Shown: piece after piece, positions 1 to 64,000 of the stretch
Layout: each line of letters opens with the position of its first letter
Numbering within the stretch: position 1 is the first letter of the stretch
Source: Phenylobacterium sp.
Lineage (GTDB): Bacteria; Pseudomonadota; Alphaproteobacteria; Caulobacterales; Caulobacteraceae
Direction of reading: 5' to 3'
NCBI GenBank assembly: GCA_004799545.1
Contig: SSMU01000030.1
Coordinates: 62,001 to 126,000, forward strand
DNA: 64,000 bases
The notes under the pieces: model-generated
Told to the model about the DNA's origin: nothing
What the model saw: the letters and a program-made list of their open reading frames with translations, nothing else
Databases searched by the model: none
Made by a program: the position numbers and the translations under genes

Positions 1-1035
1 CAGCCCGCGTTCCTGCGCATCCTCCATCGCCCGCCAGCCGGCCTCGTTCTCCGGCAGGTCGCGCTTGGTCACCACGCAGAGGTCGCCGGGCTGCAGCTCG
101 CGGGGAACCTCGATGATCTCGGGCTGCGAGCCGTCGACCACCCAAAGCCGCAGGTCCGCCCCGTCGGCCCAGGCGCGCGCCCGGCGCACGCCCTCCGCCT
201 CGATCTCGCTGTCGCTCTCGCGCAAGCCCGCGGTGTCGGCCAGCAGCAGCTTGTAACCGGCCAGCACCATGGGGACCTCGATCACGTCGCGCGTCGTGCC
301 AGGCGTCGCCGTGACGATCGCGGCGTCGCGGCCGGCGACCGCATTCAGCAGGGTGCTCTTACCGGCGTTCGGCGCGCCCAGCAGGGCGATGCGGTAGCCC
401 TCGCGCACCCGCTCGCCACGTGAAACATCCGCCGCAGCGGCCTCCAGCTCCTCGGCGAGCGCCTCCAGCACCGGCCGGGCGCGGGCCGCGACGTCGGCCG
501 GGACTTCCTCGTCGGGGAAGTCGACGGCGGCCTCGAACATCGCCAGGGCCTCGGTGAGCGCCGCGCGCCAGCGGGCCTGGACCTGGGAGAGCCGACCGCC
601 CAGCTGCGCCAGCGCCTGCCGGTGCTGCGCCTCGGTCTCGGCCTGGACCAGGTCGGCGACCCCCTCGGCCTGGGCGAGGTCGAGCTTGCCGTTCTCGAAG
701 GCCCGCCGGGTGAACTCGCCGGGCTCCGCCAGCCGCAGCCCGAGCGCCGTCAGCGCCGCGATCAGCGCCTCGACCACCGCCGGCCCGCCGTGCACATGAA
801 ACTCCGCCGCGTCCTCGCCGGTGTAGCTGGCCGGTCCCTCGAACCACAGCACCAGGGCGGTGTCGATCTCCTGCCCGTCGCCGCCGAACAGCCGCCGGAG
901 GGAGGCCTGCCGCGCCGCCGGCACATCGCCGGCCAGCGCCCCCACCGCCATGGCGGTTTTCGGCCCGGAGACCCGGACCACGGCCACGGCCGCGCGGCCC
1001 GCCGCGGTCGCCGGCGCGAAGATGGTGTCGCTCAT
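1..1035 (-). CDS. mnmE: tRNA modification GTPase MnmE (3' end beyond window)
   Basis: MnmE works with MnmG to place the carboxymethylaminomethyl (or aminomethyl) group on uridine 34 of certain tRNAs, using GTP and a folate one-carbon unit. The ORF track misses this frame because it has no stop before the left edge; I read it from ATG at 1035 ([20 protein letters not shown]). About 345 residues are present out of the usual ~450. The N-terminal folate-binding domain covers roughly 1-120, a helical domain follows, and the inserted G domain shows P-loop [16 protein letters not shown] (G2) and DTAGLR (G3). The C-terminal helical part and its terminal Cys motif lie off the window. The start overlaps the stop of the DUF6489 gene by 4 bases, so the two are probably co-transcribed. 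In Caulobacterales mnmE leads into mnmG-rsmG-parA-parB, which fits the nearby parS sites. The call is secure. Confidence 0.96.
412..427. other. Degenerate parS-like half site inside mnmE
   Basis: On the minus strand the mnmE codons read TGTTTCACGTGGCGAG. The first 11 bases match the parS consensus TGTTTCACGTGAAACA and the last five do not. Extra, weaker ParB sites near parAB are known in Caulobacter, so this could be a low-affinity site. It could equally be a chance result of coding DVSRGE. Confidence 0.3.
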
Positions 1036-1271
1036 CCCTTTCCGGCGGCGCTTAAGCCCACCTCCATGAGCTTGCGGAACTGCTCCTGGGCCCCGGCGCC
1101 GAAGGCCATCCAGTTCTTCATCAGCTCCTCAGGCGCGAGGGCGGCCATGTTGGCGGTCATCCGCGCCTGCATCTCCTTGACCAATGCTTCGTTCAGCGCG
1201 CTGACGTCCGGCAGGCCCAGGAACCGGCGGGCCTCTTCCGGGGTGCAGTCCACCTCGACGGTCATCTTCAT
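1032..1271 (-). CDS. DUF6489 family small protein
   Basis: A 79-residue soluble protein starting [22 protein letters not shown], with no signal peptide or membrane segment. The opening beta-strand followed by an [10 protein letters not shown]-type segment and a mostly helical, Met-rich remainder ([28 protein letters not shown]) is the pattern I associate with DUF6489, a phasin-like family of unknown role in Caulobacterales and related groups. Its TGA overlaps the mnmE ATG by 4 bases, so the two genes should be translationally coupled. No biochemical function can be given from sequence. A link to polyhydroxyalkanoate granules is possible but only by loose resemblance. Confidence 0.75.
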
Positions 1272-1366
1272 GGCTCGCGCCTCCTGGCCGCGCTTTCAGC
1301 TTTTCGATATGGCCCGCCCAGCCGCCCTCGCGCTAGTAGGCTTGCAACAGCCAGCTGGAGACGACC

Positions 1367-2062
1367 ATGGGCGAGCGGACCACCATCACCGTCAAGGACG
1401 GATCCTTCTCGGCCTATGTGGCGCGGCCCAAGGCGGCCTCGGCGCCGGCGGTCGTGGTCATCCAGGAGATCTTCGGCGTCAACCAGGTGATGCGCGACAT
1501 CACCGACGGCCTGGCCGAGCACGGCTTCCTGGCCATCTGCCCGGACCTGTTCTGGCGGATCGAGCCGGGGATCGACATCACCGACCACTCCGAAGCCGAG
1601 TGGAAACGGGCTTTCGAGCTGTTCAACGCCTTCGACGTCGACGCCGGCGTCAAGGACATCGCCGCCACCATCGCCGCGATCCGCAAGGACCCCGGCTGCA
1701 GCGGCAAGGTGGGCGCGGTTGGCTTCTGCCTGGGCGGCCTGCTGGCCTTCCTCACCGCCACCCGCACCGACGCCGACGCCGCGGTCGGCTACTACGGGGT
1801 GGGCATCGAGAGCCGCGTCGGCGAGGCGGAGAAACTGGTGAAGCCCCTGCTGCTGCACATCGCCGAGGAGGACCAGTTCGTCCCCAAGGAAGCCCAGGCC
1901 GTGATCCGCCTGGCGCTGAAAGATCATCCCAACGTCGAAATCCATACCTATCCGGGCCGCGACCACGCCTTCGCCCGCCAGGGCGGCGAGCATTACGACG
2001 AGGCGGACGCCAAGCTGGCCGGCGGCCGCACCCTCACCTTCTTCCAGAAAAACCTGGCCTAG
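1367..2062 (+). CDS. Dienelactone hydrolase family protein
   Basis: A 231-residue cytoplasmic alpha/beta-hydrolase of the dienelactone hydrolase family, which opens enol-lactone rings such as 4-carboxymethylenebut-2-en-4-olide. The family's parts are visible: Glu in QEIFGVN near residue 34, the nucleophile Cys in GFCLGG near 124, Asp in EEDQF near 168, and His in RDHAFAR near 200. ATG at 1367 is preceded by a purine-rich stretch. It is divergent from the DUF6489-mnmE pair and 13 bases upstream of the quinone oxidoreductase, so those two may form an operon. No aromatic-degradation genes are nearby, so a general detoxifying or housekeeping esterase role is as likely as a catabolic one. Confidence 0.93.
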   Translation: MGERTTITVKDGSFSAYVARPKAASAPAVVVIQEIFGVNQVMRDITDGLAEHGFLAICPDLFWRIEPGIDITDHSEAEWKRAFELFNAFDVDAGVKDIAATIAAIRKDPGCSGKVGAVGFCLGGLLAFLTATRTDADAAVGYYGVGIESRVGEAEKLVKPLLLHIAEEDQFVPKEAQAVIRLALKDHPNVEIHTYPGRDHAFARQGGEHYDEADAKLAGGRTLTFFQKNLA

Positions 2063-2075
2063 GCGGGGGCTGAAC

Positions 2076-3047
2076 ATGCGCGCCATCCGCTTTGACCAGA
2101 CCGGCGGCCCCGAGGTCCTGAAGCTCGTCGAGGTCGAGACCCCGGCGCCCAAGCCCGGCCAGGTGCTGGTCCGCCACACGGCGATCGGCGTCAACTTCAT
2201 CGACACCTACCATCGCACCGGCCTCTATCCGCTGAAGCTCCCCTCGGGGCTCGGCTCCGAGGCGGCGGGCGTGGTCGAGGCGGTGGGCGAGGGCGTCACC
2301 CGCTTCCAGGTCGGCGATCCGATCGCCTATGCCGGCGGTACGCTCGGCGCCTACGCCGACCACGGGGTCATCGCCGCGGAGCGGGCGGTGAAACCGCCGC
2401 CGGGGATCGACGCGCGCACCGCCGCCGCGGCCCTGCTGAAGGGCATGACGGTGGAGTTCCTGCTGCGCCGCTGCCACCACGTGAAACCGGGCGAGACCAT
2501 CCTGGTCCACGCCGCGGCCGGCGGCGTCGGCCAGATCATGGTCCAGTGGGCCAAGGCGATCGGCGCGGAGGTGATCGCCACCGTCGGCTCGGAGGACAAG
2601 GCGGCCCGCGCCCGCGAGCTCGGCGCCGACCACGTGGTCCTCTACCGCCACCAGGACGTGGCCGCCGAGGTGCGGCGGATCACCGGCGGCAAGGGCGTGC
2701 CCGTCGCCTATGACTCGGTGGGCAAGGACACCTTCGAGGGGACGCTGGCGAGCCTCGCCCGCCGCGGCTTGTTCGTCAGCTTCGGCAACGCCTCGGGGCC
2801 AGCCCCGGCCGTAGAGCCCGGCCGCCTGTCGCGGGCCGGCTCGCTCTACCTCACCCGCCCCACCCTGTTCGACTACATCGCCGCCACGGAGGAGCTGGAC
2901 GACAGCGCCGGCGCCCTCTTCGAAATGATCGGCTCGGGCAAGGTGAAGATCGACATCGGCCAGACCTTCCCCCTGGCCGAGGCCGCCAAGGCGCATCAAG
3001 CTCTGGAGGGCCGCGCCACCATCGGCGCGAGCTTGCTGATACCCTGA
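2076..3047 (+). CDS. qor: NADPH:quinone oxidoreductase (zeta-crystallin-type MDR)
   Basis: A 323-residue zinc-free medium-chain dehydrogenase/reductase that passes electrons from NADPH to quinones. It opens MRAIRFDQTGGPEVL, a hallmark of the Qor branch. The N-terminal GroES-like half contains GVNFIDTYHRTGLYP and the SGLGSEAAGVVEAVG segment. The Rossmann half has the nucleotide loop HAAAGGVGQIMVQWAKAIGA. The zinc ligands of alcohol dehydrogenases are absent, as expected. It follows the dienelactone hydrolase by 13 bases. Its stop codon (TGA, 3045-3047) lies just 2 bases before a perfect parS site. Substrate specificity within the family cannot be told from sequence. Confidence 0.93.
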   Translation: MRAIRFDQTGGPEVLKLVEVETPAPKPGQVLVRHTAIGVNFIDTYHRTGLYPLKLPSGLGSEAAGVVEAVGEGVTRFQVGDPIAYAGGTLGAYADHGVIAAERAVKPPPGIDARTAAAALLKGMTVEFLLRRCHHVKPGETILVHAAAGGVGQIMVQWAKAIGAEVIATVGSEDKAARARELGADHVVLYRHQDVAAEVRRITGGKGVPVAYDSVGKDTFEGTLASLARRGLFVSFGNASGPAPAVEPGRLSRAGSLYLTRPTLFDYIAATEELDDSAGALFEMIGSGKVKIDIGQTFPLAEAAKAHQALEGRATIGASLLIP

Positions 3048-3049
3048 GA

Positions 3050-3065
3050 TGTTTCACGTGAAACA
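3050..3065. other. parS: parS centromere site 1 (ParB binding palindrome)
   Basis: TGTTTCACGTGAAACA is a perfect 16-bp palindrome identical to the parS consensus bound by ParB. It lies in the gap after the quinone oxidoreductase, about 6 kb left of the putative origin and close to where mnmE leads towards parAB. ParB loads here, spreads as a CTP clamp and works with ParA to segregate the origin region. Confidence 0.93.
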
Positions 3066-3131
3066 CTTCGGGTTGTAGGGGGCGGCCGGCGCACGCAATT
3101 CTTGCGCGGTCTTTCAGCGGAGGCGGGAACC

Positions 3132-4550
3132 ATGGGTGTCGATCGGCGGGCGTTCAGCCTGGGCCTGCTGGCCGGGACGATGGCGACCGCGGCGCGCGCG
3201 CAGCCGGCCGCGGGCACGGCCTGGACCGTGCCGGGCGACGCGGCGATCCGCCAGATCCTGGCCGACCGGATCGACGTCCAGAAGGCCGGCGTCGGCATCG
3301 TGGTCGGCGTCATCGACGCCCATGGCCGGCGGATCGTCAGCTATGGCGCCCGCGACAAGGGCGACGCCCGGCCGCTCGACGGCCAGACGGTCTTCGAGAT
3401 CGGCTCGATGAGCAAGGTCTTCACCTCACTCCTCCTGGCCATCGCCGTCGAGAAGGGCGAGGTGACCCTCGACGAGCCGGTGCAGGCGCTGCTGCCTTCG
3501 ACCGTCCACGTGCCGCAGCGGGGCGGCCGGCAGATCACCCTGATCGACCTCGCCACCCATTCCTCCGGCCTGCCGAGGATGCCGAACAACTTCGCGCCCG
3601 AGGACCCGGCCAACCCCTACGCCGACTACGACGCCGCGCGGCTCTACGCCTTCCTGGATGGCTATTCCCTCACCCGCGACATCGGCTCCCGCTACGAATA
3701 TTCCAACCTCGGCGGCGGCCTGCTGGGCCATGCGCTGGCTCGGCGCGCCGGCGTCGACTACGAAACCCTGGTCCGCCGGCGCATCACCGGACCCTTGGGC
3801 ATGGCGAGCACGGCGATCGCCCTGACGCCGGCGCTGAAGGCCCGCCTGGCGCCTGGCCACAACGCCGCCCTCGCGCCGGTCGCCAACTGGGACCTCGACG
3901 TCCTGGCCGGGGCCGGCGGCCTGCGCTCCGACGCCGACGACGTCCTGACCTTCCTGGCGGCCGAGCTCGGCTTCAAGCCGACGCCGCTGAAGCGGGCGAT
4001 GGACTCCCAGCTGGCTCCCCGCCGACCGGGACCCGCGACCAACATCGAGGTCGCGCTGGCCTGGCACATCACCACGCCGCCCGGCCGCGACCCGATCGTC
4101 TGGCACAATGGGGGCACCGGCGGCTACCGCACCTTCATGGGCTTCGACCCCAAGACGCGCGTCGGGGTGGTGGTGCTGACCAACGTCGCCAACGAGCGGG
4201 GCGGCGACGACATCGGCTTCCATCTGCTCGCCGGGCTGCCGCTCGTGGCGCTGAAGGCGCCGCCGGTCGTGCGCCACGAGATCGCCCTGTCCGCCGAGGC
4301 CCTGGAAGCCTTCGTCGGCCGGTACGACTTCGCGCCGGGCGTCCTCTTCACCGTCACCCGCGACGGCGCCCAGCTCTACGGGCAGCTCACCGGCCAGCCG
4401 CGGGTCGCCCTCTATCCCGAGGGGCCCAATGACTTCTTCCTTAAGGTGGTCGACGCTCAGCTCACCTTCGAGCGCGGGCCGGACGGCAAGGTGACCGCGG
4501 TCGTGCTGCACCAGAACGGAGCCATCCCGAGGGCGACGCGGCTGCCTTGA
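3132..4550 (+). CDS. Tat-exported serine hydrolase, beta-lactamase class C-like (S12)
   Basis: A 472-residue penicillin-binding-like serine hydrolase. The ORF opens at TTG 3102, but ATG 3132 is preferred because GCGGAGGCGGG sits just upstream and the product then begins with a twin-arginine signal (DRRAFSLGLLAGTMATAARA). Export to the periplasm is therefore expected. Catalytic motifs are in order: SMSK (S-x-x-K) near residue 97, YEYSN (Y-x-N) near 190, and HNGGTGG (the KTG-like third motif) near 325. After about residue 390 there is a separate beta-rich C-terminal domain, as in many S12 esterases. The family includes AmpC, D-aminopeptidases and EstB-type esterases, so beta-lactam resistance should not be assumed. 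The gene stands alone between the two parS sites. Confidence 0.9.
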   Translation: MGVDRRAFSLGLLAGTMATAARAQPAAGTAWTVPGDAAIRQILADRIDVQKAGVGIVVGVIDAHGRRIVSYGARDKGDARPLDGQTVFEIGSMSKVFTSLLLAIAVEKGEVTLDEPVQALLPSTVHVPQRGGRQITLIDLATHSSGLPRMPNNFAPEDPANPYADYDAARLYAFLDGYSLTRDIGSRYEYSNLGGGLLGHALARRAGVDYETLVRRRITGPLGMASTAIALTPALKARLAPGHNAALAPVANWDLDVLAGAGGLRSDADDVLTFLAAELGFKPTPLKRAMDSQLAPRRPGPATNIEVALAWHITTPPGRDPIVWHNGGTGGYRTFMGFDPKTRVGVVVLTNVANERGGDDIGFHLLAGLPLVALKAPPVVRHEIALSAEALEAFVGRYDFAPGVLFTVTRDGAQLYGQLTGQPRVALYPEGPNDFFLKVVDAQLTFERGPDGKVTAVVLHQNGAIPRATRLP

Positions 4551-4569
4551 TCGACGCCGGTCAGCCCGG

Positions 4570-4585
4570 TGTTTCACGTGAAACA
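4570..4585. other. parS: parS centromere site 2 (ParB binding palindrome)
   Basis: This is a second exact copy of TGTTTCACGTGAAACA, between the serine hydrolase stop and the rho terminator. It is about 1.5 kb from the first copy and 4.5 kb left of the origin. Two identical 16-mers of this sequence in neighbouring gaps cannot reasonably be chance. Confidence 0.93.
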
Positions 4586-4596
4586 CCGGCCATACC

Positions 4597-4630
4597 AAAA
4601 GAGCGCCGCCCTGAAGGGGACGACGCTCTC
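4597..4630 (-). terminator. Probable intrinsic terminator of rho
   Basis: On the minus strand the sequence after rho folds as AGAGCG-t-CG-t-CCC, loop, GGG-c-CGGCGCTCT and then runs into TTTT. A stem with two small mismatches followed by a T tract is the form of an intrinsic terminator. It stops rho transcription before the parS site. Confidence 0.65.
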
Positions 4631-4658
4631 GTGGCAGGTCCGGCCGGACTGGCCGATC

Positions 4659-6101
4659 CTACGTGTTCATCGACTGGAAGAAGTCGTCGTTGTTCTTCGA
4701 CTGGCGCAGCTTGTCGAGCAGGAACTCGATGGCGTCCTGGGCGCCCATCGGGGCCAGGATGCGGCGCAGCACGTGGGTCTTGGCCAGCTGGTCCTTCGGC
4801 GTGATCAGCTCGTCCTTGCGGGTGCCGGACTTCAGGATGTCGATGGCCGGGTAGATGCGCTTGTCGGCCACCTTCCGGTCGAGGACGATTTCCGAGTTAC
4901 CGGTGCCCTTGAACTCTTCGAAGATCACCTCGTCCATCCGACTGCCGGTGTCGATCAGCGAGGTGGAGATGATGGTCAGGGACCCACCCTCCTCGATGTT
5001 CCGCGCGGCGCCGAAGAACCGCTTGGGGCGCTGCAGGGCGTTGGCGTCGACGCCGCCGGTCAACACCTTGCCGGAGGACGGCACCACGGTGTTGTAGGCC
5101 CGGCCCAGGCGGGTGATGTTGTCCAGCAGGATCACCACGTCGCGCTTGTGCTCGACCAGGCGCTTGGCTTTTTCGATAACCATTTCAGCCACTTGTACGT
5201 GCCGCGCAGCCGGCTCGTCGAAGGTCGAGGAGACCACCTCGCCCTTCACCGTGCGCTGCATGTCGGTGACTTCCTCGGGCCGCTCGTCGACCAGGAGGAC
5301 GATCAGGTAGCACTCGGGGTGGTTGGCCGCGATCGCCTTGGCGATGTTCTGCATCATGATCGTCTTGCCGACCCGCGGGGGCGCGACGATCAGGCAGCGC
5401 TGGCCCTTGCCCAGGGGCGCGACGATGTCGATCACCCGGCCGGAGCGGTCCTTCAGGGTCGGGTCGTCGAGCTCCATCTTCAGGCGCTCGTCGGGATAGA
5501 GCGGCGTCAGGTTGTCGAACAGCACCTTGTGGCGGACGTTCTCGGGATTCTCGAAGTTGATCTGGCTGACGTTGACCTGGGCGAAGTAGCGCTCGCCTTC
5601 GCGGGGCGCGCGGATGCCGCCCTCGACGGTGTCGCCGGTCCGGAGGCCGAACTTCCGGATCTGCGAGGGGCTGACGTAGATGTCGTCGGGGCCGGGCAGG
5701 TAGTTGGCCTCGGGCGAGCGCAGGAAGCCGAAGCCGTCCTGGACCACCTCGAGGGTGCCGGAGCCGAAGATCTCCACGCCTTCTTCGGCCAGGGTCTTCA
5801 GGATCGCGAACATCATGTCCTGCTTGCGCATGGAGTTGGCGTTCTCGATCTCCAGCTGCTCGGCGAAGCTGAGCAGGTCGGTGGGCGACTTGTCCTTCAG
5901 CTCCTGCAGGCTCATGCGCGTGAGGCCGAGCGCCTGGATGGCGCGGGCCGCCTCGGAGGGTTCGTCGGCGCCGCCCTCGTCGGTGTCGGCCGCGATCTCG
6001 GCGGCCGTGACCTCGGCGGTCTGGGATTCAGGGGTCTGGGGCTCGAGGGCTTCGATCTCGTCGGCCGGGGTGTTGGGATTGTCGTCTTGCATGGGTTTCA
6101 C
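4659..6101 (-). CDS. rho: Transcription termination factor Rho
   Basis: Rho is a hexameric RNA-dependent ATPase that loads on C-rich nascent RNA and dislodges RNA polymerase. It is 480 residues from GTG 6101, or 477 from ATG 6092. An acidic N-terminal extension of about 60 residues (rich in E, D and A) precedes the Rho N domain. The RNA-binding cold-shock-like domain includes [22 protein letters not shown]. The ATPase core has the P-loop APPRVGKT near residue 230 and [14 protein letters not shown]. The C-terminus ends DDFFQSMNT, close to the family norm. The gene lies downstream of hemE-hemH-hemJ with a 230-base gap, so it probably has its own promoter. A hairpin just upstream may mask its ribosome binding site. 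Confidence 0.97.
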
Positions 6102-6111
6102 TCAGGGATTC

Positions 6112-6145
6112 ACCTCCGCGCGGACACGCGTCCGGAGGCGGAGGT
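6112..6145 (-). promoter_or_regulatory. Hairpin in the rho leader covering the likely Shine-Dalgarno
   Basis: In the minus-strand transcript ACCTCCGC-ctc-CGGAC-gcgt-GTCCG-c-GCGGAGGT forms a 13-bp two-part stem. Its 3' arm contains GGAGG, 11 nt before the GTG start of rho. If GTG 6101 is used, folding would hide the ribosome binding site. A role in autoregulation is inference. Confidence 0.45.
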
Positions 6146-6331
6146 CTTGGAAGCTATGGGCGCGGGATCGCGCCGATTTGGGTTCGTCTCTGTGGGGACC
6201 GGCTGGGCTCGGGGCCTGGGCTTAGAGGCAGGCGTCGAGGGCCGGGAAAAGGCGGGGCGCGCCGCAAGGCGACGCGTGAGGCGATCGGAACCACGTTCGC
6301 GGGAGCCGGTCAAGCGCGGCGCTGACGCGCC

Positions 6332-6802
6332 CTAGCCGCCAAACTTGGTGGTTATGGCCAGGACCATGACGATCGCGGCCAGGAACGGCAGCTCGTTGGT
6401 CATCCGCCAGAACTTGCCGGAACGGGGCCGCTCGCCCGCCGCGATCTGCCTTCGCGACCGCGCCAGGAAGCCGTGCCAGCCGGACAGGAAGACAATGCCG
6501 GCCAGCTTGGTCAGCATCCAGGGCGTGGTGAGGAAACTCCACCCCAGCCGCTGGCTGCCATCGATATATATGAGCGTCAGGCCGAAAATGAAGGTCAGGA
6601 CCATCGCCGGGTTGATGATGATCCTGAGCAGCTTGGCTTCCCAGACCTTGAAATGGCCATCGAACTCGCTGCCCGGCGCCGCCGTCTCGGTGTGGTAGGC
6701 GAACAGCCGGGGCAAGAACATCATTCCGGCCATCCAGGCGATCACCGAGATGATGTGCAGCCCGCGGACCAGGTTGTAGTGGCCGACGATCCAGCTGGTC
6801 AT
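6332..6802 (-). CDS. hemJ: Protoporphyrinogen IX oxidase HemJ
   Basis: HemJ is the integral-membrane enzyme that oxidises protoporphyrinogen IX to protoporphyrin IX in most alphaproteobacteria that lack HemG and HemY. It is 156 residues from ATG 6802. The track extends it upstream to 6856, but that part lies in hemH coding. The conserved N-terminal helix WIVGHYNLVRGLHIISVIAWMAGMMFLPRLFAYH carries the haem-ligand His of the family (LHIISV). Three more hydrophobic segments follow, with LTKLAGIVFLSGWHGFLAR containing the second conserved basic and His region. Its ATG overlaps the hemH stop by 4 bases, making hemE-hemH-hemJ an operon for the last three steps to haem counted around coproporphyrinogen oxidation. 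Confidence 0.92.
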   Translation of the reverse strand: MTSWIVGHYNLVRGLHIISVIAWMAGMMFLPRLFAYHTETAAPGSEFDGHFKVWEAKLLRIIINPAMVLTFIFGLTLIYIDGSQRLGWSFLTTPWMLTKLAGIVFLSGWHGFLARSRRQIAAGERPRSGKFWRMTNELPFLAAIVMVLAITTKFGG

Positions 6803-7833
6803 GCCGCCCTCCCCGCTCGACAGGCGCATTTCGCATGGCCGGCCGGGCAGAGCCAAGGGCCGTAGGGTCGTGGCCCCCCGGGCCGCTCGAGCGCGTCCAG
6901 CGTCGCCTTGACCAGGCCGTCGATGAAGGCTGCGCGGACACCGGGCGTGCGGGCCCGCAGGTAGGGCGCGCAGCCGACCTCGCGGGCCAGCCTGGCGTAG
7001 TCGTGGTCCAGCTCGACCAGGGTCTCGACATGTTCGGAGACGAAGGCGATGGGCGCGATCAGCACCCCCTTGCCCTCCGCCCCGGCCCGGCGGATCTCAT
7101 CGTCGGTGGAGGGGGCGAGCCATTTGAGCGGCCCGACCCGGCTCTGGAAGCAGACCTGCCAGTCGGTGAGCTCCGGCAGCTGGGCGGCGATCGCCGCCGC
7201 CGTGGCCTCGACCTGGGCGCGGTAGGGGTCGCCGGCCTCGACGATCTTCTCCGGCAGGCCGTGGGCCGAGAACAATAGCCTGATATTGCTGGGCTTTCCG
7301 GCCGTGGTCCAGAGATCGCGGAGGGCCTCGGCGTGGGCCTCGATCAGCCCCGGTGCGGTCGGATAGCAGCAGACCTCGCGGCTGCGGCCCGGGCCCCGGT
7401 AGGCCGCCTTCCAGGCCTTCAGCGAGGAGGCGGTGGTGGTGGTCGAATACTGCGGATAGAGCGGCAGCAGGACGATCTCGTCGGGCGCGGAGTCGGCCAC
7501 CTGGCGGGCGACCTCGGCCGCGAACGGCGTCCAGTAGCGCATGGCGATGAACACCTGGGCGTCGATCTCCGGCGCGGCGAACTGCAGGCCCGAGGCCAGC
7601 TCTCGGGCCTGTGCCTCCGTCTCCGGCAACAGCGGCGAGGCGCCGCCCATCAGGTCGTAGTTGGCGCGGGCCAGCTTCTCCCGGCTGCGCGCGATCAGGG
7701 CCGCCAGCGGATAACGGACGATCGCCGGCGAGGTGATGATCGCCGGATCCCGGAACAGGTTGAACAGGAAGGGCCGCACGGCCGCAGGGCCATCCGGTCC
7801 GCCCAGGTTGAACAGAACGACGGCGAGCTTCAA
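6799..7833 (-). CDS. hemH: Ferrochelatase
   Basis: HemH inserts Fe2+ into protoporphyrin IX, the final haem step. It is 344 residues from a TTG codon at 7833, where LKLAVVLFNLGGPDGP matches the family start; the upstream ATG at 7950 lies inside hemE. Active-site signatures are LFSAHGLPEKIVEAGDPY (the metal-binding His) near 200 and LIAPIAFVSEHVETLVELD (catalytic Glu) near 270. The C-terminal tail has three close cysteines (CPAGHAKCAC). Ferrochelatases of Caulobacter crescentus and mycobacteria bind a [2Fe-2S] cluster through Cys ligands, so this tail is a plausible cluster site. The start overlaps the hemE stop (TTGA), and its own stop overlaps hemJ. Confidence 0.95.
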   Translation of the reverse strand: MKLAVVLFNLGGPDGPAAVRPFLFNLFRDPAIITSPAIVRYPLAALIARSREKLARANYDLMGGASPLLPETEAQARELASGLQFAAPEIDAQVFIAMRYWTPFAAEVARQVADSAPDEIVLLPLYPQYSTTTTASSLKAWKAAYRGPGRSREVCCYPTAPGLIEAHAEALRDLWTTAGKPSNIRLLFSAHGLPEKIVEAGDPYRAQVEATAAAIAAQLPELTDWQVCFQSRVGPLKWLAPSTDDEIRRAGAEGKGVLIAPIAFVSEHVETLVELDHDYARLAREVGCAPYLRARTPGVRAAFIDGLVKATLDALERPGGPRPYGPWLCPAGHAKCACRAGRAA

Positions 7834-8873
7834 GCCGCCACCTTCACCCGCGTCCCGGTCACCCGCCCGACCACGCGCGCGATATGCTCGATCGGGGTGT
7901 CGGGCATGACGCCGTGGCCGAGGTTGAAGATGTAGGGGCCGTCGCCCCACTGGGCGAGGAGCTGATCGACGCGGGCGTCCAGGGCCGGGCCGCCGGCCCG
8001 CAGCAGCAGGTTGTCAAGCGCGCCCTGGATGGTCTTGCCCTGGGCCTGCAACCGTCGCCCGATGGCTGCGGAGGCCTGGGTGTCCAGCCCCACGCCTTCG
8101 GCGGGCACGCCCTTGGCATATTCCTCCACCAGCGCCCCCGCCCCGCGCGGGAAGCCGATGAAGGGCGCGGTGACGCCGGCGGCGCGGACCTTCTCGATGA
8201 TGGCGGCGTGCGGCCCGACCACGATCCGCTCGAAGACGTCCTCGGCCAGCTGCTCGGCCCAGCTTTCGAAGATCTGCAGCACCTGGGCGCCGGCCTTCGC
8301 CTGCATGATCAGGTAGCGGGCGGTGGCGTCGACCAGCACCTCCAGCAGGGCGTCGAGCTTCTCCGGATGCTGGTAGGCGAAGGTCCGGGCCGCTGAGCGG
8401 TCGGAGCTGCGGCCCTCGATCATGTAGGTGGCCACCGTCCACGGCCCGCCGGCGAAACCGATCAGGGCGCGCTCCGGCTCGAGCTCGGCCCGGACCCGCG
8501 ACAGGGTCTCGCCCACCGCGGCGAGCCGACCCGTCGAGGCTTCCACCTCACCCTTCAGGGCGGCGATCTCCGGCAGGGGGCCGAGCCTCGGCCCCTCGCC
8601 TGCTTCGAACCACACCTTCTGGCCGAGCGCGCCTGGGAGCAGGAGGATGTCGGCGAAAACGACGGCGGCATCCATCGGGAAGCGGCGCATGGGTTGCAGG
8701 GTGGCCTCGGCCGCCATCTCCGGGTTGAAGCAGAAGGCGATGAAGTCGCCCGCCTTGGCGCGGAGCTCGTGGTACTCCGGCAGCGAGCGGCCGGCCTGGC
8801 GCATGAACCACACCGGGGGCCGGTCCAGGGTCTCGCCGGAAAGGGCGCGTAGCAGACGGGGTCGATCGCTCAT
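7830..8873 (-). CDS. hemE: Uroporphyrinogen decarboxylase
   Basis: HemE removes four carboxyl groups from uroporphyrinogen III to give coproporphyrinogen III. It is 347 residues from ATG 8873; the track start at 8909 adds 12 residues out of the origin gap. The signature PPVWFMRQAGRSLPEY (residues 20-35) carries the Arg pair that holds the substrate. A conserved Asp follows in MDAAVVFADILLLP, with GFAGGPWTVATYMIEGR near 140 and GHGVMPDTP near 320. It is the first gene of the leftward hemE-hemH-hemJ operon, transcribed away from the replication origin, as in Caulobacter where promoters within Cori drive hemE. Confidence 0.97.
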   Translation of the reverse strand: MSDRPRLLRALSGETLDRPPVWFMRQAGRSLPEYHELRAKAGDFIAFCFNPEMAAEATLQPMRRFPMDAAVVFADILLLPGALGQKVWFEAGEGPRLGPLPEIAALKGEVEASTGRLAAVGETLSRVRAELEPERALIGFAGGPWTVATYMIEGRSSDRSAARTFAYQHPEKLDALLEVLVDATARYLIMQAKAGAQVLQIFESWAEQLAEDVFERIVVGPHAAIIEKVRAAGVTAPFIGFPRGAGALVEEYAKGVPAEGVGLDTQASAAIGRRLQAQGKTIQGALDNLLLRAGGPALDARVDQLLAQWGDGPYIFNLGHGVMPDTPIEHIARVVGRVTGTRVKVAA

Positions 8874-9041
8874 GGAAGGCCTTAAAGCCCCTGGGGCCGT
8901 TCGGCTCAAGCCCGCCGCTAGGCCCGGCTCACCGCCCTGCCCTTCTACCTATCTAAGAAATTGAATCTGAATTGCAGGAGTAGGCGGTAGGGCCTGTCGA
9001 GGATGGGGACGAAACCGGCCGCCCCTGCGACCTCGCGGACC

Positions 9042-9050
9042 TTGTCCCCA
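9042..9050 (+). promoter_or_regulatory. DnaA-box-like 9-mer in origin
   Basis: TTGTCCCCA differs from TTATCCACA at two positions. The identical 9-mer recurs at 9358-9366, at the other end of the gap. Confidence 0.45.
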
Positions 9051-9088
9051 GTTTGTGCACCCCTCGGCGAACCCGCTTTTCCCGCCCC

Positions 9089-9097
9089 TGTGGAAAA
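9089..9097 (-). promoter_or_regulatory. DnaA box (TTTTCCACA, minus strand)
   Basis: TGTGGAAAA on the plus strand reads TTTTCCACA on the minus strand, one mismatch from the DnaA consensus TTATCCACA. It is the closest DnaA box in the gap. Confidence 0.6.
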
Positions 9098-9128
9098 CGG
9101 GGAGGGCCGCCCTAAGCCGTGCCGGCGC

Positions 9129-9144
9129 TTAAGAATTGGTTAAC
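9129..9144 (+). promoter_or_regulatory. Perfect CtrA box in origin
   Basis: TTAAGAATTGGTTAAC fits the full CtrA consensus TTAA-N7-TTAAC. Bound CtrA~P represses origin firing in Caulobacter swarmer cells. Confidence 0.85.
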
Positions 9145-9237
9145 CTCTCGGCGGACGATCAAGGGTCGGATCCGCCCGGGTTCCGCCCCTGTCGACAACC
9201 CGACCCGATCCGGCGCCGGTCCGCACGGCCCTGGGGG

Positions 9238-9253
9238 TTAAGGAACTGTAAAC
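9238..9253 (+). promoter_or_regulatory. CtrA box with one mismatch in origin
   Basis: TTAAGGAACTGTAAAC keeps the N7 spacing and differs from TTAA-N7-TTAAC at one base. It lies 109 bases from the perfect box. Confidence 0.65.
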
Positions 9254-9261
9254 GGCCCGTC

Positions 9262-9277
9262 TTATCCCTGTCTTAAT
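9262..9277 (+). promoter_or_regulatory. Degenerate CtrA box overlapping a DnaA-like box
   Basis: TTATCCCTGTCTTAAT is TTAt-N7-TTAAt. Its first nine bases, TTATCCCTG, also resemble a DnaA box, so CtrA and DnaA might compete here. Confidence 0.45.
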
Positions 9278-9311
9278 TCGCAGGGCCCGATCGGCGCCCC
9301 GACCGTGCGAT

Positions 9312-9366
9312 CTATCCCCATTCCCGCCGGGCTTCGCTAAGAGTGGGTCCACAGGATTTGTCCCCA
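9312..9366 (+). promoter_or_regulatory. Cluster of three weak DnaA-like boxes beside the DUF299 start
   Basis: CTATCCCCA (9312-9320), GGGTCCACA (9345-9353, like the Caulobacter G-box TGATCCACA with two mismatches) and TTGTCCCCA (9358-9366) lie in one orientation just before the TTG start at 9386. Confidence 0.45.
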
Positions 9367-9385
9367 GCTAAATCGGGATTCCGCC

Positions 9386-10249
9386 TTGCCGACCGCCGCC
9401 GCCCAGCCGCCCACCCGGCTCGCCACCTACTTCCACGTCCACCTGGTCTCGGACTCGACCGGTGAGACGCTGAACGCCATGGCGCGCGCGGTCTGCGCCC
9501 GCTTCGACAACGTACTGCCCATCGAGCACATCTACGCCCTGGTCCGCTCGCAGCGGCAGCTGGACCGGGCTCTGGGCGACATCCAGGAGGCGCCGGGCGT
9601 GGTGATCCACACGATCGTCGACGACAAGCTGCGCCACGCTTTGGAGGAAGGCTGCCGGCAGATGGACATGCCCTGCATCCCGGCGCTGGATCCGCTGGTC
9701 GCAGCCCTGTCGCGCTACCTGGGCGCCTCGACCACCACGCGGGTGGGGGCGCACCTTCGGCTCGACAACGACTATTTCAACCGCATGGACGCGCTCAACT
9801 ACGCCATCGGCCACGACGACGGCCAGGGCGGCCAGGACCTCGACCGGGCCGACGTGGTGCTGGTGGGGGTCTCGCGGACCTCCAAGACGCCGACCTGCAT
9901 CTACCTGGCCCACCGCGGGGTGCGGGCGGCCAACGTGCCGCTGGTGCCGGGACGCTCGCCGCCGGAGCGGCTGTTCCAGCTCTCCAACGCCCTGGTGGTC
10001 GGGCTGACCGTCTCCCCCGACCGGCTGATCCAGATCCGCCGCAACCGCCTGCTCAGCCTGAAGGAGGAGCGGGAGAGCACCTACATCGACGTGGATTCGG
10101 TGCGCGACGAGATCGTCCAGGCCCGGCGGCTCTACGAGCGCCACAGCTGGCCGGTGATCGACGTCACCCGCCGCTCGGTCGAGGAGACGGCGGCGGCGAT
10201 CATGAACCTGCTGCACGGCGGCCACGGCCAGGTGGAGGTGCTCGGGTGA
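9386..10249 (+). CDS. DUF299 bifunctional kinase/phosphorylase regulating PPDK or PEP synthase
   Basis: Members of this family phosphorylate (using ADP) and dephosphorylate a Thr of pyruvate phosphate dikinase or PEP synthase, switching gluconeogenic PEP formation. The protein has 287 residues from a TTG start, beginning near FHVHLVSDSTGETLNAMARA, the conserved N-terminal motif. The P-loop-like GVSRTSKTPTCIYLA is near residue 157, and TVSPDRLIQIRRNR and STYIDVDSVRDEI follow in the usual places. It is the first gene on the right side of the origin, equivalent to CC_0001 in Caulobacter. It overlaps maf by 4 bases and begins the operon DUF299-maf-aroE-coaE. Whether its target is PPDK or PEP synthase cannot be told here. 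Confidence 0.93.
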   Translation: MPTAAAQPPTRLATYFHVHLVSDSTGETLNAMARAVCARFDNVLPIEHIYALVRSQRQLDRALGDIQEAPGVVIHTIVDDKLRHALEEGCRQMDMPCIPALDPLVAALSRYLGASTTTRVGAHLRLDNDYFNRMDALNYAIGHDDGQGGQDLDRADVVLVGVSRTSKTPTCIYLAHRGVRAANVPLVPGRSPPERLFQLSNALVVGLTVSPDRLIQIRRNRLLSLKEERESTYIDVDSVRDEIVQARRLYERHSWPVIDVTRRSVEETAAAIMNLLHGGHGQVEVLG

Positions 10250-10836
10250 CGGTCACGCTCGCCTCGAAGAGCGCGGCGCGACGGGCGGTCCTCGACGGGG
10301 CGGGGGTGGTGTTCGAGATCGCGGAGTCCGGCTTCGACGAGGACGCCGCCAAGGCGCGGCTGACCGGGCAGGGGGCCCCGCCGAGAGAGGTCGCCGAGGC
10401 GCTGGCCGAGGGCAAGGCGCTGAAGGTCTCGGCGGGAACGCCCGGCCTGGTGGTGGGCGCCGACCAGACGTTGGAGCTGGACGGCCGGGTCTACGACAAG
10501 GCCGATAGCCTTGAGGCGGCCCGCGCGCGGCTGAAGCTGCTGCGCGGCAAGCCGCACAGCCTGCACTCCGCGGTGGTGGTGGCCAGGGACGGGCAGGTCC
10601 TCTGGCGCGAGACGGCCAGTGCGACGCTGACCATGCGCGACTTCTCCGACCCCTTCCTCGAAACCTATCTCGCCTCGGAAGGCCCCGCCGCCCTCGGCTC
10701 GGTGGGCTGCTACCGCCTCGAAGGGCCGGGCGCGCAGCTGTTCTCCCATATCGAGGGCGACTATTTCGCCATCCTCGGCCTGCCCCTGCTGGGGCTCCTC
10801 GATTTCCTGCGCCACGAAGGAGCGCTCGCCTCATGA
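10246..10836 (+). CDS. maf: Maf family nucleoside triphosphate pyrophosphatase
   Basis: Maf proteins hydrolyse non-canonical or UTP/dTTP-type nucleotides to monophosphates and have been tied to septum inhibition in Bacillus. It is 196 residues from GTG 10246, overlapping the upstream gene by 4 bases. The N-terminal phosphate loop [16 protein letters not shown], the catalytic Asp in [12 protein letters not shown] near residue 68, and [26 protein letters not shown] near the end are all in place. The last motif is slightly looser than the strict YfhE type, so the exact nucleotide preferred is uncertain. The stop overlaps the aroE start by 4 bases. Confidence 0.93.
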
Positions 10837-11705
10837 GCCGTCCGATTTCCGGCGCCACGGTGGTGGCGGGGGTGGCGGGCCAGCCGGTCCGCCAGTCGCT
10901 GAGCCCGCTGTTGCACAACGCCTGGCTGGCCAAGGCCGGGATCGACGGGGTCTACGTGACCTTCGCGCCCCCGGCCGACGCCTTCCAGCGGTTTGCCGAG
11001 GGCCTGCGGGGCGGCGCCGTGCGCGGGATCAACGTCACCCTGCCGTTCAAGGAGGCGGCGCTCTCAGTCTGCGACCGGGCGACGTCGCGCGCGGCGGAGG
11101 CGGAAGCCGCCAACCTGCTGGTCTTCGAGGCCGACGGCACGATCACCGCCGACAACACCGACGGCCTGGGCCTCCTGGCCGCTTTCGCCCTGCAGGCGCC
11201 CGGCTTCGATCCCAAGGCCGGGCCGATCGTCATCCTCGGGGCGGGCGGCGCGGCGCGCGGCGCGGCCGCGGCGTTCAAGGCGGCGGGCGCGCCGGAGGTG
11301 CGGGTCGTCAACCGCACCCTGGCCAAGGCGGAATTCGTGGCCGGCGGCCTGGGCGACGTGGGTCGCGCCTTTCCGATGGACCAGGCGGCGCAGGCGCTTG
11401 CCGGGGTCCAGGCGGTGGTCAACGCGACGTCGGCGGGCCTGACCAACGGCGGCCGGCTCGAGGTCCCGCTGGAGGCGACGCCGGAGGGGGCGGTGATCAT
11501 GGACATGATCTACACCCCGCTCGACACCGACTTCCTGACCGGGGCCAAGGCGCTCGGCCGGCGGACGGTGGATGGGTTGGCGATGCTGGTCGGCCAGGCG
11601 CGGCCCTCGTTCGAGGCCTTCTTCGGCCAGTCGCCGCCGGAGGGGGTGGACGTCCGCGCCCTGGCGATGGAAGCGCTCCGCCACGCGGCGGACCCCGCCA
11701 AATGA
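10833..11705 (+). CDS. aroE: Shikimate dehydrogenase (NADP+)
   Basis: AroE reduces 3-dehydroshikimate to shikimate in aromatic amino acid synthesis. It is 290 residues. The substrate site shows [16 protein letters not shown] (SxS motif), [12 protein letters not shown] with the catalytic Lys near 72, and an Asp in [13 protein letters not shown] near 107. The NADP-binding loop is [20 protein letters not shown] followed by the NRTLAKAE motif that favours NADP. It overlaps maf and coaE by 4 bases each, so the four genes should be made from one transcript. Confidence 0.96.
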
Positions 11706-12322
11706 TCCTGATCGGCCTCACCGGCTCCATCGGCATGGGCAAGTCGACCACCGCGGCCATGTTCCGCGACGCCGGCGTGCCGGTCTATGACGCCGATGCG
11801 GCGGTGGCCGACCTCTATGTGCAGGGCGGGGCGGCGGTGGAGCCGGTGGGCGAGGCCTTCCCCGGCGTGGTCAAGGACGGCGCCATCGACCGTGAGGCGC
11901 TGCGCACCGCCGTGCTGGGCCAGCCCGAAGCGCTGCAGCGGCTGAACGCCATCGTCCACCCGCTGGTCGGCCGCGACCGCGTGCATTTCTTCAAGGCCGC
12001 CGAGGACGCCGGCGCCGAGATGGTGGTGCTCGACATCCCCCTGCTGTTCGAGACCGGCGGCCACGCCAACATGGACGCGGTGGTGGTGGTGACCGCGCCG
12101 CCGGAGATGCAGCGCGAGCGGGTGCTGGCCCGGCCCGGCATGAGCCCTGCACGGCTCGACGCCATCCTGGCCCAGCAGGTGGCCGATGCGGAGAAGCGGG
12201 CCCGCGCCCACTTCGTGGTCGACACCTCCAAGGGGCTGGAGCCGGCCCGCGCCCGGGTGGCCGAGATCATCGCCGCCATGCGCGACCCGGCGCGACGACC
12301 GGCCGCCGCCGCCAAGGATTGA
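11702..12322 (+). CDS. coaE: Dephospho-CoA kinase
   Basis: CoaE adds the 3'-phosphate to dephospho-CoA, the last step of coenzyme A synthesis. It is 206 residues, beginning [19 protein letters not shown], a canonical P-loop. VYDADAAV near 30, HPLVGRDR near 90 and the LID-type segment [21 protein letters not shown] all match the family. It is the last gene of the overlapping block. A 31-base gap separates it from dnaQ, which may still be co-transcribed. Confidence 0.96.
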
Positions 12323-12353
12323 GCGCGGGCGCGAAGCGGGCCAAAACAGGATC

Positions 12354-13061
12354 ATGGCCCGCGAGATCGTCCTCGACACCGAAACCACCGGCTTCGAACC
12401 CTCCCAGGGTCACCGGCTGGTTGAGCTCGCCTGCCTGGAGATCGAGGACTTCGTCCCCACCGGCCGCACCTTCCACGCCTATATCGACCCCTGCCGCGAC
12501 ATGCCGATCGAGGCCGAGCGGGTGCACGGCCTGTCGGGCGCCTTCCTGAAGGGCAAGCCGCGGTTCGAGCATCCGGAGGTGGTCGAGGCCTTCCTGGAGT
12601 TCGTGGGCGACGCCCCGCTGGTGGCCCACAACGCCGGCTTCGACCGCAACTTCCTCAATTGGGAGCTGCGCACCTGCGGCCGGGTCGAGACCCACGACCA
12701 CCGCTGGGTCGACACCCTGGCCTTGGCCAAGCACCGCTTCCCGGGGATGCACAATTCCCTCGATGCGCTCTGCAAGCGGTTCAAGATCTCGCTGTCGGAG
12801 CGCGAGAAGCACGGCGCCCTGATCGACGCCAAGCTGCTGGCGGCGGTCTATCTGGAGCTGAAGGGCGGCCGCGAGCGGCGCCTGGAGCTGACCGCGACCG
12901 CCGCGGCGGTGAGCATGGTCCACGCCGCGACCCAGAACGCCTACGGCGTCCGGCCCCGGCCGCTGGAGCCGCGCTCGACCGAGGCTGAGCGCGCCCTGCA
13001 CGCCAGCTTCATCCGCGACGAGCTGAAGGTCGAGGACCTCTGGACGAGGTTCGGGCTCTAG
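12354..13061 (+). CDS. dnaQ: DNA polymerase III epsilon subunit (3'-5' proofreading exonuclease)
   Basis: DnaQ is the proofreading exonuclease of the replicative polymerase. It is 235 residues from ATG 12354, starting MAREIVLDTETTGFEP, which carries ExoI (DxE). ExoII lies in LVAHNAGFDRNFLNWEL near residue 95, and the ExoIII HxAxxD pattern in EKHGALIDAKLLAAVYLEL near 158, typical of the DEDDh class. The C-terminal tail would contact the alpha subunit. Placement next to the origin block is conserved in Caulobacterales. It converges with secB with only 2 bases between stops, so no terminator fits there. Confidence 0.96.
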   Translation: MAREIVLDTETTGFEPSQGHRLVELACLEIEDFVPTGRTFHAYIDPCRDMPIEAERVHGLSGAFLKGKPRFEHPEVVEAFLEFVGDAPLVAHNAGFDRNFLNWELRTCGRVETHDHRWVDTLALAKHRFPGMHNSLDALCKRFKISLSEREKHGALIDAKLLAAVYLELKGGRERRLELTATAAAVSMVHAATQNAYGVRPRPLEPRSTEAERALHASFIRDELKVEDLWTRFGL

Positions 13062-13063
13062 CC

Positions 13064-13564
13064 CTACGCGTTGCCCACCACCGGCTGGCCCATGGCCTCG
13101 GCCTTGCGCGCGGCGTAGACGCCGGCGAAGTCGATCGGGTCGAGCAAGAAGGGCGGGAAGCCGCCTTCCGAGGACAGGTCGGCGATGATCCGCCGCGCGA
13201 ACGGGAACAGGTAGCGCGGGCACTCGATCAGCAGCACCGGCTCGATGTCGTCCTGGCTGACGCCCTCGATCTGGAACAGGCCGCCGTAGAGGATCTCGAT
13301 CATGAACAGGGCGCCGTCGTCGCGCCCGGCTTTCGCGGAGAGCTTCAGGTCCACCTCGAACAGGCCGTCGTCGCGGCTGCGGGCGTTCATCTCGACGCCC
13401 AGGTCGATCTGCGGCTGCACCTGGCCGGCGGCGCGCAGGGATTCCGGCGCGCGGGGGTTCTCGAAGGAGAGGTCGCGGATGAATTGGGCGAGGATGCGGA
13501 TACCCGGCGCCTGCACGCCCTGGCCGTTCTGTTGCGCAACCGCGCCGGCGTCGATGTCGCTCAT
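13064..13564 (-). CDS. secB: Protein-export chaperone SecB
   Basis: SecB is a tetrameric cytoplasmic chaperone that keeps preproteins unfolded and hands them to SecA. It is 166 residues and acidic. Family motifs include [19 protein letters not shown] near residue 25 (FIxDLSFExP), [13 protein letters not shown], and the SecA-contact region [35 protein letters not shown]. It is divergent from the Tim44-like gene across a 161-base gap that must hold both promoters, including a TTATATA-like stretch at 13681-13687. Confidence 0.97.
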
Positions 13565-13725
13565 GATAACCGCTTCAAATCCGTGGTCTGGCGCGATGAA
13601 AGCGCGCCATATGGGGCGGCCGGGCTAACATGGCGCCTGGGCCGATGCAACGCCGCCCCTGACGGGGGCGTTCCGAAGGCTTATATAGGCTGCGATACGC
13701 CCGTTCGTTCTTGGAAGGCCTGAGT

Positions 13726-14343
13726 TTGCAAGTCCTCGAACTGATCATCTTCGCGGGTCTGGCCGGCCTGATCCTGTACCAGCTCTATTCGGTGCTCGGC
13801 CGCCGCGTCGGCCGCCAGCCGGAGGATACCCCGGCCACCGAGGCGGCTTCCGGCGTGGTGCGTCCCGCCGAGCGGACGGCCGATCCCGTCGACGACGGTG
13901 TGGCGCTCTCCGGCCTCGCGGCCGTGAAGGCCAAGGACCCCGGCTTCGATGTCGGCCAGTTCCTGGGCGGCTCCAAGTCCGCCTACCAGATGATCGTCAA
14001 GGCGTTCGCCGAGGGCGACCGTCCGACGCTGAAGAACCTGCTCGCCACCCCGGTGATGGCCAGCTTCGACGCCGCCATCGCCCAGCGCGAGGCGGAGGGC
14101 CGCACCGAGACCGTGGAGTTCCTGCACACCCCGCGCGCCGACCTCGAGAAGGCGGAGATGACCGCCGGCGACCTGGCCCGCATGACCGTGCGCTTCCTGG
14201 CCGAGTTCCGTTCCCGCACCAAGGGTCCGGAGGGCGAGGGCGTCGACGACAAGCGCACCGCCGAGCTGTGGACCTTCGAACGCAATCTCAAGAGCCGCGA
14301 TCCCAACTGGATGCTTGTCCACGTGGACGCCGCGGAGGCTTAG
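13726..14343 (+). CDS. Tim44/TimA-like inner-membrane protein
   Basis: A bacterial relative of the mitochondrial import protein Tim44, known as TimA in Caulobacter. I prefer TTG 13726 because GGAAGG lies 8 bases upstream; TTG 13711 would add five residues. One N-terminal membrane helix (VLELIIFAGLAGLILYQLYSVLG) leads into a Pro/Ala linker. The Tim44-like domain occupies roughly residues 80-205, with FLGGSKSAYQMIVKAFAEGD and the C-terminal FERNLKSRDPNWMLVHVD being the most typical parts. The role in bacteria is not settled but is thought to be in envelope protein handling. It stands 6 bases upstream of mltA, so the pair and smr likely form one operon. Confidence 0.88.
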   Translation: MQVLELIIFAGLAGLILYQLYSVLGRRVGRQPEDTPATEAASGVVRPAERTADPVDDGVALSGLAAVKAKDPGFDVGQFLGGSKSAYQMIVKAFAEGDRPTLKNLLATPVMASFDAAIAQREAEGRTETVEFLHTPRADLEKAEMTAGDLARMTVRFLAEFRSRTKGPEGEGVDDKRTAELWTFERNLKSRDPNWMLVHVDAAEA

Positions 14344-14349
14344 GGGCTG

Positions 14350-15357
14350 TTGAAGACGCGAGCGGTCGGGGCGGCGCTCGCCGCGATGCTCTGGGCTGCC
14401 GGGACCGCCGCGGCGGCCGCGCCACCCATCGCCACCTTCCGGGACCTGCCCGGCTGGACCGCCGAGGACCACGCCGCCGCCTACGCCGCCTACCGCGAGA
14501 CTTGCGGGGCCTCCAGCGACCCGGCCATGGCGCGGATCTGCCGGCTGGCGCGCGCCACAGGACCGCTCGACGAGGCCGCCGCCCGTCAATTCTTCGAGAG
14601 CAACTTCACCCCCGACCCGGTCACCACCCAGGGCGTGCTGACCGCCTATTTCGCGCCCGAGTACCCGGCCCGGCGCCGGCCGGAGGCCGAGTTCACCGCC
14701 CCGGTGCGCCCCAAGCCTGCCGACCTCACCGCCGGTGGTGGCGCTTACGCCGACCGGGCGGCGATCGAGGGGCGGACCGCCGAGGACGCCCTGGCCTGGA
14801 TGCGGCCGGAGGACCTGTTCCTGCTGCAGGTGCAGGGCTCGGGGACCCTGCGCTTCGAGGACGGCCGCAAGATGAAGGCGCTCTACGCCGCCACCAACGG
14901 CCGGCCCTACCTGGCGATCGGCGGGCCGATGCACGCCCAAGGCCTGCTCTCCGGCGAGGTCTCGGCCGACGCGATCCACGCCTGGCTGGCCACCCACCGG
15001 GGACCCGAAGCCCAGGCGGTGATGCAGCTCAACCCACGCTATTCGTTCTTCCGCCTGAGCCGCGACGATGGCCGCCCTCCCTCCGGCTCGGCCCATGTGC
15101 CGCTGGTCGCCGGCCGGGCGCTGGCGATCGATCCCGCCTACCACGCCTATGGCGAGCTGCTGTGGATCGCCGCCGACCGGCCGGTGCTGCCGGGCGCCCG
15201 GCCGAGCTACCACCGCCTGGCGATGACCCTGGACACCGGCGGCGCGATCCGCGGCCCCGCCCGCGCCGACCTCTACCTCGGCGAAGGCGCCGCCGCCGGG
15301 ACCGAGGCCGGCCGCGTGCACCACCGGCTGACGCTCTGGCGGCTGGCCCCGCGATGA
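14350..15357 (+). CDS. mltA: Membrane-bound lytic murein transglycosylase A
   Basis: MltA cleaves peptidoglycan between MurNAc and GlcNAc, giving a 1,6-anhydro product. It is 335 residues from TTG 14350. A signal peptide with an Ala-rich core (AAMLWAAGTAAAAAPP) directs export; there is no lipobox Cys at its end. The MltA domain runs from about residue 85, including FFESNFTPDPVTTQGVLTAYFAPEYPA. The C-terminal 3D domain carries the catalytic Asp pattern in VPLVAGRALAIDPAYHAYGELLWI and MTLDTGGAIRGPARADLYLGEG. The stop overlaps the smr start by 4 bases. Confidence 0.94.
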   Translation: MKTRAVGAALAAMLWAAGTAAAAAPPIATFRDLPGWTAEDHAAAYAAYRETCGASSDPAMARICRLARATGPLDEAAARQFFESNFTPDPVTTQGVLTAYFAPEYPARRRPEAEFTAPVRPKPADLTAGGGAYADRAAIEGRTAEDALAWMRPEDLFLLQVQGSGTLRFEDGRKMKALYAATNGRPYLAIGGPMHAQGLLSGEVSADAIHAWLATHRGPEAQAVMQLNPRYSFFRLSRDDGRPPSGSAHVPLVAGRALAIDPAYHAYGELLWIAADRPVLPGARPSYHRLAMTLDTGGAIRGPARADLYLGEGAAAGTEAGRVHHRLTLWRLAPR

Positions 15358-15917
15358 AACGGCCGCTGAAACCCGACGAGCTGCGCGTCTGGGGCCTGGT
15401 CGCCGCGACGGTGCATCCGTTGCCGGGGCGCGAGACGCCGAGCGTCCCCTCCCCTCAAGGGGAGGGACAGACGGCGAAGCCGTCAGGGTGGGGCAGTAAG
15501 GTCCAGGCGCCGACCTCACAGTCCCGTCCCACACTTCCTCACCCGGACCGAGCTGCGCTCGGTCGTCCCTCCCCCCAAGGGGAGGGAAACCGATCGATCG
15601 AACCCCGCCGCAAGCACCGCATCGCCAAGGAGCGCGAGGAGATCGGCGGCCGGCTCGACCTGCACGGCCTCGACCAGGATCGGGCCCGCGCCGTGCTGGA
15701 GGCCTTCCTGCGCCGCGCCTGGGACGAGGGCTACCGCGCCGTCCTGGTGATCACCGGCAAGGGCGTGCAGGGCGACGGGGTCCTCAAGCGCCGGACCCCG
15801 GAATGGCTGGCCGCGCCGCACCTCAGCGCCATCGTCGCCGGCATCTCCGAGGCCCACCGCCGCCATGGCGGGGAGGGCGCGCTCTACGTGGCCCTGAAGC
15901 GCAAGCCGAAGAGCTGA
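15354..15917 (+). CDS. Smr-domain protein carrying an in-frame repeat insertion
   Basis: The C-terminal ~95 residues form a small MutS-related (Smr) domain: GGRLDLHGLDQDRARAVLEAF, then VLVITGKGVQGDGVLKRRTPEW, the LDLHG and G-K-G motifs of Smr nucleases. The N-terminus MKRPLKPDELRVWGLVAATVHPLPGR is typical of the alphaproteobacterial form. Between them, where relatives have a short Pro-rich linker, lie about 50 extra residues encoded by a copy of the dispersed palindromic repeat. Its two ends both translate as PSPQGEG. The reading frame stays open through the whole element, giving 187 residues. The ATG overlaps the mltA stop. The real substrate of this Smr branch is unknown; nicking endonuclease activity is the family expectation. 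Confidence 0.9.
   Translation: MKRPLKPDELRVWGLVAATVHPLPGRETPSVPSPQGEGQTAKPSGWGSKVQAPTSQSRPTLPHPDRAALGRPSPQGEGNRSIEPRRKHRIAKEREEIGGRLDLHGLDQDRARAVLEAFLRRAWDEGYRAVLVITGKGVQGDGVLKRRTPEWLAAPHLSAIVAGISEAHRRHGGEGALYVALKRKPKS
15444..15590. repeat. Type 1 palindromic repeat, copy A (inside smr)
   Basis: Two terminal hairpins (TCCCCTCAAGGGGAGGGA at the left, TCCCTCCCCCCAAGGGGAGG at the right) flank inner hairpins GACGGCGAAGCCGTC and GACCGAGCTGCGCTCGGTC. The same arrangement is seen at 21261, 29565 and 59327. This is the only copy inside a gene, and its length keeps the smr frame open. Confidence 0.88.
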
Positions 15918-15927
15918 ACCGACGGCA

Positions 15928-16251
15928 CTAGGCGGGACGCCCGGCCTTCTCGTCCAACCCCGAGGTCCCCTCCCGGCCCTCCAGCTTGTCGGCGACGTCG
16001 TCGAGGGAGACGCCGGTGGCGGCGAGCAGCACCAGCCAGTGGTAGATCAGGTCGGCGCTCTCGCCGGCCAGGGCGTCCTTGTCGGCCTGGATGGCGGCGA
16101 TCGCGGTCTCGACGGCCTCTTCGCCCAGCTTCTTGGCGGCGCGGGCCGGATCGGCCAGCAGCTGGGCGGTGTAGGACGAATTGGGCTCGGCGCCGCGCCG
16201 GCGCTCGATGGTCGCGGTCAGGCGGGCGACGGCCTCGGCGAAGCGGCTCAT
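15928..16251 (-). CDS. hisE: Phosphoribosyl-ATP pyrophosphatase
   Basis: HisE converts phosphoribosyl-ATP to phosphoribosyl-AMP, the second step of histidine synthesis. It is 107 residues from ATG 16251; the longer track ORF runs into hisF. The conserved core is [28 protein letters not shown], with metal-binding acidic residues in GEEAVE and in [14 protein letters not shown]. HisI, the partner cyclohydrolase, is not fused and not in the window. It is the last gene of the leftward his operon and overlaps hisF by 4 bases. It converges with smr with a 10-base gap. Confidence 0.95.
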
Positions 16252-17018
16252 GCGGCGGCTTCCGTCCGGCGGACCGGGATGCCGTTCGCGGCCATGGCGG
16301 CCTTCACCTCGCCGATCGAGACCTCGCCGAAGTGGAAGATCGAGGCGGCAAGCACCGCGTCCGCCCCGCCGATCTTCACCGCATCGACCATGTGCTGCGC
16401 GTTCCCCGCCCCGCCCGAGGCGATCACCGGCACGCCGACCGCGGCGGTGACCTGTTTCAAGAGCTCGAGGTCGTAGCCGATCTTGGCGCCGTCGCGGTCC
16501 ATGGAGGTCAGCAGGATCTCGCCCGCCCCATGCGCCACGGCGTCCACGGCATAGTCGACCACGTTCAGCCCGGTGTCGTTGCGGCCGCCGTAGGTGAACA
16601 CATGCCACCCGTCGGCCGTCCGCTTGGCGTCGATCGCTACCACCGTCGCCTGGCTGCCGAAGGCGTCGGCGCAGCCGGTGATCAGGTCGCGGGTCTCCAC
16701 CGCGGCGGTGTTGATGGAGATCTTGTCGGCCCCGGCCAGCAGCAGGCGCCGGGCGTCCTCCACCGTGCGGATGCCGCCGCCCACCGACAGCGGCATGAAG
16801 CAGACGTCGGCGGTGCGGGCCACCACGTCGAGGATGGTCCCGCGATGCTCATGGCTGGCGGTGATGTCGAGGAACATCAGCTCGTCGGCGCCGGCCGCGT
16901 CATAGGCCCTGGCCTGTTCCACCGGATCGCCGGCGTCGCGCAGGGAAACGAACTGCACGCCCTTCACCACGCGGCCGTCCTTGACGTCCAGGCAGGGGAT
17001 GACCCGCACCCGCAGCAT
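16248..17018 (-). CDS. hisF: Imidazole glycerol phosphate synthase, cyclase subunit
   Basis: HisF uses ammonia from HisH to turn PRFAR into imidazole glycerol phosphate plus AICAR. It is 256 residues, a (beta/alpha)8 barrel starting [19 protein letters not shown], where the catalytic Asp of CLDVKDG lies. The second catalytic Asp is in [13 protein letters not shown] near residue 130. Phosphate-binding loops GGGIRT and ASGGAGN fit. The barrel-start Arg/Lys/Glu gate residues are present. hisA ends one base into its start codon (TGATG), so translation is coupled. Confidence 0.97.
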
Positions 17019-17749
17019 CAGGCCGCCGCCTTGAGCGCGTCCGACGGCACGATGGCGCCGTTGTAGAGCGCGCGGCCGAGCACGGCGCCGGCGATCGGCA
17101 CGCCCTTGCGCGCCTTCAGCCGCACGATGTCGTCGATCGAGGCGAGGCCGCCCGCGGCGATCACCGGGATGGTCACCGCATCGGCGATGGTCCCGAACGC
17201 CTCGACGTCGAAGCCCATGGTGGTGCCGTCGCGGTCGATGTCGGTGATGATCAGGGCCGAGACCCCGACGTCCTCGAACCGCTTGGCCACCGAGATGGCG
17301 TCGAGGTCGCTGTCCTCGGTCCAGCCCTGCACGGCCACCTTGCCGGCGCGCACATCGACGCTGACGGCGATCTGCTCGGGGAAGGCCTTGGCCGCTTCCC
17401 GCACCACCTGCGGTTCGCGCACCGCCACGGTGCCCAGGATCACCCGGCTGACCCCGGCTTCGATCCAGCGCTCCACGTCGGCCAGCGAGCGGATGCCGCC
17501 GCCCAGCTGGACCGGTAGGGAGACCGCCTCCAAGATCGCCTCGACCGCCGCGCCATTGACCGCCTGGCCCTGCACCGCGCCGTTCAGGTCGACCACGTGC
17601 AGCCAGTGGAAGCCGCCGTCCACCCAGGCGCGGGCCTGGTCGGCCGGGCTGGCGTTGAACACCGTGGCCTGGCCCAGGTCGCCGCGGATCACGCGCACGC
17701 ACTGGCCGTCCTTCAGGTCGATGGCGGGATAGAGGATCACGGACGCCAC
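17018..17749 (-). CDS. hisA: ProFAR isomerase
   Basis: HisA isomerises ProFAR to PRFAR. It is 243 residues, another (beta/alpha)8 barrel, homologous to HisF. It opens [18 protein letters not shown] with the catalytic Asp in AIDLKDG. The second acid is in [18 protein letters not shown] near 130. GGGIRS and [11 protein letters not shown] are the phosphate loops. The first 13 bases overlap the end of hisH in another frame. Confidence 0.97.
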
Positions 17750-18372
17750 TCCAGGAAGCGCTTCAGCAGCGCTAGGCCAGGCTCTTGCGACTTTTCGGGG
17801 TGGAACTGAACCCCCGCGACATTGCCCCGCGCGACCGCCGCGGGAAACCGGCCGCCGTGCTCCACATAGGCCGTCACGTCGGCGGAGTCCCTCGGGAAGA
17901 TGGCGAAGGAATGGGTGAAATAGACCGCCTCGCCGTCCGCCAGCGGCGCGAACAGCGGATGGTCGGCGACCTGGACCAGGGTGTTCCAGCCCATGTGCGG
18001 GACCTTGATGGCGGGACCTTCGGGCGAGAGCTTCCGCACCTCGCCCGCGATCCAGTCGAGACCCGGCGTCTCGCCGAACTCCAGCCCGCGCGAGGCCAGG
18101 AGCTGCATGCCGACGCAGATGCCCAGGAAGGGGGCGCCCTTGCCCTGCACCGCCTCGGTCATGGCCTCGATCACGCCGTCGCGCGCCGCCAGCGCCGCCA
18201 TGCAGGCCGCGAAGGCTCCGACGCCCGGCAGCACGATGCGGTCGGCGCCGGCGATGGTCTCGGGATCGCTGGTGACCACGATATTGGCCGCGCCCTCGGC
18301 GATCCTCGCCAGGGCCTTCTCGGCCGAGCGCAGGTTGCCCGACCCGTAGTCGATCAGGGCGACGGTATGCAT
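17737..18372 (-). CDS. hisH: Imidazole glycerol phosphate synthase, glutamine amidotransferase subunit
   Basis: HisH hydrolyses glutamine and channels ammonia into the HisF barrel. It is 211 residues of class I amidotransferase. The triad is visible: Cys in [15 protein letters not shown] near 84, and His and Glu in [15 protein letters not shown] near 190. The oxyanion region LPGVGAF is normal. It sits between hisB and hisA as in most alphaproteobacteria. Confidence 0.97.
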
Positions 18373-18383
18373 GGAGGAGTTTC

Positions 18384-18974
18384 CTACAGGACGCCCTTGG
18401 TGGACGGCGCGTGGCCCAGGCTCTTGGGGTCGAGCTCGACGGCTTGGCGGAGCGCCCGGGCCAGCGCCTTGAACCCGCTCTCCGCCACGTGGTGGGAGTT
18501 GGTCCCGTAGAGGGTCTCCAGGTGCACGCAGGCGCCGGCGTGCATGGCGAAGGCGTGGTGGAATTCCTTGAACAGCTCGGTGTCCATCTCGCCGACCTTC
18601 GGCGTCCTGAACTCCACCTTCCAGATCAGGTAGGGCCGATTGGAGAGGTCGATGGCGCAGCGGGTCAGGGTCTCGTCCATCGGGATATAGGCGTGGCCGA
18701 ACCGGCGGACGCCCTTGAAGCCGTCCAGCGCCTTGTTCACCGCCTGGCCGATGACGATGCCGGTGTCTTCCACCGTGTGGTGCATGTCGATGTGCAGGTC
18801 GCCCTTTGTCTCGACCTTCAGGTCGATGCCGCCGTGGCGGGCGAAGCTGTCCAGCATGTGGTCGAAGAAGCCGATGCCGGTGGAGATCTCGGACACACCG
18901 GTCCCATCGAGATCCACGAGCACGCGGATCTTCGTCTCCTTGGTGTCGCGGGCGACTTCCGCCGTACGGCTCAT
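18384..18974 (-). CDS. hisB: Imidazoleglycerol-phosphate dehydratase
   Basis: HisB (monofunctional here) dehydrates imidazole glycerol phosphate to imidazole acetol phosphate, using Mn2+. It is 196 residues without the N-terminal phosphatase of the enterobacterial fusion. Metal-ligand motifs [25 protein letters not shown] and [15 protein letters not shown] are clear, with SNRPY in between. It is followed by hisH after an 11-base gap. A PfkB-family kinase lies 4 bases upstream, so that kinase likely heads the operon. Confidence 0.97.
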
Positions 18975-18978
18975 CGGT

Positions 18979-19968
18979 TCAGTACCCCTTCGAGGCCGCC
19001 AGCTCTTTGAGGCTGACCTGCGGCCGCGGACCGTAGTGCGAGATCACCTCGGCGGCGGCGAGGGAGCCCAGCTTGCCGCAGAGCTGCAGCGGCCGCCCCC
19101 GCGCCAGGCCGAACATGAACCCGGCCGCGTATTGGTCGCCCGCGCCGGTCGTGTCCACGATTTTCTCCACCGGCTCGGCGGCGACGGTAAGGCGTTCGCC
19201 GGCGGTGAGGATCACCGAGCCGTGTTCGCTGCGGGTCACCGCGGCCAGCGTCACCCGCTGGCGCAGCTGCTCGACCGCGGCGTCGAAGTCGTCGGTCTCG
19301 AAGAGGGCGCAGACCTCGCTCTCGTTGGCGAACAGCAGGTCGACCTGGGTCTCGATGAAGCCCAGCAGGCCCGCGCGGTGGCGCTCCACCACGAAGCTGT
19401 CGGAGAGGGTGAGCGCGATCATCCGGCCCGCGCCGTGCGCCAGGGCGGCGGCCTTGGCGAAGGCGCGCCGGGCGGCCTCGGCGTCGAACAGATAGCCTTC
19501 CAGGTAGACGATCTTGGCCGCCTCGATCACGCCTGGGTCCACGTCGTCGTCGGTGAACTGCACCGAGGCGCCCAGGAAGGTGCACATGGTGCGCTGGGCG
19601 TCGGGCGTGACGTTGATCATCGAGACGGCGGTCGCGGGGCCGTTCTCAAGAGGCGCGTTTTCGAAGTGGGCGCCGATGGCGCGCATGTCGTGGGTGAAGA
19701 CCTGGCCCAGCTGGTCGTTGGCCACCTTGCCCAGGAAGGCGCCTCGCCCGCCGAAGCTCGCCAGGCCCGCCACCGTGTTGGCGGCCGAGCCGCCGGAAGC
19801 CTCCACGCCGGCGGCCATCTTGCCGTAGAGCGCCGCGCTCTGCTCGGCGTCCACCAGCATCATCGCGCCCTTGGTCAGGGCGTTGGCCGCCAGGAACGCG
19901 TCGGTCGCCGGGGCGCTCACGTCGACGATGGCGTTGCCGATCGCGGCCACGTCATAGAGGTCTGGCAT
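18979..19968 (-). CDS. PfkB-family kinase, probable adenosine kinase
   Basis: A 329-residue ribokinase-like enzyme from ATG 19968 ([20 protein letters not shown]); the upstream track start lies in the gap. The first motif [15 protein letters not shown] and the anion-hole/catalytic motif [20 protein letters not shown] near residue 280 are both present. The second supplies the base Asp. The family includes adenosine kinases, ribokinases and fructokinases. The N-terminus and overall layout resemble the alphaproteobacterial adenosine kinase group, which recycles adenosine to AMP. It is the first gene of the his operon. Histidine synthesis consumes ATP and releases AICAR, so a purine salvage enzyme would fit, but this is inference. 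Confidence 0.85.
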
Positions 19969-20021
19969 TGCTGAGCTTTCGTGAGAAGGAGGCGGCGACT
20001 TAGCGGGAAAGGGCCCGCTTG

Positions 20022-20717
20022 TCAGCGCCCGATGAAAAGATGCCGCGAGGGGCAGAGGTCGGCGACCAGGCAGTCCTCGCACTTCGGCCGCCGCGCGACG
20101 CAGGTGTAGCGGCCGTGCAGGATCAGCCAGTGGTGGGCCCGCGTCAGGTAGGGCTCGGGCACGATGGCCATCAGGTCGGCCTCCACCGCGTCGGGCGTCT
20201 TGCCCTCGGACAGGCCCAGCCGGTGCGACACCCGGAAGACGTGGGTGTCGACGGCGATGGCGGGCTCGATGCGGAGCTCGTTCAGCACCACGGACGCCGT
20301 CTTGCGGCCAACGCCGGGCAAAGCCTGCAGCGCCTCGCGGGTCAGTGGCGCCTCACCGCCGTACTGCTCGACCAGGATGCGGCTGAGCGCGATCACGTTC
20401 TTGGCCTTCATGTTGTAGAGGCCGATCGAGGCGATGAACGGCTTCAGGCCGGCTTCGCCGAGCGCCAGCATCTTCTCCGGCGTGTCGGCGACCTTGAACA
20501 GCCTGTCGGTGGCCTTGTTCACCGAGACGTCGGTGGCCTGGGCCGAGAGCGCCACGGCGACCACCAGGGTGAACGGGCTCGCATAGTCCAGCTCGGTGCG
20601 GGGATCGCTCTCGGCCGCCTCGAAGCGCGCGAACAGCTCGGCGATCCGCGCAGTTTCCGCGGGCTTGAGCGCGCGGCGCTTGGGCTTGGCTTTAGGGGTC
20701 TTGGTCGGCTTGGCCAT
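20022..20717 (-). CDS. nth: Endonuclease III
   Basis: A DNA glycosylase/AP lyase that removes oxidised pyrimidines. It is 231 residues from ATG 20717, with a basic Lys-rich N-terminal tail (KPTKTPKAKPKRRALK). The helix-hairpin-helix LPGVGRKTASVVLNE near residue 130 carries the catalytic Lys. The catalytic Asp follows in AIAVDTHVFRVSHRLGL. The C-terminal [4Fe-4S] cluster has C-x6-C-x2-C-x5-C (CVARRPKCEDCLVADLC). It is divergent from the DUF2244 gene. Confidence 0.96.
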   Translation of the reverse strand: MAKPTKTPKAKPKRRALKPAETARIAELFARFEAAESDPRTELDYASPFTLVVAVALSAQATDVSVNKATDRLFKVADTPEKMLALGEAGLKPFIASIGLYNMKAKNVIALSRILVEQYGGEAPLTREALQALPGVGRKTASVVLNELRIEPAIAVDTHVFRVSHRLGLSEGKTPDAVEADLMAIVPEPYLTRAHHWLILHGRYTCVARRPKCEDCLVADLCPSRHLFIGR

Positions 20718-20785
20718 GGCGTGGCGAAAATGGCCTGTACGCACCCTCTTCGCCAAGGTGGATTCCGGGCCTATCTTCCGCCCCC

Positions 20786-21259
20786 ATGGTCGAGCCGTTC
20801 TACATGGACGCCGAGATCCGGCCGAACCGGTCGCTGTCCGAGCGCGGGTTCATCGTGCTGATCGCGGTGGTGACGATCGCCAACTGCGCGAGCGCGGCGG
20901 TGTTCGTGGCCATGGGCGCGACCTTCGTGCCGATCTTCCTGGGGATAGACATGATCGCCGTGGTGGCGGCCTTCCTGGTCAGCTTCGCGGCCGCCAAGCG
21001 GGTCGAGCGGGTGCAGGTCACCTCGCGCGACGTGCGGGTGACCCAGGAGACGCCGCGCTGGAGCCGGGTGATCTGGGAAAGCCCCACCGCCTTCACCCGG
21101 GTTCAGGTGGAGCGGGAGGAGAACCGCACGGTGGGCCTGAAGCTGGCGCTCTCCGGCCGCGTGCTGCCGCTCGCCGTGGCGCTCAGCCCCCGCGAACGCG
21201 CCGAGTTCGCCACCGCGCTCGAGCGGGCCATTTGGCAGGCCAAGCGCGGGCAGGGGTGA
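20786..21259 (+). CDS. DUF2244 membrane protein
   Basis: A 157-residue protein with a short N-terminal cytoplasmic stretch (MDAEIRPNRSLSERGF, the common DUF2244 opening), two membrane helices (about residues 22-42 and 45-68), and a basic C-terminal beta-rich tail containing VIWESPTAFTRVQVE. DUF2244 is widespread in alphaproteobacteria and often lies beside nth, as here. Function is unknown. The gene is divergent from nth across 68 bases and is followed by a palindromic repeat. Confidence 0.85.
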   Translation: MVEPFYMDAEIRPNRSLSERGFIVLIAVVTIANCASAAVFVAMGATFVPIFLGIDMIAVVAAFLVSFAAAKRVERVQVTSRDVRVTQETPRWSRVIWESPTAFTRVQVEREENRTVGLKLALSGRVLPLAVALSPRERAEFATALERAIWQAKRGQG

Positions 21260-21260
21260 T

Positions 21261-21406
21261 TTCCCTCCCCTGGAGGGGAGGGACAGACCGCGTAGCGGTC
21301 AGGGCAGGGAAGTGTGGGCTAAGCGCCGAGCTCGGAGCTTGATCGTGACTTCCCCACCCGTCCGAGGCTGCGCCTCGTCCCCCCTCCCCGGAACGGGGAG
21401 GGAAGG
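21261..21406. repeat. Type 1 palindromic repeat, copy B
   Basis: This fills the whole gap between the convergent DUF2244 and hslU stops. The left hairpin is CCCTCCCCTGGAGGGGAGGG and the inner hairpin GACCGCGTAGCGGTC. A GGGCAGGGAAGTGTGGG / CTTCCCCACCCG pair and the right hairpin CCCTCCCCGGAACGGGGAGGG follow. It could act as a two-way terminator, though no T tract follows. Confidence 0.88.
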
Positions 21407-21408
21407 GA

Positions 21409-22713
21409 TCACAGGATAAACCTCGACAAATCCGCGTCCTTCGCCAGGTCGCCGATGCGGCTGGCCACATAGTCCGCGTCGACGGTGACGGTCTCGCCCG
21501 AGCGATCGCCAGCGGTGAAGCTGATCTCCTCCAGCACCTTCTCCATCACGGTCTGCAGCCGCCGGGCGCCGATGTTCTCCACCGCGCCGTTGACGGTGAC
21601 CGCGGCGTCGGCCAGGGCGTCGATCGCCTCTTCGGTGAAGGCCAGCGTGACGCCCTCGGTGGCCAGCAGGGCCTGGTGCTGGCGCACGAGGTTCGCCTCC
21701 GGCTCGGTGAGGATGCGGCGCAGGTCGTCGCGGGTCAGGGCTTTCAGCTCCACGCGGATCGGCAGGCGGCCCTGCAGCTCGGGCAAGAGGTCCGAGGGCT
21801 TGGCCACGTGGAAGGCGCCGGAAGCGATGAACAGGATGTGGTCGGTCTTCACCGGCCCGTACTTGGTGGCGACGGTGGTCCCCTCGATCAGCGGCAGCAG
21901 GTCGCGCTGCACGCCCTCGCGGGAGACGTCGGCGCCGGCCCGCTCGCGGTTGGAGGCCACCTTGTCGATCTCGTCCAGGAAGACGATGCCCTGCTGCTCG
22001 GCCAGCTCCAGGGCTTCCTGGGTGAGGGCGTCCTGGTCCAAGAGCTTGTCGCTCTCCTCGGCGATCAGCGGCGCCCAGGCGCCGGAGACCGTGGTCTTGT
22101 GGGTCTTGGTGCGGCCGCCGAACGCCTTGCCGAACATGTCGCCGATGTTGAGCATGCCCATCGAGGCGCCGGGCTGGCCGGGGATATCCATCATCGGGAA
22201 GGCCGGGCCGCTGTCGGCGACGGTCAGCTCGACCTCTTTCTCGTCCAGCTCGCCGGCCCGCAGCTTCGTGCGGAACGAGCTGCGCGCGGCGACCGAGCCC
22301 GGCCCGGTCAGGGCGTCGAGGATGCGCTCCTCGGCGGCGGCCTCGGCCTTGGCGCGGACGCCCGCCCGGCGCTTCTCGCGGACCATGCCCAGCGCGCTCT
22401 CCACCAGGTCGCGGACGATCTGGTCGACGTCGCGGCCGACGTAGCCGACCTCGGTGAACTTGGTGGCCTCGACCTTCAGGAAGGGCGCCTGGGCGAGGCG
22501 GGCGAGCCGTCGCGCGATCTCGGTCTTGCCGACCCCGGTGGGGCCGATCATCAGGATGTTCTTCGGCGTCACCTCGTCGCGCAGGTCTTCCGGCACATGG
22601 CGGCGGCGCCAGCGGTTGCGCAGCGCCACGGCGACGGCGCGCTTGGCCTCCTGGTGGCCCACGATGTAGCGGTCGAGCTCGGAGACGATCTCGCGGGGGG
22701 AAAACTCGGTCAT
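21409..22713 (-). CDS. hslU: HslUV protease ATPase subunit
   Basis: HslU is the AAA+ unfoldase that feeds substrates to HslV. It is 434 residues from ATG 22713; the track adds an upstream stretch inside the next gene. It starts [34 protein letters not shown]. Walker [18 protein letters not shown] is near residue 58, then the pore loop [19 protein letters not shown]. The inserted I domain is rich in Glu and Lys (about 110-240). Walker [12 protein letters not shown] is near 250, and the C-terminal tail ending LSRFIL inserts into HslV. It is 13 bases downstream of an NTF2-like gene that separates it from hslV. Confidence 0.97.
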
Positions 22714-22726
22714 GGGCCTTAGATAG

Positions 22727-23572
22727 CTACGACTTGGGCGTCTCGGGAGCAGGCAGCAGCTCGTCGAACAACAGCCGCCAGCCCGCGGCGTCCTTCCGCC
22801 AGATGCGCACGTAGTGGCCGCGGCCCTCGGCCCATCGGGCCGCGCCATAGGTCCAGGCGAGATCGCCGGCGGCCGAGGCCTGGCCGCCGAGTGGGGAGAA
22901 GGCGACGGTGGTCGGTCGGGTGGCGAGCTCGGCCACCAGGTCGGCACGGCTCATCGGCGGCCTGGCCTTGGAGCCGACGACGCGGCCGTCCTCGGCGATC
23001 GCCGCGAGGTAGGCGGCCTTAAGGTCGGACTTGGCGCCGGTGGCCAACGCGGCTTCGGCGGCGGTGACTTCGGCCATGGCCTTGGCGGGCGAGCCGGCGG
23101 CGCGGGCGGCGGGGTGCGCATAGGCGACGGCCGAGCCCTGGGCGGCGGCGCCCTCCGGGCTGCTGGGCGGGCCGCCGTCGAACAGCCATTTCCAGCCGCC
23201 GTCCGCCTGCCGCGCCCAGACGGTGAAGTACCAGGCCCGCATGGTCCCGTTGACGCTGTAGGGGCCGGTGGTGAAGCCGAGGTCGCCGGACCGCGCGATC
23301 CCGGCCCACAGCGGCCACCAGGCCAGCTTGGCGGTCCCGCCGTCAGGGGCGGCGCCATAGACCGCCTGGGCCAGCATCGGCTCGGGGTCGAGGACGATGG
23401 CCTCGGGGGCGGAATGCTTCAGGAAGCTGCCCTTGATCCCCATGGCCAGGCCGTCCGCCGCAAACGCCCGCTCGGCGGCGACCACCTGGGCGGGATCGGC
23501 TTTCGGCGCGGCCTGGGCCGAGGTCGCCAGCAACAGGATCGCGGCGGCGGCGAGGAGGTCAGACCGTCTCAA
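22727..23572 (-). CDS. Exported tandem NTF2/SnoaL-like protein (DUF4440-like)
   Basis: A 281-residue protein with a clear signal peptide ([19 protein letters not shown], cleavage after AQA), so probably periplasmic. It contains two NTF2-like halves, about residues 27-150 and 165-275, each ending in a repeated pattern: [18 protein letters not shown] and [17 protein letters not shown]. This is typical of SnoaL-like/DUF4440 domains, which form cone-shaped pockets with many different activities. No catalytic set can be named. Its start overlaps the end of hslV by 14 bases and hslU follows after 13, so it is co-transcribed with the protease subunits. What it has to do with HslUV is unknown. Confidence 0.8.
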
Positions 23573-24107
23573 CCACCAGCTCCCGGTTGGTGTAGACGCA
23601 GATGTCGGCGGCGATGCCCATGGCCTTGCGGGCCACCGCCTCGGCGTCGAGGCCGGAATCCATCAAGGCGCGGGCGGCGGCCAGGGCGAAGTTGCCCCCG
23701 GAGCCGATGGCGGCCACGCCGGTCTCCGGCTCCAGCACGTCGCCGGCCCCGGTGACGGTGTAGATCTGGTCCTTGTCGGCGACGATCAGCATGGCCTCCA
23801 GCTTGCGCAGGTAGCGGTCGGTCCGCCAGTCCTTGGCCAGGTCGACGCAGGCGCGGGCCAGCTGGTCGGGATATTGCTCCAGCTTGGCCTCCAGCCGCTC
23901 GATCAGGGTGAAGGCGTCGGCCGTGGCGCCGGCGAAGCCCGCCACCACCTTGCCGCCGGCCAGGCGGCGCACCTTCCTGGCGTTGCCTTTCACCACCGTC
24001 TGGCCCATCGAGACCTGGCCGTCGCCGGCCACCACCGTCGCGCCGTCTTTGCGGACGGCCAGGATGGTGGTCCCATGCCAATCGGGAAACGGGGCGGCCT
24101 GTGACAT
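23559..24107 (-). CDS. hslV: HslUV protease peptidase subunit
   Basis: HslV is the proteasome-like Thr peptidase. It is 182 residues from ATG 24107. After a short propeptide the catalytic Thr is in [13 protein letters not shown], exposed by self-processing. [25 protein letters not shown] carries the conserved Lys, and [14 protein letters not shown] and [14 protein letters not shown] match the family. The gene is divergent from the ThiF-family gene across 40 bases. Confidence 0.97.
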
Positions 24108-24147
24108 GGTCGCGATGTGGCCAGGGTGAGGGGCAAGGTCAAGCCGG

Positions 24148-24894
24148 ATGGTGTTCACCGACGTCGAGATCGAGCGCTACGCCCGCCACCTGGTGCTGCG
24201 CGAGGTGGGCGGGCCGGGCCAGCAGAAGCTGAAGGCCGGCAGCGCGTTGATCGTCGGGGCCGGCGGCCTGGGCTCCCCGGCCGCGCTCTACCTGGCCGCG
24301 GCCGGCCTCGGCACCATCATCCTTGCCGATCCCGATGAGGTCGACCTCTCCAACCTGCAGCGGCAGGTGATCTACACCGAGGACGACGTCGGACGGCCGA
24401 AGCCCGAGGCGGCCGCCGATCGGCTGGCGGCGCTCAACCCGCACATCTTCGTGGCCGGCTTCCACGGCGCCTTCGACGCCGAGACCGCCGACGAGCTGAT
24501 CAGCGACGTGGCCCTGGTGCTGGACGGCGCCGACAATTTCGAGACCCGGTTCGCGGTGAACGCGGCCTGTGTGCGCCACGGCAAGCCCCTGGTCACCGGC
24601 GCGATCGGCCGCTGGACCGGGCAGGTCGGGGTGTTCGCCGGCCAACCCTGCTACCAGTGCCTGGTCCCGGAGATCCCGCCGGACGCCGAGACCTGCCAGG
24701 CGGTGGGCGTGGTGGGCGCCCTGGCCGGGGTCATCGGCTCGATGATGGCGCTGGAGGCCATCAAGCTGATCACCGGGGCGGGGGAGCCCCTGGCCGGCCG
24801 GCTGATGATCTACGACGCCCTGGCCGCCGAGACGCGGACCGTGCGGGTGGCGGCCGACCCGGACTGCCCGGTGTGCGGCGGCGGGGCGCCATGA
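24148..24894 (+). CDS. HesA/MoeB/ThiF family adenylyltransferase
   Basis: E1-like enzymes of this family adenylate the C-terminal Gly of a small sulfur carrier (MoaD or ThiS). It is 248 residues. It opens [21 protein letters not shown]. The nucleotide loop [19 protein letters not shown] is near residue 35, [10 protein letters not shown] near 69 carries the Arg finger region, and [13 protein letters not shown] is near 118. Zinc is likely held by CYQC and CPVC. The family Cys region [12 protein letters not shown] is present. There is no rhodanese domain. Either molybdopterin or thiamine sulfur transfer is possible; neither pathway is nearby. Its stop overlaps the next start by 4 bases. Confidence 0.9.
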
Positions 24895-25334
24895 CCGCGG
24901 CCCTGGTCCCCGAGCTTGATGTCGGCGACCTGGCGCGCTCGCTGAGGTTCTATGTCGAGGTGCTGGGCTTCTCGGTGGTCTACGAGCGGGCCGAGGAGCA
25001 GTTCGCCTATCTGAGGCGCGAGGAGGCGGAGCTGATGCTGGAGGCCGCCGACGGCCCCGGCCGCCGCTTCCGCACCGCGCCGCTTGAGCCGCCGTTCGGG
25101 CGGGGCATGAACCTGCAGATCCGCACCGGCGATGTCACCGCCCTGTTCGACCGGGTCGCCGCTCACGGCCTGGCGCCGCTCATTCCGCTTGAGGAGCGCT
25201 GGTACCGGGTGCGCCTGCGCGAACGCGGCCTCCGGCAATTCGTGGTCGCCGACCCGGACGGCTATCTGCTGCGCTTCTTCGAAGACCTCGGCGTGCGCCC
25301 GGCCGCCCAACAGGAGACGGAGGCCCACCCATGA
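24891..25334 (+). CDS. VOC-family (glyoxalase/bleomycin-resistance-like) protein
   Basis: A 147-residue vicinal-oxygen-chelate fold protein with two beta-alpha-beta-beta-beta modules, from ATG 24891. Telling segments are PELDVGDLARSLRFYVEVLGF at the start and RQFVVADPDGYLLRFFEDLG near the end, the usual bleomycin-resistance-like pattern. Members bind drugs or use a metal for glyoxalase or dioxygenase chemistry; metal ligands are not complete enough here to pick one. It overlaps the ThiF-like gene and the methyltransferase by 4 bases each, so the three are made together. Confidence 0.87.
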   Translation: MTAALVPELDVGDLARSLRFYVEVLGFSVVYERAEEQFAYLRREEAELMLEAADGPGRRFRTAPLEPPFGRGMNLQIRTGDVTALFDRVAAHGLAPLIPLEERWYRVRLRERGLRQFVVADPDGYLLRFFEDLGVRPAAQQETEAHP

Positions 25335-25984
25335 ACCAGGATGCCTACACGGCGGTCGACGCCTATCTGACCGAGGTCCTCCTCGCCCCGGATCCGGTGC
25401 TCGACCAGGCCCTGGCCGCGGCCCGCGCCGCCGGTCTGCCGGCCATCGACGTGGCGCCCAACCAGGGCAAGCTGCTGCACCTGATGGCGCAAATGGTCGG
25501 GGCGCGGCGGATCCTGGAGATCGGCACGCTGGGCGGCTATTCGACCATCTGGCTGGGCCGCGCCCTGCCGGCGGACGGGGAGCTGATCACCCTGGAGTAC
25601 GCGCCGAAGCACGCCGAGGTGGCGCGCCGCAACCTCGCCCTGGCCGGCCTGTCCGACCGCGTGGAAGTCAAGGTGGGCGCGGCGATCGACACCCTGCCGA
25701 CCCTGACCGGCCCCTTCGACTTCGTCTTCATCGACGCCGACAAGCCCTCGAACCCCGACTATTTCACCTGGGCCCTGAAGCTCTCGCGGCCGGGCTCGGT
25801 GATCGTGGTCGACAATGTGGTGCGCTCAGGCGCGGTCGCCGATCCGAAAGGCGACGCCGCCGTCCAGGGCATCCGCCGGATGAACGCCATGATCGCCGCC
25901 GAGCCCCGGGTGAGCGCCACCGCCGTGCAGACCGTCGGCTCCAAAGGCTGGGACGGGTTTTGTTTGGTGAGGGTGCTGGCGTGA
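25331..25984 (+). CDS. COMT-type SAM-dependent O-methyltransferase
   Basis: A 217-residue class I methyltransferase of the catechol/caffeoyl-CoA O-methyltransferase family. Motif I is ILEIGTLGGYSTIWLGRAL near residue 57. The metal-binding motif is DFVFIDADKPSNPDYFTWAL near 128, followed by GSVIVVDNVVRSG, which supplies the second Asp/Asn ligand. These enzymes need Mg2+ and methylate catechol-like hydroxyls; the substrate is not known. It is the last gene of the three-gene operon and converges on the 2-hydroxyacid dehydrogenase across a type 2 repeat. Confidence 0.9.
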   Translation: MNQDAYTAVDAYLTEVLLAPDPVLDQALAAARAAGLPAIDVAPNQGKLLHLMAQMVGARRILEIGTLGGYSTIWLGRALPADGELITLEYAPKHAEVARRNLALAGLSDRVEVKVGAAIDTLPTLTGPFDFVFIDADKPSNPDYFTWALKLSRPGSVIVVDNVVRSGAVADPKGDAAVQGIRRMNAMIAAEPRVSATAVQTVGSKGWDGFCLVRVLA

Positions 25985-25986
25985 AG

Positions 25987-26124
25987 TTCCTCCCCCAGCG
26001 CGCAGCGCGAAGAGGGGGAGGTGGTCCGAAGGACCGGAGGGGGTTTCCTCAACCGGCTCGCTGCGGAACCTTCTGAGTGGAAACCCCCTCAGTCGCTCCG
26101 CGACAGCTCCCCCTATGGGGAGCA
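25987..26124. repeat. Type 2 palindromic repeat, copy C
   Basis: Between convergent stops. The pattern is CCTCCCCCAGCGCGCAGCGC, AAGAGGGGGAGG, TGGTCCGAAGGACC, GGAGGGGGTTTCC, then GAAACCCCCTC, GTCGCTCCGCGAC and AGCTCCCCCTATGGGGAGC. The long GGAGGGGGTTTCC/GAAACCCCCTC pairing and inner hairpins differ from the type 1 copies, but the location and style are the same. Confidence 0.8.
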
Positions 26125-26129
26125 ACTGA

Positions 26130-27116
26130 TCACAGCATCTGGGTCAGCACGCGGTCCGGGGGCTTGTGGCCGTCCATCCAGGTGCGGATGTTGATGATCA
26201 CCTTCTCACCCATGTCGATGCGGCCCTCGATGGTGGCCGAGCCCATGTGCGGCAGCAGGACGGCGTTGGGCAGCTTGAGGAGCTTCGGGTTGATCCGCGG
26301 CTCGAACTCGAAGACGTCGAGGCCGGCGCCGGCGATCTTGCCTTCCTCCAGCAGGGCCAGCAGCGCCGCCTCGTCGATGATCTCGCCGCGGGCGGTGTTG
26401 ATCAGGATGGCGTGCGGCTGCAGCAGCTTCAGCCGCCTTGCGGAGAGCAGGTGGTAGGTGGCCGGGGTGTGCGGCGAGTGGACGGTGACGATGTCCGTCC
26501 GGGCCAGCATCTGGTCGAGGCTCTCCCAGTAGGTGGCCTCCAGCTCCTCGGCGATGCGCGAGGAGACCGGCTTGCGGTTGTGGTAGTGGATCTGCAGGCC
26601 GAAGGCCCGCGCCCGGCGGGCCACCGCCTGGCCGATCCGGCCCATGCCGATGATCCCCAGCCGCTTGCCGGTGATCCTGCGGCCCATCATCCAGGTGGGG
26701 GTCCAGCCGGTGAACTCGCCGGCCTTCACCGCGTCGACGCCTTCGACGATCCGCCGGGCGACAGCCATGATCAGCGCCATGGTCAGGTCGGCGGTGTCCT
26801 CGGTGAGCACCCCCGGGGTGTTGGTGACGATCAGGCCCCTGGCGTTGGCCGCGGCCACGTCGATGTGGTCGACGCCGGCCCCGAAGTTGGCGATCAGCTT
26901 CAGCTTCGTCCCGGCCTTCTCGATCAGCCGGGCGTCGATCTTGTCGGTGATGGTGGGCGCCAGCACGTCGGCGCGGCCGACCGCATCCTCCAGTTGGGCG
27001 CGGGTCATCGGCTTGTCGTCGAGGTTCAGCTCCGCATCGAACAGCTCGCGCATACGGGTCTCCACCTGATCGGGGAGTTTGCGCGTGACGATGACTTTCG
27101 GCTTGCGGGCGGGCAT
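26130..27116 (-). CDS. D-isomer 2-hydroxyacid dehydrogenase (glyoxylate/hydroxypyruvate reductase-like)
   Basis: A 328-residue NAD(P)H-dependent reductase of D-2-hydroxyacids. The split substrate domain surrounds a Rossmann domain with GKRLGIIGMGRIGQAVARRARAFG near residue 150. Catalytic Arg is in LINTARGEIIDEAAL near 237, Glu in GLDVFEFEP near 266, and His in LLPHMGSATIEGR near 287. The sequence following the His (GSAT) fits the glyoxylate reductase/hydroxypyruvate reductase subgroup. Residue FGAGVDHID matches the NGxx substrate loop. It likely reduces glyoxylate to glycolate, but related enzymes act on other 2-ketoacids. Confidence 0.9.
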   Translation of the reverse strand: MPARKPKVIVTRKLPDQVETRMRELFDAELNLDDKPMTRAQLEDAVGRADVLAPTITDKIDARLIEKAGTKLKLIANFGAGVDHIDVAAANARGLIVTNTPGVLTEDTADLTMALIMAVARRIVEGVDAVKAGEFTGWTPTWMMGRRITGKRLGIIGMGRIGQAVARRARAFGLQIHYHNRKPVSSRIAEELEATYWESLDQMLARTDIVTVHSPHTPATYHLLSARRLKLLQPHAILINTARGEIIDEAALLALLEEGKIAGAGLDVFEFEPRINPKLLKLPNAVLLPHMGSATIEGRIDMGEKVIINIRTWMDGHKPPDRVLTQML

Positions 27117-27196
27117 TTCGATCTTGAAAAGGGGACGAGCTCTGGCGCGCCGCGTCGGCGCATTTGGGCTGGAATAGAACCTCTAGCAAAGGGTCC

Positions 27197-27742
27197 ATGG
27201 GCGGCCAAGGCGAGGCTCGAGCGTTGAGGAATGGGTTGAAGCGCCGGACCGCCGGTTTCGCGGGCGTCCTGGGGGCGGGATTGCTGCTGGCCGGCGCATC
27301 GGGCGCGGCCGAGCGGCAGACGCCCTCGGGCCTGCCCGTACCCCGCTACGTCTCCCTGAAGTTCGACCGGGTCAACGCCCGCGCCGGCCCCGGCGACGAC
27401 CACCGATTGATGTGGGTCTACCGGGTGAAGGGCCTGCCCGTGCAGGTGGTCGCCGAGACCTCGGAGTGGCGCAGGGTCTGCGATCCGGAGGGCAGCCTGG
27501 TCTGGGTGCACAAGCGCACCACCGATGGCCGGCGCATGGTGATGAACACGGGAGAGGCGCGCGTCACCCTGCTCAGGCGGCCCCGCCCGGACGCCCGCGC
27601 GGCGGCCTTCCTGAACCCTCGGGCGCTGGCGGCGTTGGATCGTTGCGAGAAGGGCTGGTGCCGCGTCCATGTGGACGGGGTGTCGGGCTGGGCCAAGGAG
27701 GGCGACCTCTGGGGCACGGCGCAGGCGCCGCAATGTCGTTGA
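27197..27742 (+). CDS. Exported SH3-domain protein
   Basis: A 181-residue protein with an N-terminal basic stretch and one hydrophobic segment (FAGVLGAGLLLAGASGAAE), probably a signal peptide. I take ATG 27197; TTG 27224 is also possible. Two bacterial SH3-type repeats follow: FDRVNARAGPGDDHRLMWVYRVKGLPVQVV (about residues 55-85) with a paired strand VWVHKRT, and RCEKGWCRVHVDGVSGWAKEGDLWG near the end. Such proteins usually bind cell-wall peptides in the periplasm. It lies 60 bases upstream of fabA in the same orientation. It may have its own role in the envelope; no enzyme domain is attached. Confidence 0.85.
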   Translation: MGGQGEARALRNGLKRRTAGFAGVLGAGLLLAGASGAAERQTPSGLPVPRYVSLKFDRVNARAGPGDDHRLMWVYRVKGLPVQVVAETSEWRRVCDPEGSLVWVHKRTTDGRRMVMNTGEARVTLLRRPRPDARAAAFLNPRALAALDRCEKGWCRVHVDGVSGWAKEGDLWGTAQAPQCR

Positions 27743-27802
27743 GCGCGCCGTCCGGCTCGTGGTACGGGCCTGTCGCCCCGCCAGAGAGGGTCTGAACCAC
27801 CG

Positions 27803-28330
27803 ATGAGCCAAGCGACCGCTCCTCCCCCGCGCCCGTCGAGTTTCAGCTTCGAGGAGCTGATGACCTGCGCGCGCGGCGAGATGTACGGCCCCGGCAACGC
27901 CCAGCTGCCGGCGCCGCCGATGCTGCTGTTCGACCGGATCACCGAGATCAACGACGACGGCGGCGAGCACGGCAAGGGCTATATCGAGGCGGAATTCGAC
28001 ATCAATCCGGACCTCTGGTTCTTCGCCTGCCACTTCCTGGGCGACCCCGTCATGCCCGGCAGCCTGGGCCTCGACGCCCTGTGGCAGCTGGTCGGCTTCT
28101 ACCTGGGCTGGATCGGCGGCAAGGGCCGGGGCCGGGCGCTGGGCTGCGGCGAGGTGAAGTTCGCTGGCGAGGTGACGCCCAACATCAAGACCGTCACCTA
28201 CAAGATCCAGATGAAGCGTGTGATAAATCGGCGTCTGGTGATGGGGATCGGCGACGGGGTGCTGGAAGCCGACGGAAACCCTATCTATTCGGCGCTGGAC
28301 CTGCGGGTCGGCCTCTACCAACGGCCCTGA
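27803..28330 (+). CDS. fabA: 3-hydroxydecanoyl-ACP dehydratase/isomerase
   Basis: FabA dehydrates 3-hydroxydecanoyl-ACP and isomerises trans-2- to cis-3-decenoyl-ACP, the branch point for unsaturated fatty acids. It is 175 residues with a hot-dog fold. The active-site His lies in [31 protein letters not shown], the FabA signature, in which the Asp of LGLDALW is the second catalytic residue. The N-terminus [21 protein letters not shown] is also typical. fabB follows after 24 bases, so they form the classic pair. Confidence 0.97.
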
Positions 28331-28354
28331 GAACCGCGGAACCGGGAAGGAAGC

Positions 28355-29563
28355 ATGCGTCGCGTCGTCGTCACCGGACTGGGTGTCGTCTCCTCGATCG
28401 GCGTCAACGCCAACGAGGTGACCGCCGCGCTTCGTGAGGCCAAGTCCGGGATCGTCGCCGCGCCGGACTATGCCGAGCTCGGCTTCCGCAGCCAGGTCTG
28501 CGCCCCGCCGCAGATCGACTGGGAGTCGATGATCGATCGCCGCGCCGCGCGGTTCCTGGCCCAGGGCACGGCCTTCGGCCACATCGCCATGGAACAGGCG
28601 ATCGCCGATTCGGGTCTTGAGGAGGCTGAAGTCTCCCACGAACGCACCGGCCTGATCGTCGGCGCCGGCGGGCCCTCCACCCGCACCATCGTGGAGGCGG
28701 CGGAGATCACCCGCACCAAGGGACCCAAGCGGGTCGGGCCGTTCGCGGTGCCCAAGGCGATGAGCTCGGGCCCCTCGGCGGTGCTCGCCACCTGGTTCAA
28801 GATCCGCGGCCTGAACTTCTCGATCTCCTCGGCCTGCGCCACCTCCACCCACTGCATCGGGGTCGGCTACGAGCAGATCGTCATGGGCAAGCAGGACATC
28901 GTGTTCGCCGGCGGCGTCGAGGAGCTGGACTGGACGCTCAGCGTGCTGTTCGACGCCATGGGCGCCATGTCCACCAACTTCAACGACCGGCCGGCCGTGG
29001 CGTCGCGCGCCTACGACAGGGATCGCGACGGCTTCGTGATCGCCGGCGGCGCCGGCGTGGTGGTGCTCGAGGAGTACGAGCACGCCAAGGCCCGCGGGGC
29101 CAAGATCTACGGCGAGATCGTGGGCTACGCCGCCAATTCCGACGGCTTCGACATGGTGGCCCCCTCCGGCGAGGGCGCGGCGCGCTGCATGAAGCTCGCC
29201 ATGCCCGCCGACGGGCGGAAGATCGACTACCTCAACACCCACGGCACCTCGACCCCGGTGGGCGACGCGAAGGAGATGGAGGCCGTGCGCGCGGTGTTCG
29301 GCGCCGCCCCGCCGATGATCTCCTCAACCAAGTCCCTGACCGGCCATAGCCTGGGCGCGGCCGGCGCCCAGGAGGCGATCTACTGCCTCTTGATGATGAA
29401 CAACGGCTTCGTCGCCGAGAGCGCCCACATCGACAACCTCGACCCTGCCTTCGAGGACCTGCCGATCCTGCGCAAGCGCGTCGACAAGCAGGTCGAGACC
29501 GCGATGTCCAACTCGTTCGGTTTCGGCGGCACCAATGGCTGCCTGGTGATCAGCCGGGTCTAG
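28355..29563 (+). CDS. fabB: Beta-ketoacyl-ACP synthase I
   Basis: FabB elongates the cis-3-decenoyl-ACP made by FabA. It is 402 residues with a thiolase fold. The catalytic triad is Cys in [16 protein letters not shown] near residue 163, His in [15 protein letters not shown] near 298, and His in [14 protein letters not shown] near 333. The opening [15 protein letters not shown] and the closing [16 protein letters not shown] are typical. Its pairing with fabA supports FabB rather than FabF. A type 1 repeat follows its stop. Confidence 0.96.
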
Positions 29564-29564
29564 C

Positions 29565-29704
29565 TTCCCTCCCTTAATGGGGAGGGGGCCGAGCGCAGCG
29601 AGGTCGGGTGGGGGAGTCGCGACGGGGCTCCGACTCTATCGCCCAGCCCACACTTCCCTACCCTGGCCGCTTCGCGGCCTGTCCCTCCCCACCAGGGGAG
29701 GGAA
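29565..29704. repeat. Type 1 palindromic repeat, copy D
   Basis: Lies between convergent fabB and clc stops. The left hairpin is TTCCCTCCCTTAATGGGGAGGG. CGAGCGCAGCGAGGTCGGGTGGGG and the partner segment CTTCCCTACCCTGGCCGCTTCGCGGCC follow, then the right hairpin CCCTCCCCACCAGGGGAGGG. Confidence 0.87.
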
Positions 29705-29705
29705 G

Positions 29706-31481
29706 TCACGGCCTCGCTTCCCCGTACATGTCCATCTGCTGGCGCTCGAGCTCGGTGGCGTAGCGGCGGGTGGCATAGGCCTCGCCGACCAGTCCGAGGA
29801 CGCGGCCCTCCTCGTCGACCACCGCCAGGTCGTCGGCCTCGGCCACCTCGAAGGCCCGCAGCACCGCGGCGATGTCCTGGTCGGGGCTGAGGGTGGCGTC
29901 GCGGCTTATGGCGATGTCGGCGGCCTTGGCGTCCGGCGAGACGTCGTCGGCGAAGGCCGAGGCGGTCAACACCAGGCCCGCGTAGCGGCCGGTGTCGTCC
30001 ACCAGGATCACCCGCGTGGTCGAGCCCAGCGGGAAGTGCTGGCGGAACTCGGCCATCGTGCCGGCGGCGTCGAAGACGCCGGTGTCCTGCCGCATCATCC
30101 GCCCGGCGGTCAGAGTCCGCATCCAGCCCACGTCGCGGGCCGAGCGGATGGTCTCGCCGCGCAGGTGCAGCCGCCAGGTGGAGAAGGAATAGCCGAACCG
30201 CTCGCGCACCACGGTCGAGGCGATCAGGGCGGCGGCCAGGGTGGCGGCCGCCAGGCCGAAGTTCCGCGTCGCCTCCAGCACCAAGAAGCTCATGGTGAGC
30301 GGCCCGCCGACGATGGAGACCGCCAGCGCCCCCATGCCCACCAGGGCGGCGTTCTGCGCCGACAGGTCGAAGTGCAGCGGGATGTAGGCGATCAGCTTGG
30401 CGTAGATCTGGCCCAGCAGGGTGCCCAGGAACAGGGAGGCGAAGAACAGGCCGCCGCGGAAGCCGAAGCCCAGCGCCGTCACCGAGGCCGCGATCTTCAG
30501 GACGAAGACGGTGGCCAGGAAGGTCAGCGTCGCCCCGCCCAGCGCCAGGTCCAGGTGCAGGGCGCCGTGGCCCGCCGACATGGTCTGCGGCGTCCAGAGC
30601 GCATAGGCGGCCAAGAGCACGCCTCCCATCACCGGCCGCAGCAGCGGCGAGCCGGGCAGGGCGCGGGCGAACTGCTCGACGCGGGCGGTGAGATGCATGA
30701 TCCCAACCCCCACCAGGGCGCAGACCAGGCCGAGGCCGGCGTAGAGCAGGTAGCCGGAGATGTCCGGCGCGCGCTCGGCCTCCAGCTGGATCGAATAGGG
30801 GATGCCGCCCAGGGCCTGGGAGGCGAAGACGCTGGCCAGGCAGGCGGCGGCGACGGGGGCGATGGCCGAAGGGGTGTAGGAGCCGATGACGATCTCGAAG
30901 GCGTAGAAGGCGCCGGTGAGCGGCGCGCCGAACGCCGCCCCGATCGCCGCCCCGGCCCCGGCCCCCACCAGGATCCGCATGTCGTGGCGCCTGAGCTTCA
31001 GCCGCCGGCCCAGGAAGGAGGCCGCCGCCCCGCCCGCCTGGGCGTAGGCCGCTTCCAGCCCGACCGAGCCGCCGACGCCGTTGGAGAGCAGGGTCTGGCC
31101 GCAGACGATGGCGCTGTCGGACAGCGGCAGGACCCCGCCATGCAGGGCGTTGGCCTCGACCACGTCGACCAACGGGGCGCTGCGCCGGCGGCGCACCAGC
31201 CAGGAGAAGACCCCCAGCGCCAGGCCGCCGATCGGCAGCCAGATCGCCTGCAGCGGCGAGATGTGCGCCTCGGCGCTGAGGTGCTCCTCGAAGTCGATGT
31301 TGTAGAGCAGCATCTGCAGGCTGTGGGCGATGCGCACCTGCAGCACCGCCAGGGCGCCTGCCGCCGCGCCCACCCCCACCGACAGCACGATCAGCCACAG
31401 CTCGCTGGCCCTGAGGCGTCGGCGGACCTCGGCCAGCAGGCGCGCGGGCCTCGGACGCGGGAAGTAGGGAATCTCGGCCAT
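29706..31481 (-). CDS. ClC-family chloride channel/antiporter with CBS domains
   Basis: A 591-residue membrane protein from ATG 31481. The 978-residue track ORF is a read-through of the strand opposite fabI and should be ignored beyond this start. About ten or more membrane segments cover residues 25-430. The gating Glu motif appears as GSVGLEAAYAQAGGAA, and the later filter motif as GFGFRGGLFFASLFLGTLLG. A C-terminal pair of CBS domains (about 450-585) includes DTGVFDAAGTMAEFRQHFP and EEGRVLGLVGEAYATR, likely sensing adenine nucleotides. Whether it is a channel or H+/Cl- exchanger cannot be read. It separates fabAB from fabI, on the opposite strand. Confidence 0.92.
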   Translation of the reverse strand: MAEIPYFPRPRPARLLAEVRRRLRASELWLIVLSVGVGAAAGALAVLQVRIAHSLQMLLYNIDFEEHLSAEAHISPLQAIWLPIGGLALGVFSWLVRRRRSAPLVDVVEANALHGGVLPLSDSAIVCGQTLLSNGVGGSVGLEAAYAQAGGAAASFLGRRLKLRRHDMRILVGAGAGAAIGAAFGAPLTGAFYAFEIVIGSYTPSAIAPVAAACLASVFASQALGGIPYSIQLEAERAPDISGYLLYAGLGLVCALVGVGIMHLTARVEQFARALPGSPLLRPVMGGVLLAAYALWTPQTMSAGHGALHLDLALGGATLTFLATVFVLKIAASVTALGFGFRGGLFFASLFLGTLLGQIYAKLIAYIPLHFDLSAQNAALVGMGALAVSIVGGPLTMSFLVLEATRNFGLAAATLAAALIASTVVRERFGYSFSTWRLHLRGETIRSARDVGWMRTLTAGRMMRQDTGVFDAAGTMAEFRQHFPLGSTTRVILVDDTGRYAGLVLTASAFADDVSPDAKAADIAISRDATLSPDQDIAAVLRAFEVAEADDLAVVDEEGRVLGLVGEAYATRRYATELERQQMDMYGEARP

Positions 31482-31640
31482 TCGTCCTGCCGCCGCCGCT
31501 TTGGCGGCCGTGGTGAGCGTGGCCCATATCGCCCATGCGGCACAAGAAATGAAGGGCGCGGCGGGCTTGCCTAAGCCGCGGGGCCCGTCCACAAACCCGC
31601 CGACGTTGCGCGATTGTTTCAACCAAGCGGGAGACGCCAG

Positions 31641-32459
31641 GTGGCCGACGACTATCAGATGCCCAAGGGCGAGCTGATGAAGGGCAAGCGCGGCGTCGTG
31701 ACCGGCGTCGCCAACCACCAGTCGATCGCCTGGGGCATCGCCGCCCAGCTGGCCGCGCAGGGCGCGGAGATGGCCTTCCTGCACCTGCCGGGCATGGAGC
31801 GCCGCGTCGAGGCTCTGGCCCAGCAGGCCGGGGTGAAGCTCCTGGCCCCGGCCGACGTCACCGACGACGCCTCGATGGACGCCGCCTTCGCCGCCGTCGA
31901 GAAAGCGTTTGGGACCATCGACTTCTTCGTCCACGCCATCGCCTTCGCCAACAAGGACGAGCTGAAGGGCTCGTTCGTCGACAACACCACGCGGGACGGT
32001 TTCCTCAGGGCGCTGAACATCTCGGCCTTCAGCTTCGTAGACTGCGCCCGGCGCGCCTCGGCCCTGATGCCGAACGGCGGCTCGATCCTGACGCTGACCT
32101 ACATGGGCTCCGAGCGGGCGATCCCGAACTACAACACCATGGGCGTCGCCAAAGCGGCCCTGGAAGCCGCCGTCCGCTACGCCGCCCGCGACCTGGGGCC
32201 TAAGGGCATCCGGGTGAACGCGCTGTCGCCCGGCGCCATGCGGACCCTGTCCCTGGCCGGCATCTCCGGCGGCCGCGGCATGCTGTCCAAGGGCCGCTCG
32301 CTCTCGGCCATGAAGCAAGACACGGCCATGGAGGGCGTGGCCGGCGCGGCGCTCTGGCTGCTCTCCGACCTCGGCCTCTCGACCACCGGCGAGGTGATCC
32401 ACGTGGACGCCGGCTTCCACATCATGGGCTTCACGGAAGACGAAGGTGGCGAAGCCTAA
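31641..32459 (+). CDS. fabI: Enoyl-ACP reductase (NADH)
   Basis: FabI reduces trans-2-enoyl-ACP, the last step of each elongation round, and is the triclosan target. It is 272 residues from GTG 31641, which has GCGGGAG upstream; ATG 31659 is another choice. The divergent SDR fold shows GVVTGVANHQSIAWGIAAQLAAQGA at the NAD site. The active-site Tyr and Lys are in YMGSERAIPNYNTMGVAKAALEAAVRYAA. The C-terminal helices AGISGGRGMLSKGRSLSAM cap the pocket. It is divergent from clc across 159 bases. In several alphaproteobacteria it follows fabB directly. Confidence 0.95.
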   Translation: MADDYQMPKGELMKGKRGVVTGVANHQSIAWGIAAQLAAQGAEMAFLHLPGMERRVEALAQQAGVKLLAPADVTDDASMDAAFAAVEKAFGTIDFFVHAIAFANKDELKGSFVDNTTRDGFLRALNISAFSFVDCARRASALMPNGGSILTLTYMGSERAIPNYNTMGVAKAALEAAVRYAARDLGPKGIRVNALSPGAMRTLSLAGISGGRGMLSKGRSLSAMKQDTAMEGVAGAALWLLSDLGLSTTGEVIHVDAGFHIMGFTEDEGGEA

Positions 32460-33738
32460 GGCCAAACCCTCGTCCGGATCGGCGCCCCCGTCGGGCTTCG
32501 ACGCCGACGTGATCATCGCCGGTGCGGGCATCGCCGGGGCCACCCTGGCCCTGGCGCTGGCCAAGGCCGGGCTGAAACCCGTCCTGATCGATCCGATCGT
32601 GTTCGACGCCCAGGTCGCGCCGAGCTTCGACGGCCGCGCCACGGCGATCGCCTACGCCGCGTTCCGCCAATGGCGGGCGCTGGACGTGGCGCCGGCCCTG
32701 GAGCCGAAGGCCGAGCGCATCGAACAGATCCTGGTCACCGACGGCCGCCGGCCCGGCGCGTCGGCCGGGGGGCCGGGCCCTTTCTTCCTGCGGTTCGACG
32801 CCGCCGAGATCGCCGACCGCTCGGAGGGCGAACCGCTCGGCTACATGCTGGAGAACCGCCACATCCGCGCGGCTCTCGCCGCGGCGGTGCAGGCGGCCGG
32901 CATCGAGGTGCTGGCGCCGGCCCGCGTCGCGCGCGCCGAGTTCGGACCCCGCGGGGCGACCGTCACGCTGGCCGACGGCCGGATGCTGACCGCCCCGCTG
33001 GTGGTGGGCGCCGAGGGCCGCGGCTCGGTGATCCGCGAGGCGGCCGGGATCGGCGCCATCGGCTGGGACTATCGCCAGACCGCGGTGGTGGCGACGGTCA
33101 GGCTGGAGCGGCCGCACGGCGGCGTGGCCCACGAATACTTCCTGCCCTCCGGCCCGTTCGCCATCCTGCCGCTCACCGAGGACCGCGCCAGTTTGGTCTG
33201 GACCGAAAGCGTCTCGCGCGGCGCGGCCCTGAAGACCGCCCGGCCGGAGGTGTTCCACGCCCACCTGCAGCGCCGGTTCGGCGAGTTCGTAGGCGCCGCC
33301 ACGCGCGAGGGCGCGGTCTTCACCTACCCCTTGAGCCTGCAGCTCGCCGAGCGTCTGGTTGGCCCGCGCACCGCCCTCTTGGGCGACGCGGCCCACGCCG
33401 TCCACCCGATCGCCGGCCAGGGGCTGAACCTCGGCCTCAAGTCCGCTGCAGCGCTGGCCGAGACCATCGTCGAGGCGGCCCGGCTGGGCGAGGACATCGG
33501 CGCCGAGGCGGTGCTGGAGCGCTACGCCGCCTGGCGCCGCTTCGACACCGCGACCCTGGCCGCCGGCATGGACCTGTTCGTCCACCTGTTCTCCAACGAC
33601 CACCCGCTGCTGCGCCTGGTCCGCGGCGCCGGCATGGCCGCCGTCAACCGCATCGGCCCGGCCCGGCGCTTCTTCATGCAGGAGGCCGGCGGGGCGGTGG
33701 GGGATCTGCCACGGCTGTTGAAGGGCGAGGCGCTGTAG
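32446..33738 (+). CDS. ubiH: UbiH/UbiF/VisC-family FAD monooxygenase
   Basis: Ubiquinone-ring hydroxylase family flavoprotein of 430 residues from GTG 32446, overlapping fabI by 14 bases. The N-terminal Rossmann loop is DVIIAGAGIAGATLALALAKAG after an ~18-residue basic lead. The mid-protein FAD motif LLGDAAHAVHPIAGQGLNLGLKSAAAL (near residue 310) is the UbiH/COQ6 signature. Which ring carbon it hydroxylates (C5, C6 or C1) cannot be settled; alphaproteobacteria have one to three such enzymes with mixed specificity (UbiH, UbiL, UbiM). The protein likely acts with membrane-bound Ubi proteins. Confidence 0.85.
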   Translation: MAKPKAKPSSGSAPPSGFDADVIIAGAGIAGATLALALAKAGLKPVLIDPIVFDAQVAPSFDGRATAIAYAAFRQWRALDVAPALEPKAERIEQILVTDGRRPGASAGGPGPFFLRFDAAEIADRSEGEPLGYMLENRHIRAALAAAVQAAGIEVLAPARVARAEFGPRGATVTLADGRMLTAPLVVGAEGRGSVIREAAGIGAIGWDYRQTAVVATVRLERPHGGVAHEYFLPSGPFAILPLTEDRASLVWTESVSRGAALKTARPEVFHAHLQRRFGEFVGAATREGAVFTYPLSLQLAERLVGPRTALLGDAAHAVHPIAGQGLNLGLKSAAALAETIVEAARLGEDIGAEAVLERYAAWRRFDTATLAAGMDLFVHLFSNDHPLLRLVRGAGMAAVNRIGPARRFFMQEAGGAVGDLPRLLKGEAL

Positions 33739-33760
33739 TCCCTCCCTCGATGGGGAGGGA
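33739..33760. repeat. Short palindrome resembling the end hairpin of type 1 repeats (copy E)
   Basis: TCCCTCCCTCGATGGGGAGGGA fills the 23-base gap between the convergent ubiH and Trm112 stops. It equals one terminal hairpin of the longer repeats, so it is a remnant or a single-unit form. Confidence 0.75.
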
Positions 33761-33761
33761 A

Positions 33762-33992
33762 CTATTCCCCTTCGCCCAGCTCCCGCGCCTCTTCCGGCAG
33801 CATGATCGGCACGCCGTCGCGGATCGGGTAGGCGAGGCGGGCGGCGCGGCTGACCAGTTCGCCCTTGGCGCGGTCGTAGGTCAGCGGCCCGTGGGTCGCC
33901 GGGCAGACCAGGATCTCCAGCAGGCGCGGATCGACCTCGGCGACGGGCGCGGGTGGGGTCTCCGGTACGGGCTCGGGAAGGTTCTCGCTCAT
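33762..33992 (-). CDS. Trm112 family protein (UPF0434)
   Basis: A 76-residue protein with a Pro/Glu-rich N-terminal tail and a core [50 protein letters not shown], the Trm112/YcaR fold. Only one Cys (CPATHGPL) remains of the zinc-binding set, as in most bacterial members. In eukaryotes Trm112 activates methyltransferases; the bacterial role is unknown. It lies 12 bases downstream of the LON-domain gene, with which it shares an operon. Confidence 0.9.
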
Positions 33993-34004
33993 GGCGCCCA
34001 GCCT

Positions 34005-34670
34005 CTACTGCATGGCGTGGGGTTCGTCATCGCCGTCGTCGAGGCAGTCGATCTCCAGCAGGGTGGTCAGCGCATCGAACCGGTCGGCCAGGGCCGGGGC
34101 CTCCAGCAGCGCCTGCTTCTCGGCCGGATCGAACGGCAGGCCCATGGCCAGGCTGTTGACCAGGGGCTCCAGCGGCGCGGTGGTGGCGGTCTCCCAGTCG
34201 ATGTCCAGGTCGCGGTGGTTCAGGTAGCGCTTCAGCGCCTTGGCGAACCGGTCGCGGATGGCGTCCGAGGCCTCCTCCGCGTCGTCCTCGTCGAGGTCGG
34301 CCTCGAAGCGGTCATACCGGGCGCGGAGCTGCCGGTAGGGCGTGGCGATCGAGATTTCCTCGCCGGCGTCGAACCGGCAGACTCCGGTCAGGGTGACCAG
34401 GTAGCGCCCGTCGGCGGTCTCGGCGTAGCTGGTGATCCGGCCGAGGCAGCCGACATTGGCCAGCTTCGGCCGCGCGCGGTCGCCGCCGCGGGTCTGGATC
34501 ATGCCGACCACCCGATCGCCGGCCATCACGTCGTCGACCATGTTCAGGTAGCGCGGCTCGAAAATCTGCAGCGGCAGCTCGCCGCCGGGCAGCAGCAGGG
34601 CGCCGTCCAGCGGGAACACCGGGATCACCTGCGGCAGGTCCGCCGCCCGTCGATAGCCCGGCATGGACAA
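34005..34670 (-). CDS. LON peptidase substrate-binding domain protein
   Basis: A 221-residue soluble protein built on the Lon N-terminal domain without AAA or protease parts. The core is IPVFPLDGALLLPGGELPLQIFEPRYLNMVDD, then GCLGRITSYAETADGRYLVTLTGVCRF, both typical. A helical C-terminal region rich in Asp and Glu ends the protein. Such standalone proteins are common in alphaproteobacteria and their role is not known; substrate binding for Lon is a guess. The gene lies 5 bases downstream of the CnoX-like gene. Confidence 0.9.
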   Translation of the reverse strand: MSMPGYRRAADLPQVIPVFPLDGALLLPGGELPLQIFEPRYLNMVDDVMAGDRVVGMIQTRGGDRARPKLANVGCLGRITSYAETADGRYLVTLTGVCRFDAGEEISIATPYRQLRARYDRFEADLDEDDAEEASDAIRDRFAKALKRYLNHRDLDIDWETATTAPLEPLVNSLAMGLPFDPAEKQALLEAPALADRFDALTTLLEIDCLDDGDDEPHAMQ

Positions 34671-34675
34671 CCTCC

Positions 34676-35590
34676 TCAGCTGAACAATATGGCCGAGAGC
34701 CGGCGGCGGCCCTGCTTGGCCACGTCCGACATCGGCCCGGCGGCCTCGAAGACCTTCAGCAGCTGCTTGCGGGCGGCTTCGTCGTTCCAGGCCCGGTCGC
34801 GCTCGATGATGGTCAGGAGGTGGTCGGCCGCCTGCTCCATCTCGCCCGCGCCGGCCAGGGCCGCGGCCAACTCGAAACGGGCCTCGTGGTCGTCCGGGTC
34901 CTTGGCCAGGCGCTGCTCGAATTCGGTGGTCTCGGCCGGCGCGGCCTCGGCCAGGGTCAGGGCGGCGCGGACGCCGTCGAGGTCCGGGTCCTTGGCGCCC
35001 TCGGGGGCCATGGCCAGCACCTCGCGGGCCCGCTCGGGATCACCGCCGTGCAGGTAGAGGCGGGCCAGGCCGCCCAGCGCCTTGAGGTTCTCGGCCTCGG
35101 CCTGCAGCACCTGGGCGTAGGCCTGGGCCGCGCCGCCGGGATCGTTCATCTCCACCGACTCGCGGGCCAGCTCGAGCAGCTCGTCGATCGCCGAGCCCCC
35201 CGCCGCGCCGGCCTTGGCCAGGCGGTCGACGAAGGCCTTCACCTGGCTCTCCGGCAGGGCGCCCATGAAGCCATCGACCGGCCGGCCGCCGTCGAAGGCG
35301 AACACCGCCGGGATCGACTGCACGCGCAGCTGGCCGGCGTAGGCGGGGTTCTTGTCGATATCGATCTTGACCAGTTTCACCGCGCCCTTGGCCGCGGCCA
35401 CCGCCTTCTCCAGGGCCGGGCCGAGCTGTTTGCAGGGGCCGCACCAGGGCGCCCAGAAGTCGACGATCACCGGCTGGGCCTTCGAGGCCTCGATCACGTC
35501 GGCGACGAAGCTGGCGTCGGAGCCGTCCTTGATCAGGTCGCCGATAGGGGCGCCGGGCGCCGCGCCGGTGGTTTCGCCGATCAGGCTCAT
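34676..35590 (-). CDS. cnoX: Thioredoxin-TPR chaperedoxin (CnoX/YbbN family)
   Basis: A 304-residue cytoplasmic protein from ATG 35590: a thioredoxin domain (about residues 25-130), then TPR-like helices to the end. The active site VDFWAPWCGPCKQLGPALE keeps both cysteines, unlike E. coli CnoX/YbbN, which has SxxC. The cis-Pro loop is RVQSIPAVFAFDGG. In Caulobacter the CnoX protein combines thioredoxin activity with a holdase role and passes clients to GroEL or DnaK; the intact CGPC fits this type. It leads an operon with the LON-domain and Trm112 genes. Confidence 0.9.
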   Translation of the reverse strand: MSLIGETTGAAPGAPIGDLIKDGSDASFVADVIEASKAQPVIVDFWAPWCGPCKQLGPALEKAVAAAKGAVKLVKIDIDKNPAYAGQLRVQSIPAVFAFDGGRPVDGFMGALPESQVKAFVDRLAKAGAAGGSAIDELLELARESVEMNDPGGAAQAYAQVLQAEAENLKALGGLARLYLHGGDPERAREVLAMAPEGAKDPDLDGVRAALTLAEAAPAETTEFEQRLAKDPDDHEARFELAAALAGAGEMEQAADHLLTIIERDRAWNDEAARKQLLKVFEAAGPMSDVAKQGRRRLSAILFS

Positions 35591-35654
35591 GGCCGTCTTC
35601 CCTCTCTCGATCTCAAACGCGTGCCCGCAAAGATGGTCGCAGGCGCCGCCGGGT

Positions 35655-36176
35655 TCAACGCGCGGCCGCCGGTTCAACCACCGTCATGGCCCGGAAGTCC
35701 ACCACCAGGGGCCTAACCCCGATCGATGACAGGAAGTTGGCGAACCCGGTCCGGGAGATGGTGGTGGTCGCGGTGTTGGTCAGCGGGTGGAAGGCCACCC
35801 GCTCGGCCTCCGCCAGGGTGCGGTCCAGCACGAAGCGGACGCGATGGGCCACATCGTTGACCAGGCCGAAGGCGGTCACCGAGCCCGGGGTGACCCCCAA
35901 CGTCTGCGCCATCAGCTCCGCATTGCCGAACGACAGGCGCGCCGAGCCGATCACCGTGTGCAGCCGCTTGAGGTCGATCACCGCGTGGTCCTCGGCCGAG
36001 ATCAACCACAGCTGGCCCTTCGCGTCCTTGAGGAACAGGTTCTTGGTGTGGGCCCCCGGGATCGCCTGCTTGACCGCCTCGCCCTCGCCCACCCGGAACA
36101 CCGCCTCGTGGTCGGTGGTGGCGTGGTCGGCCCCGATCGCGTCGAGGTGAGCCAGCAGATCGGCGCGGGTCATCAT
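35655..36176 (-). CDS. prdX: Prolyl-tRNA deacylase (YbaK/ProX family)
   Basis: A freestanding editing-domain protein of 173 residues (MM start; ATG 36173 equally likely) that hydrolyses mischarged tRNA-Pro, mainly Ala-tRNA-Pro. The family pattern is visible: [16 protein letters not shown] with the conserved Lys, [21 protein letters not shown], and [28 protein letters not shown] with the GxxPGSVTPFG-like loop. [21 protein letters not shown] is near the C-terminus. The gene is divergent from the DUF6065 gene with 53 bases between. Confidence 0.9.
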
Positions 36177-36229
36177 GGCTCAAACAGATACCCGAACTGG
36201 ACGGAGAGGCGAGGGGGGCTTTAAGGGAC

Positions 36230-37006
36230 GTGACGCCTTTGGTCATACCGGTCGGACCCGCCATGGAACTGGAGTGCTACCCCACCACCGATCGGCCGCC
36301 GGAGATGGTGGCCGGCCGCCCGAACCGGGCGTGGATGGACCATTTCGCCGAGCGGCACCCCTACCGCTGCCTGCCCTTGACCATGGCCAACACCTCCGGC
36401 TGGGAGCTGCTCTGCCCGACCTCGTTCACCGCGGAGTGGACCGGCGGGACCCACCAGCAGGACATCAAGCTCACCCCGGACCATCCGCATCCGGACTTCC
36501 ACAAGCACGCCCAGAGCCATTTCAGCCACGGGGTGCTGACCTTCCACTCGGGCTACCTGTTCCGCACCCCGCCCGGCTGGTCGATGTGGGTGATGGGCCC
36601 GCCCAACCACGTCAAGGACGGCATCCAGCCGCTGTCGGGCGTGGTGGAGACCGACTGGCTGCCCTTCCCCTTCACCATGAACTGGGTGTTCACCCGGCCG
36701 GGCAAGGTGCGCTTCGAGAAGGGCGAGCCGTTCTGCTTCGTCACCCTCCTGGAGGACAAGACCCTGCACGAGATCCAACCGGTGATCCGGCGGATGGACA
36801 AGAACCCGGAGCTTCGCCACCAGTACGACGTCTGGGAGAAGCACCGCTCGGAGTTCAACCAGCGGATCTTCCGCCAGGATCCGGAGGCCACCAAACAGGC
36901 CTGGCAGCGCTACTATTTCAAGGGCGAGTTCCCCGAAGAGGTGGCCCCGGCCCGCCAGGACCACGTCAACAAGCGCCGCCTCAAGACGCCGAAATTTGGC
37001 GGGTGA
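36230..37006 (+). CDS. DUF6065 family protein
   Basis: A 258-residue soluble protein from GTG 36230. ATG 36263 (MELECYPTTDRPPEM) would give 247 residues and may be the real start, since relatives begin near that point. Aromatic-rich segments recur: CLPLTMANTSGWELLCPTSFTAEWTGG and FRTPPGWSMWVMGPPNH. A Cupin-like beta-rich middle ends with a helical tail. This is the DUF6065 pattern, a family of unknown function that often lies among genes for secondary metabolism or oxygenase-like proteins. Here it stands alone between prdX and tRNA-Gly. I cannot assign an activity. Confidence 0.8.
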   Translation: MTPLVIPVGPAMELECYPTTDRPPEMVAGRPNRAWMDHFAERHPYRCLPLTMANTSGWELLCPTSFTAEWTGGTHQQDIKLTPDHPHPDFHKHAQSHFSHGVLTFHSGYLFRTPPGWSMWVMGPPNHVKDGIQPLSGVVETDWLPFPFTMNWVFTRPGKVRFEKGEPFCFVTLLEDKTLHEIQPVIRRMDKNPELRHQYDVWEKHRSEFNQRIFRQDPEATKQAWQRYYFKGEFPEEVAPARQDHVNKRRLKTPKFGG

Positions 37007-37048
37007 GCAGCGGCCCGGAAGCGCGGCGCCAAATCCCCTGGCGGCCGC

Positions 37049-37077
37049 TTGCAAACGTAAGGGGCGTCTGCCATAAG
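37049..37077 (+). promoter_or_regulatory. Likely sigma-70 promoter of tRNA-Gly
   Basis: TTGCAA (-35) and CATAAG (-10) are separated by exactly 17 bases, 43 bases before the tRNA. No other candidate fits as well in the 113-base gap. Confidence 0.45.
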
Positions 37078-37119
37078 CCGCCTCTCGAATTTTCGGGGGC
37101 TAGGACGCCTTCGAGGAGC

Positions 37120-37194
37120 GCGGGCGTAGCTCAGTGGTAGAGCACAACCTTGCCAAGGTTGGGGTCGAGAGTTCGAATCTCTTCGCCCGCTCCA
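37120..37194 (+). tRNA. tRNA-Gly (GCC anticodon)
   Basis: The 7-bp acceptor stem GCGGGCG/CGCCCGC, D arm with AGCTCAGTGGTAGAGC, anticodon stem CAACC/GGTTG around TTGCCAA (anticodon GCC), T arm GAGAGTTCGAATCTC, discriminator T, and CCA encoded in the DNA all fit. It reads GGC and GGU codons, which dominate in this GC-rich genome. It lies alone with its own promoter and terminator. Confidence 0.97.
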
Positions 37195-37221
37195 AATTCA
37201 CTCTGCGAGATCAGAGACTTG

Positions 37222-37247
37222 ACGCCGGCCGAAAGGGCCGGCGTTTT
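37222..37247 (+). terminator. Intrinsic terminator of tRNA-Gly
   Basis: ACGCCGGCC-gaaag-GGCCGGCGT forms a perfect 9-bp GC-rich stem and is followed by TTTT minus its paired T. It lies 28 bases after the tRNA. Confidence 0.9.
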
Positions 37248-37282
37248 GCTGTGCGCTCCGCGGGAGAAAGGACGAGACGCCG

Positions 37283-38008
37283 TTGGAACCGGCCCCGGCG
37301 CTTCAGCCGCACCTCGTTCACACGCGCCATGGCGATCTGTCGTTCAAGGCGGCGCTCGCCGGGGATGCCGGCCGGCCGGTGCTGCTGGTGATCCGCGGAC
37401 TGTTCTCGCGCGCCGACCACATGGAGGAGTTGGCGGCGCCACTCTCGGCCGAGGCCGACATTGTCTTCGCACACCTGCCGGGCATGCATTCGCCGACCCT
37501 GCCGGGCAGTGACCTCACAACCATCACGAAGGCCTTTCGCGAGATGATGGCGGAGCGGTTCGCCGATCGCCGGGTGGTCCCGACGGGCGTCTCGGCCGGA
37601 TGCCTGGTCGCGCTCGGCCTCGCTTCTCTGCCGCAGGTGGACGCCATGGTGCTGGTCGAGCCGTTCCTGGACGTCAGCCAGTGCTGGCCGCTTCGGGAAT
37701 TCGCAGCGGCCAAGGCGGCGCCGGGCTCGACGCTGCTGCCCTGGCTGAAGGCCTTCTTCGGGCCGAACGTGGCGGACGATTTCTCACCGCTCGCGAACCA
37801 GGCGCCGGCGCGCACGGCGGTGCTCGTGGGCGCTGTCCCGCTCGAGCCGCCCCGCGCCATGACGCGCTTCCCGAGCCTGACGAGCGAGGCGGAGCGGGCG
37901 ATGTGGCGGGCGCGCGGCGCGAAGGTGACGGTCTGCCCGGACGCCGGCCACGATGTCCCGGCGCGCGCGCCGCAGGCGCTTCTCGCAGCCCTTCGCGAGG
38001 CGCTCTAG
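37283..38008 (+). CDS. Alpha/beta-hydrolase, paralogue of the fusion protein's head
   Basis: A 241-residue alpha/beta-hydrolase-fold protein from TTG 37283. The nucleophile elbow VVPTGVSAGCLVALG (G-x-S-x-G) is near residue 100, and the likely catalytic His in VCPDAGHDVPARAP near 220. The HG-type oxyanion region of esterases is replaced by VIRGLFSRADHM. It aligns in order with residues 1-255 of the fusion protein encoded on the opposite strand: GVSAGC/GVSIGA, VEPFLDVSQCWPL/AEPVLTTEGLWPV, PLEPPRAMTRFPSL/PLNPPRPLDVFPSL and AGHDV/AGHPV. The two are therefore paralogues. It converges on the methyltransferase with only 8 bases between stops. An acyl or peptide ester substrate is possible; none can be named. 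Confidence 0.8.
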   Translation: MEPAPALQPHLVHTRHGDLSFKAALAGDAGRPVLLVIRGLFSRADHMEELAAPLSAEADIVFAHLPGMHSPTLPGSDLTTITKAFREMMAERFADRRVVPTGVSAGCLVALGLASLPQVDAMVLVEPFLDVSQCWPLREFAAAKAAPGSTLLPWLKAFFGPNVADDFSPLANQAPARTAVLVGAVPLEPPRAMTRFPSLTSEAERAMWRARGAKVTVCPDAGHDVPARAPQALLAALREAL

Positions 38009-38016
38009 ACCCGGCG

Positions 38017-38703
38017 TCAGATCGGCTTCAGCCGCCCCTCGAGGAATTTCTGGAGCGCCAGCAGGTTCCGCTGATCCTCGGTCAGCGACTGCGGCCTGCG
38101 CCGGTCCGGCTCGCCGTGCACATAGCCGTTGGTGAAGGCCTGGATGCGGTCGAGAATCCGATTCGGATAGGCGCCGAGCTGGTCCGAGCCCTTCAGGAAC
38201 ACCGCGACGAAGTCGTTGAGATAGCCGCCCTCCTGCTCGCCGGTGTAGGATTCCAGCAGGGTGACCTCCTGGCCATTTCGGACCGCCCAGCGGGCGAGCG
38301 CCGGACCGGAGTCCGGATAGAAGCGCCAGCAGTCGACGGGATAGCCGTGCACCGGGCCGTTCGAAGGCGCGTTCAGGTAGATGAGCCCGCCGGGTCGGGT
38401 GATCCGCACGGCCTCAAGGAACGTCAGCCAGAAGAACTCCGAGTGTTCGAAGCAGGAACTCGTGACGACGGCGTCGATCTCGTCGTCGCCGAACGGGAAG
38501 CGGTAGGGGTCCTCCAGCACCACGTCGACGCCGCGGGCGTTCGCGAAGTCCACGCCGATGTAGCGGACCTTGTCGCCGAACACGGGTCGGATCGAGCCGT
38601 TCACGTCCTGCGAGCCGATCTCCACGATTGTGGCGGCGCCGGCGTCCGCCAGATAGACCTCGGCGAAGAGCCGGGCGTTTTCGACCGCCGTCCTGTGCAC
38701 CAT
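38017..38703 (-). CDS. Class I SAM-dependent methyltransferase
   Basis: A 228-residue methyltransferase from ATG 38703. Motif I is ATIVEIGSQDVNGSIRPVFG near residue 25. DYVGVDFANARGVDVVLEDPYRFPF-type segments (here YIGVDFANARGVDVVLEDP) carry the adenosine-binding Asp. VVTSSCFEHSEFFWLTFLEAVRITRPGGLIYLNAPSNG corresponds to motifs IV-VI of the Methyltransf_11 group. GPVHGYPVDCWRFYPDSGPAL resembles methyltransferases found in polysaccharide loci, where WRFYPD is often seen. It follows the fusion gene by 2 bases, so the two proteins are made together. A sugar methyltransferase is the likeliest role, by context only. Confidence 0.82.
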   Translation of the reverse strand: MVHRTAVENARLFAEVYLADAGAATIVEIGSQDVNGSIRPVFGDKVRYIGVDFANARGVDVVLEDPYRFPFGDDEIDAVVTSSCFEHSEFFWLTFLEAVRITRPGGLIYLNAPSNGPVHGYPVDCWRFYPDSGPALARWAVRNGQEVTLLESYTGEQEGGYLNDFVAVFLKGSDQLGAYPNRILDRIQAFTNGYVHGEPDRRRPQSLTEDQRNLLALQKFLEGRLKPI

Positions 38704-38705
38704 GC

Positions 38706-41672
38706 CTACCCCCTCCCGTCCGCAAGCCAGTCGTCGAAGCCACGCAGGAACTCCGCGGCGGGTTGCGGCGCGTTGACGTCCCAGTAGCGGTCGAAGCTCT
38801 CCGGCGTGAACGCCAATTCGCCGTAGCGCGCGAGAATCTCGTCGTAGTGGTCCGCGAGGACGGTCGAGGCCGGGTCGAGGCGGGTGATCGCGATGCTGCC
38901 GGTGGGTGTCACGGCCACCGGCGCGATCCTGAGGTCGGGCCGGTATTCGCGAAGCACCGAGAGCACCTTCCAGACGTCGCCCGTCCACCAGCCGGCGAGC
39001 TGGCGGTCCTGGCGGAGCTCCGGGCGGTGGTCGCGCTCGGTCATCTCCAGATTCACCGGCAGGCAGTCGTCCAGCATCACGACGGAGGTCCGCGCGCAGA
39101 CCTGTTCGGTGTGGATGAAGTCGCGCAGCAGATATTCGAAGAGGTGGAGTCCATCGAGGAAGGCCACGTCCACCGGCCCGCCAAGGATGGCGCGCGGGTC
39201 CTGGTCGCGGAAGAAGTCGTCGCTGGTCGTGCGGTAGAGGTGCAGGGCCGGCTTCTCGCCGACCGGGTCGCGGTCGAAGACGAAGTCGGGATCGACGCCT
39301 ATGGCCGCGCAACCGACACCGGCGATCGTGGAGCCATTGTGCACGCCGACTTCCAGGTAGCGCTCGGCGCCCTTCAGCTTGAGGACGTCCCACACGAGCT
39401 GGCGATAGGAGGGACCCTTCAGGCTTCTGCGAGATGGCCCCCGGTCGGCGGGCCCCGGTGGCGCGGCGCGGGCGCGGGCGGGCCGCGCCTCGCCGGGTTC
39501 GCTCCGCAGGTCCGGCGCGCGCGCCAGCAGCGCTTCGGTGAGCTCCGCGCGGCGGTCCCAGAGGCTGCGGTACCAGGCCAGCCGCGCGGGAATCTGGTCG
39601 ACGAACATGCGCTGCGTGCGCACATCGTCCCAGGCGGCCTTGGCCATCCGCCGCTGCCCGTCCGGATCCCGGAGCGCATGCCCGAGCTGCACGGCCCAGT
39701 CGGAAAGCTCCGCCGCAATCAGGCCGTTCTCGCCATGCCGGATGACATGCTGGTAGCAGGGGGATGAGGCGATGGTGAGCACGCCGGCCCGCGAGGCGTC
39801 GAGGAACTTGGCGTCGCTCTTGGTCTCGATCAGCGGCTTCGCCCCGATGGGGGTGAACGAGACGGCGCAGCGGCTCATCTCGGCGAGGTAGCCCTCGTAG
39901 CTGAGGAAGGGCCGGAAGACCTTGCGGTCGGTCGGCAGCGCCGCGAAAACCCCCTCGTCGCCCAGCACCACGAACTCCGCGTCCGGGAACTCCTCGATCA
40001 CCGGCCCGAGCGAGCGCGCCACCTGCAGCGCGAAATCGCCGCGTCGGACGGCGCCGTAAAACACCCGCGGCGGCCGCGGCCCCTCCGGGAAGGGGAGGAG
40101 TTCGAACACCGCGTTCGGGAAGACCGCCACCTCCGGGTTCTCCCGCCGGAAGGCCTCGGCGAGGCTTTCGGTCGAGGTCTGCACGGCGTGGACGGAGCGG
40201 AAGCGGGTCAGGGACGCCTCGCCGAACCGCCCGTGGAATTCGGCGATCAGCTGCGGATGGTCGTCGAGTTCGATCACCACGATCCATCCCGCGGCGAGCA
40301 GACTCTTGAGGAGCCGCCGCCCGCCCTCGTCCTGCAGGTCGCCGGCGCGTTCGAGCACCAGCACCCTCGGTTCGTCGGGGTCCGCGTCAGGGACCGCGAA
40401 GGCGCCGGTCTGGTGGCGGACCTCCAGCCCCGGGAGCGTGCGGAGCATCTCCACGGGCAGCCGGCCGCGGATGTCCATCAGCCGGGGCGCGAGAGAGATG
40501 TCGTAGAGCTTCAGCCTCGGGGTCTCCGCGGCGGCCCGACGCTGAAGCCGCACGATTCCCGGCGAGACAAGCTCCGCCGGCGCAAATCCGGCCGTGGCGA
40601 GCAAGGCGGAGTCGAGCGCGCCGGGATCGGCGCAGCGCATGACGGCCACGCCGCCCGGGCTAAGGCGATCGCCCAGGGCCGCCAGGGCCGCAGTCGTGGG
40701 CGCGACGGCGAAGACCGCCGCATCCGCCGGCGCGCCCTTCTCCGCCGCCGTCCAGGGCTCGACGCGCGCCTTCGGGTTGCGCGCCGCGACCGCGAGCCGG
40801 AAGGTCCCGGCCTCCTCACCCTCGTAGAGGAGATTGAGGGCGGTAGCCGGCGTCGCCTCGAACAACGCCTCGTCGAGCTTCGCCACATCGTAGGCCCGCG
40901 CCGCGGCCGCCCGGCGGCAGGCCTCCACGACTACGTCGGTGACCAGCAGGGGCGCCTGGCCCTGCACCGGGTGGCCGGCGCCCGGCGCGATATGCACCCG
41001 CACCCGTGGGCTGGCGGCGAGCTGAGCCCGATCGGCGTCGTCCAGCAGGCTTGGGAATACGTCGAGCGGCCGCGGCGGGTTGAGCGGGATGCTCCCGAGG
41101 ATCACGTCCACCGGCACGCGCAGACCCTCGATCAGGTGTCCGTAGCTGCGGGGCACGTCACCGCCGTCCGTCACGCCCAACAGGCCCGCCATTCGCTTTC
41201 GCCGCGGGTCGGAGGCGGGGAGCGGCGCAAGGCCCTCGCGAATGCGCCCCAGCACGGGCCACAGCCCCTCGGTCGTCAGCACAGGCTCGGCGGCGACGAC
41301 CCGCCTGATCGCCGGCGAGCGCATCGCCAGGCAGACCGTCGCGCCGATCGAGACGCCAAACATCACCACGGCGCGCTCCGGGAAGCGCGCGGCGACCGCC
41401 TCGTCGAGCGCCGCCGCCACCGCCTCGACCGACCAGTCGCCGACCATCTCGATCTCGTGCAGGCGCACGACGCAACCGTCGGCGGCGTAGCCCAGCGCGT
41501 CCCCCAGCTCGGCAAGGTCGCGTGGCCCCGCGAAAAGCCCGGTGACGCCAATGACCAGCGGCCGCCCCGTGTCGCCGGCGTCGGCGAGGTCATGCAGGGT
41601 CAGCGCCCCGAGGGTCGTGCTCACCTGAAGTGGCCGAAGGCCGTCACCGCTCAATTTCCGCACCCGTCCCAT
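38706..41672 (-). CDS. 988-residue fusion: alpha/beta-hydrolase + glycosyltransferase + SAM methyltransferase
   Basis: Four parts can be seen. Residues 1-255 form an alpha/beta-hydrolase with elbow FGVSIGATV (105-113) and GAGHP (231-235). Residues 265-378 look like a worn methyltransferase-type Rossmann domain (LSPGGVAVMRCADPGALDSAL) with no intact SAM loop. Residues 385-705 are a GT-B glycosyltransferase of the group 1 type, with FPNAVFELLP, VVLGDEGVF, ETKSDAKFLDASRAGVLTIAS and HGENGLIAAELSDWA. A Pro/Arg/Ala linker (720-750) leads to a class I methyltransferase (755-935) with EVGVHNGSTIAG and VDVAFLDGLHLFEYLLRDF. No signal peptide or membrane helix is seen, so it is cytosolic. It is co-transcribed with the methyltransferase downstream. 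Sugar addition followed by methylation on one chain is the natural reading; the substrate is unknown. Confidence 0.82.
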   Translation of the reverse strand: MGRVRKLSGDGLRPLQVSTTLGALTLHDLADAGDTGRPLVIGVTGLFAGPRDLAELGDALGYAADGCVVRLHEIEMVGDWSVEAVAAALDEAVAARFPERAVVMFGVSIGATVCLAMRSPAIRRVVAAEPVLTTEGLWPVLGRIREGLAPLPASDPRRKRMAGLLGVTDGGDVPRSYGHLIEGLRVPVDVILGSIPLNPPRPLDVFPSLLDDADRAQLAASPRVRVHIAPGAGHPVQGQAPLLVTDVVVEACRRAAAARAYDVAKLDEALFEATPATALNLLYEGEEAGTFRLAVAARNPKARVEPWTAAEKGAPADAAVFAVAPTTAALAALGDRLSPGGVAVMRCADPGALDSALLATAGFAPAELVSPGIVRLQRRAAAETPRLKLYDISLAPRLMDIRGRLPVEMLRTLPGLEVRHQTGAFAVPDADPDEPRVLVLERAGDLQDEGGRRLLKSLLAAGWIVVIELDDHPQLIAEFHGRFGEASLTRFRSVHAVQTSTESLAEAFRRENPEVAVFPNAVFELLPFPEGPRPPRVFYGAVRRGDFALQVARSLGPVIEEFPDAEFVVLGDEGVFAALPTDRKVFRPFLSYEGYLAEMSRCAVSFTPIGAKPLIETKSDAKFLDASRAGVLTIASSPCYQHVIRHGENGLIAAELSDWAVQLGHALRDPDGQRRMAKAAWDDVRTQRMFVDQIPARLAWYRSLWDRRAELTEALLARAPDLRSEPGEARPARARAAPPGPADRGPSRRSLKGPSYRQLVWDVLKLKGAERYLEVGVHNGSTIAGVGCAAIGVDPDFVFDRDPVGEKPALHLYRTTSDDFFRDQDPRAILGGPVDVAFLDGLHLFEYLLRDFIHTEQVCARTSVVMLDDCLPVNLEMTERDHRPELRQDRQLAGWWTGDVWKVLSVLREYRPDLRIAPVAVTPTGSIAITRLDPASTVLADHYDEILARYGELAFTPESFDRYWDVNAPQPAAEFLRGFDDWLADGRG

Positions 41673-41763
41673 GGCCGCATGCGCCTAGATCGCTTGCCCG
41701 CCGGGTGCAGGCAAGGGCGCTGAGCTCCGGCCGCCGCCGCCGGAGGGCGCGCCTCTGGACGCC

Positions 41764-41809
41764 GTGAGCTCCGAGCGCCGCTTGCAAACGCGAGGCGCTC
41801 GGAGTTCAC
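41764..41809 (-). terminator. Strong hairpin after the TylF-like gene
   Basis: GTGAGCTCCGAGCGCC and GGCGCTCGGAGTTCAC pair over 16 bp with one G-U type mismatch around a 14-base loop. It begins inside the stop codon of the methyltransferase gene. No T tract follows on either strand, so it may be an RNA-stabilising or Rho-related 3' end rather than an intrinsic terminator. Confidence 0.5.
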
Positions 41810-42549
41810 CAGATCGCCAGGCCCTGGCTGGTCGGCAGCTCGAGGACGGGCACGCCGCGCCGCGCGAACCAGGCCCGCTCCTGCAGGTGTTGCTGGCGGT
41901 AGGGGATGGCCCCGAAGTCGTCGAGCACGATCACCGCCCCGGGAGCCAGGCGGGCCTCGATGGCGTCGAGGGCGCCGATCTCGGCGGCCGCATTGTTCAT
42001 GTCGATGTGGGCGAAGGCGATCTGCTCCGGCAGGCCTTGCGAGAAGCTCTCCGGCACCGCCCCGCGGAACACCCGGACGCGCGGGAAGGCCGCGAACCGC
42101 TGCACGACGGCGTCGAACAGGCCGGGGCCATGCTCCTGCATCGCATGGTGCGGCATCGCTGGGTCGTGGTCGAACAGGTCGTAGAGGAAGACGTCGCGGC
42201 CCTCGACGTTGACGCTGTCGAGCACGATCCGCGCGGTCGTGCCCTTGTAGCAGCCGCATTCGATGTAGGCCCCGGGCCGGCGCAGGGCCTGGCGCGCCGC
42301 CCAGACCACCGTCGCGGTCCGCCAGAGCAGGCCGCGCTCCACCCCGCCCGTCGCATGGGCCTGCCAGGCGGTCATCAGCGCCTTGTCGTCGAGGAAGCCC
42401 AGGTTCCGTCCGAAGGCGATCAGATTGTCGGCGGCGTACCAGCCGCGCTTCTCGCGGGCGGCGTCCACCAGGCCGTCGATGCCGGCGCTGAACCGGGCGG
42501 CGTCGTCCACCCCCCAGAAGAAGTCACTCCGGAAAAACGGATTCTCCAC
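41806..42549 (-). CDS. TylF/MycF-like SAM-dependent O-methyltransferase
   Basis: A metal-dependent O-methyltransferase of the macrocin/TylF type, which methylates sugar hydroxyls. I prefer GTG 42549, with GGGAG 6 bases upstream, giving 247 residues; the ATG at 42681 would overlap DUF2252 coding by 55 bases and add low-complexity sequence. Motif I is AYIECGCYKGTTARIVLDSV. Metal-site acids are in FAHIDMNNAAAEIGALDAIEARLAPGAVIVLDDFGAI, as in TylF (IDxDxYE-like and LDDF). The N-terminal half, with WVENPFFRSDFFWGVDD and GFLDDKALMTAW, is helical. It is in the same orientation as the fusion gene, separated by the hairpin, so it may be a separate unit. A sugar substrate is likely. Confidence 0.82.
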   Translation of the reverse strand: MENPFFRSDFFWGVDDAARFSAGIDGLVDAAREKRGWYAADNLIAFGRNLGFLDDKALMTAWQAHATGGVERGLLWRTATVVWAARQALRRPGAYIECGCYKGTTARIVLDSVNVEGRDVFLYDLFDHDPAMPHHAMQEHGPGLFDAVVQRFAAFPRVRVFRGAVPESFSQGLPEQIAFAHIDMNNAAAEIGALDAIEARLAPGAVIVLDDFGAIPYRQQHLQERAWFARRGVPVLELPTSQGLAIW

Positions 42550-42625
42550 CCACCGCTCCCATGTCGCGCCGACGCGAGGGTCACTAGCCCGCCGGGGGCG
42601 GGTGCGGTCAATCTTCCCGCTGGCG

Positions 42626-43816
42626 CTAGGCGGCCTGCGCCAGGGCGAACACCCGGCAATGTTCGAGATAGGCGCGCTCATGGATGCTGAGCAGGTCGAC
42701 CACGCTCGACCACAGCCAGCTCGGCGCGTCGAGCTGGGCGGTCCGCGCCCGGGAAAGCGCGGCCTGCCAGGCCGCCCGCTGCTCGGCGCTCATCTGCCGG
42801 CCGTGGGCCTTGCCGACCACGCCGGCCAGATAGGCGGCCAGCGCCATGGCCCGGCCGGGCGTCAGCTGTTCGATCTCCAGCTTGAGGTCCTGGGGCATCA
42901 GCTCGCGCAGCACCACGGGCTTGTAGAGCAGCCGGGCCGCCAGCATCCGCATGCCGAGGTTCGGCGACAGCGCCCGGGCGCCCGCCACCACCCGCTGGGC
43001 GTTGTCGCGGGGCATGGCGACCCCGGCGGCGCGCGGAGCCGCGGCGGTGACGGCTTCCTTGAGGTCGACCAGGCAGAAGGACGAGGTCTTGCCCTCGCCG
43101 ATCCGCAGCATGGCCGCGAAGCGCAGCCGGCCGAGCGAGCTGCAGCCCTTCATCCAGTAGGCGGCGTCGACCAGCGAGATCGGGTCCTGGTCGTCGCGGG
43201 ACTGCAGGGTGGTGAGCAGGGCGCGGACGCTGTCTTCCGCGAACAGCTCGCCCAGGGCGGCGCGCTCCTGGTCGGTGAGCGCCCAGAACCGCTTGCCCAG
43301 CGGGATCACCGGCTTGACCGTGTCCAGCCGTTCCTGCGCCAGGTGGCGCCAGCGGCGGCGCGCCGAGCGGTCGAGCAGGCCGCGGATGCTGGCTGGCCTG
43401 AGCTCCTTCTCGCCGGCGCTGTCGAAGTCGCCGGCCATGGCGGTCTCGTAGCCGGCCATCAGGTGCTCGAGGATGTGGGCGGTGGTCACGCCGGGCAGGT
43501 CCGAACCGCGCGCCGCCGAGGCCAGGGAGAGGCCGAGCCGGATCAGGTCGTGGGCCGGGTTGCCGATCACCGTCTGGTCGAGATCGCGGATCTGCACCGC
43601 CACCCGCCCCTTGCTGTCGGCCAGCGGCCCCAGGTTGCCCAGATGGCAGTCGCCGCAGATCCACACCGGCGGGCCCTCGGGCAGTTGGTGCGGTGTCGCC
43701 TCCAGCCATTCGTAGAACTTGACCGTGCTGCCCCTGACGTAGGCGTGCGCCGAGCGCGCCATCTTCAGGTTACGGGTCTCGCGAAGCCGGTCGGCGCGTT
43801 CTTCGGGGCTGGTCAT
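42626..43816 (-). CDS. DUF2252 family protein
   Basis: A 396-residue cytosolic protein of the DUF2252 family, distantly similar to protein-kinase-like/aminoglycoside phosphotransferase folds. Family segments are FYEWLEATP near residue 33, PVWICGDCHLGNLGPLAD (the HGDxHxxN-like loop) near 50, AVQIRDLDQTVIGNPAHDLIRLGLSLA near 73, and MKGCSSLGRLRFAAML near 220. The HxxN and DxD elements suggest possible phosphotransfer, but no member I know has a firm activity. It is divergent from the TPR-ATP-grasp gene with 117 bases shared, so both may be controlled together. It lies 76 bases upstream of the TylF-like gene. Confidence 0.88.
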   Translation of the reverse strand: MTSPEERADRLRETRNLKMARSAHAYVRGSTVKFYEWLEATPHQLPEGPPVWICGDCHLGNLGPLADSKGRVAVQIRDLDQTVIGNPAHDLIRLGLSLASAARGSDLPGVTTAHILEHLMAGYETAMAGDFDSAGEKELRPASIRGLLDRSARRRWRHLAQERLDTVKPVIPLGKRFWALTDQERAALGELFAEDSVRALLTTLQSRDDQDPISLVDAAYWMKGCSSLGRLRFAAMLRIGEGKTSSFCLVDLKEAVTAAAPRAAGVAMPRDNAQRVVAGARALSPNLGMRMLAARLLYKPVVLRELMPQDLKLEIEQLTPGRAMALAAYLAGVVGKAHGRQMSAEQRAAWQAALSRARTAQLDAPSWLWSSVVDLLSIHERAYLEHCRVFALAQAA

Positions 43817-43933
43817 CGCTCGGCCAACGCGGGGGGAAGCTTGGCCGTTCCGAAATAGCGGCGATCCGCGAAGCCATGGCCAAGATTGCGCCGCCGCAAT
43901 CGGCCCGCCCCAAACGCAGGGGCGACTGGGCCG

Positions 43934-45535
43934 ATGAGGCCTGAGCCGTCAGCGTCCGAGGATCCCGCGCCCGCCCTGCGCCGGGCGATGGCCGACCACG
44001 CCCGGGGCCGGCTCGCAGAGGCCGAGGCGGCCTATCGCGGGATCCTGGCGCGGGACCCGGACGAGGTCCGGGCGCTGGGCCTGCTGGCGCTGATCCTCGC
44101 CGACGGCCCGGACGAGGCCGAGGCGGAGCGGATCCTGGCCCGCCATCTCGCGCTTAGGCCCGACGACGATGCGAGCCTCCTGGCGCTGGGCCGGCTCAGC
44201 GCCCGGCGGGGCGACGACGTGGCGGCCGTGGCCCTGTTCCGCCGGGCGGCGACGGCCCGGCCCGGCCTGGCGCCGATCCACAACGAGCTGGGCGTGTCGC
44301 TGCACCGGCTGGGCGATCACGCCCAGGCCCTGGCGGCCTTCGACCGGGCGCTGGCGATCGATCCCGCCTACGCCGTGGCGCACGGCAATCGCGGCCTGGT
44401 CCTGCAGGCGCGAGGCCGCCCGCGGCTCGCCGCCCGGGCGCTGCGCCGCGCCCTGCGGTCCGGGGCCGAGGACGCCGGCCTGTGGGAAGCCCTGGCCAGC
44501 GTGCTCGACCAGGATCGCCGCGCCCAGGCCGCCCGGGTGGTGCGCGACGACCTCGCCCGGCGCACGGGCGTCCAGCGCAGCGGGCGGACCGACGCCGCCG
44601 CGCCGCGGGTGCTGGTGTTGGGCGCGGTCGGAGCCGGCCACGTGCCGACCCGCTACCTGGTGGACCCCGACGCCTTCGCCATCGCCGCGCTCACCCTGCT
44701 TTCGCCGCAGGCGCGGGACGCGTCGCTCGGCCGCGTGGCCCTGGACGAGCTGCGCGACACCGACGTGGTGTTCTCCACCCTCGGCGACGTGGACCGCGAC
44801 GGCGGCCAGCTGTCCGCCGCGACCGCCTTTTGCCTGGCGCTGGACAAGCCGGTGCTGAATCCGCCGGCCGCCATCCGCCACACCGGCCGCGATGCGGCGG
44901 CCGCGCTGTTCGCGGGCATCCCCGGCCTGGTGACCCCGCCGGCCCGCCGCGCCAGCCCGGCGGAGCTGGCCGCGACGCCGATCGAGACGCCCCTGCTGGT
45001 GCGGCCGGCCGGCGACCATGGCGGGCAGAACCTGGTGCGGCTGCAAGACGCCGCCGAGCGCGACGCCTATCTGGCGACCCGGCCGGACGAGCGGCTGCTG
45101 CTGACCCCGTTCCACGACGTGCGCTCGGCCGACGGGCGCTGGCGAAAGTACCGCTTCGTCTTCGTCGACCGCCGGCCGTTTCCCTTCCACCTGGCGATCG
45201 CCGATCACTGGCTGGTGCACTACTGGCGGGCCGACATGGCGGGCTCCGCCGAAGCCCGGGCGGAGGAGGCGCGGTTCCTCGCCGACTGGCGCGGCGTCTT
45301 CGGGCCGCGCGCCGCGGCGGCCGTGGAGGCCGTGGCCCGGCGCCTCGACCTCGACTACGGCGGCCTCGACTGCGCGCTGACCGAGGCGGGCGAGGTGCTG
45401 CTGTTCGAGGCCAACGCCTGCATCCTGCTGCACCTCGACGATCCGGCCGACGTCTTCCCCTATAAGCACCGCGCCGTGCCGCCGATCCGCGAAGCCTTCA
45501 CCCGCCTCGTGCTGGACCGGGCCCGCGGCCGCTGA
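43934..45535 (+). CDS. TPR protein with C-terminal ATP-grasp-like domain
   Basis: A 533-residue cytosolic protein from ATG 43934; TTG 43886 is a longer choice. About four TPR units span residues 10-200, for example APIHNELGVSLHRLGDHAQALAAFDRALAIDPAYA. A Rossmann-like pre-ATP-grasp domain (about 215-330) begins PRVLVLGAVGAGHVPTRYLVD. The ATP-grasp part follows: LLVRPAGDHGGQNLVRLQD near 370, RKYRFVFVDRRPFPFHLAIADHWLVHYWRADM near 430, and the Mg2+ site YGGLDCALTEAGEVLLFEANACILLHLDD near 490, with D and EAN in their usual order. ATP-grasp enzymes join a carboxylate to an amine or thiol through an acyl phosphate. The substrate is unknown; TPRs suggest that it is a protein. Confidence 0.82.
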   Translation: MRPEPSASEDPAPALRRAMADHARGRLAEAEAAYRGILARDPDEVRALGLLALILADGPDEAEAERILARHLALRPDDDASLLALGRLSARRGDDVAAVALFRRAATARPGLAPIHNELGVSLHRLGDHAQALAAFDRALAIDPAYAVAHGNRGLVLQARGRPRLAARALRRALRSGAEDAGLWEALASVLDQDRRAQAARVVRDDLARRTGVQRSGRTDAAAPRVLVLGAVGAGHVPTRYLVDPDAFAIAALTLLSPQARDASLGRVALDELRDTDVVFSTLGDVDRDGGQLSAATAFCLALDKPVLNPPAAIRHTGRDAAAALFAGIPGLVTPPARRASPAELAATPIETPLLVRPAGDHGGQNLVRLQDAAERDAYLATRPDERLLLTPFHDVRSADGRWRKYRFVFVDRRPFPFHLAIADHWLVHYWRADMAGSAEARAEEARFLADWRGVFGPRAAAAVEAVARRLDLDYGGLDCALTEAGEVLLFEANACILLHLDDPADVFPYKHRAVPPIREAFTRLVLDRARGR

Positions 45536-45578
45536 TCCGCTTTCCGTCAAGCTGATGTAGGCTCGCGCCCGACGCCGC

Positions 45579-46286
45579 ATGACAGGGGGAACGCCGTTGG
45601 TCACGCCGATCGCCGAAGTCGCCTTCAACCTGGTCACCGCCTGGGGCATGGGCAGCGTGGTCGGCTGGGAGCGCACCTACAACGGCCGGCTGGCGGGCCT
45701 GCGCACCCACGGGCTGGTGGCCCTCGCCGCCGCGGCGGTGATGACCTTGGCCTATGCGCCGGCGCTGTCGCCCGGGATATTCGGCAAGGTGATTCAGCTG
45801 GAGGCCGCCCCTCTGGCGCAAGGTGTGATGACCGGCCTCGGCTTCCTTGGCGCAGGCGTGATCTTCAAGGAGGGCGTCAGCGTCCAGGGCCTGACCACCG
45901 CGGCGGCGCTGTGGACCTCCGCGGCGCTCGGCCTGCTTTGCGGCCTGGGCCTGCAGCTGCCGGCCGCGCTGGCGACCGTTATTGCGTTCTTCACCCTCAC
46001 CGTCCTGCGCTGGGTCGAGGCCTGGGCGCCGGCCCGGGTCCTGGGGATCGCGGTCTTCCGCTTCACCGCCAAGGCCGCGCCCGACGAGGCCGGGCTGCGG
46101 CGCCTGCTCGGCGATCATGCGGTGTCGCTGCAGGACGTCAGCTACGGCCGGATCCGCGACGGCAAGCTGGTCGAATACCGGGGCAGCATCGAATCCCGCA
46201 GCCACAAGGCCTTCGAGGCCCTGGCCGAACGGCTCAGGACCCTGTCGGAACTGGTCGAGTTCGACCTCAGCCGGATCAGCAAGTGA
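45579..46286 (+). CDS. MgtC/SapB family membrane protein
   Basis: A 235-residue inner-membrane protein. The N-terminal MgtC domain has about five helices (residues 10-150) with GMGSVVGWERTYNGRLAGLRTHGLVALAAAAVM and the conserved GVMTGLGFLGAGVIFKEGVSVQGLTTAAALWTSAALGLLCG. The C-terminal ~85 residues form a cytosolic ACT-like domain (RFTAKAAPDEAGLRRLL ... SRSHKAFEALAERLRTL). Members include the Salmonella virulence factor MgtC, which acts on the F-ATPase and Mg2+ stress; most homologues are of unknown role. It ends 1 base before the convergent ParB-fold gene. Confidence 0.9.
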   Translation: MTGGTPLVTPIAEVAFNLVTAWGMGSVVGWERTYNGRLAGLRTHGLVALAAAAVMTLAYAPALSPGIFGKVIQLEAAPLAQGVMTGLGFLGAGVIFKEGVSVQGLTTAAALWTSAALGLLCGLGLQLPAALATVIAFFTLTVLRWVEAWAPARVLGIAVFRFTAKAAPDEAGLRRLLGDHAVSLQDVSYGRIRDGKLVEYRGSIESRSHKAFEALAERLRTLSELVEFDLSRISK

Positions 46287-46287
46287 G

Positions 46288-46908
46288 CTAGCCGGTCGCG
46301 CTGGGGCCGCACCAGCCGGGCAGGTGCTGCGCTTCGGGCCTCTTGGAGAGGCTCAGGGCGCGGGCGAGCGCCGCGGCGAAGTCGTCATCGACCGCCTTGC
46401 GCTTGATCCGGCGCCGCAGGAAATCGGCCCAGATGAACTCGCTGAACGGGGTGGTCTCCTTGGAGAAGCCGCCCGCCCGCCGCAGCTCCCCCGCCAGGCT
46501 GCGGAACGGGTCGTCGGCCAGGTCCGCCACCGCCTTGGGGATGGCGTCGAAGTCGCGCCGCTTGCCCTCGGCGTCATAGGGGTGGCACCAGCCGCGGTTG
46601 TCGCAGAAGCTCCAGAACTCGGCCTTGGCCAGGTGGCTGAGGTCGGCCAGCACATTGACCGCGACCTCGGCCACGCCCTCGTCGTGCAGGGCGCGGGCCA
46701 GGTGGTGGTGGTCGAGGACGTAGGGCCGGCCCTTCAGCCCACGGATCACCGGGATCATGTGCCGGCCGAGGAAGGCCGGCCCGTCGCGCTCGGCCCGCTC
46801 ACGCCATTCGCGCCGCTTCTCGGCCACTTCGCGCAGGCCCACGGTGATCTGGGTCGGCCGCAGGTCGGCGACCGGGACGGGCTCGAGGATCGGCTCGCGG
46901 GAGGTCAT
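46288..46908 (-). CDS. ParB/Srx-fold nuclease-like protein (ParBc_2)
   Basis: A 206-residue protein with an N-terminal ParB-like domain: PVADLRPTQITVGLREVAEKRREW, then IPVIRGLKGRPYVLDHHHLARALHDEGV, the standard ParB/Srx pattern with DHHHLARAL replacing the GERR/GxHR motif of segregation ParBs. There is no helix-turn-helix centromere-binding domain, so this is not the chromosome partition ParB that would use the parS sites. WSFCDNRGWCHPYDAEGKRRDFDAIP is typical of the ParBc_2 family. It is likely an NTP- or nucleic-acid-binding protein of unknown role. Confidence 0.85.
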   Translation of the reverse strand: MTSREPILEPVPVADLRPTQITVGLREVAEKRREWRERAERDGPAFLGRHMIPVIRGLKGRPYVLDHHHLARALHDEGVAEVAVNVLADLSHLAKAEFWSFCDNRGWCHPYDAEGKRRDFDAIPKAVADLADDPFRSLAGELRRAGGFSKETTPFSEFIWADFLRRRIKRKAVDDDFAAALARALSLSKRPEAQHLPGWCGPSATG

Positions 46909-47011
46909 GGCGCCAAGGTGGCCGCCAGCGGCCTCGCGTCAAGCCTGCGGAGCCTATGGACGCGCGCCCCGACGCTTGCCAGTCTCCGGCCCGAAACGCG
47001 AGGGGGCTCAG

Positions 47012-47578
47012 ATGACGCACGATCCGGCGCTGGAAGCGCACGAACACGCCGAGCACGCCGAACATGCGGCGCATGAGCACGACCCCTTCATCTCGCGGGT
47101 CTCGATCACCGTGGCGATCCTGGCGGTGCTGGCCGCCGGGATGGGCAGCCTGGAGACCATCGAGGCGGGCGGGGCGATCACCTCGGCCAGCGAGGCGGTG
47201 CTGTCGCAGGACAAGGCCACCGACGCCTGGAACGAGTACCAGGCCGACAGCCTGAAGAAGCACATCTACGGCCTGGCGGCCGACGCCGGCGGTCCGAAGG
47301 CCGGCAAGTACGGCGACACCGCCAAGGAGCAGACCGGGAGGCAGGCCGAGGTCAAGAAACAGGCCCAGGAGGACGAGGCTGACCGCGACAAGCTGATGGC
47401 CGCCAGCCGGGAACACGAACATCGCCACCACTGGCTAACGGCGGCGGCGACGCTCACCGAGATCGGCATCGCCATCTGCACCGTGGCGATCATCACCCGC
47501 CGGCGCAGCTTCTGGCTGGGCTCGATCCTGCTGGCGCTGGTCGGCCTCGGCCTGTTCGCGACGGCTTATTTGACCTGA
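47012..47578 (+). CDS. DUF4337 membrane protein with His-rich head
   Basis: A 188-residue protein from ATG 47012. The first ~24 residues are rich in His and Glu (ALEAHEHAEHAEHAAHEHD) and could bind metal. One membrane helix (VSITVAILAVLAAGMGSL) follows, a helical and partly coiled cytosolic or periplasmic stretch (about 45-140), then two C-terminal helices. This is the DUF4337 layout; the family's role is unknown. A hairpin follows the gene. Confidence 0.87.
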   Translation: MTHDPALEAHEHAEHAEHAAHEHDPFISRVSITVAILAVLAAGMGSLETIEAGGAITSASEAVLSQDKATDAWNEYQADSLKKHIYGLAADAGGPKAGKYGDTAKEQTGRQAEVKKQAQEDEADRDKLMAASREHEHRHHWLTAAATLTEIGIAICTVAIITRRRSFWLGSILLALVGLGLFATAYLT

Positions 47579-47594
47579 GCCCGAGCGTCAGCCA

Positions 47595-47617
47595 GCAAAA
47601 GTGGAAACCACTTTTGC
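47595..47617. terminator. Bidirectional hairpin between convergent genes
   Basis: GCAAAAGTGGAAACCACTTTTGC is a perfect 10-bp inverted repeat around AAA. The CTTTT and AAAAG in the stem give a T run in either direction, so it can serve both flanking genes. Confidence 0.7.
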
Positions 47618-47641
47618 GTCCGGCTGCGCGTCAGGAAACAG

Positions 47642-48223
47642 CTACTTCGGCGGTGCCGGGTACTGGATCCGCGGCTTGAGGTTGTCGATCACCGCCCGGG
47701 CGTCGAAGGCGCGCGGGTCGTCCGCGGGTTTGGCGCCGTGATGCATCTGGATCTCGGCGGTGGCCTCGAACTTCTGGATCGTCTGGACGTCATAGCGATC
47801 GCCCCAGAAGGGGTCGCCCCAGAACGGGTCCCAGGTGCTCCAGCCGAAGCCGCGCCGCTGGTAGCGCCAGGTCGGCCGCCAGAAGCCGTAGCCGTGCCAC
47901 GGCGAATAGAGCGGATCGGGCTGCACATAGGTGTGTGCGTCGCGGGAGGTCTGGCGGTCGGCGATCGAGAACCAGTCGTAGCCCTGCTGTACGGTCAGCT
48001 CCGCGGAGCGGAACAGCAAGTAAGCCTCCACGGTCTCGCGCGAGGTCAGGCTGTTGCCGGCGAAGGTGACGCGCCAGCGGTCCGGCTCGACGCGGACCTC
48101 CGAAAATCCGCCCGAGCTGGCCCGGCCGGGAACGCTCGGCTGGTAGGGCGTGGCGGTCTCGCAGGCCGCGAGGCCGGCCGTCAGCGCCAGGGCGACCGCG
48201 AAGCCGATGGATTTGCCGGGCAT
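47642..48223 (-). CDS. Probable outer-membrane lipoprotein (CC0125/CC1285-like)
   Basis: A 193-residue protein from ATG 48223. A lipoprotein signal peptide MPGKSIGFAVALALTAGLAAC ends in a lipobox with Cys 21. After a Pro/Ser spacer comes a short beta-rich domain (VRVEPDRWRVTFAGNSLTSRETVEAYLLFRSAELTVQQGYDWFSI), and then a region rich in Trp, Tyr, Arg and Gly (YSPWHGYGFWRPTWRYQRRGFG). The first part matches a small Caulobacterales family seen as CC0125/CC1285-like. No function is known. Confidence 0.82.
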   Translation of the reverse strand: MPGKSIGFAVALALTAGLAACETATPYQPSVPGRASSGGFSEVRVEPDRWRVTFAGNSLTSRETVEAYLLFRSAELTVQQGYDWFSIADRQTSRDAHTYVQPDPLYSPWHGYGFWRPTWRYQRRGFGWSTWDPFWGDPFWGDRYDVQTIQKFEATAEIQMHHGAKPADDPRAFDARAVIDNLKPRIQYPAPPK

Positions 48224-48321
48224 TTGTCGAACTCGAATCTTCGCATGTCCCGCGATCGGGGCGTCTTCCGGAACAACACTCCGCGGCAATTGTGGTTGCC
48301 GCGAGGCTTTGCCGTTGCGGC

Positions 48322-48726
48322 TTAGGCGCCGACCGTCGCCAGCAGGTAGATGATCCGGCCGAGCGCGCCCACGAACAGGATCGCGGCGGCCACGAACTGC
48401 ACCAGGAACCCCGTGCTGCGCTTGGACGGGTCGGCGACATAGCCGGTGGCGTACATGATCCGGCCGATGATCCAGACCACGCCTAAGGCGGCGGCGATCA
48501 GCTGGTTCCAGTAGATGGCGAACAGCCACATGGAGACCAGGAAGATCGGCAGCCATTCCAGGGTGTTGTAGTGCGCCCGGAACGCGCGCTCGAGCAGCGG
48601 GTCGCCGGTCACCGCCGGGGCGGCGATCCCCGACTTGCCGCGGGCGCGGCCGACGTTCAGTCCCATCCAGAAATAGGTCGCCAGCGCCAGCAATGTGACC
48701 AGCGCGACCCAGCCAAGCGGTTTCAT
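48322..48726 (-). CDS. MAPEG family membrane protein
   Basis: A 134-residue protein with four helices. The conserved MAPEG segment is LERAFRAHYNTLEWLPIFLVSMWLFAIYWN, with the ERAxRAHxNxLE pattern, and GRIMYATGYVADPSKRSTGFLV matches the later RxxYxxGY motif. The eukaryotic family makes glutathione and eicosanoid products. Bacterial MAPEG proteins have glutathione transferase or peroxidase activity where tested, so a detoxifying role is plausible. Confidence 0.9.
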   Translation of the reverse strand: MKPLGWVALVTLLALATYFWMGLNVGRARGKSGIAAPAVTGDPLLERAFRAHYNTLEWLPIFLVSMWLFAIYWNQLIAAALGVVWIIGRIMYATGYVADPSKRSTGFLVQFVAAAILFVGALGRIIYLLATVGA

Positions 48727-48859
48727 TTGGTCGTTCCCCCGGAGCGGCGAACAAGCGTCGCCTTAGGCGGGAACCTTGCCATGGTTGCGGGGGCTGAGGG
48801 AACCGATCCCTATCCCCGGACCGTTTTATCATTCGAGGCAGATCGGGAGCGCCAGGGCG

Positions 48860-49066
48860 ATGGACGTAGACTCCGCGGCCATCAAGGAGATCGACTACGA
48901 CGCCGAGCGCGCCAAGCTGCTCGTGCGCTTCGTGTCGGGCGAGCGCTACGTCTATGTCGGCGTGCCCGGCGAGGTGCATCGCTCCTTCGTCGAGGCCGAT
49001 TCCAAGGGCGGCTTCTTCCAGGCCGAGATTCGCGACCGCTATCCGTTCAACAAGCTGGACAGCTAA
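48860..49066 (+). CDS. KTSC-domain protein
   Basis: A 68-residue protein from ATG 48860 consisting of one KTSC domain (named after lysyl-tRNA synthetase C-terminal). IKEIDYDAERAKLLVRFVSGERYVYVGVPGEVHRSFVEADSKGGFFQAEIRDRYPF carries the full family pattern. A possible nucleic-acid-binding or protein-contact role has been proposed for the family. The ORF track starts earlier at 48776, but the upstream part is not domain-like. It converges with argG. Confidence 0.88.
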   Translation: MDVDSAAIKEIDYDAERAKLLVRFVSGERYVYVGVPGEVHRSFVEADSKGGFFQAEIRDRYPFNKLDS

Positions 49067-49075
49067 CCCCCCCGC

Positions 49076-50347
49076 CTAACCCTGGAAGTGCTCGCCCTTC
49101 GGCGGCGCGCCGGCCGGCGTCCCGTGGCGGCGGTCGCGGTTGGCCTTCACCCGCAGCCTGAGCGCATTGAGCTTGATGAAACCGGTGGCGTCGCGGTGGT
49201 CGTAGGCCACGGCGCCCTCCTCGAAGGTCACCAGCTCCTGGTCGTAGAGCGAATAGGGGCTGGAGCGGCCGATCACCGTGACGTTGCCCTTGTAGAGCTT
49301 CACCCGCACCTGGCCCGAGACCATGGCCTGCGAGCGGTCGATCGCCGCCTGCAGCATCTCCCGCTCGGGCGAGAACCAGAAGCCGTTGTAGATCAGGGTG
49401 GCGTACTTCGGCATCAGCTCGTCCTTCAGGTGCATGGAGCCCCGGTCGAGGGTGATGCTCTCGATGCCCCGGTGGGCGGCGAGCAGGATGGTGCCGCCGG
49501 GGGTCTCGTAGACGCCGCGCGACTTCATGCCGACGAAGCGGTTCTCCACCAGGTCGAGGCGGCCGACGCCATTGTCGTGGCCGAGCTGGTTCAGCCTGGT
49601 GAGCAGGGCGGCTGGCGACAGCGCCTGGCCGTCGATGGCGACGGGATCGCCGTTCTCGAAGTCCAGGGTGAAGACGGTCGGCGTGTCCGGGGCGTCCTGC
49701 GGGCTGATCGTGCGCATGTGCACGAACTCCGGCGGCTCGACGGCCGGGTCCTCCAGCACCTTCCCTTCGGAGGAGGAGTGCAGCAGGTTGGCGTCGACGC
49801 TGAACGGCGCCTCGCCGCGCTTGTCCTTGGTGATCGGGATCTGGTGCTTCTCGGCGAACTCCAGCAGGGCCTCGCGGCTCTTGAAGTCCCACTCCCGCCA
49901 GGGGGCGACCACCCGGATCTCGGGCTCCAGGGCGTAGTAGGCCACCTCGTAGCGGACCTGGTCGTTGCCCTTGCCGGTCGAGCCGTGGGAGACCGCGTCG
50001 GCGCCCACCTTGCGGGCGATCTCGATCTGCTTCTTGGCGATCAGCGGCCGGGCGATGGAGGTGCCCAGCAGGTACTGGCCCTCGTAGACGGTGTTGGCCC
50101 GGAACATCGGGAAGACGTAGTCGCGGACGAACTCCTCGCGCACGTCCTCGATGAATACGTTCTCCGGCTTCACGCCCAGCATCAGGGCCTTCTGGCGCGC
50201 CGGCTCCAGCTCCTCGCCCTGGCCGAGGTCGGCGGTGAAGGTCACCACCTCGGCGCCCAGCTCGACCTGCAGCCACTTGACGATGGTCGAGGAATCCAGC
50301 CCGCCGGAATAGGCGAGGACGACTTTCTTGACGGGCTTGTCGGCCAT
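49076..50347 (-). CDS. argG: Argininosuccinate synthase
   Basis: ArgG joins citrulline and aspartate with ATP to give argininosuccinate. It is 423 residues from ATG 50347; the track adds an upstream stretch. The PP-loop [19 protein letters not shown] is at residue 9, and [12 protein letters not shown] and [18 protein letters not shown] (the citrulline/aspartate site) are in the expected places. The C-terminal oligomerisation helix ends the protein. It is the first gene after a 71-base gap from a small membrane protein. Confidence 0.97.
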
Positions 50348-50418
50348 GGCGCGGGGTGGTCCTGAGGTCGGGAGGTGAGCAGAAGTCGCGCGCCTTAAAG
50401 GGCCAACCGCGCGTGGGT

Positions 50419-50727
50419 TCAAGGCCTAAGCACGCCCTTCAACAGCCAAAGCTGCAAGAGCGCCAGCAGCGGGGCGGTCGTCGCCCGCACCCCGAACACG
50501 ATCAGCGCCGCCTCGCCCTCTGCGTCGCGGGCCCTGAGCGCCAGCCACAGCGAGAAGGCGAAGGCCGCGAAGGGCAGGGCCCAGACGCCCAGGCCGCGGC
50601 CGATCTCGCCGATCGGCAGCCGCACCGGCTCGCCAGGCCGGGTGCGGCCCCAGGCCTGGCGCGCGGCGCCGAACATGGTCGCCAGCACCAGCACCCAGAG
50701 CGCGTCGCCGATGTAGGTCAGGATCAC
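50419..50727 (-). CDS. Small membrane protein of unknown function
   Basis: A 102-residue protein with three probable membrane segments (about residues 5-22, 48-66 and 75-98), separated by basic stretches including [15 protein letters not shown] recognise no family. The gene follows kup by 2 bases in the same orientation, so it is probably co-expressed with the potassium transporter. It could be an accessory protein or simply a passenger. Confidence 0.65.
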
Positions 50728-50729
50728 GG

Positions 50730-52649
50730 CTAGATGGTCACCTGGGCGCCCATCTCGACCACGCGGCCGGGCGGGATCTTGTAGAATTCGGTCGGGTTGG
50801 TGGCGTTCTTCATCAGGAAGATGAACAGCTTATCTTGCCAGAGGGGCATGCCCGACTGAGCCGAGGGCACGATCGAGCGACGGCCAAGGAAGAAGCTGGT
50901 CGCCATGATGTCGAACTTCAGCCCGAGCTTGCGGCAGGTGGCCAGGGCGCGGGGGATGTTGGGGCTCTCCATGAAGCCGTAGGAGACGATTAGCTTCTTG
51001 AAGTCGTCGTTCACCGGCTCGATGCGCACCCGCTGGTCCTCGGGCACCCGCGGGGTCTCGGCCACGTGGATGGTCAGGATGACGTTCTTCTCGTGCAGCA
51101 CCTTGTTGTGCTTGAGGTTATGCATCAGCGCCACCGGCGCCATGTCCGGATCCGAGGTCAGGAAGATCGCGGTGCCGGGCGCGCGGTAGGGCGCGCGGGC
51201 CTTGAGGATCTCGGAGAGCTCCAGCAGGGGCACGCTGTCGCGCCGGGTCTTGTCGGTGAGGATCTGCGCGCCGCGCGTCCAGGTGAGCATGATGGTCACC
51301 AGGCCCGCCCCCAGCACCAGCGGCAGCCAGGCCCCCTGCGGGATCTTCAACAGGTTCGAGGAGATGAAGGTGATGTCCAGGATGCCGAAGGCGCCTGAGG
51401 CCAGCGCCGCCACCCAGGTGGGCCGCTTCCACATCCAGCGGACGATCACGAAGAACAGCAGGGTGTCGACGAACATCGCCCCGGTCACCGCGATGCCGTA
51501 GGCCGCCGCCAGGTTGTGCGAGGTGCGGAACATCACCAGGAGCACTACCACCCCGATCATCAGGAAGGTGTTGACCTGCGGCACATAGATCTGGCCGGCC
51601 TGGGTCTCGGAGGTGCGGCGGATCTCGATGCGCGGGAGGAGGCCGAGCTGCACCGCCTGCTGGGTCATGGAGAAGGCGCCGGTGATCACCGCCTGCGAGG
51701 CGATGATGGTGGCGACGGTCATCAAGAGCAGGATCGGCCAGTAGATGACCTGCGGGATCATCCGGTAGAAGGGCTCGATCTTGTCCGCCGGATGGGCCAG
51801 CACCAGGGCGCCCTGGCCCAGGTAGTTGAGCAGCAGGGCCGGCAGCGCCAGGACCAGCCATGCGGCGCGGATCGGGTCGCGGCCGAAATGGCCCATGTCG
51901 GCGTAGAGCGCCTCGGCCCCGGTCACCGCCAGGAACACCGAGCCCAGGATGACGAAACCCAGGAAGCCGTTGTCGAGCAGGAAGATGATCCCGTAGTGCG
52001 GCGACAGCGCCCGGAAGATCGAGAGGTCGTCCTTGATGTGGAACAGGCCGAGCGCCGCCAGCACCAGGAACCAGACCGCCATCACCGGGCCGAACAGCTT
52101 GGCGACGCTGGCCGTGCCCTTCGACTGCACTAGGAACAGGCCGACCAGGATCACAGCCGAGATCGGCACCACCAGCTCGGCCACGCCGTGTGGGGCGCCC
52201 GGCGCGTCGCGCACGCCCTCCACCGCCGACAGCACCGAGACCGCTGGGGTGATGATCCCGTCGCCGTAGAACAGGGCCGCGCCCAGCATGCCCAGGAACA
52301 GCACCAGGCCCGAGCGCCGGGGCACGATCCGCTGGGCGAGCGCCATCAGCGCCAGCGTGCCGCCCTCGCCCTTGTTGTCCGCCCGCATCAGGAAGACGAC
52401 GTACTTCACCGTCACGATGAGGATCAGCGCCCAGGTGACCAGGCTCACCACCCCCAGCACGGCGAGCTGCGGGCTCACCGAGGCGCGGGTGGCGTGCAGC
52501 GCCTCACGCATGGCGTAGAGCGGACTGGTGCCGATATCCCCAAACACCACGCCCATCGACCCGAGGGCCAGGGCGAAGAAGCTCTCACTGACAGGCGAGT
52601 GACGCACCTCGTCCGGCGCCTCGATGACGCCGCCGGCCGGATCAGCCAT
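50730..52649 (-). CDS. kup: Kup-type potassium transporter
   Basis: Kup takes up K+ with H+. It is 639 residues from ATG 52649; the track starts at 52670 with seven more residues. About 12 membrane segments fill residues 25-440, beginning LALGSMGVVFGDIGTSPLYAMREAL, the hallmark Kup start with GDIGTSPLY. MRADNKGEGGTLALMALAQR near residue 70 is the next signature. A cytosolic C-terminal domain (about 450-639) contains IFLTSDPDMAPVALMHNLKHNKVLHEKNVILT, typical of the family. Confidence 0.96.
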   Translation of the reverse strand: MADPAGGVIEAPDEVRHSPVSESFFALALGSMGVVFGDIGTSPLYAMREALHATRASVSPQLAVLGVVSLVTWALILIVTVKYVVFLMRADNKGEGGTLALMALAQRIVPRRSGLVLFLGMLGAALFYGDGIITPAVSVLSAVEGVRDAPGAPHGVAELVVPISAVILVGLFLVQSKGTASVAKLFGPVMAVWFLVLAALGLFHIKDDLSIFRALSPHYGIIFLLDNGFLGFVILGSVFLAVTGAEALYADMGHFGRDPIRAAWLVLALPALLLNYLGQGALVLAHPADKIEPFYRMIPQVIYWPILLLMTVATIIASQAVITGAFSMTQQAVQLGLLPRIEIRRTSETQAGQIYVPQVNTFLMIGVVVLLVMFRTSHNLAAAYGIAVTGAMFVDTLLFFVIVRWMWKRPTWVAALASGAFGILDITFISSNLLKIPQGAWLPLVLGAGLVTIMLTWTRGAQILTDKTRRDSVPLLELSEILKARAPYRAPGTAIFLTSDPDMAPVALMHNLKHNKVLHEKNVILTIHVAETPRVPEDQRVRIEPVNDDFKKLIVSYGFMESPNIPRALATCRKLGLKFDIMATSFFLGRRSIVPSAQSGMPLWQDKLFIFLMKNATNPTEFYKIPPGRVVEMGAQVTI

Positions 52650-52841
52650 CCAATCTCTCCGGGAACGCACGCAAACGAGGTTCCCTTGGGCGGCCCGATG
52701 CCGTCAATCGGCGGGCGCGATACACCTTATGGCGTTCCTGTTCAATCGAATGAGGCCGGGCTTGCCGGCGCGGTCCGCGCCGGACCTTTGAATGCGCGAA
52801 GCGTGGCCCTAGTTTCGTGTGTCGGCAACGGGGAGGGGGCG

Positions 52842-53642
52842 ATGGACCGCAGACTGGCGCTGGTGACCGGCGCCTCGGCCGGGATCGGGGCGGCCTTCGT
52901 CCGGATGTTCGCCAGCCACGGCTACGACGTGGCGCTCACCGCCCGGCGGGCCGAGCGGCTGGAGACCCTCGCCGAGGAGATCCGTCTGCGCTGGGGCGTC
53001 GAGACCCTGACCGCGCCCGCCGACCTGGCCGAGACCGGTGCGCCGGCGCAGATCCTCGATCATCTCGCCGCCAACGGCCGGGTGGTCGACGCCCTGGTCA
53101 ACAACGCCGGCTACGGCCTGCCCGGCGGCTATGCCGCGACCCGCTGGGAGGACCAGGCCGCCTTCATCCAGGTGATGGTGACCGCACCCTGCGAGCTGGC
53201 CCACCGCGTCCTGCCGGGCATGGTCGAGCGCCGGTTCGGGCGGATCGTCAACGTGGCCTCCCTGGCCGGCCTCGCGCCCGCCGCCGCCGGCCACACCCTC
53301 TATGCGGCGTCCAAGGCCTTCCTGATCAAGTTCTCCCAGAGCCTGCACCTGGAAGCCCGGTCGGCGGACGTGCACGTCACCGCGCTCTGCCCCGGCTTCA
53401 CCTATTCGGAGTTCCACGACGTCAACGGCACGCGGGCGCAGACCAGCGCCTCGACGCCGCCCTGGCTATGGCTGGGCGCCGACGAGGTGGCGGCCACCGG
53501 TTACGAGGCGGTGGAGGCCAACCGCCCGGTCTGCGTGCCCGGCGCGCCCAGCAAGGCGCTGGCGGCGCTGGCCAAGATCATCCCCGACGACTGGGGCCTG
53601 GCCCTGATGGCCAGCCAGGGCTCGCGGTTCCGGAAGCTCTAG
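52842..53642 (+). CDS. Short-chain dehydrogenase/reductase
   Basis: A 266-residue classical SDR from ATG 52842, preceded by GGGAGGGGG. The cofactor loop is LALVTGASAGIGAAFVRMFASHG, with TARRAERLETLA after it, suggesting NADP. NNAGYGLPGG is the structural motif, Ser is in IVNVASLAGLAP, and the catalytic Tyr and Lys are in YAASKAFLIKFSQSL. The C-terminus is closest to DltE/YqjQ-like SDRs. The substrate is not known. It ends over the stop of marC on the other strand. Confidence 0.92.
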   Translation: MDRRLALVTGASAGIGAAFVRMFASHGYDVALTARRAERLETLAEEIRLRWGVETLTAPADLAETGAPAQILDHLAANGRVVDALVNNAGYGLPGGYAATRWEDQAAFIQVMVTAPCELAHRVLPGMVERRFGRIVNVASLAGLAPAAAGHTLYAASKAFLIKFSQSLHLEARSADVHVTALCPGFTYSEFHDVNGTRAQTSASTPPWLWLGADEVAATGYEAVEANRPVCVPGAPSKALAALAKIIPDDWGLALMASQGSRFRKL

Positions 53643-54340
53643 TCCTTCTGGTACGGCAGGGCGGTGTCGTGGCGGATGAAGCCGTGGGTGGCGTCGAAGA
53701 AGCCGGTCAGGATGAACTGCACCGCCATGGCGCAGAGGATCAGGCCCAGCACCCGCACCACGATGGAAAGCCCGATCCGCCCCAACAGCCGGGTGATCAG
53801 CGGCGTCGCCAGGAAGGCGATCAGCGTGGTCGTCGCCACCGCTGCGATCACGCCGACCCCGATCGCCGCCCCCGGCAGGCCGAGCGGCTTGGCCTGGCTG
53901 GCGTAGATGATCACCGTCGAGATCGCACCGGGCCCGATCAGGAGCGGCATGGCGAACGGCACGATCATCCGCTCGAAGCGGCGCGAGACCGTCTCGTTGC
54001 GGGTCTTGGGCGAGACCTTCGGCGTCCCCTCCATGGCGTCGGTCGATTTCGAGGAGGGGTCGTCGCGCACCATGTCGAGGCCGAGCACGAACAGGATCAC
54101 CCCGCCGGCGATGCGGAAGGCCGGCAGCGAGATGCCGAAGAAGGCCAGCAGGCTCAGGCCGGTGAAATAGAAGAAGGTCAGGAAGCCCAGGACGAACAGC
54201 GAGATGTAGAGGGCGATCTGCGCGCGGTCGCGGCCGCTGACGCCCACGGTGCCCGCCGCGAAGAACGGCACGATGCCGATCGGGTCGATCAGCGCGAACA
54301 GCGCCACGAAGAAGTTGACCGCGAACTCTGTCTGCCCCAT
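53639..54340 (-). CDS. MarC family integral membrane protein
   Basis: A 233-residue protein with six helices. It opens FAVNFFVALFALIDPIGIVPFFAAGT (NPxGxxPxF-like, here DPIG) and has VPFAMPLLIGPGAISTVIIYASQAK, the second half's conserved motif. MarC was once linked to multiple antibiotic resistance but that link has been disproved; its function is unknown. The stop overlaps that of the SDR gene by 4 bases (convergent). Confidence 0.92.
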   Translation of the reverse strand: MGQTEFAVNFFVALFALIDPIGIVPFFAAGTVGVSGRDRAQIALYISLFVLGFLTFFYFTGLSLLAFFGISLPAFRIAGGVILFVLGLDMVRDDPSSKSTDAMEGTPKVSPKTRNETVSRRFERMIVPFAMPLLIGPGAISTVIIYASQAKPLGLPGAAIGVGVIAAVATTTLIAFLATPLITRLLGRIGLSIVVRVLGLILCAMAVQFILTGFFDATHGFIRHDTALPYQKD

Positions 54341-54415
54341 GCACGGCTCTTAGCCCAATTCGCTGCGTCGCCGGAACCCGCGTTCCCTGCGCGCCTGCCT
54401 GACCGGAGCTAAGCC

Positions 54416-55153
54416 ATGGCCGCCGCCGCCCTCGCCGACACCCCCACCCGCACCGATCCCCGGCTGATCGTGCCGCTGGACTTCCCCACCGTCGACGAGG
54501 CGCGCGAGGCCATCGCCCGGCTGGGCGATGCGGTGAGCTTCTACAAGGTGGGCCTCGAGCTGCTGGCCACCGACGGCATGGCGCTCGCCCGCGAGCTGAA
54601 GCGCTCCGGCAAGCAGGTGTTCCTCGACTGGAAGCTGCACGACATCCCCACCACCGTGCAGAAGGCCGCCGCCGCCCTCACCGGCGCGGGCTGCGATTTC
54701 CTCACCGTGCATGGCGAACCTCAGGTGATGGCCGCCGCGGTGCGCGGCCGCGGCGCCTCGTCCCTGAAGATCCTGGCGGTCACCGTGCTGACCAGCCTGG
54801 CCGACGCCGACCTCGAGGAGATGGGCTACGCCGAAACCGCCCGCGCCCTGGTCGAGCGCCGCATCCACCAGGCGATCGCCGCCGGCTGCGACGGGGTGGT
54901 GGCGAGCCCGCACGAGGCGGCCCTGGCCCGCGCCCTGGGCGGCAGGGACTTCCTGGTGGTGACGCCGGGCGTCCGCCCCGACTGGTCGGCGAAGAACGAC
55001 CAGGCCCGCGCCGCGACTCCGCTGGACGCGCTGAAGGCCGGCGCCTCGCACATCGTCTGCGGCCGCCCGATCACCGCCGCCAACGACCCCCACGCCGCCG
55101 CCCTGCGCATCGTCGCGGAGATGAAGCAGGCGGGGACTTCCTTTCCCGCGTAG
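54416..55153 (+). CDS. pyrF: Orotidine 5'-phosphate decarboxylase
   Basis: PyrF makes UMP from OMP. It is 245 residues, a TIM barrel, with PRLIVPLDFPTVDEAREAI and the catalytic KxD in KQVFLDWKLHDIPTTVQKA near residue 65 (DxKxxDI pattern). VTPGVRPDWSAKNDQARAATP near 180 and VCGRPITAANDPHAAA are the phosphate loops. It is divergent from marC with 75 bases between. The stop codon lies in the left arm of a type 2 repeat. Confidence 0.96.
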   Translation: MAAAALADTPTRTDPRLIVPLDFPTVDEAREAIARLGDAVSFYKVGLELLATDGMALARELKRSGKQVFLDWKLHDIPTTVQKAAAALTGAGCDFLTVHGEPQVMAAAVRGRGASSLKILAVTVLTSLADADLEEMGYAETARALVERRIHQAIAAGCDGVVASPHEAALARALGGRDFLVVTPGVRPDWSAKNDQARAATPLDALKAGASHIVCGRPITAANDPHAAALRIVAEMKQAGTSFPA

Positions 55154-55306
55154 CGGGAGAGGGGGACCACGCGCCGAAGAGCGCGTGGTGGAGAGGGCGG
55201 GCGGCGCGCACAGCCCGGCGGCCCTCCCTTTCCACCATTGGCTCTTCCGCCCGCTTGCGCGGACGTCGGCCAACGGTCCCCCCTTCCCATGAATGGGAAG
55301 GGAAGA
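55140..55306. repeat. Type 2 palindromic repeat, copy F
   Basis: Between the convergent pyrF and DUF1674 genes, touching the pyrF stop. The hairpins are TTTCCCGCGTAGCGGGAGA, CCACGCGCCGAAGAGCGCGTGG and a closing CTTCCCATGAATGGGAAGGG. It resembles copy C more than the type 1 copies and seems diverged. Confidence 0.7.
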
Positions 55307-55501
55307 TCAGAAGTCGACAGCGATGCCCTTGCGCTCCCAGTCGCCGAACCGGGTGGGCTCGAGGCCCTTGGGGCCGCCCTGCTCATGGGGAAGTTTCGTC
55401 GCCGCCTCGGCGGCCTGACGCGCGGCGGCTTCCTCCAGCGCGCGGCGGGCCTCGGGGCTTAGCGCCTTGCCCGGCGCGGCGTTGGGCGGGGTCTCGTCCA
55501 T
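55307..55501 (-). CDS. DUF1674/SdhF succinate dehydrogenase assembly factor
   Basis: A 64-residue protein from ATG 55501. The very C-terminal block LPHEQGGPKGLEPTRFGDWERKGIAVDF is the highly conserved DUF1674 signature. The mitochondrial relative (SDHAF4) binds flavinated SDHA before it joins SDHB. A helical Ala/Glu-rich N-terminal part precedes it. The track lists only a longer ORF (55307-56914), which runs into antisense sequence. It is divergent from rsmB. Confidence 0.88.
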   Translation of the reverse strand: MDETPPNAAPGKALSPEARRALEEAAARQAAEAATKLPHEQGGPKGLEPTRFGDWERKGIAVDF

Positions 55502-55594
55502 GGCCTCCAATCTAGGCCTGAGCGCCGACGCTCGCCAGTCCTGCGGACCGATCGCCCCTTGCGCCGGCGGCCCTGAGGGGGCACGCCGGCGCCG

Positions 55595-56881
55595 GTGAGC
55601 CAGATCGAAACGTCCCAGCCCTCCGGCGACGCCGCGGGCCTGCCCGCCCGCGCCGCCGCGCTCGATATCCTGGGCGCCGCCCTCTCCGGCCGCTCGGGCC
55701 TGGACGCCGGCCTGGCGCATCCCGCCGTCAAGGCCCTGGAGCCGCGCGACCGGGCCTTCGCCCGCGCCCTGGCCATGGCCACCCTGCGCCACCTCGGCCC
55801 CATCGACGCCGCCCTGCAGGCGCGCGTGAAGAAGCCGCCGCCGGAGCGGGTGGTGAACCTGCTGCGCATCGGGGCGGCGCAGCTCTTCCTGCTGAAGACC
55901 CCGCCGCACGCCGCCGTGGACTCGACCGTCGGCCTGACGCCCCCGGCCTTCAAGGGCCTGGTCAACGCCGTGCTGCGCGGCCTGACCCGCGAGCCGCCAA
56001 ATCTCGCCGACCCCGACATCATGGCCCCGCCCTGGCTCTACGCCCGCTGGCGCGCGGTCTTTGGCGAAGCCGAGGCGCGCAACCTCGCCGCCCTGATCGC
56101 CCAGGAGCCGGCCACCGACCTGTCGCTGAAGGACGCCGGCCAGGCCGAGGTCCTGGCCGCGGCGCTGGAGGCCGAGGTGCTGCCCGGCGGCACGCTCAGG
56201 ACCGAACGCGGCGGCGACGTCACCGGCTGGCCGGGGTTCGACGAGGGCGCGTGGTGGATCCAGGACGCCTCCGCCGCCGTGCCGGTCCGCCTGCTGGACG
56301 CCAAGCCGGGCGAGACCGCGCTGGACATGTGCGCCGCGCCGGGCGGCAAGACCCTGCAGCTGGCCGCCGCCGGCGCGTCCGTCACCGCCCTCGACCGCTC
56401 CGGCCCGCGACTGCAGCGGGTCGCCGAGAACCTCGCCCGCACCGGCCTTTCCGCCGAGGTCGTCGAGGCCGACGCCGCCACCTGGGCGGACGGCCGCGCC
56501 TTCGACGCCGTGCTGCTGGACGCCCCCTGCTCGGCCACCGGAACCTTCCGCCGTCACCCCGACGTGCTGTGGGTCGCCCGGCCCTCCGACGTGGTCAGCC
56601 TGGCCGCCGTGCAGTCGCGCCTGCTGGACGCCGCCGCCCGGCGGGTGAAGCCCGGCGGCCGGCTGGTCTATTGCGTCTGCTCGCTCGAGCCGGAGGAGGG
56701 GGAGGCGCAGGTCGCGGGCTTCCTTGGCCGCATGTCCGGCTTCACCCTCGACCCCATCGCGCCGGGCGAGGCCGGCGCGCCCGAGGCCAGCCTGCGCCCC
56801 GACGGGACCTTGCGCATCCTGCCGCACCACCGGCCCGGCGGGACCGACGGCTTCTACATCGCCCGCTTCCGGCACGCCTGA
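55595..56881 (+). CDS. rsmB: 16S rRNA (cytosine 967-C5)-methyltransferase
   Basis: RsmB (Fmu/Sun) makes m5C967 in 16S rRNA. It is 428 residues from GTG 55595. An N-terminal NusB-like RNA-binding domain (about residues 15-140) precedes the SAM domain. Motif I is ALDMCAAPGGKTLQLAAAGA near residue 245. The catalytic Cys pair is in VLLDAPCSATGTFRRHPDV and LVYCVCSLEPEEGE (motif VI has VCS where most have TCS). It lies 47 bases upstream of rpe in the same direction. Confidence 0.93.
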   Translation: MSQIETSQPSGDAAGLPARAAALDILGAALSGRSGLDAGLAHPAVKALEPRDRAFARALAMATLRHLGPIDAALQARVKKPPPERVVNLLRIGAAQLFLLKTPPHAAVDSTVGLTPPAFKGLVNAVLRGLTREPPNLADPDIMAPPWLYARWRAVFGEAEARNLAALIAQEPATDLSLKDAGQAEVLAAALEAEVLPGGTLRTERGGDVTGWPGFDEGAWWIQDASAAVPVRLLDAKPGETALDMCAAPGGKTLQLAAAGASVTALDRSGPRLQRVAENLARTGLSAEVVEADAATWADGRAFDAVLLDAPCSATGTFRRHPDVLWVARPSDVVSLAAVQSRLLDAAARRVKPGGRLVYCVCSLEPEEGEAQVAGFLGRMSGFTLDPIAPGEAGAPEASLRPDGTLRILPHHRPGGTDGFYIARFRHA

Positions 56882-56928
56882 CACGGGGGGTTCTGGTCCG
56901 GCGCCCCGGATCACGGTAAAGCCCGCCC

Positions 56929-57588
<660 letters not shown>

Positions 57589-57594
57589 GTCCCG

Positions 57595-57623
57595 TTGACG
57601 CTGGGGGCCGCGCGGCCTATCCC
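57595..57623 (+). promoter_or_regulatory. Likely promoter of the purH transcript
   Basis: TTGACG (-35) and TATCCC (-10), exactly 17 bases apart, lie directly before the riboswitch. The -10 is weak, but the spacing and place fit. Confidence 0.45.
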
Positions 57624-57629
57624 CCGGCC

Positions 57630-57706
57630 ATCCTGCGTGACTGGCGAATGAGGTGGGCGACCACCGGGGAGCGCGGGACCATACGACCGCCGCTCGCCTG
57701 GGCATT
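57630..57706 (+). ncRNA. ZTP (pfl) riboswitch upstream of purH
   Basis: The conserved core of the pfl RNA can be read: CGTGACTGGCGAA, then GGTGGGCGACCACCGGGGAGCG, a variable linker, and the 3' half CCGCTCGCCTGGGC. The GGGAGCG/CGCTC pairing and the trailing CGCCUGGGC that closes the pseudoknot are as in known ZTP riboswitches, which sense the AICAR nucleotides ZMP and ZTP. In related bacteria such RNAs control purH and folate genes. The 27 bases from here to the start leave room for translational control; GAGGAG is 7 bases before GTG 57733. Confidence 0.92.
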
Positions 57707-57732
57707 TCCTTCGAACCTCCGAGGAGAATGCC

Positions 57733-59325
57733 GTGCCCGCCGCCCCTGATTTCCCCGCCGCCCCCGACCGCGCGCCCGTCAAACGCGCGCTGATCTCCGT
57801 CTCCGACAAGACCGGGCTGATCGAGGCCGCCCGCGCGCTCGCCGCCATGGGCGTCGAGCTGGTCTCCACCGGCGGCACCCGCAAGGCGATCGCCGAGGCG
57901 GGCCTGGCGGTGAAGGACATCGCCGACCTCACCGGCTTCCCGGAGATGATGGACGGCCGGGTGAAGACCCTGCACCCCATGGTCCACGGCGGCCTGCTGG
58001 GCGTCCGCGACGCGCCGGCCCACAAGCAGGCGATGGACGCGCACGGGATCGGCGGGATCGACCTGGTCTACGTCAACCTCTACCCCTTCGAGCAGACGGT
58101 GGCCGGCGGCGCCGACTATGCGACGGCGGTGGAGAACATCGACATCGGCGGCCCGGCGATGATCCGCTCGGCGGCCAAGAACCACGGCTATGTCGCGGTC
58201 TGCACCGAGATCGCCGACCTCCAGGAGGTGCTGGCCGAGCTGACCGCCTCGGGGACCACCGGCCTCGACCTGCGCAAGCGGCTCGCGGCCCGCGCCTATG
58301 CGCGCACGGCGGCCTATGACGCGGCGATCTCCACCTGGTTCGCCGCCGCGCTCGGCGAGGACTGGCCGCGGCGCAAGGCCTTCGCCGGCCAGCTCGCGCA
58401 GACCATGCGCTACGGCGAGAACCCCCACCAGGCAGCCGCCTTCTACCGCTTCGAGAACCCACGGGTCGGCGTCGCCACGGCGACCCAGTTGCAGGGCAAG
58501 GAGCTTAGCTACAACAACATCAACGACACCGACGCCGCCTTCGAGCTGATCGCCGAGTTCGATCCGGCCGCGGCGCCGGCCTGCGCGATCATCAAGCACG
58601 CCAACCCCTGCGGCGTGGCGACCGGCGGCTCGATGCTCGAGGCCTACGAGCGGGCGCTGGCCTGCGACCCGGTGAGCGCGTTCGGCGGCATCATCGCCCT
58701 CAACCAGGCGTTGGACGTGGCCACCGCCACAAAGATCCTCGACCTGCTCACCGAGGTGGTGATCGCCCCGGCCATCGACGCCGAGGCCGCAGCCCTGTTC
58801 CGCAAGAAGAAGAACGTCCGCCTGTTGGTCACCGGCGGCCTGCCCGACCCGCTGGCGCCGGGCCTGACCTTCAAGTCGGTGTCCGGCGGCTTCCTGGTTC
58901 AGGGCCGCGACGACGCCCGCCTGACGCCGGCCGACCTCAAGGTGGTGACCAAGCGCGCGCCCACCGAGGCCGAGGTGCGCGACATGCTGTTCGCCTTCAC
59001 CATCGCCAAGCACGTGAAGTCGAACGCCATCGTCTACGCCCGCGACGGCCAGACGCTGGGCGTCGGCGCGGGCCAGATGAACCGCAAGGATTCAGCCCGC
59101 ATCGCCGCCCTCCGCGCCGCCGACTTCGGCCTCGACCTCAAGGGCTCGGCCTGCGCCTCGGAAGCCTTCTTCCCCTTCCCCGACGGCCTGATCCAGGCCG
59201 CCGACGCCGGCTGCACCGCGGTGATCCAGCCCGGCGGCTCGATCGGCGACCAGAAGGTCATCGACGCCGCCGACGAGCGTGGCCTGGCCATGGTGTTCAC
59301 CGGCGTGCGGGTGTTCCGGCACTGA
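57733..59325 (+). CDS. purH: Bifunctional AICAR transformylase / IMP cyclohydrolase
   Basis: PurH catalyses the last two steps of IMP synthesis. It is 530 residues from GTG 57733, with GAGGAG upstream. The N-terminal cyclohydrolase (about 20-200) has [32 protein letters not shown] and [16 protein letters not shown]. The transformylase part has [14 protein letters not shown]-type sequence (here [16 protein letters not shown]), [14 protein letters not shown] and [10 protein letters not shown]-like [10 protein letters not shown] with the catalytic Lys-His pair. It is under the ZTP riboswitch, whose ligand precursor ZMP (AICAR) is this enzyme's own substrate and is also produced by HisF. Confidence 0.97.
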
Positions 59326-59326
59326 T

Positions 59327-59469
59327 TTCCCTCCCCCAGAGGGGAGGGACAGATCGCGCAGCGGTCAGGGTAGGGAAGTCACGATCAGGCTCCGACTCAG
59401 AGCCCGGCCTACGCTTCCCCACCCGACCTCGCTGCGCTCGGCCACCCTCCCATCGAGGGGAGGGAGACA
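59327..59469. repeat. Type 1 palindromic repeat, copy G
   Basis: Between convergent purH and the glutamate dehydrogenase. The order matches copies A and B: left hairpin CCCTCCCCCAGAGGGGAGGG, GACAGATCGCGCAGCGGTCAGG, GTAGGGAAGT, CTTCCCCACCCG, CTCGCTGCGCTCGG and right hairpin CCCTCCCATCGAGGGGAGGG. Confidence 0.88.
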
Positions 59470-59477
59470 GCGCGGAG

Positions 59478-62400
59478 CTACTTCCGCCGCTTCCCCGCCG
59501 GCGGCTCCGTCAGCTCGCGCAGCGCCGCATTGGCGATGGTCAGCTTGGCGAAGGTCCAGGGGCCGCCGGCCTGGTCGATCTCCTCGACCGTGCGGCGGGC
59601 GGCGTCGGCCTTGTCGCTGCGCAGGGCGGCCCAGGCGGCCACCGCCTTGGCCGCATGCTCGGCGTCCTCGCCGGCCTGGGCCGAGCCGGAGAACTGCATG
59701 ATCGTCCGGGTGAGCGCGGCCTGTTCGGAGAGCAGGTCCTCCAGCAAGCGGCGCAGCGCCGTCCGCTCGAAGCTGTCGCCTACCGCGTAGCCCGCGGCGG
59801 CTGCGCGCATCCGGTCGAAGGCGAAGGCCGCGCCGGCCTGGTGGTAGAGCCGCGTGACATTGGCCAGCGGCCAGCTCGAGGCCTCGGCGAGGTCGACCAT
59901 GTCGGCCGCCGTGGTCACCGACTGCAGGACGGCGGCCGCCTGGGCCAGGCCCTCCGGCGCGCCGGCCTCGACGAGCTGCCGGGTGCGGGTGGCGACGGCC
60001 GCCTGCTCGACGCCTGAGGCGACCCCCGGCATCAGGCCCTTGAGCCGCTTGAAGCCGGCGCCATAGCGCTGGACCAGGGCGGCGACGTCCAGGGCCTCGC
60101 GACCGGCCCGCCGGGACAGCCAGAAGGTGGCGCCGCGCAGGGCCGCGGCCAGCCGGCGATAGAGCGCCATCTGGCCCGCCGCCGGGATCTCGCCGTCGAG
60201 GGCGTCAACCTTGGCCCACAGGGCCTCGAAGTCGAGCACCGCCTTGGCCGCCTCGTAGCCGGCCGCAAAGGCGCGGACGTCGCAGTTGGCCGCCGCCATC
60301 AGCCGACCGGGGAAGCTCGGCCCGCAGCGGTTGATGATGTCGTTGGCGACCACGGTGGCGATGATCTCGCGCCGCAGCCGGTGGCGGCGCATGGGCTCGC
60401 GGTACTTGCGCAGCGGCTTCGGGAAATAGGCCTCCAGCACGCCCTCGTAGAAGGGGTCGTCCGGCAGGCTGGATCCCACCAACTCGCGCTTCAGCTCCAG
60501 CTTGCCGTAGGCCAGCAGCACCGAGAGCTCCGGCCGCGTCAGGCCCTGGCCGGCCTGGGCCCGCTCGGCGATGACGGTTGCATCCGGCAGGCCTTCCACC
60601 GCCCGGTCCAGCCGGCCGGCCGCTTCCAGGTTGGCCATGAACTGGGCGTGCGGCTCCAGTTCGCCGGGCGCGTCCATCTGCATGAGCGAGAGCGCCAGGG
60701 TCTGCTCGTAGTTGTGCGCCAGGACGTGCGCGCCGACCTCGTCGGTCATCGACTGCAGCAGGGTGTCGCGTTTCTTGCGGTCCAGCGTGCCGGTGCGCTC
60801 CAGGGCGCCGGTGAGGATCTTGATGTTCACCTCGTGGTCGGAGGTGTCGACGCCGGCCGAGTTGTCGATGGCGTCGGTGTCGATGTGGCCGCCGGCCCCC
60901 CCCGCGCCTATCTGGGCGAACTCGATCCGGCCCGCCTGGGTGACGCCCAGGTTGGCGCCTTCGCCGACCACCTTGACCCGCAGCTCCGCGCCGTTGACCC
61001 GCAGGGAGTCGTTGGTCTTGTCGCCGACGTCGACGTTGGCCTCGGACCTGGCCTTCACATAGGTGCCGATGCCGCCCAGGTAGAGCAGCTCGACGGGGGC
61101 CTTGAGGATGGCGTTGATCAGGTCGGCGGGCGCCAGTTCGTCGGCGTCGACCGCCAGCAGCTTCTTCACGTCCGCGGTGAGCCGGATCGACTTCAAGGTG
61201 CGCGGGAAGACCCCGCCGCCCTTGGAGATCACCTTGCGGTCATAGTCGTCCCAGGACGAGCGCGGCAGGTCGAAGATCCGCTTGCGCTCCTTCCACGACT
61301 TCGCCGGATCGGGGTCGGGATCGAGGAAGACGTGGCGGTGGTCGAAGGCGGCGACCAGCCGGGTCTCCTTCGACAGCAGCATGCCGTTGCCGAACACGTC
61401 GCCGGACATGTCACCGACGCCCACCACGGTGAAGGCCTCGGTCTGGATGTCCTTGCCGAGCTCGCGGAAGTGGCGCTTCACCGCCTCCCACGCGCCCTTG
61501 GCGGTGATGCCCATGACTTTGTGGTCGTAGCCGGCCGAGCCGCCCGACGCGAAGGCGTCGCCCAGCCAGAAGCCGTAGCTTTCGGCCACCTCGTTGGCGA
61601 TGTCGGAGAAGGTGGCCGTGCCCTTGTCGGCCGCCACCACCAGGTAGGGGTCGTCGCCGTCGTAGTCGATCACGCCCTTCGGATGGGTGACCTTGCCGTC
61701 GGGCGTCAGGTTGTCGGTGATGTCCAGGAGGCCGGCCAGGAAGATCTTGTAGGCGCGCACGCCCTCGGCGCGGATGGCGTCCGGCGCGCCGCCCTTGGGC
61801 AGCATCTTCGGGAAGAAGCCGCCCTTGGACCCCACCGGCACGATCACCGCATTCTTCACCTGCTGGGCCTTCACCAGGCCCAGCACCTCGGTGCGGAAGT
61901 CGTCGCGCCGGTCGCTCCAGCGCAGGCCGCCGCGCGCCACCGGGCCGAAGCGCAGGTGCACCCCCTCGACGCCGACGCTCCAGACGAAGATCTCGCGGAA
62001 CGGCTTGGGCGCCGGCAGGTCGGCCAGGGTGTCGCTGGCGATCTTGTAGGAGATGTAGGGCTTGGGCCGCCCGTCGGCGCCCGGTTGGTAGAAGTTGGTC
62101 CGCTGGGTCGCGGCGACCAGGGCCGCGATCCTGCGCAGCACGCGGTCGTGGTCGAGGCTCTCGACCGCCTGCAGGGCCTCGGTGATCTTGGCCATCGTGG
62201 CCTCGGTGCGGACCTGGCGCCGGTCCAGGTCGCCGCCGGCCTCGGGATCGAAGCGGACGCGGAACAGCTCGAGGATCAGCTGGGTGACGTCGGGGTTGGC
62301 GGCCAGCGCCTCCTCCTGCACCCGCTGGCTGGGATCGAGACCGGTCTGCTGGCGGAACCGGGCCAGGGCGCGCACCAGGGCGGCGTCGCGCCAGGGCATG

Positions 62401-64000
62401 GAGAGCTCCAGCACCAGGCGGTTGAAGCCGTCGTTCTCGGTGTCGCCGCACCAGACCGCGACCACAGCGTCCTCGAAGCAGCGTTTCACCTTGGCGAACA
62501 CCAGCTTCTCGCCGCGCGGGTCCTCGATCTCGAAGTCGTGCACCCAGATCGGCGCGCCGCCGCCCGGGCTGACCGGGAAGCCGGCCTCGGCCAGGGCCTT
62601 CAGGCCCATGTTGTCGAGGATCGGCAGGACGTCGGCGAGCGCCGCCGGCTGGCCGGCGCTGTAGAGCTTGAAGCGGAACTGCAGGGGCGAATCCGTCGCC
62701 GCGCGATAGGCGCGCACCCGGATGGTCTCGACCGCGCCCATCTCCTCGATCACCGCCAGGTCGGCCATGGCCTCGGCCGCGTCGAAGCGGTCGCGGTAGC
62801 CGGCCGGGAAGGCGGCGCGGTAGCGCAGCAGGGTCTGGGCCAGGGCTTCCGGGTCGCGGTCGGTGGCGCGCACCGCCTCCTCGAAGCGGTCCTCCCAGGT
62901 GCGGGCGGCCTCGGCGATCTCCGCCTCGATGACCTTCAGGTCCGGCCAGGCGTGATGGCCCGGCGCGAAGCCCACGATGTAATGGATCCGCGCCAGAGGG
63001 GCGTCGGAGAAGGTGGGGTAGGAGGCCGAGACGTGGCCGCCGTAGGCGCCCGCCAGGATGCGGCCGGCGCGCGCGCTGAGGTCGGAACTGTAGCGGTCGC
63101 GGGGCAGGAACAGCAGCACCGAGGCGAAGCGGTCGAAGGGGTCGCGGCGCTCGAACAGGCCGACGCGGGGCCGGTCGTAGAGGTGCAGGATGCCGAGGCT
63201 CAGCTCGAGCAGCTCGTCCTCGGAGGTCTGGAAGAGCTCGTCCCGGGGATGGTTCTCCAGGATGTTCTTGAGGCGCTTCTCGTTGTGGCTGCCGTGCGCC
63301 ACGTGGGCGCGGGCCAGCACATTGTTGAGCTTCTCGCGGACCAGCGGCACGGCGAAGGCCGGCTCGTCATAGGCCTCGGCGGTGAACAGGCCGACGAAGC
63401 GCACCTCGCCGAGCGGGCGGCCCTTGTCGTCGTAGCGTTTGACGCCGACGTAATCCATGTAGGCGCGGCGGTGGACGCGGCTTCGCGCATTGGCCTTGGC
63501 GACGGTGACGGCGGGATCCTCGATGATCCGCTCCTTGACGTCGCCCATCCTGAGCGCCGGCTCGTGCGCGCGGCGCAGCACAGTGCGCTCCGGGTCGCGC
63601 AGCACCCCCTTGCCGTCCTTGGCCTGGTAGACCGGCTCCTCCGGCGCGTAGTCGCCGTTGGCCAGCCGCGGGTATTCGTAGACCCGGGCCCCCAGGAACA
63701 CGAACTGCTCGGCCTCGAGCCAGCCGAGGAACTCGCTCTCCTCGCGGGTGAATTTGTCCGGATGCGCGCGGCTCTCGTCGAGCATGTTGCGCGCCAGCTC
63801 CAGCATGGCCGGGAAGTCGTCCACGGCGGCGCGGACGTCGTCGAGCGTGGCCTTCAGGCCGGCGATCAGATGGGCCTCGCGGTCGGCGCCCACGGGCTCC
63901 AGGATCACCTGGACGAAGGACTCGCGCCGCGCGCGCCCGCTCTCGCCGCGGACGCCGGCGCGGTCGCGCTGCACCTCGACGACGGGGTGGAACATGGCGC
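59478..64000 (-). CDS. Large NAD-specific glutamate dehydrogenase (5' end beyond window)
   Basis: Enzymes of this ~1,600-residue class (GDH180, GdhB) deaminate glutamate to 2-oxoglutarate with NAD. About 1,505 residues are seen, from the window edge to the stop at 59480. The reading frame continues past the ATG at 63995, whose first residues FHPVVEVQRDRAG lie about 100 residues into known homologues, so the true start is outside. ACT-like regulatory segments make up the first half. The catalytic domain includes GVHLRFGPVARGGLRWSDRRDDFRTEVLGLVKAQQVKNAVIVPVGSKGGF, with the binding Lys residues, then the Rossmann domain with VVGVGDMSGDVFGNGML. The stop abuts a type 1 repeat. It should feed amino acid carbon to the TCA cycle. 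Confidence 0.95.
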   Translation of the reverse strand, partial: AMFHPVVEVQRDRAGVRGESGRARRESFVQVILEPVGADREAHLIAGLKATLDDVRAAVDDFPAMLELARNMLDESRAHPDKFTREESEFLGWLEAEQFVFLGARVYEYPRLANGDYAPEEPVYQAKDGKGVLRDPERTVLRRAHEPALRMGDVKERIIEDPAVTVAKANARSRVHRRAYMDYVGVKRYDDKGRPLGEVRFVGLFTAEAYDEPAFAVPLVREKLNNVLARAHVAHGSHNEKRLKNILENHPRDELFQTSEDELLELSLGILHLYDRPRVGLFERRDPFDRFASVLLFLPRDRYSSDLSARAGRILAGAYGGHVSASYPTFSDAPLARIHYIVGFAPGHHAWPDLKVIEAEIAEAARTWEDRFEEAVRATDRDPEALAQTLLRYRAAFPAGYRDRFDAAEAMADLAVIEEMGAVETIRVRAYRAATDSPLQFRFKLYSAGQPAALADVLPILDNMGLKALAEAGFPVSPGGGAPIWVHDFEIEDPRGEKLVFAKVKRCFEDAVVAVWCGDTENDGFNRLVLELSMPWRDAALVRALARFRQQTGLDPSQRVQEEALAANPDVTQLILELFRVRFDPEAGGDLDRRQVRTEATMAKITEALQAVESLDHDRVLRRIAALVAATQRTNFYQPGADGRPKPYISYKIASDTLADLPAPKPFREIFVWSVGVEGVHLRFGPVARGGLRWSDRRDDFRTEVLGLVKAQQVKNAVIVPVGSKGGFFPKMLPKGGAPDAIRAEGVRAYKIFLAGLLDITDNLTPDGKVTHPKGVIDYDGDDPYLVVAADKGTATFSDIANEVAESYGFWLGDAFASGGSAGYDHKVMGITAKGAWEAVKRHFRELGKDIQTEAFTVVGVGDMSGDVFGNGMLLSKETRLVAAFDHRHVFLDPDPDPAKSWKERKRIFDLPRSSWDDYDRKVISKGGGVFPRTLKSIRLTADVKKLLAVDADELAPADLINAILKAPVELLYLGGIGTYVKARSEANVDVGDKTNDSLRVNGAELRVKVVGEGANLGVTQAGRIEFAQIGAGGAGGHIDTDAIDNSAGVDTSDHEVNIKILTGALERTGTLDRKKRDTLLQSMTDEVGAHVLAHNYEQTLALSLMQMDAPGELEPHAQFMANLEAAGRLDRAVEGLPDATVIAERAQAGQGLTRPELSVLLAYGKLELKRELVGSSLPDDPFYEGVLEAYFPKPLRKYREPMRRHRLRREIIATVVANDIINRCGPSFPGRLMAAANCDVRAFAAGYEAAKAVLDFEALWAKVDALDGEIPAAGQMALYRRLAAALRGATFWLSRRAGREALDVAALVQRYGAGFKRLKGLMPGVASGVEQAAVATRTRQLVEAGAPEGLAQAAAVLQSVTTAADMVDLAEASSWPLANVTRLYHQAGAAFAFDRMRAAAAGYAVGDSFERTALRRLLEDLLSEQAALTRTIMQFSGSAQAGEDAEHAAKAVAAWAALRSDKADAARRTVEEIDQAGGPWTFAKLTIANAALRELTEPPAGKRRK

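Follow-up and report, generated by a model that had tools for sequence, protein, structure and literature searches.

Results

A single long frame in a tRNA-Gly island

The stretch of Phenylobacterium DNA analyzed here (64,000 nucleotides; the “window”) carries on its minus strand, at 38706..41672, a complete gene that opens with ATG and runs for 988 codons in one frame, with 2,967 bp free of stops. GC content at the third codon position is 0.82-1.00 nearly throughout. Scored in blocks of 25 codons, codon usage favors this frame over the other two everywhere but in the block of residues 726-750, in which all three frames score as non-coding. A simple gene finder also calls a single gene, preferring a GTG start 16 codons downstream. 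The first-pass annotation had proposed one 988-residue chain that joins an alpha/beta-hydrolase, a worn Rossmann domain, a GT-B glycosyltransferase (GT) and a class I methyltransferase; our analysis upholds both the single chain and all four domain assignments. Domain by domain, the protein is roughly 40-66% identical to its nearer relatives, a level that excludes chance likeness. Searches of the Protein Data Bank with the whole chain and with a profile of the methyltransferase returned no match. The genome itself is an incomplete draft of 4.03 Mb in 30 contigs.

The gene resides in a strain-specific insert of 9.8 kb (37200..47001) that starts directly after a plus-strand tRNA-Gly(GCC) gene (37120..37194); in the genome G010, the two edges are only 84 bp apart, representing an empty site. 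Nearly all genomes of the genus share some or all of the neighborhood formed by DUF6065 and this tRNA gene, with differing genes behind it; in G066, a tyrosine integrase occurs at this site and the tRNA end is duplicated over 54 bp. Comparison of the genus genomes thus marks tRNA-Gly(GCC), which borders the island on its left, as an integration hotspot in Phenylobacterium. A search of the window for a repeat of the tRNA 3' end, as a second att site, found none. The island that G024 carries at this tRNA gene includes a GT of the fusion’s family, along with FdtA-like and aminotransferase-like genes, as judged by their similarity to genes of locus L114. The DUF6065 gene that adjoins the tRNA gene (36263-37006) occurs in nearly all Phenylobacterium genomes; contig C16 of the fusion’s genome contains a further, partial match to it at 74% identity.

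The surroundings of the fusion hold few other glycan genes and are not a polysaccharide locus. Directly downstream is a second methyltransferase gene (Methyltransf_11; 38017..38703, minus strand), relatives of which are fused in several genomes to the family of the fusion’s C-terminal methyltransferase. Directly upstream is a TylF-like O-methyltransferase gene (41806..42549, minus strand), which matches the TylF model PF05711; the fused methyltransferase domain does not. A TPR protein encoded nearby (43988-45535) had raised the idea of flagellin glycosylation, which we rejected because the protein contains TPR repeats but matches no glycosyltransferase. Its 515 residues comprise N-terminal TPR repeats and a C-terminal stretch of 320 residues that has no Pfam match and looks ATP-grasp-like by eye. 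A ZMP/ZTP riboswitch aptamer (57627-57710) lies immediately 5' of the gene at 57733-59325.

Anatomy of the chain

Residues 1-262 (40887..41672, minus strand) form the alpha/beta hydrolase domain. Taken singly, this domain has no Pfam match, but 14 of 17 homologs match Abhydrolase_6 (PF12697), and a profile of the family retrieves alpha/beta hydrolases of solved structure (E = 4e-8); polyketide thioesterases are also among the matches of this profile. Ser108 (in GxSxG), Glu129 and His234 are near-invariant in the family alignment and present in the fusion. From its position and conservation, Glu129 is the likely catalytic acid. The family has four more copies in this genome, one of which, a stand-alone Abhydrolase_6 paralog of the fused domain (37283..38008, plus strand), adjoins the fusion.

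The worn Rossmann domain (residues 263-380; 40533..40886, minus strand) is modeled by AlphaFold with a confidence of about 90 and aligns with the intact methyltransferase domains of methyltransferase-GT proteins. At the same place, before the same GT, G150 has an intact class I methyltransferase (Methyltransf_23, E = 2.4e-19) and G037 has another (Methyltransf_12, E = 2.6e-7), whereas that of G140 is partly eroded. Compared with the intact versions, the fusion lacks about 100 residues of the methyltransferase core, and the SAM motif VLELGCG has become LNLLYEG. Neither the glycine-rich SAM motif nor the full-length core of an active class I methyltransferase is found in residues 263-380, which, as read from this alignment, are a dead methyltransferase.

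The GT-B domain (residues 381-722; 39507..40532, minus strand) is CgeB/GT4-like. PF13524 is matched by 16 of 16 members of its family at E<=0.01, several of them above the curated cut-off; the fusion’s own copy scores 20.7 bits, under the cut-off of 25 bits. A first AlphaFold run on the fusion modeled the hydrolase and the GT poorly, and the GT was then refolded alone (pLDDT 78). The resulting model shows the GT4 fold, built of two Rossmann-like halves, and its top Foldseek matches are the GT4 enzymes BshA (E 1.4e-11, TM 0.61), ManT and PimA. A KSDxK block and many further positions are invariant across the family and kept in the fusion.

The C-terminal domain (residues 750-988; 38709..39425, minus strand) is an O-methyltransferase of the Methyltransf_24 family (PF13578). 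Alone it scores 26.8 bits against a cut-off of 26.3, and all 29 family members examined match. AlphaFold models it at a confidence of about 97. The ExGxxxG and DGxH motifs, the DDC acid pair and the WWTGDVWK block are conserved in the alignment and intact in the fusion. Its Foldseek neighbors are Mg-dependent COMT-type O-methyltransferases in general rather than sugar enzymes alone; they include MeT1, a mannoside 1-O-methyltransferase (PMC9883506).

Between the GT and this domain lies a linker rich in Pro, Ala and Arg (residues 723-749; 39426..39506, minus strand). It contains GGGG and GGGGG runs, and there is a TGA in frame +1 at 751. Its composition, its non-coding score in all frames and its short G runs give it the appearance of an old gene spacer, and its last stretch resembles the leader of free-standing methyltransferases. 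From residue 715 to residue 759, all frames are devoid of ATG, GTG and TTG. A separate methyltransferase that kept the conserved N-terminal residues would therefore have no usual start.

Relatives and related fusions

The full four-domain chain was absent outside the window from 101 genomes of the genus, 119 of the family (Caulobacteraceae) and 150 of the order, as well as from viral contigs. A non-exhaustive search of 84,980 species with six short peptide patterns found it in the window only. The arrangement of its first three domains is already established in Phenylobacterium: hydrolase, Rossmann domain and GT share one frame in six of the 101 Phenylobacterium genomes (G015, G082, G121, G068, G063 and G031). 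The first five are 39-46% identical to the fusion in a one-piece alignment over the shared 720-740 residues; the last aligns in two pieces (34% and 47%). Unlike the fusion, all six proteins stop after the GT and lack the C-terminal methyltransferase, and three of them lack the hydrolase serine. The same arrangement occurs in broken frames in two more genomes of the genus, G011 (L083 6676-8857) and G096 (L117 6643-8881), owing to sequencing error or pseudogene formation.

In other Caulobacterales (G150, G140, G037 and G213), a GT of the same family is preceded by a class I methyltransferase, intact or partly eroded, where the fusion has its worn Rossmann domain; these proteins have neither the hydrolase nor the C-terminal methyltransferase. 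Further Phenylobacterium genomes carry Rossmann-GT alone and the methyltransferase as a separate gene, which lies next door on the opposite strand in G025, adjacent and co-directional in G104, and nearby in G112. G104 was considered as a second GT-methyltransferase fusion and rejected, as its GT and methyltransferase occupy neighboring open frames that each end in a stop of their own.

The C-terminal methyltransferase family also shares a chain with GT61 in mycobacteria (L041, L042 and L044) and Acetobacteraceae (L051 and L073), and with GT2 in other Caulobacterales (L187 and L189). These proteins resemble the fusion in joining this methyltransferase family to a glycosyltransferase, but the GT families are unrelated to that of the fusion, the domain orders vary and no hydrolase was found in them. 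Among the individual orders are Methyltransf_11-Methyltransf_24-GT2 (L187), GT2-Methyltransf_24-GT2 (L189) and Methyltransf_24-TylF (L188). The pairing of Methyltransf_24 with a glycosyltransferase is thus a theme that recurs through apparently independent fusions. The first-pass annotation knew of no named family with this order of domains. That statement stands for the full four-part chain; it must be narrowed for the first three parts, which are established in the genus, and for the joining of a Methyltransf_24 protein to a glycosyltransferase, which recurs elsewhere with GT61 and GT2. What is new is the C-terminal methyltransferase join, within a four-part architecture built of known kinds of parts.

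Discussion

We are modestly inclined to regard this fusion as an enzyme for the assembly and O-methylation of a surface polysaccharide, a reading that starts from the observed anatomy, homology and catalytic residues of the chain. If the fused protein is made and active, as we suppose, its GT-B domain would transfer a sugar from a nucleotide donor to the growing polysaccharide. The likeliest target would be an O-antigen-like chain that leaves the cell through a Wzm/Wzt transporter; the sugar, its linkage and its acceptor are all matters of prediction. In the presumed order of reactions, the C-terminal domain would then O-methylate the added sugar, with SAM and, putatively, a bound metal. The Rossmann domain would be a dead methyltransferase retained as a structural spacer. 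For the N-terminal serine hydrolase, a putative role compatible with its fold is the removal or transfer of an acyl group, either on this glycan or on a precursor of it. The hydrolase may be dispensable, given that its serine has been lost from three of the six hydrolase-GT relatives with intact frames and that some hydrolase-GT relatives (L107 and L110) adjoin unrelated genes.

The genes that lie next to relatives of the parts lend direction to this proposal. In G080 (L113), the GT, hydrolase and methyltransferase are direct neighbor genes, beside ABC2-membrane and Wzt-type genes and a group 1 glycosyltransferase (for this type of locus, Pfam was run on the corresponding genes of L114). In G089, genes adjoining the GT and methyltransferase encode FdtA and a DegT aminotransferase; in G121, those adjoining the methyltransferase encode a nucleotidyltransferase, a dehydratase, a C-methyltransferase and an epimerase. 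Judged by their domain content, these ABC-2 permease/ATPase, FdtA, DegT and dTDP-sugar neighbors are the setting of an exported surface polysaccharide. Taken together, the fusion and this neighborhood suggest a division of labor in which the GT would attach the sugar that the methyltransferase O-methylates. It had been proposed earlier that the protein builds and then methylates a sugar on a small molecule or a surface glycan. We favor that proposal, and of its two targets we prefer the surface glycan because the parts have relatives in Wzm/Wzt and dTDP-sugar loci. The Wzm/Wzt locus has an ortholog (67-82% identity) on a different contig of the fusion’s own genome, where the GT is missing. FdtA and a 555-aa gene of the relatives’ loci had no match when searched for in this genome; the glycan must therefore differ from that of the relatives. 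The placement of the fusion in a tRNA-Gly island rather than a polysaccharide locus also weighs against our reading, as does the general COMT-like company in which Foldseek puts its methyltransferase. The gene itself probably arose, on the same modest confidence, by the joining of modules that relatives carry as neighbor genes.

Other accounts must be weighed against the surface-polysaccharide reading. Tailoring of small molecules is another known activity of TylF-type methyltransferases and GT4 enzymes, and the protein could instead modify a small molecule or a protein, such as a specialized metabolite or a glycosylated flagellin. The hydrolase-GT relatives outside polysaccharide loci and the polyketide thioesterases matched by the hydrolase profile would fit this idea. 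We nonetheless consider it unlikely: the window revealed no NRPS, PKS or flagellin gene in the vicinity of the fusion, and each of the three parts has relatives that cluster with Wzm/Wzt and dTDP-sugar genes. It is less probable still that the gene is a decaying or selfish passenger, its parts caught in a hotspot and fused by chance with little or no function. The strain-specific island at a tRNA hotspot would suit such an origin, as would the branches of the fusion in the GT tree (0.71) and the methyltransferase tree (0.53), each the longest among close relatives. Set against these observations are the long stop-free frame with its strong codon bias and the intact catalytic residues of three domains.

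The C-terminal join deserves separate scrutiny, since adjacent GT and methyltransferase genes could have been united by a lost stop or by a sequencing indel in their spacer. Such an artefact or very recent accident is suggested by the non-coding block at residues 726-750, by the G runs and the frame +1 TGA, by the leader-like end of the linker, by the incomplete draft state of the genome, and by the absence of the join from every other genome examined. The lack of any usual start codon near the join argues for a genuine fusion, as do the flanking domains, both intact and coding in one frame, and the fusion of related methyltransferases to other glycosyltransferases. The sequencing error that the first-pass annotation named as a possible refutation is thus improbable, although a small chance of it persists, and we judge artefact and accident together to be quite unlikely.

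Known systems offer partial parallels to the proposed polysaccharide enzyme. In Klebsiella O7, multi-module GT-methyltransferase proteins add a methyl-phosphate cap (PMC11231755), and ORF6 of that system, like the predicted fusion, places glycosyltransferase and methyltransferase activities in one protein of surface-glycan synthesis. ORF6 and the WbdD-type terminators of ABC transporter-dependent O-antigens possess a kinase and a coiled-coil ruler and yield a methyl phosphate product (PMC11231755, PMC3482155). Neither feature is seen in the fusion, in which we found no kinase match and, in the AlphaFold model, no long helix in the linker. The mycobacterial MMP cluster provides a comparable set of activities for a methylated glycan, namely a mannosyltransferase, O-methyltransferases and a hydrolase (MeT1, MmpH, pMeT3 and ManT; PMC9883506). 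Two members of this one pathway, MeT1 and ManT, are fold neighbors of two domains of the fusion; the cluster differs in that its proteins are separate, and their sequence similarity to the fusion is too low for a claim of kinship. A more specific role for the fusion, which we regard as a long shot, would be to add, cap and release: the final sugar of the exported chain would be added and methylated as an end cap, and the hydrolase would free or acylate the product. We know of no description of such a chain-ending enzyme in Wzm/Wzt systems.

The relatives can be arranged in a stepwise series, in which an intact methyltransferase-GT protein would have eroded, then been fused to a hydrolase, and finally gained a new methyltransferase. 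Fusions point to proteins that work together. Viewed in this light, the fusion, the separate versions of its parts and the recurrent GT61 and GT2 fusions would direct a large and mostly unnamed methyltransferase family toward sugar methylation. Further, the fusion would tie an unnamed hydrolase family to the same sugar-methylation job.
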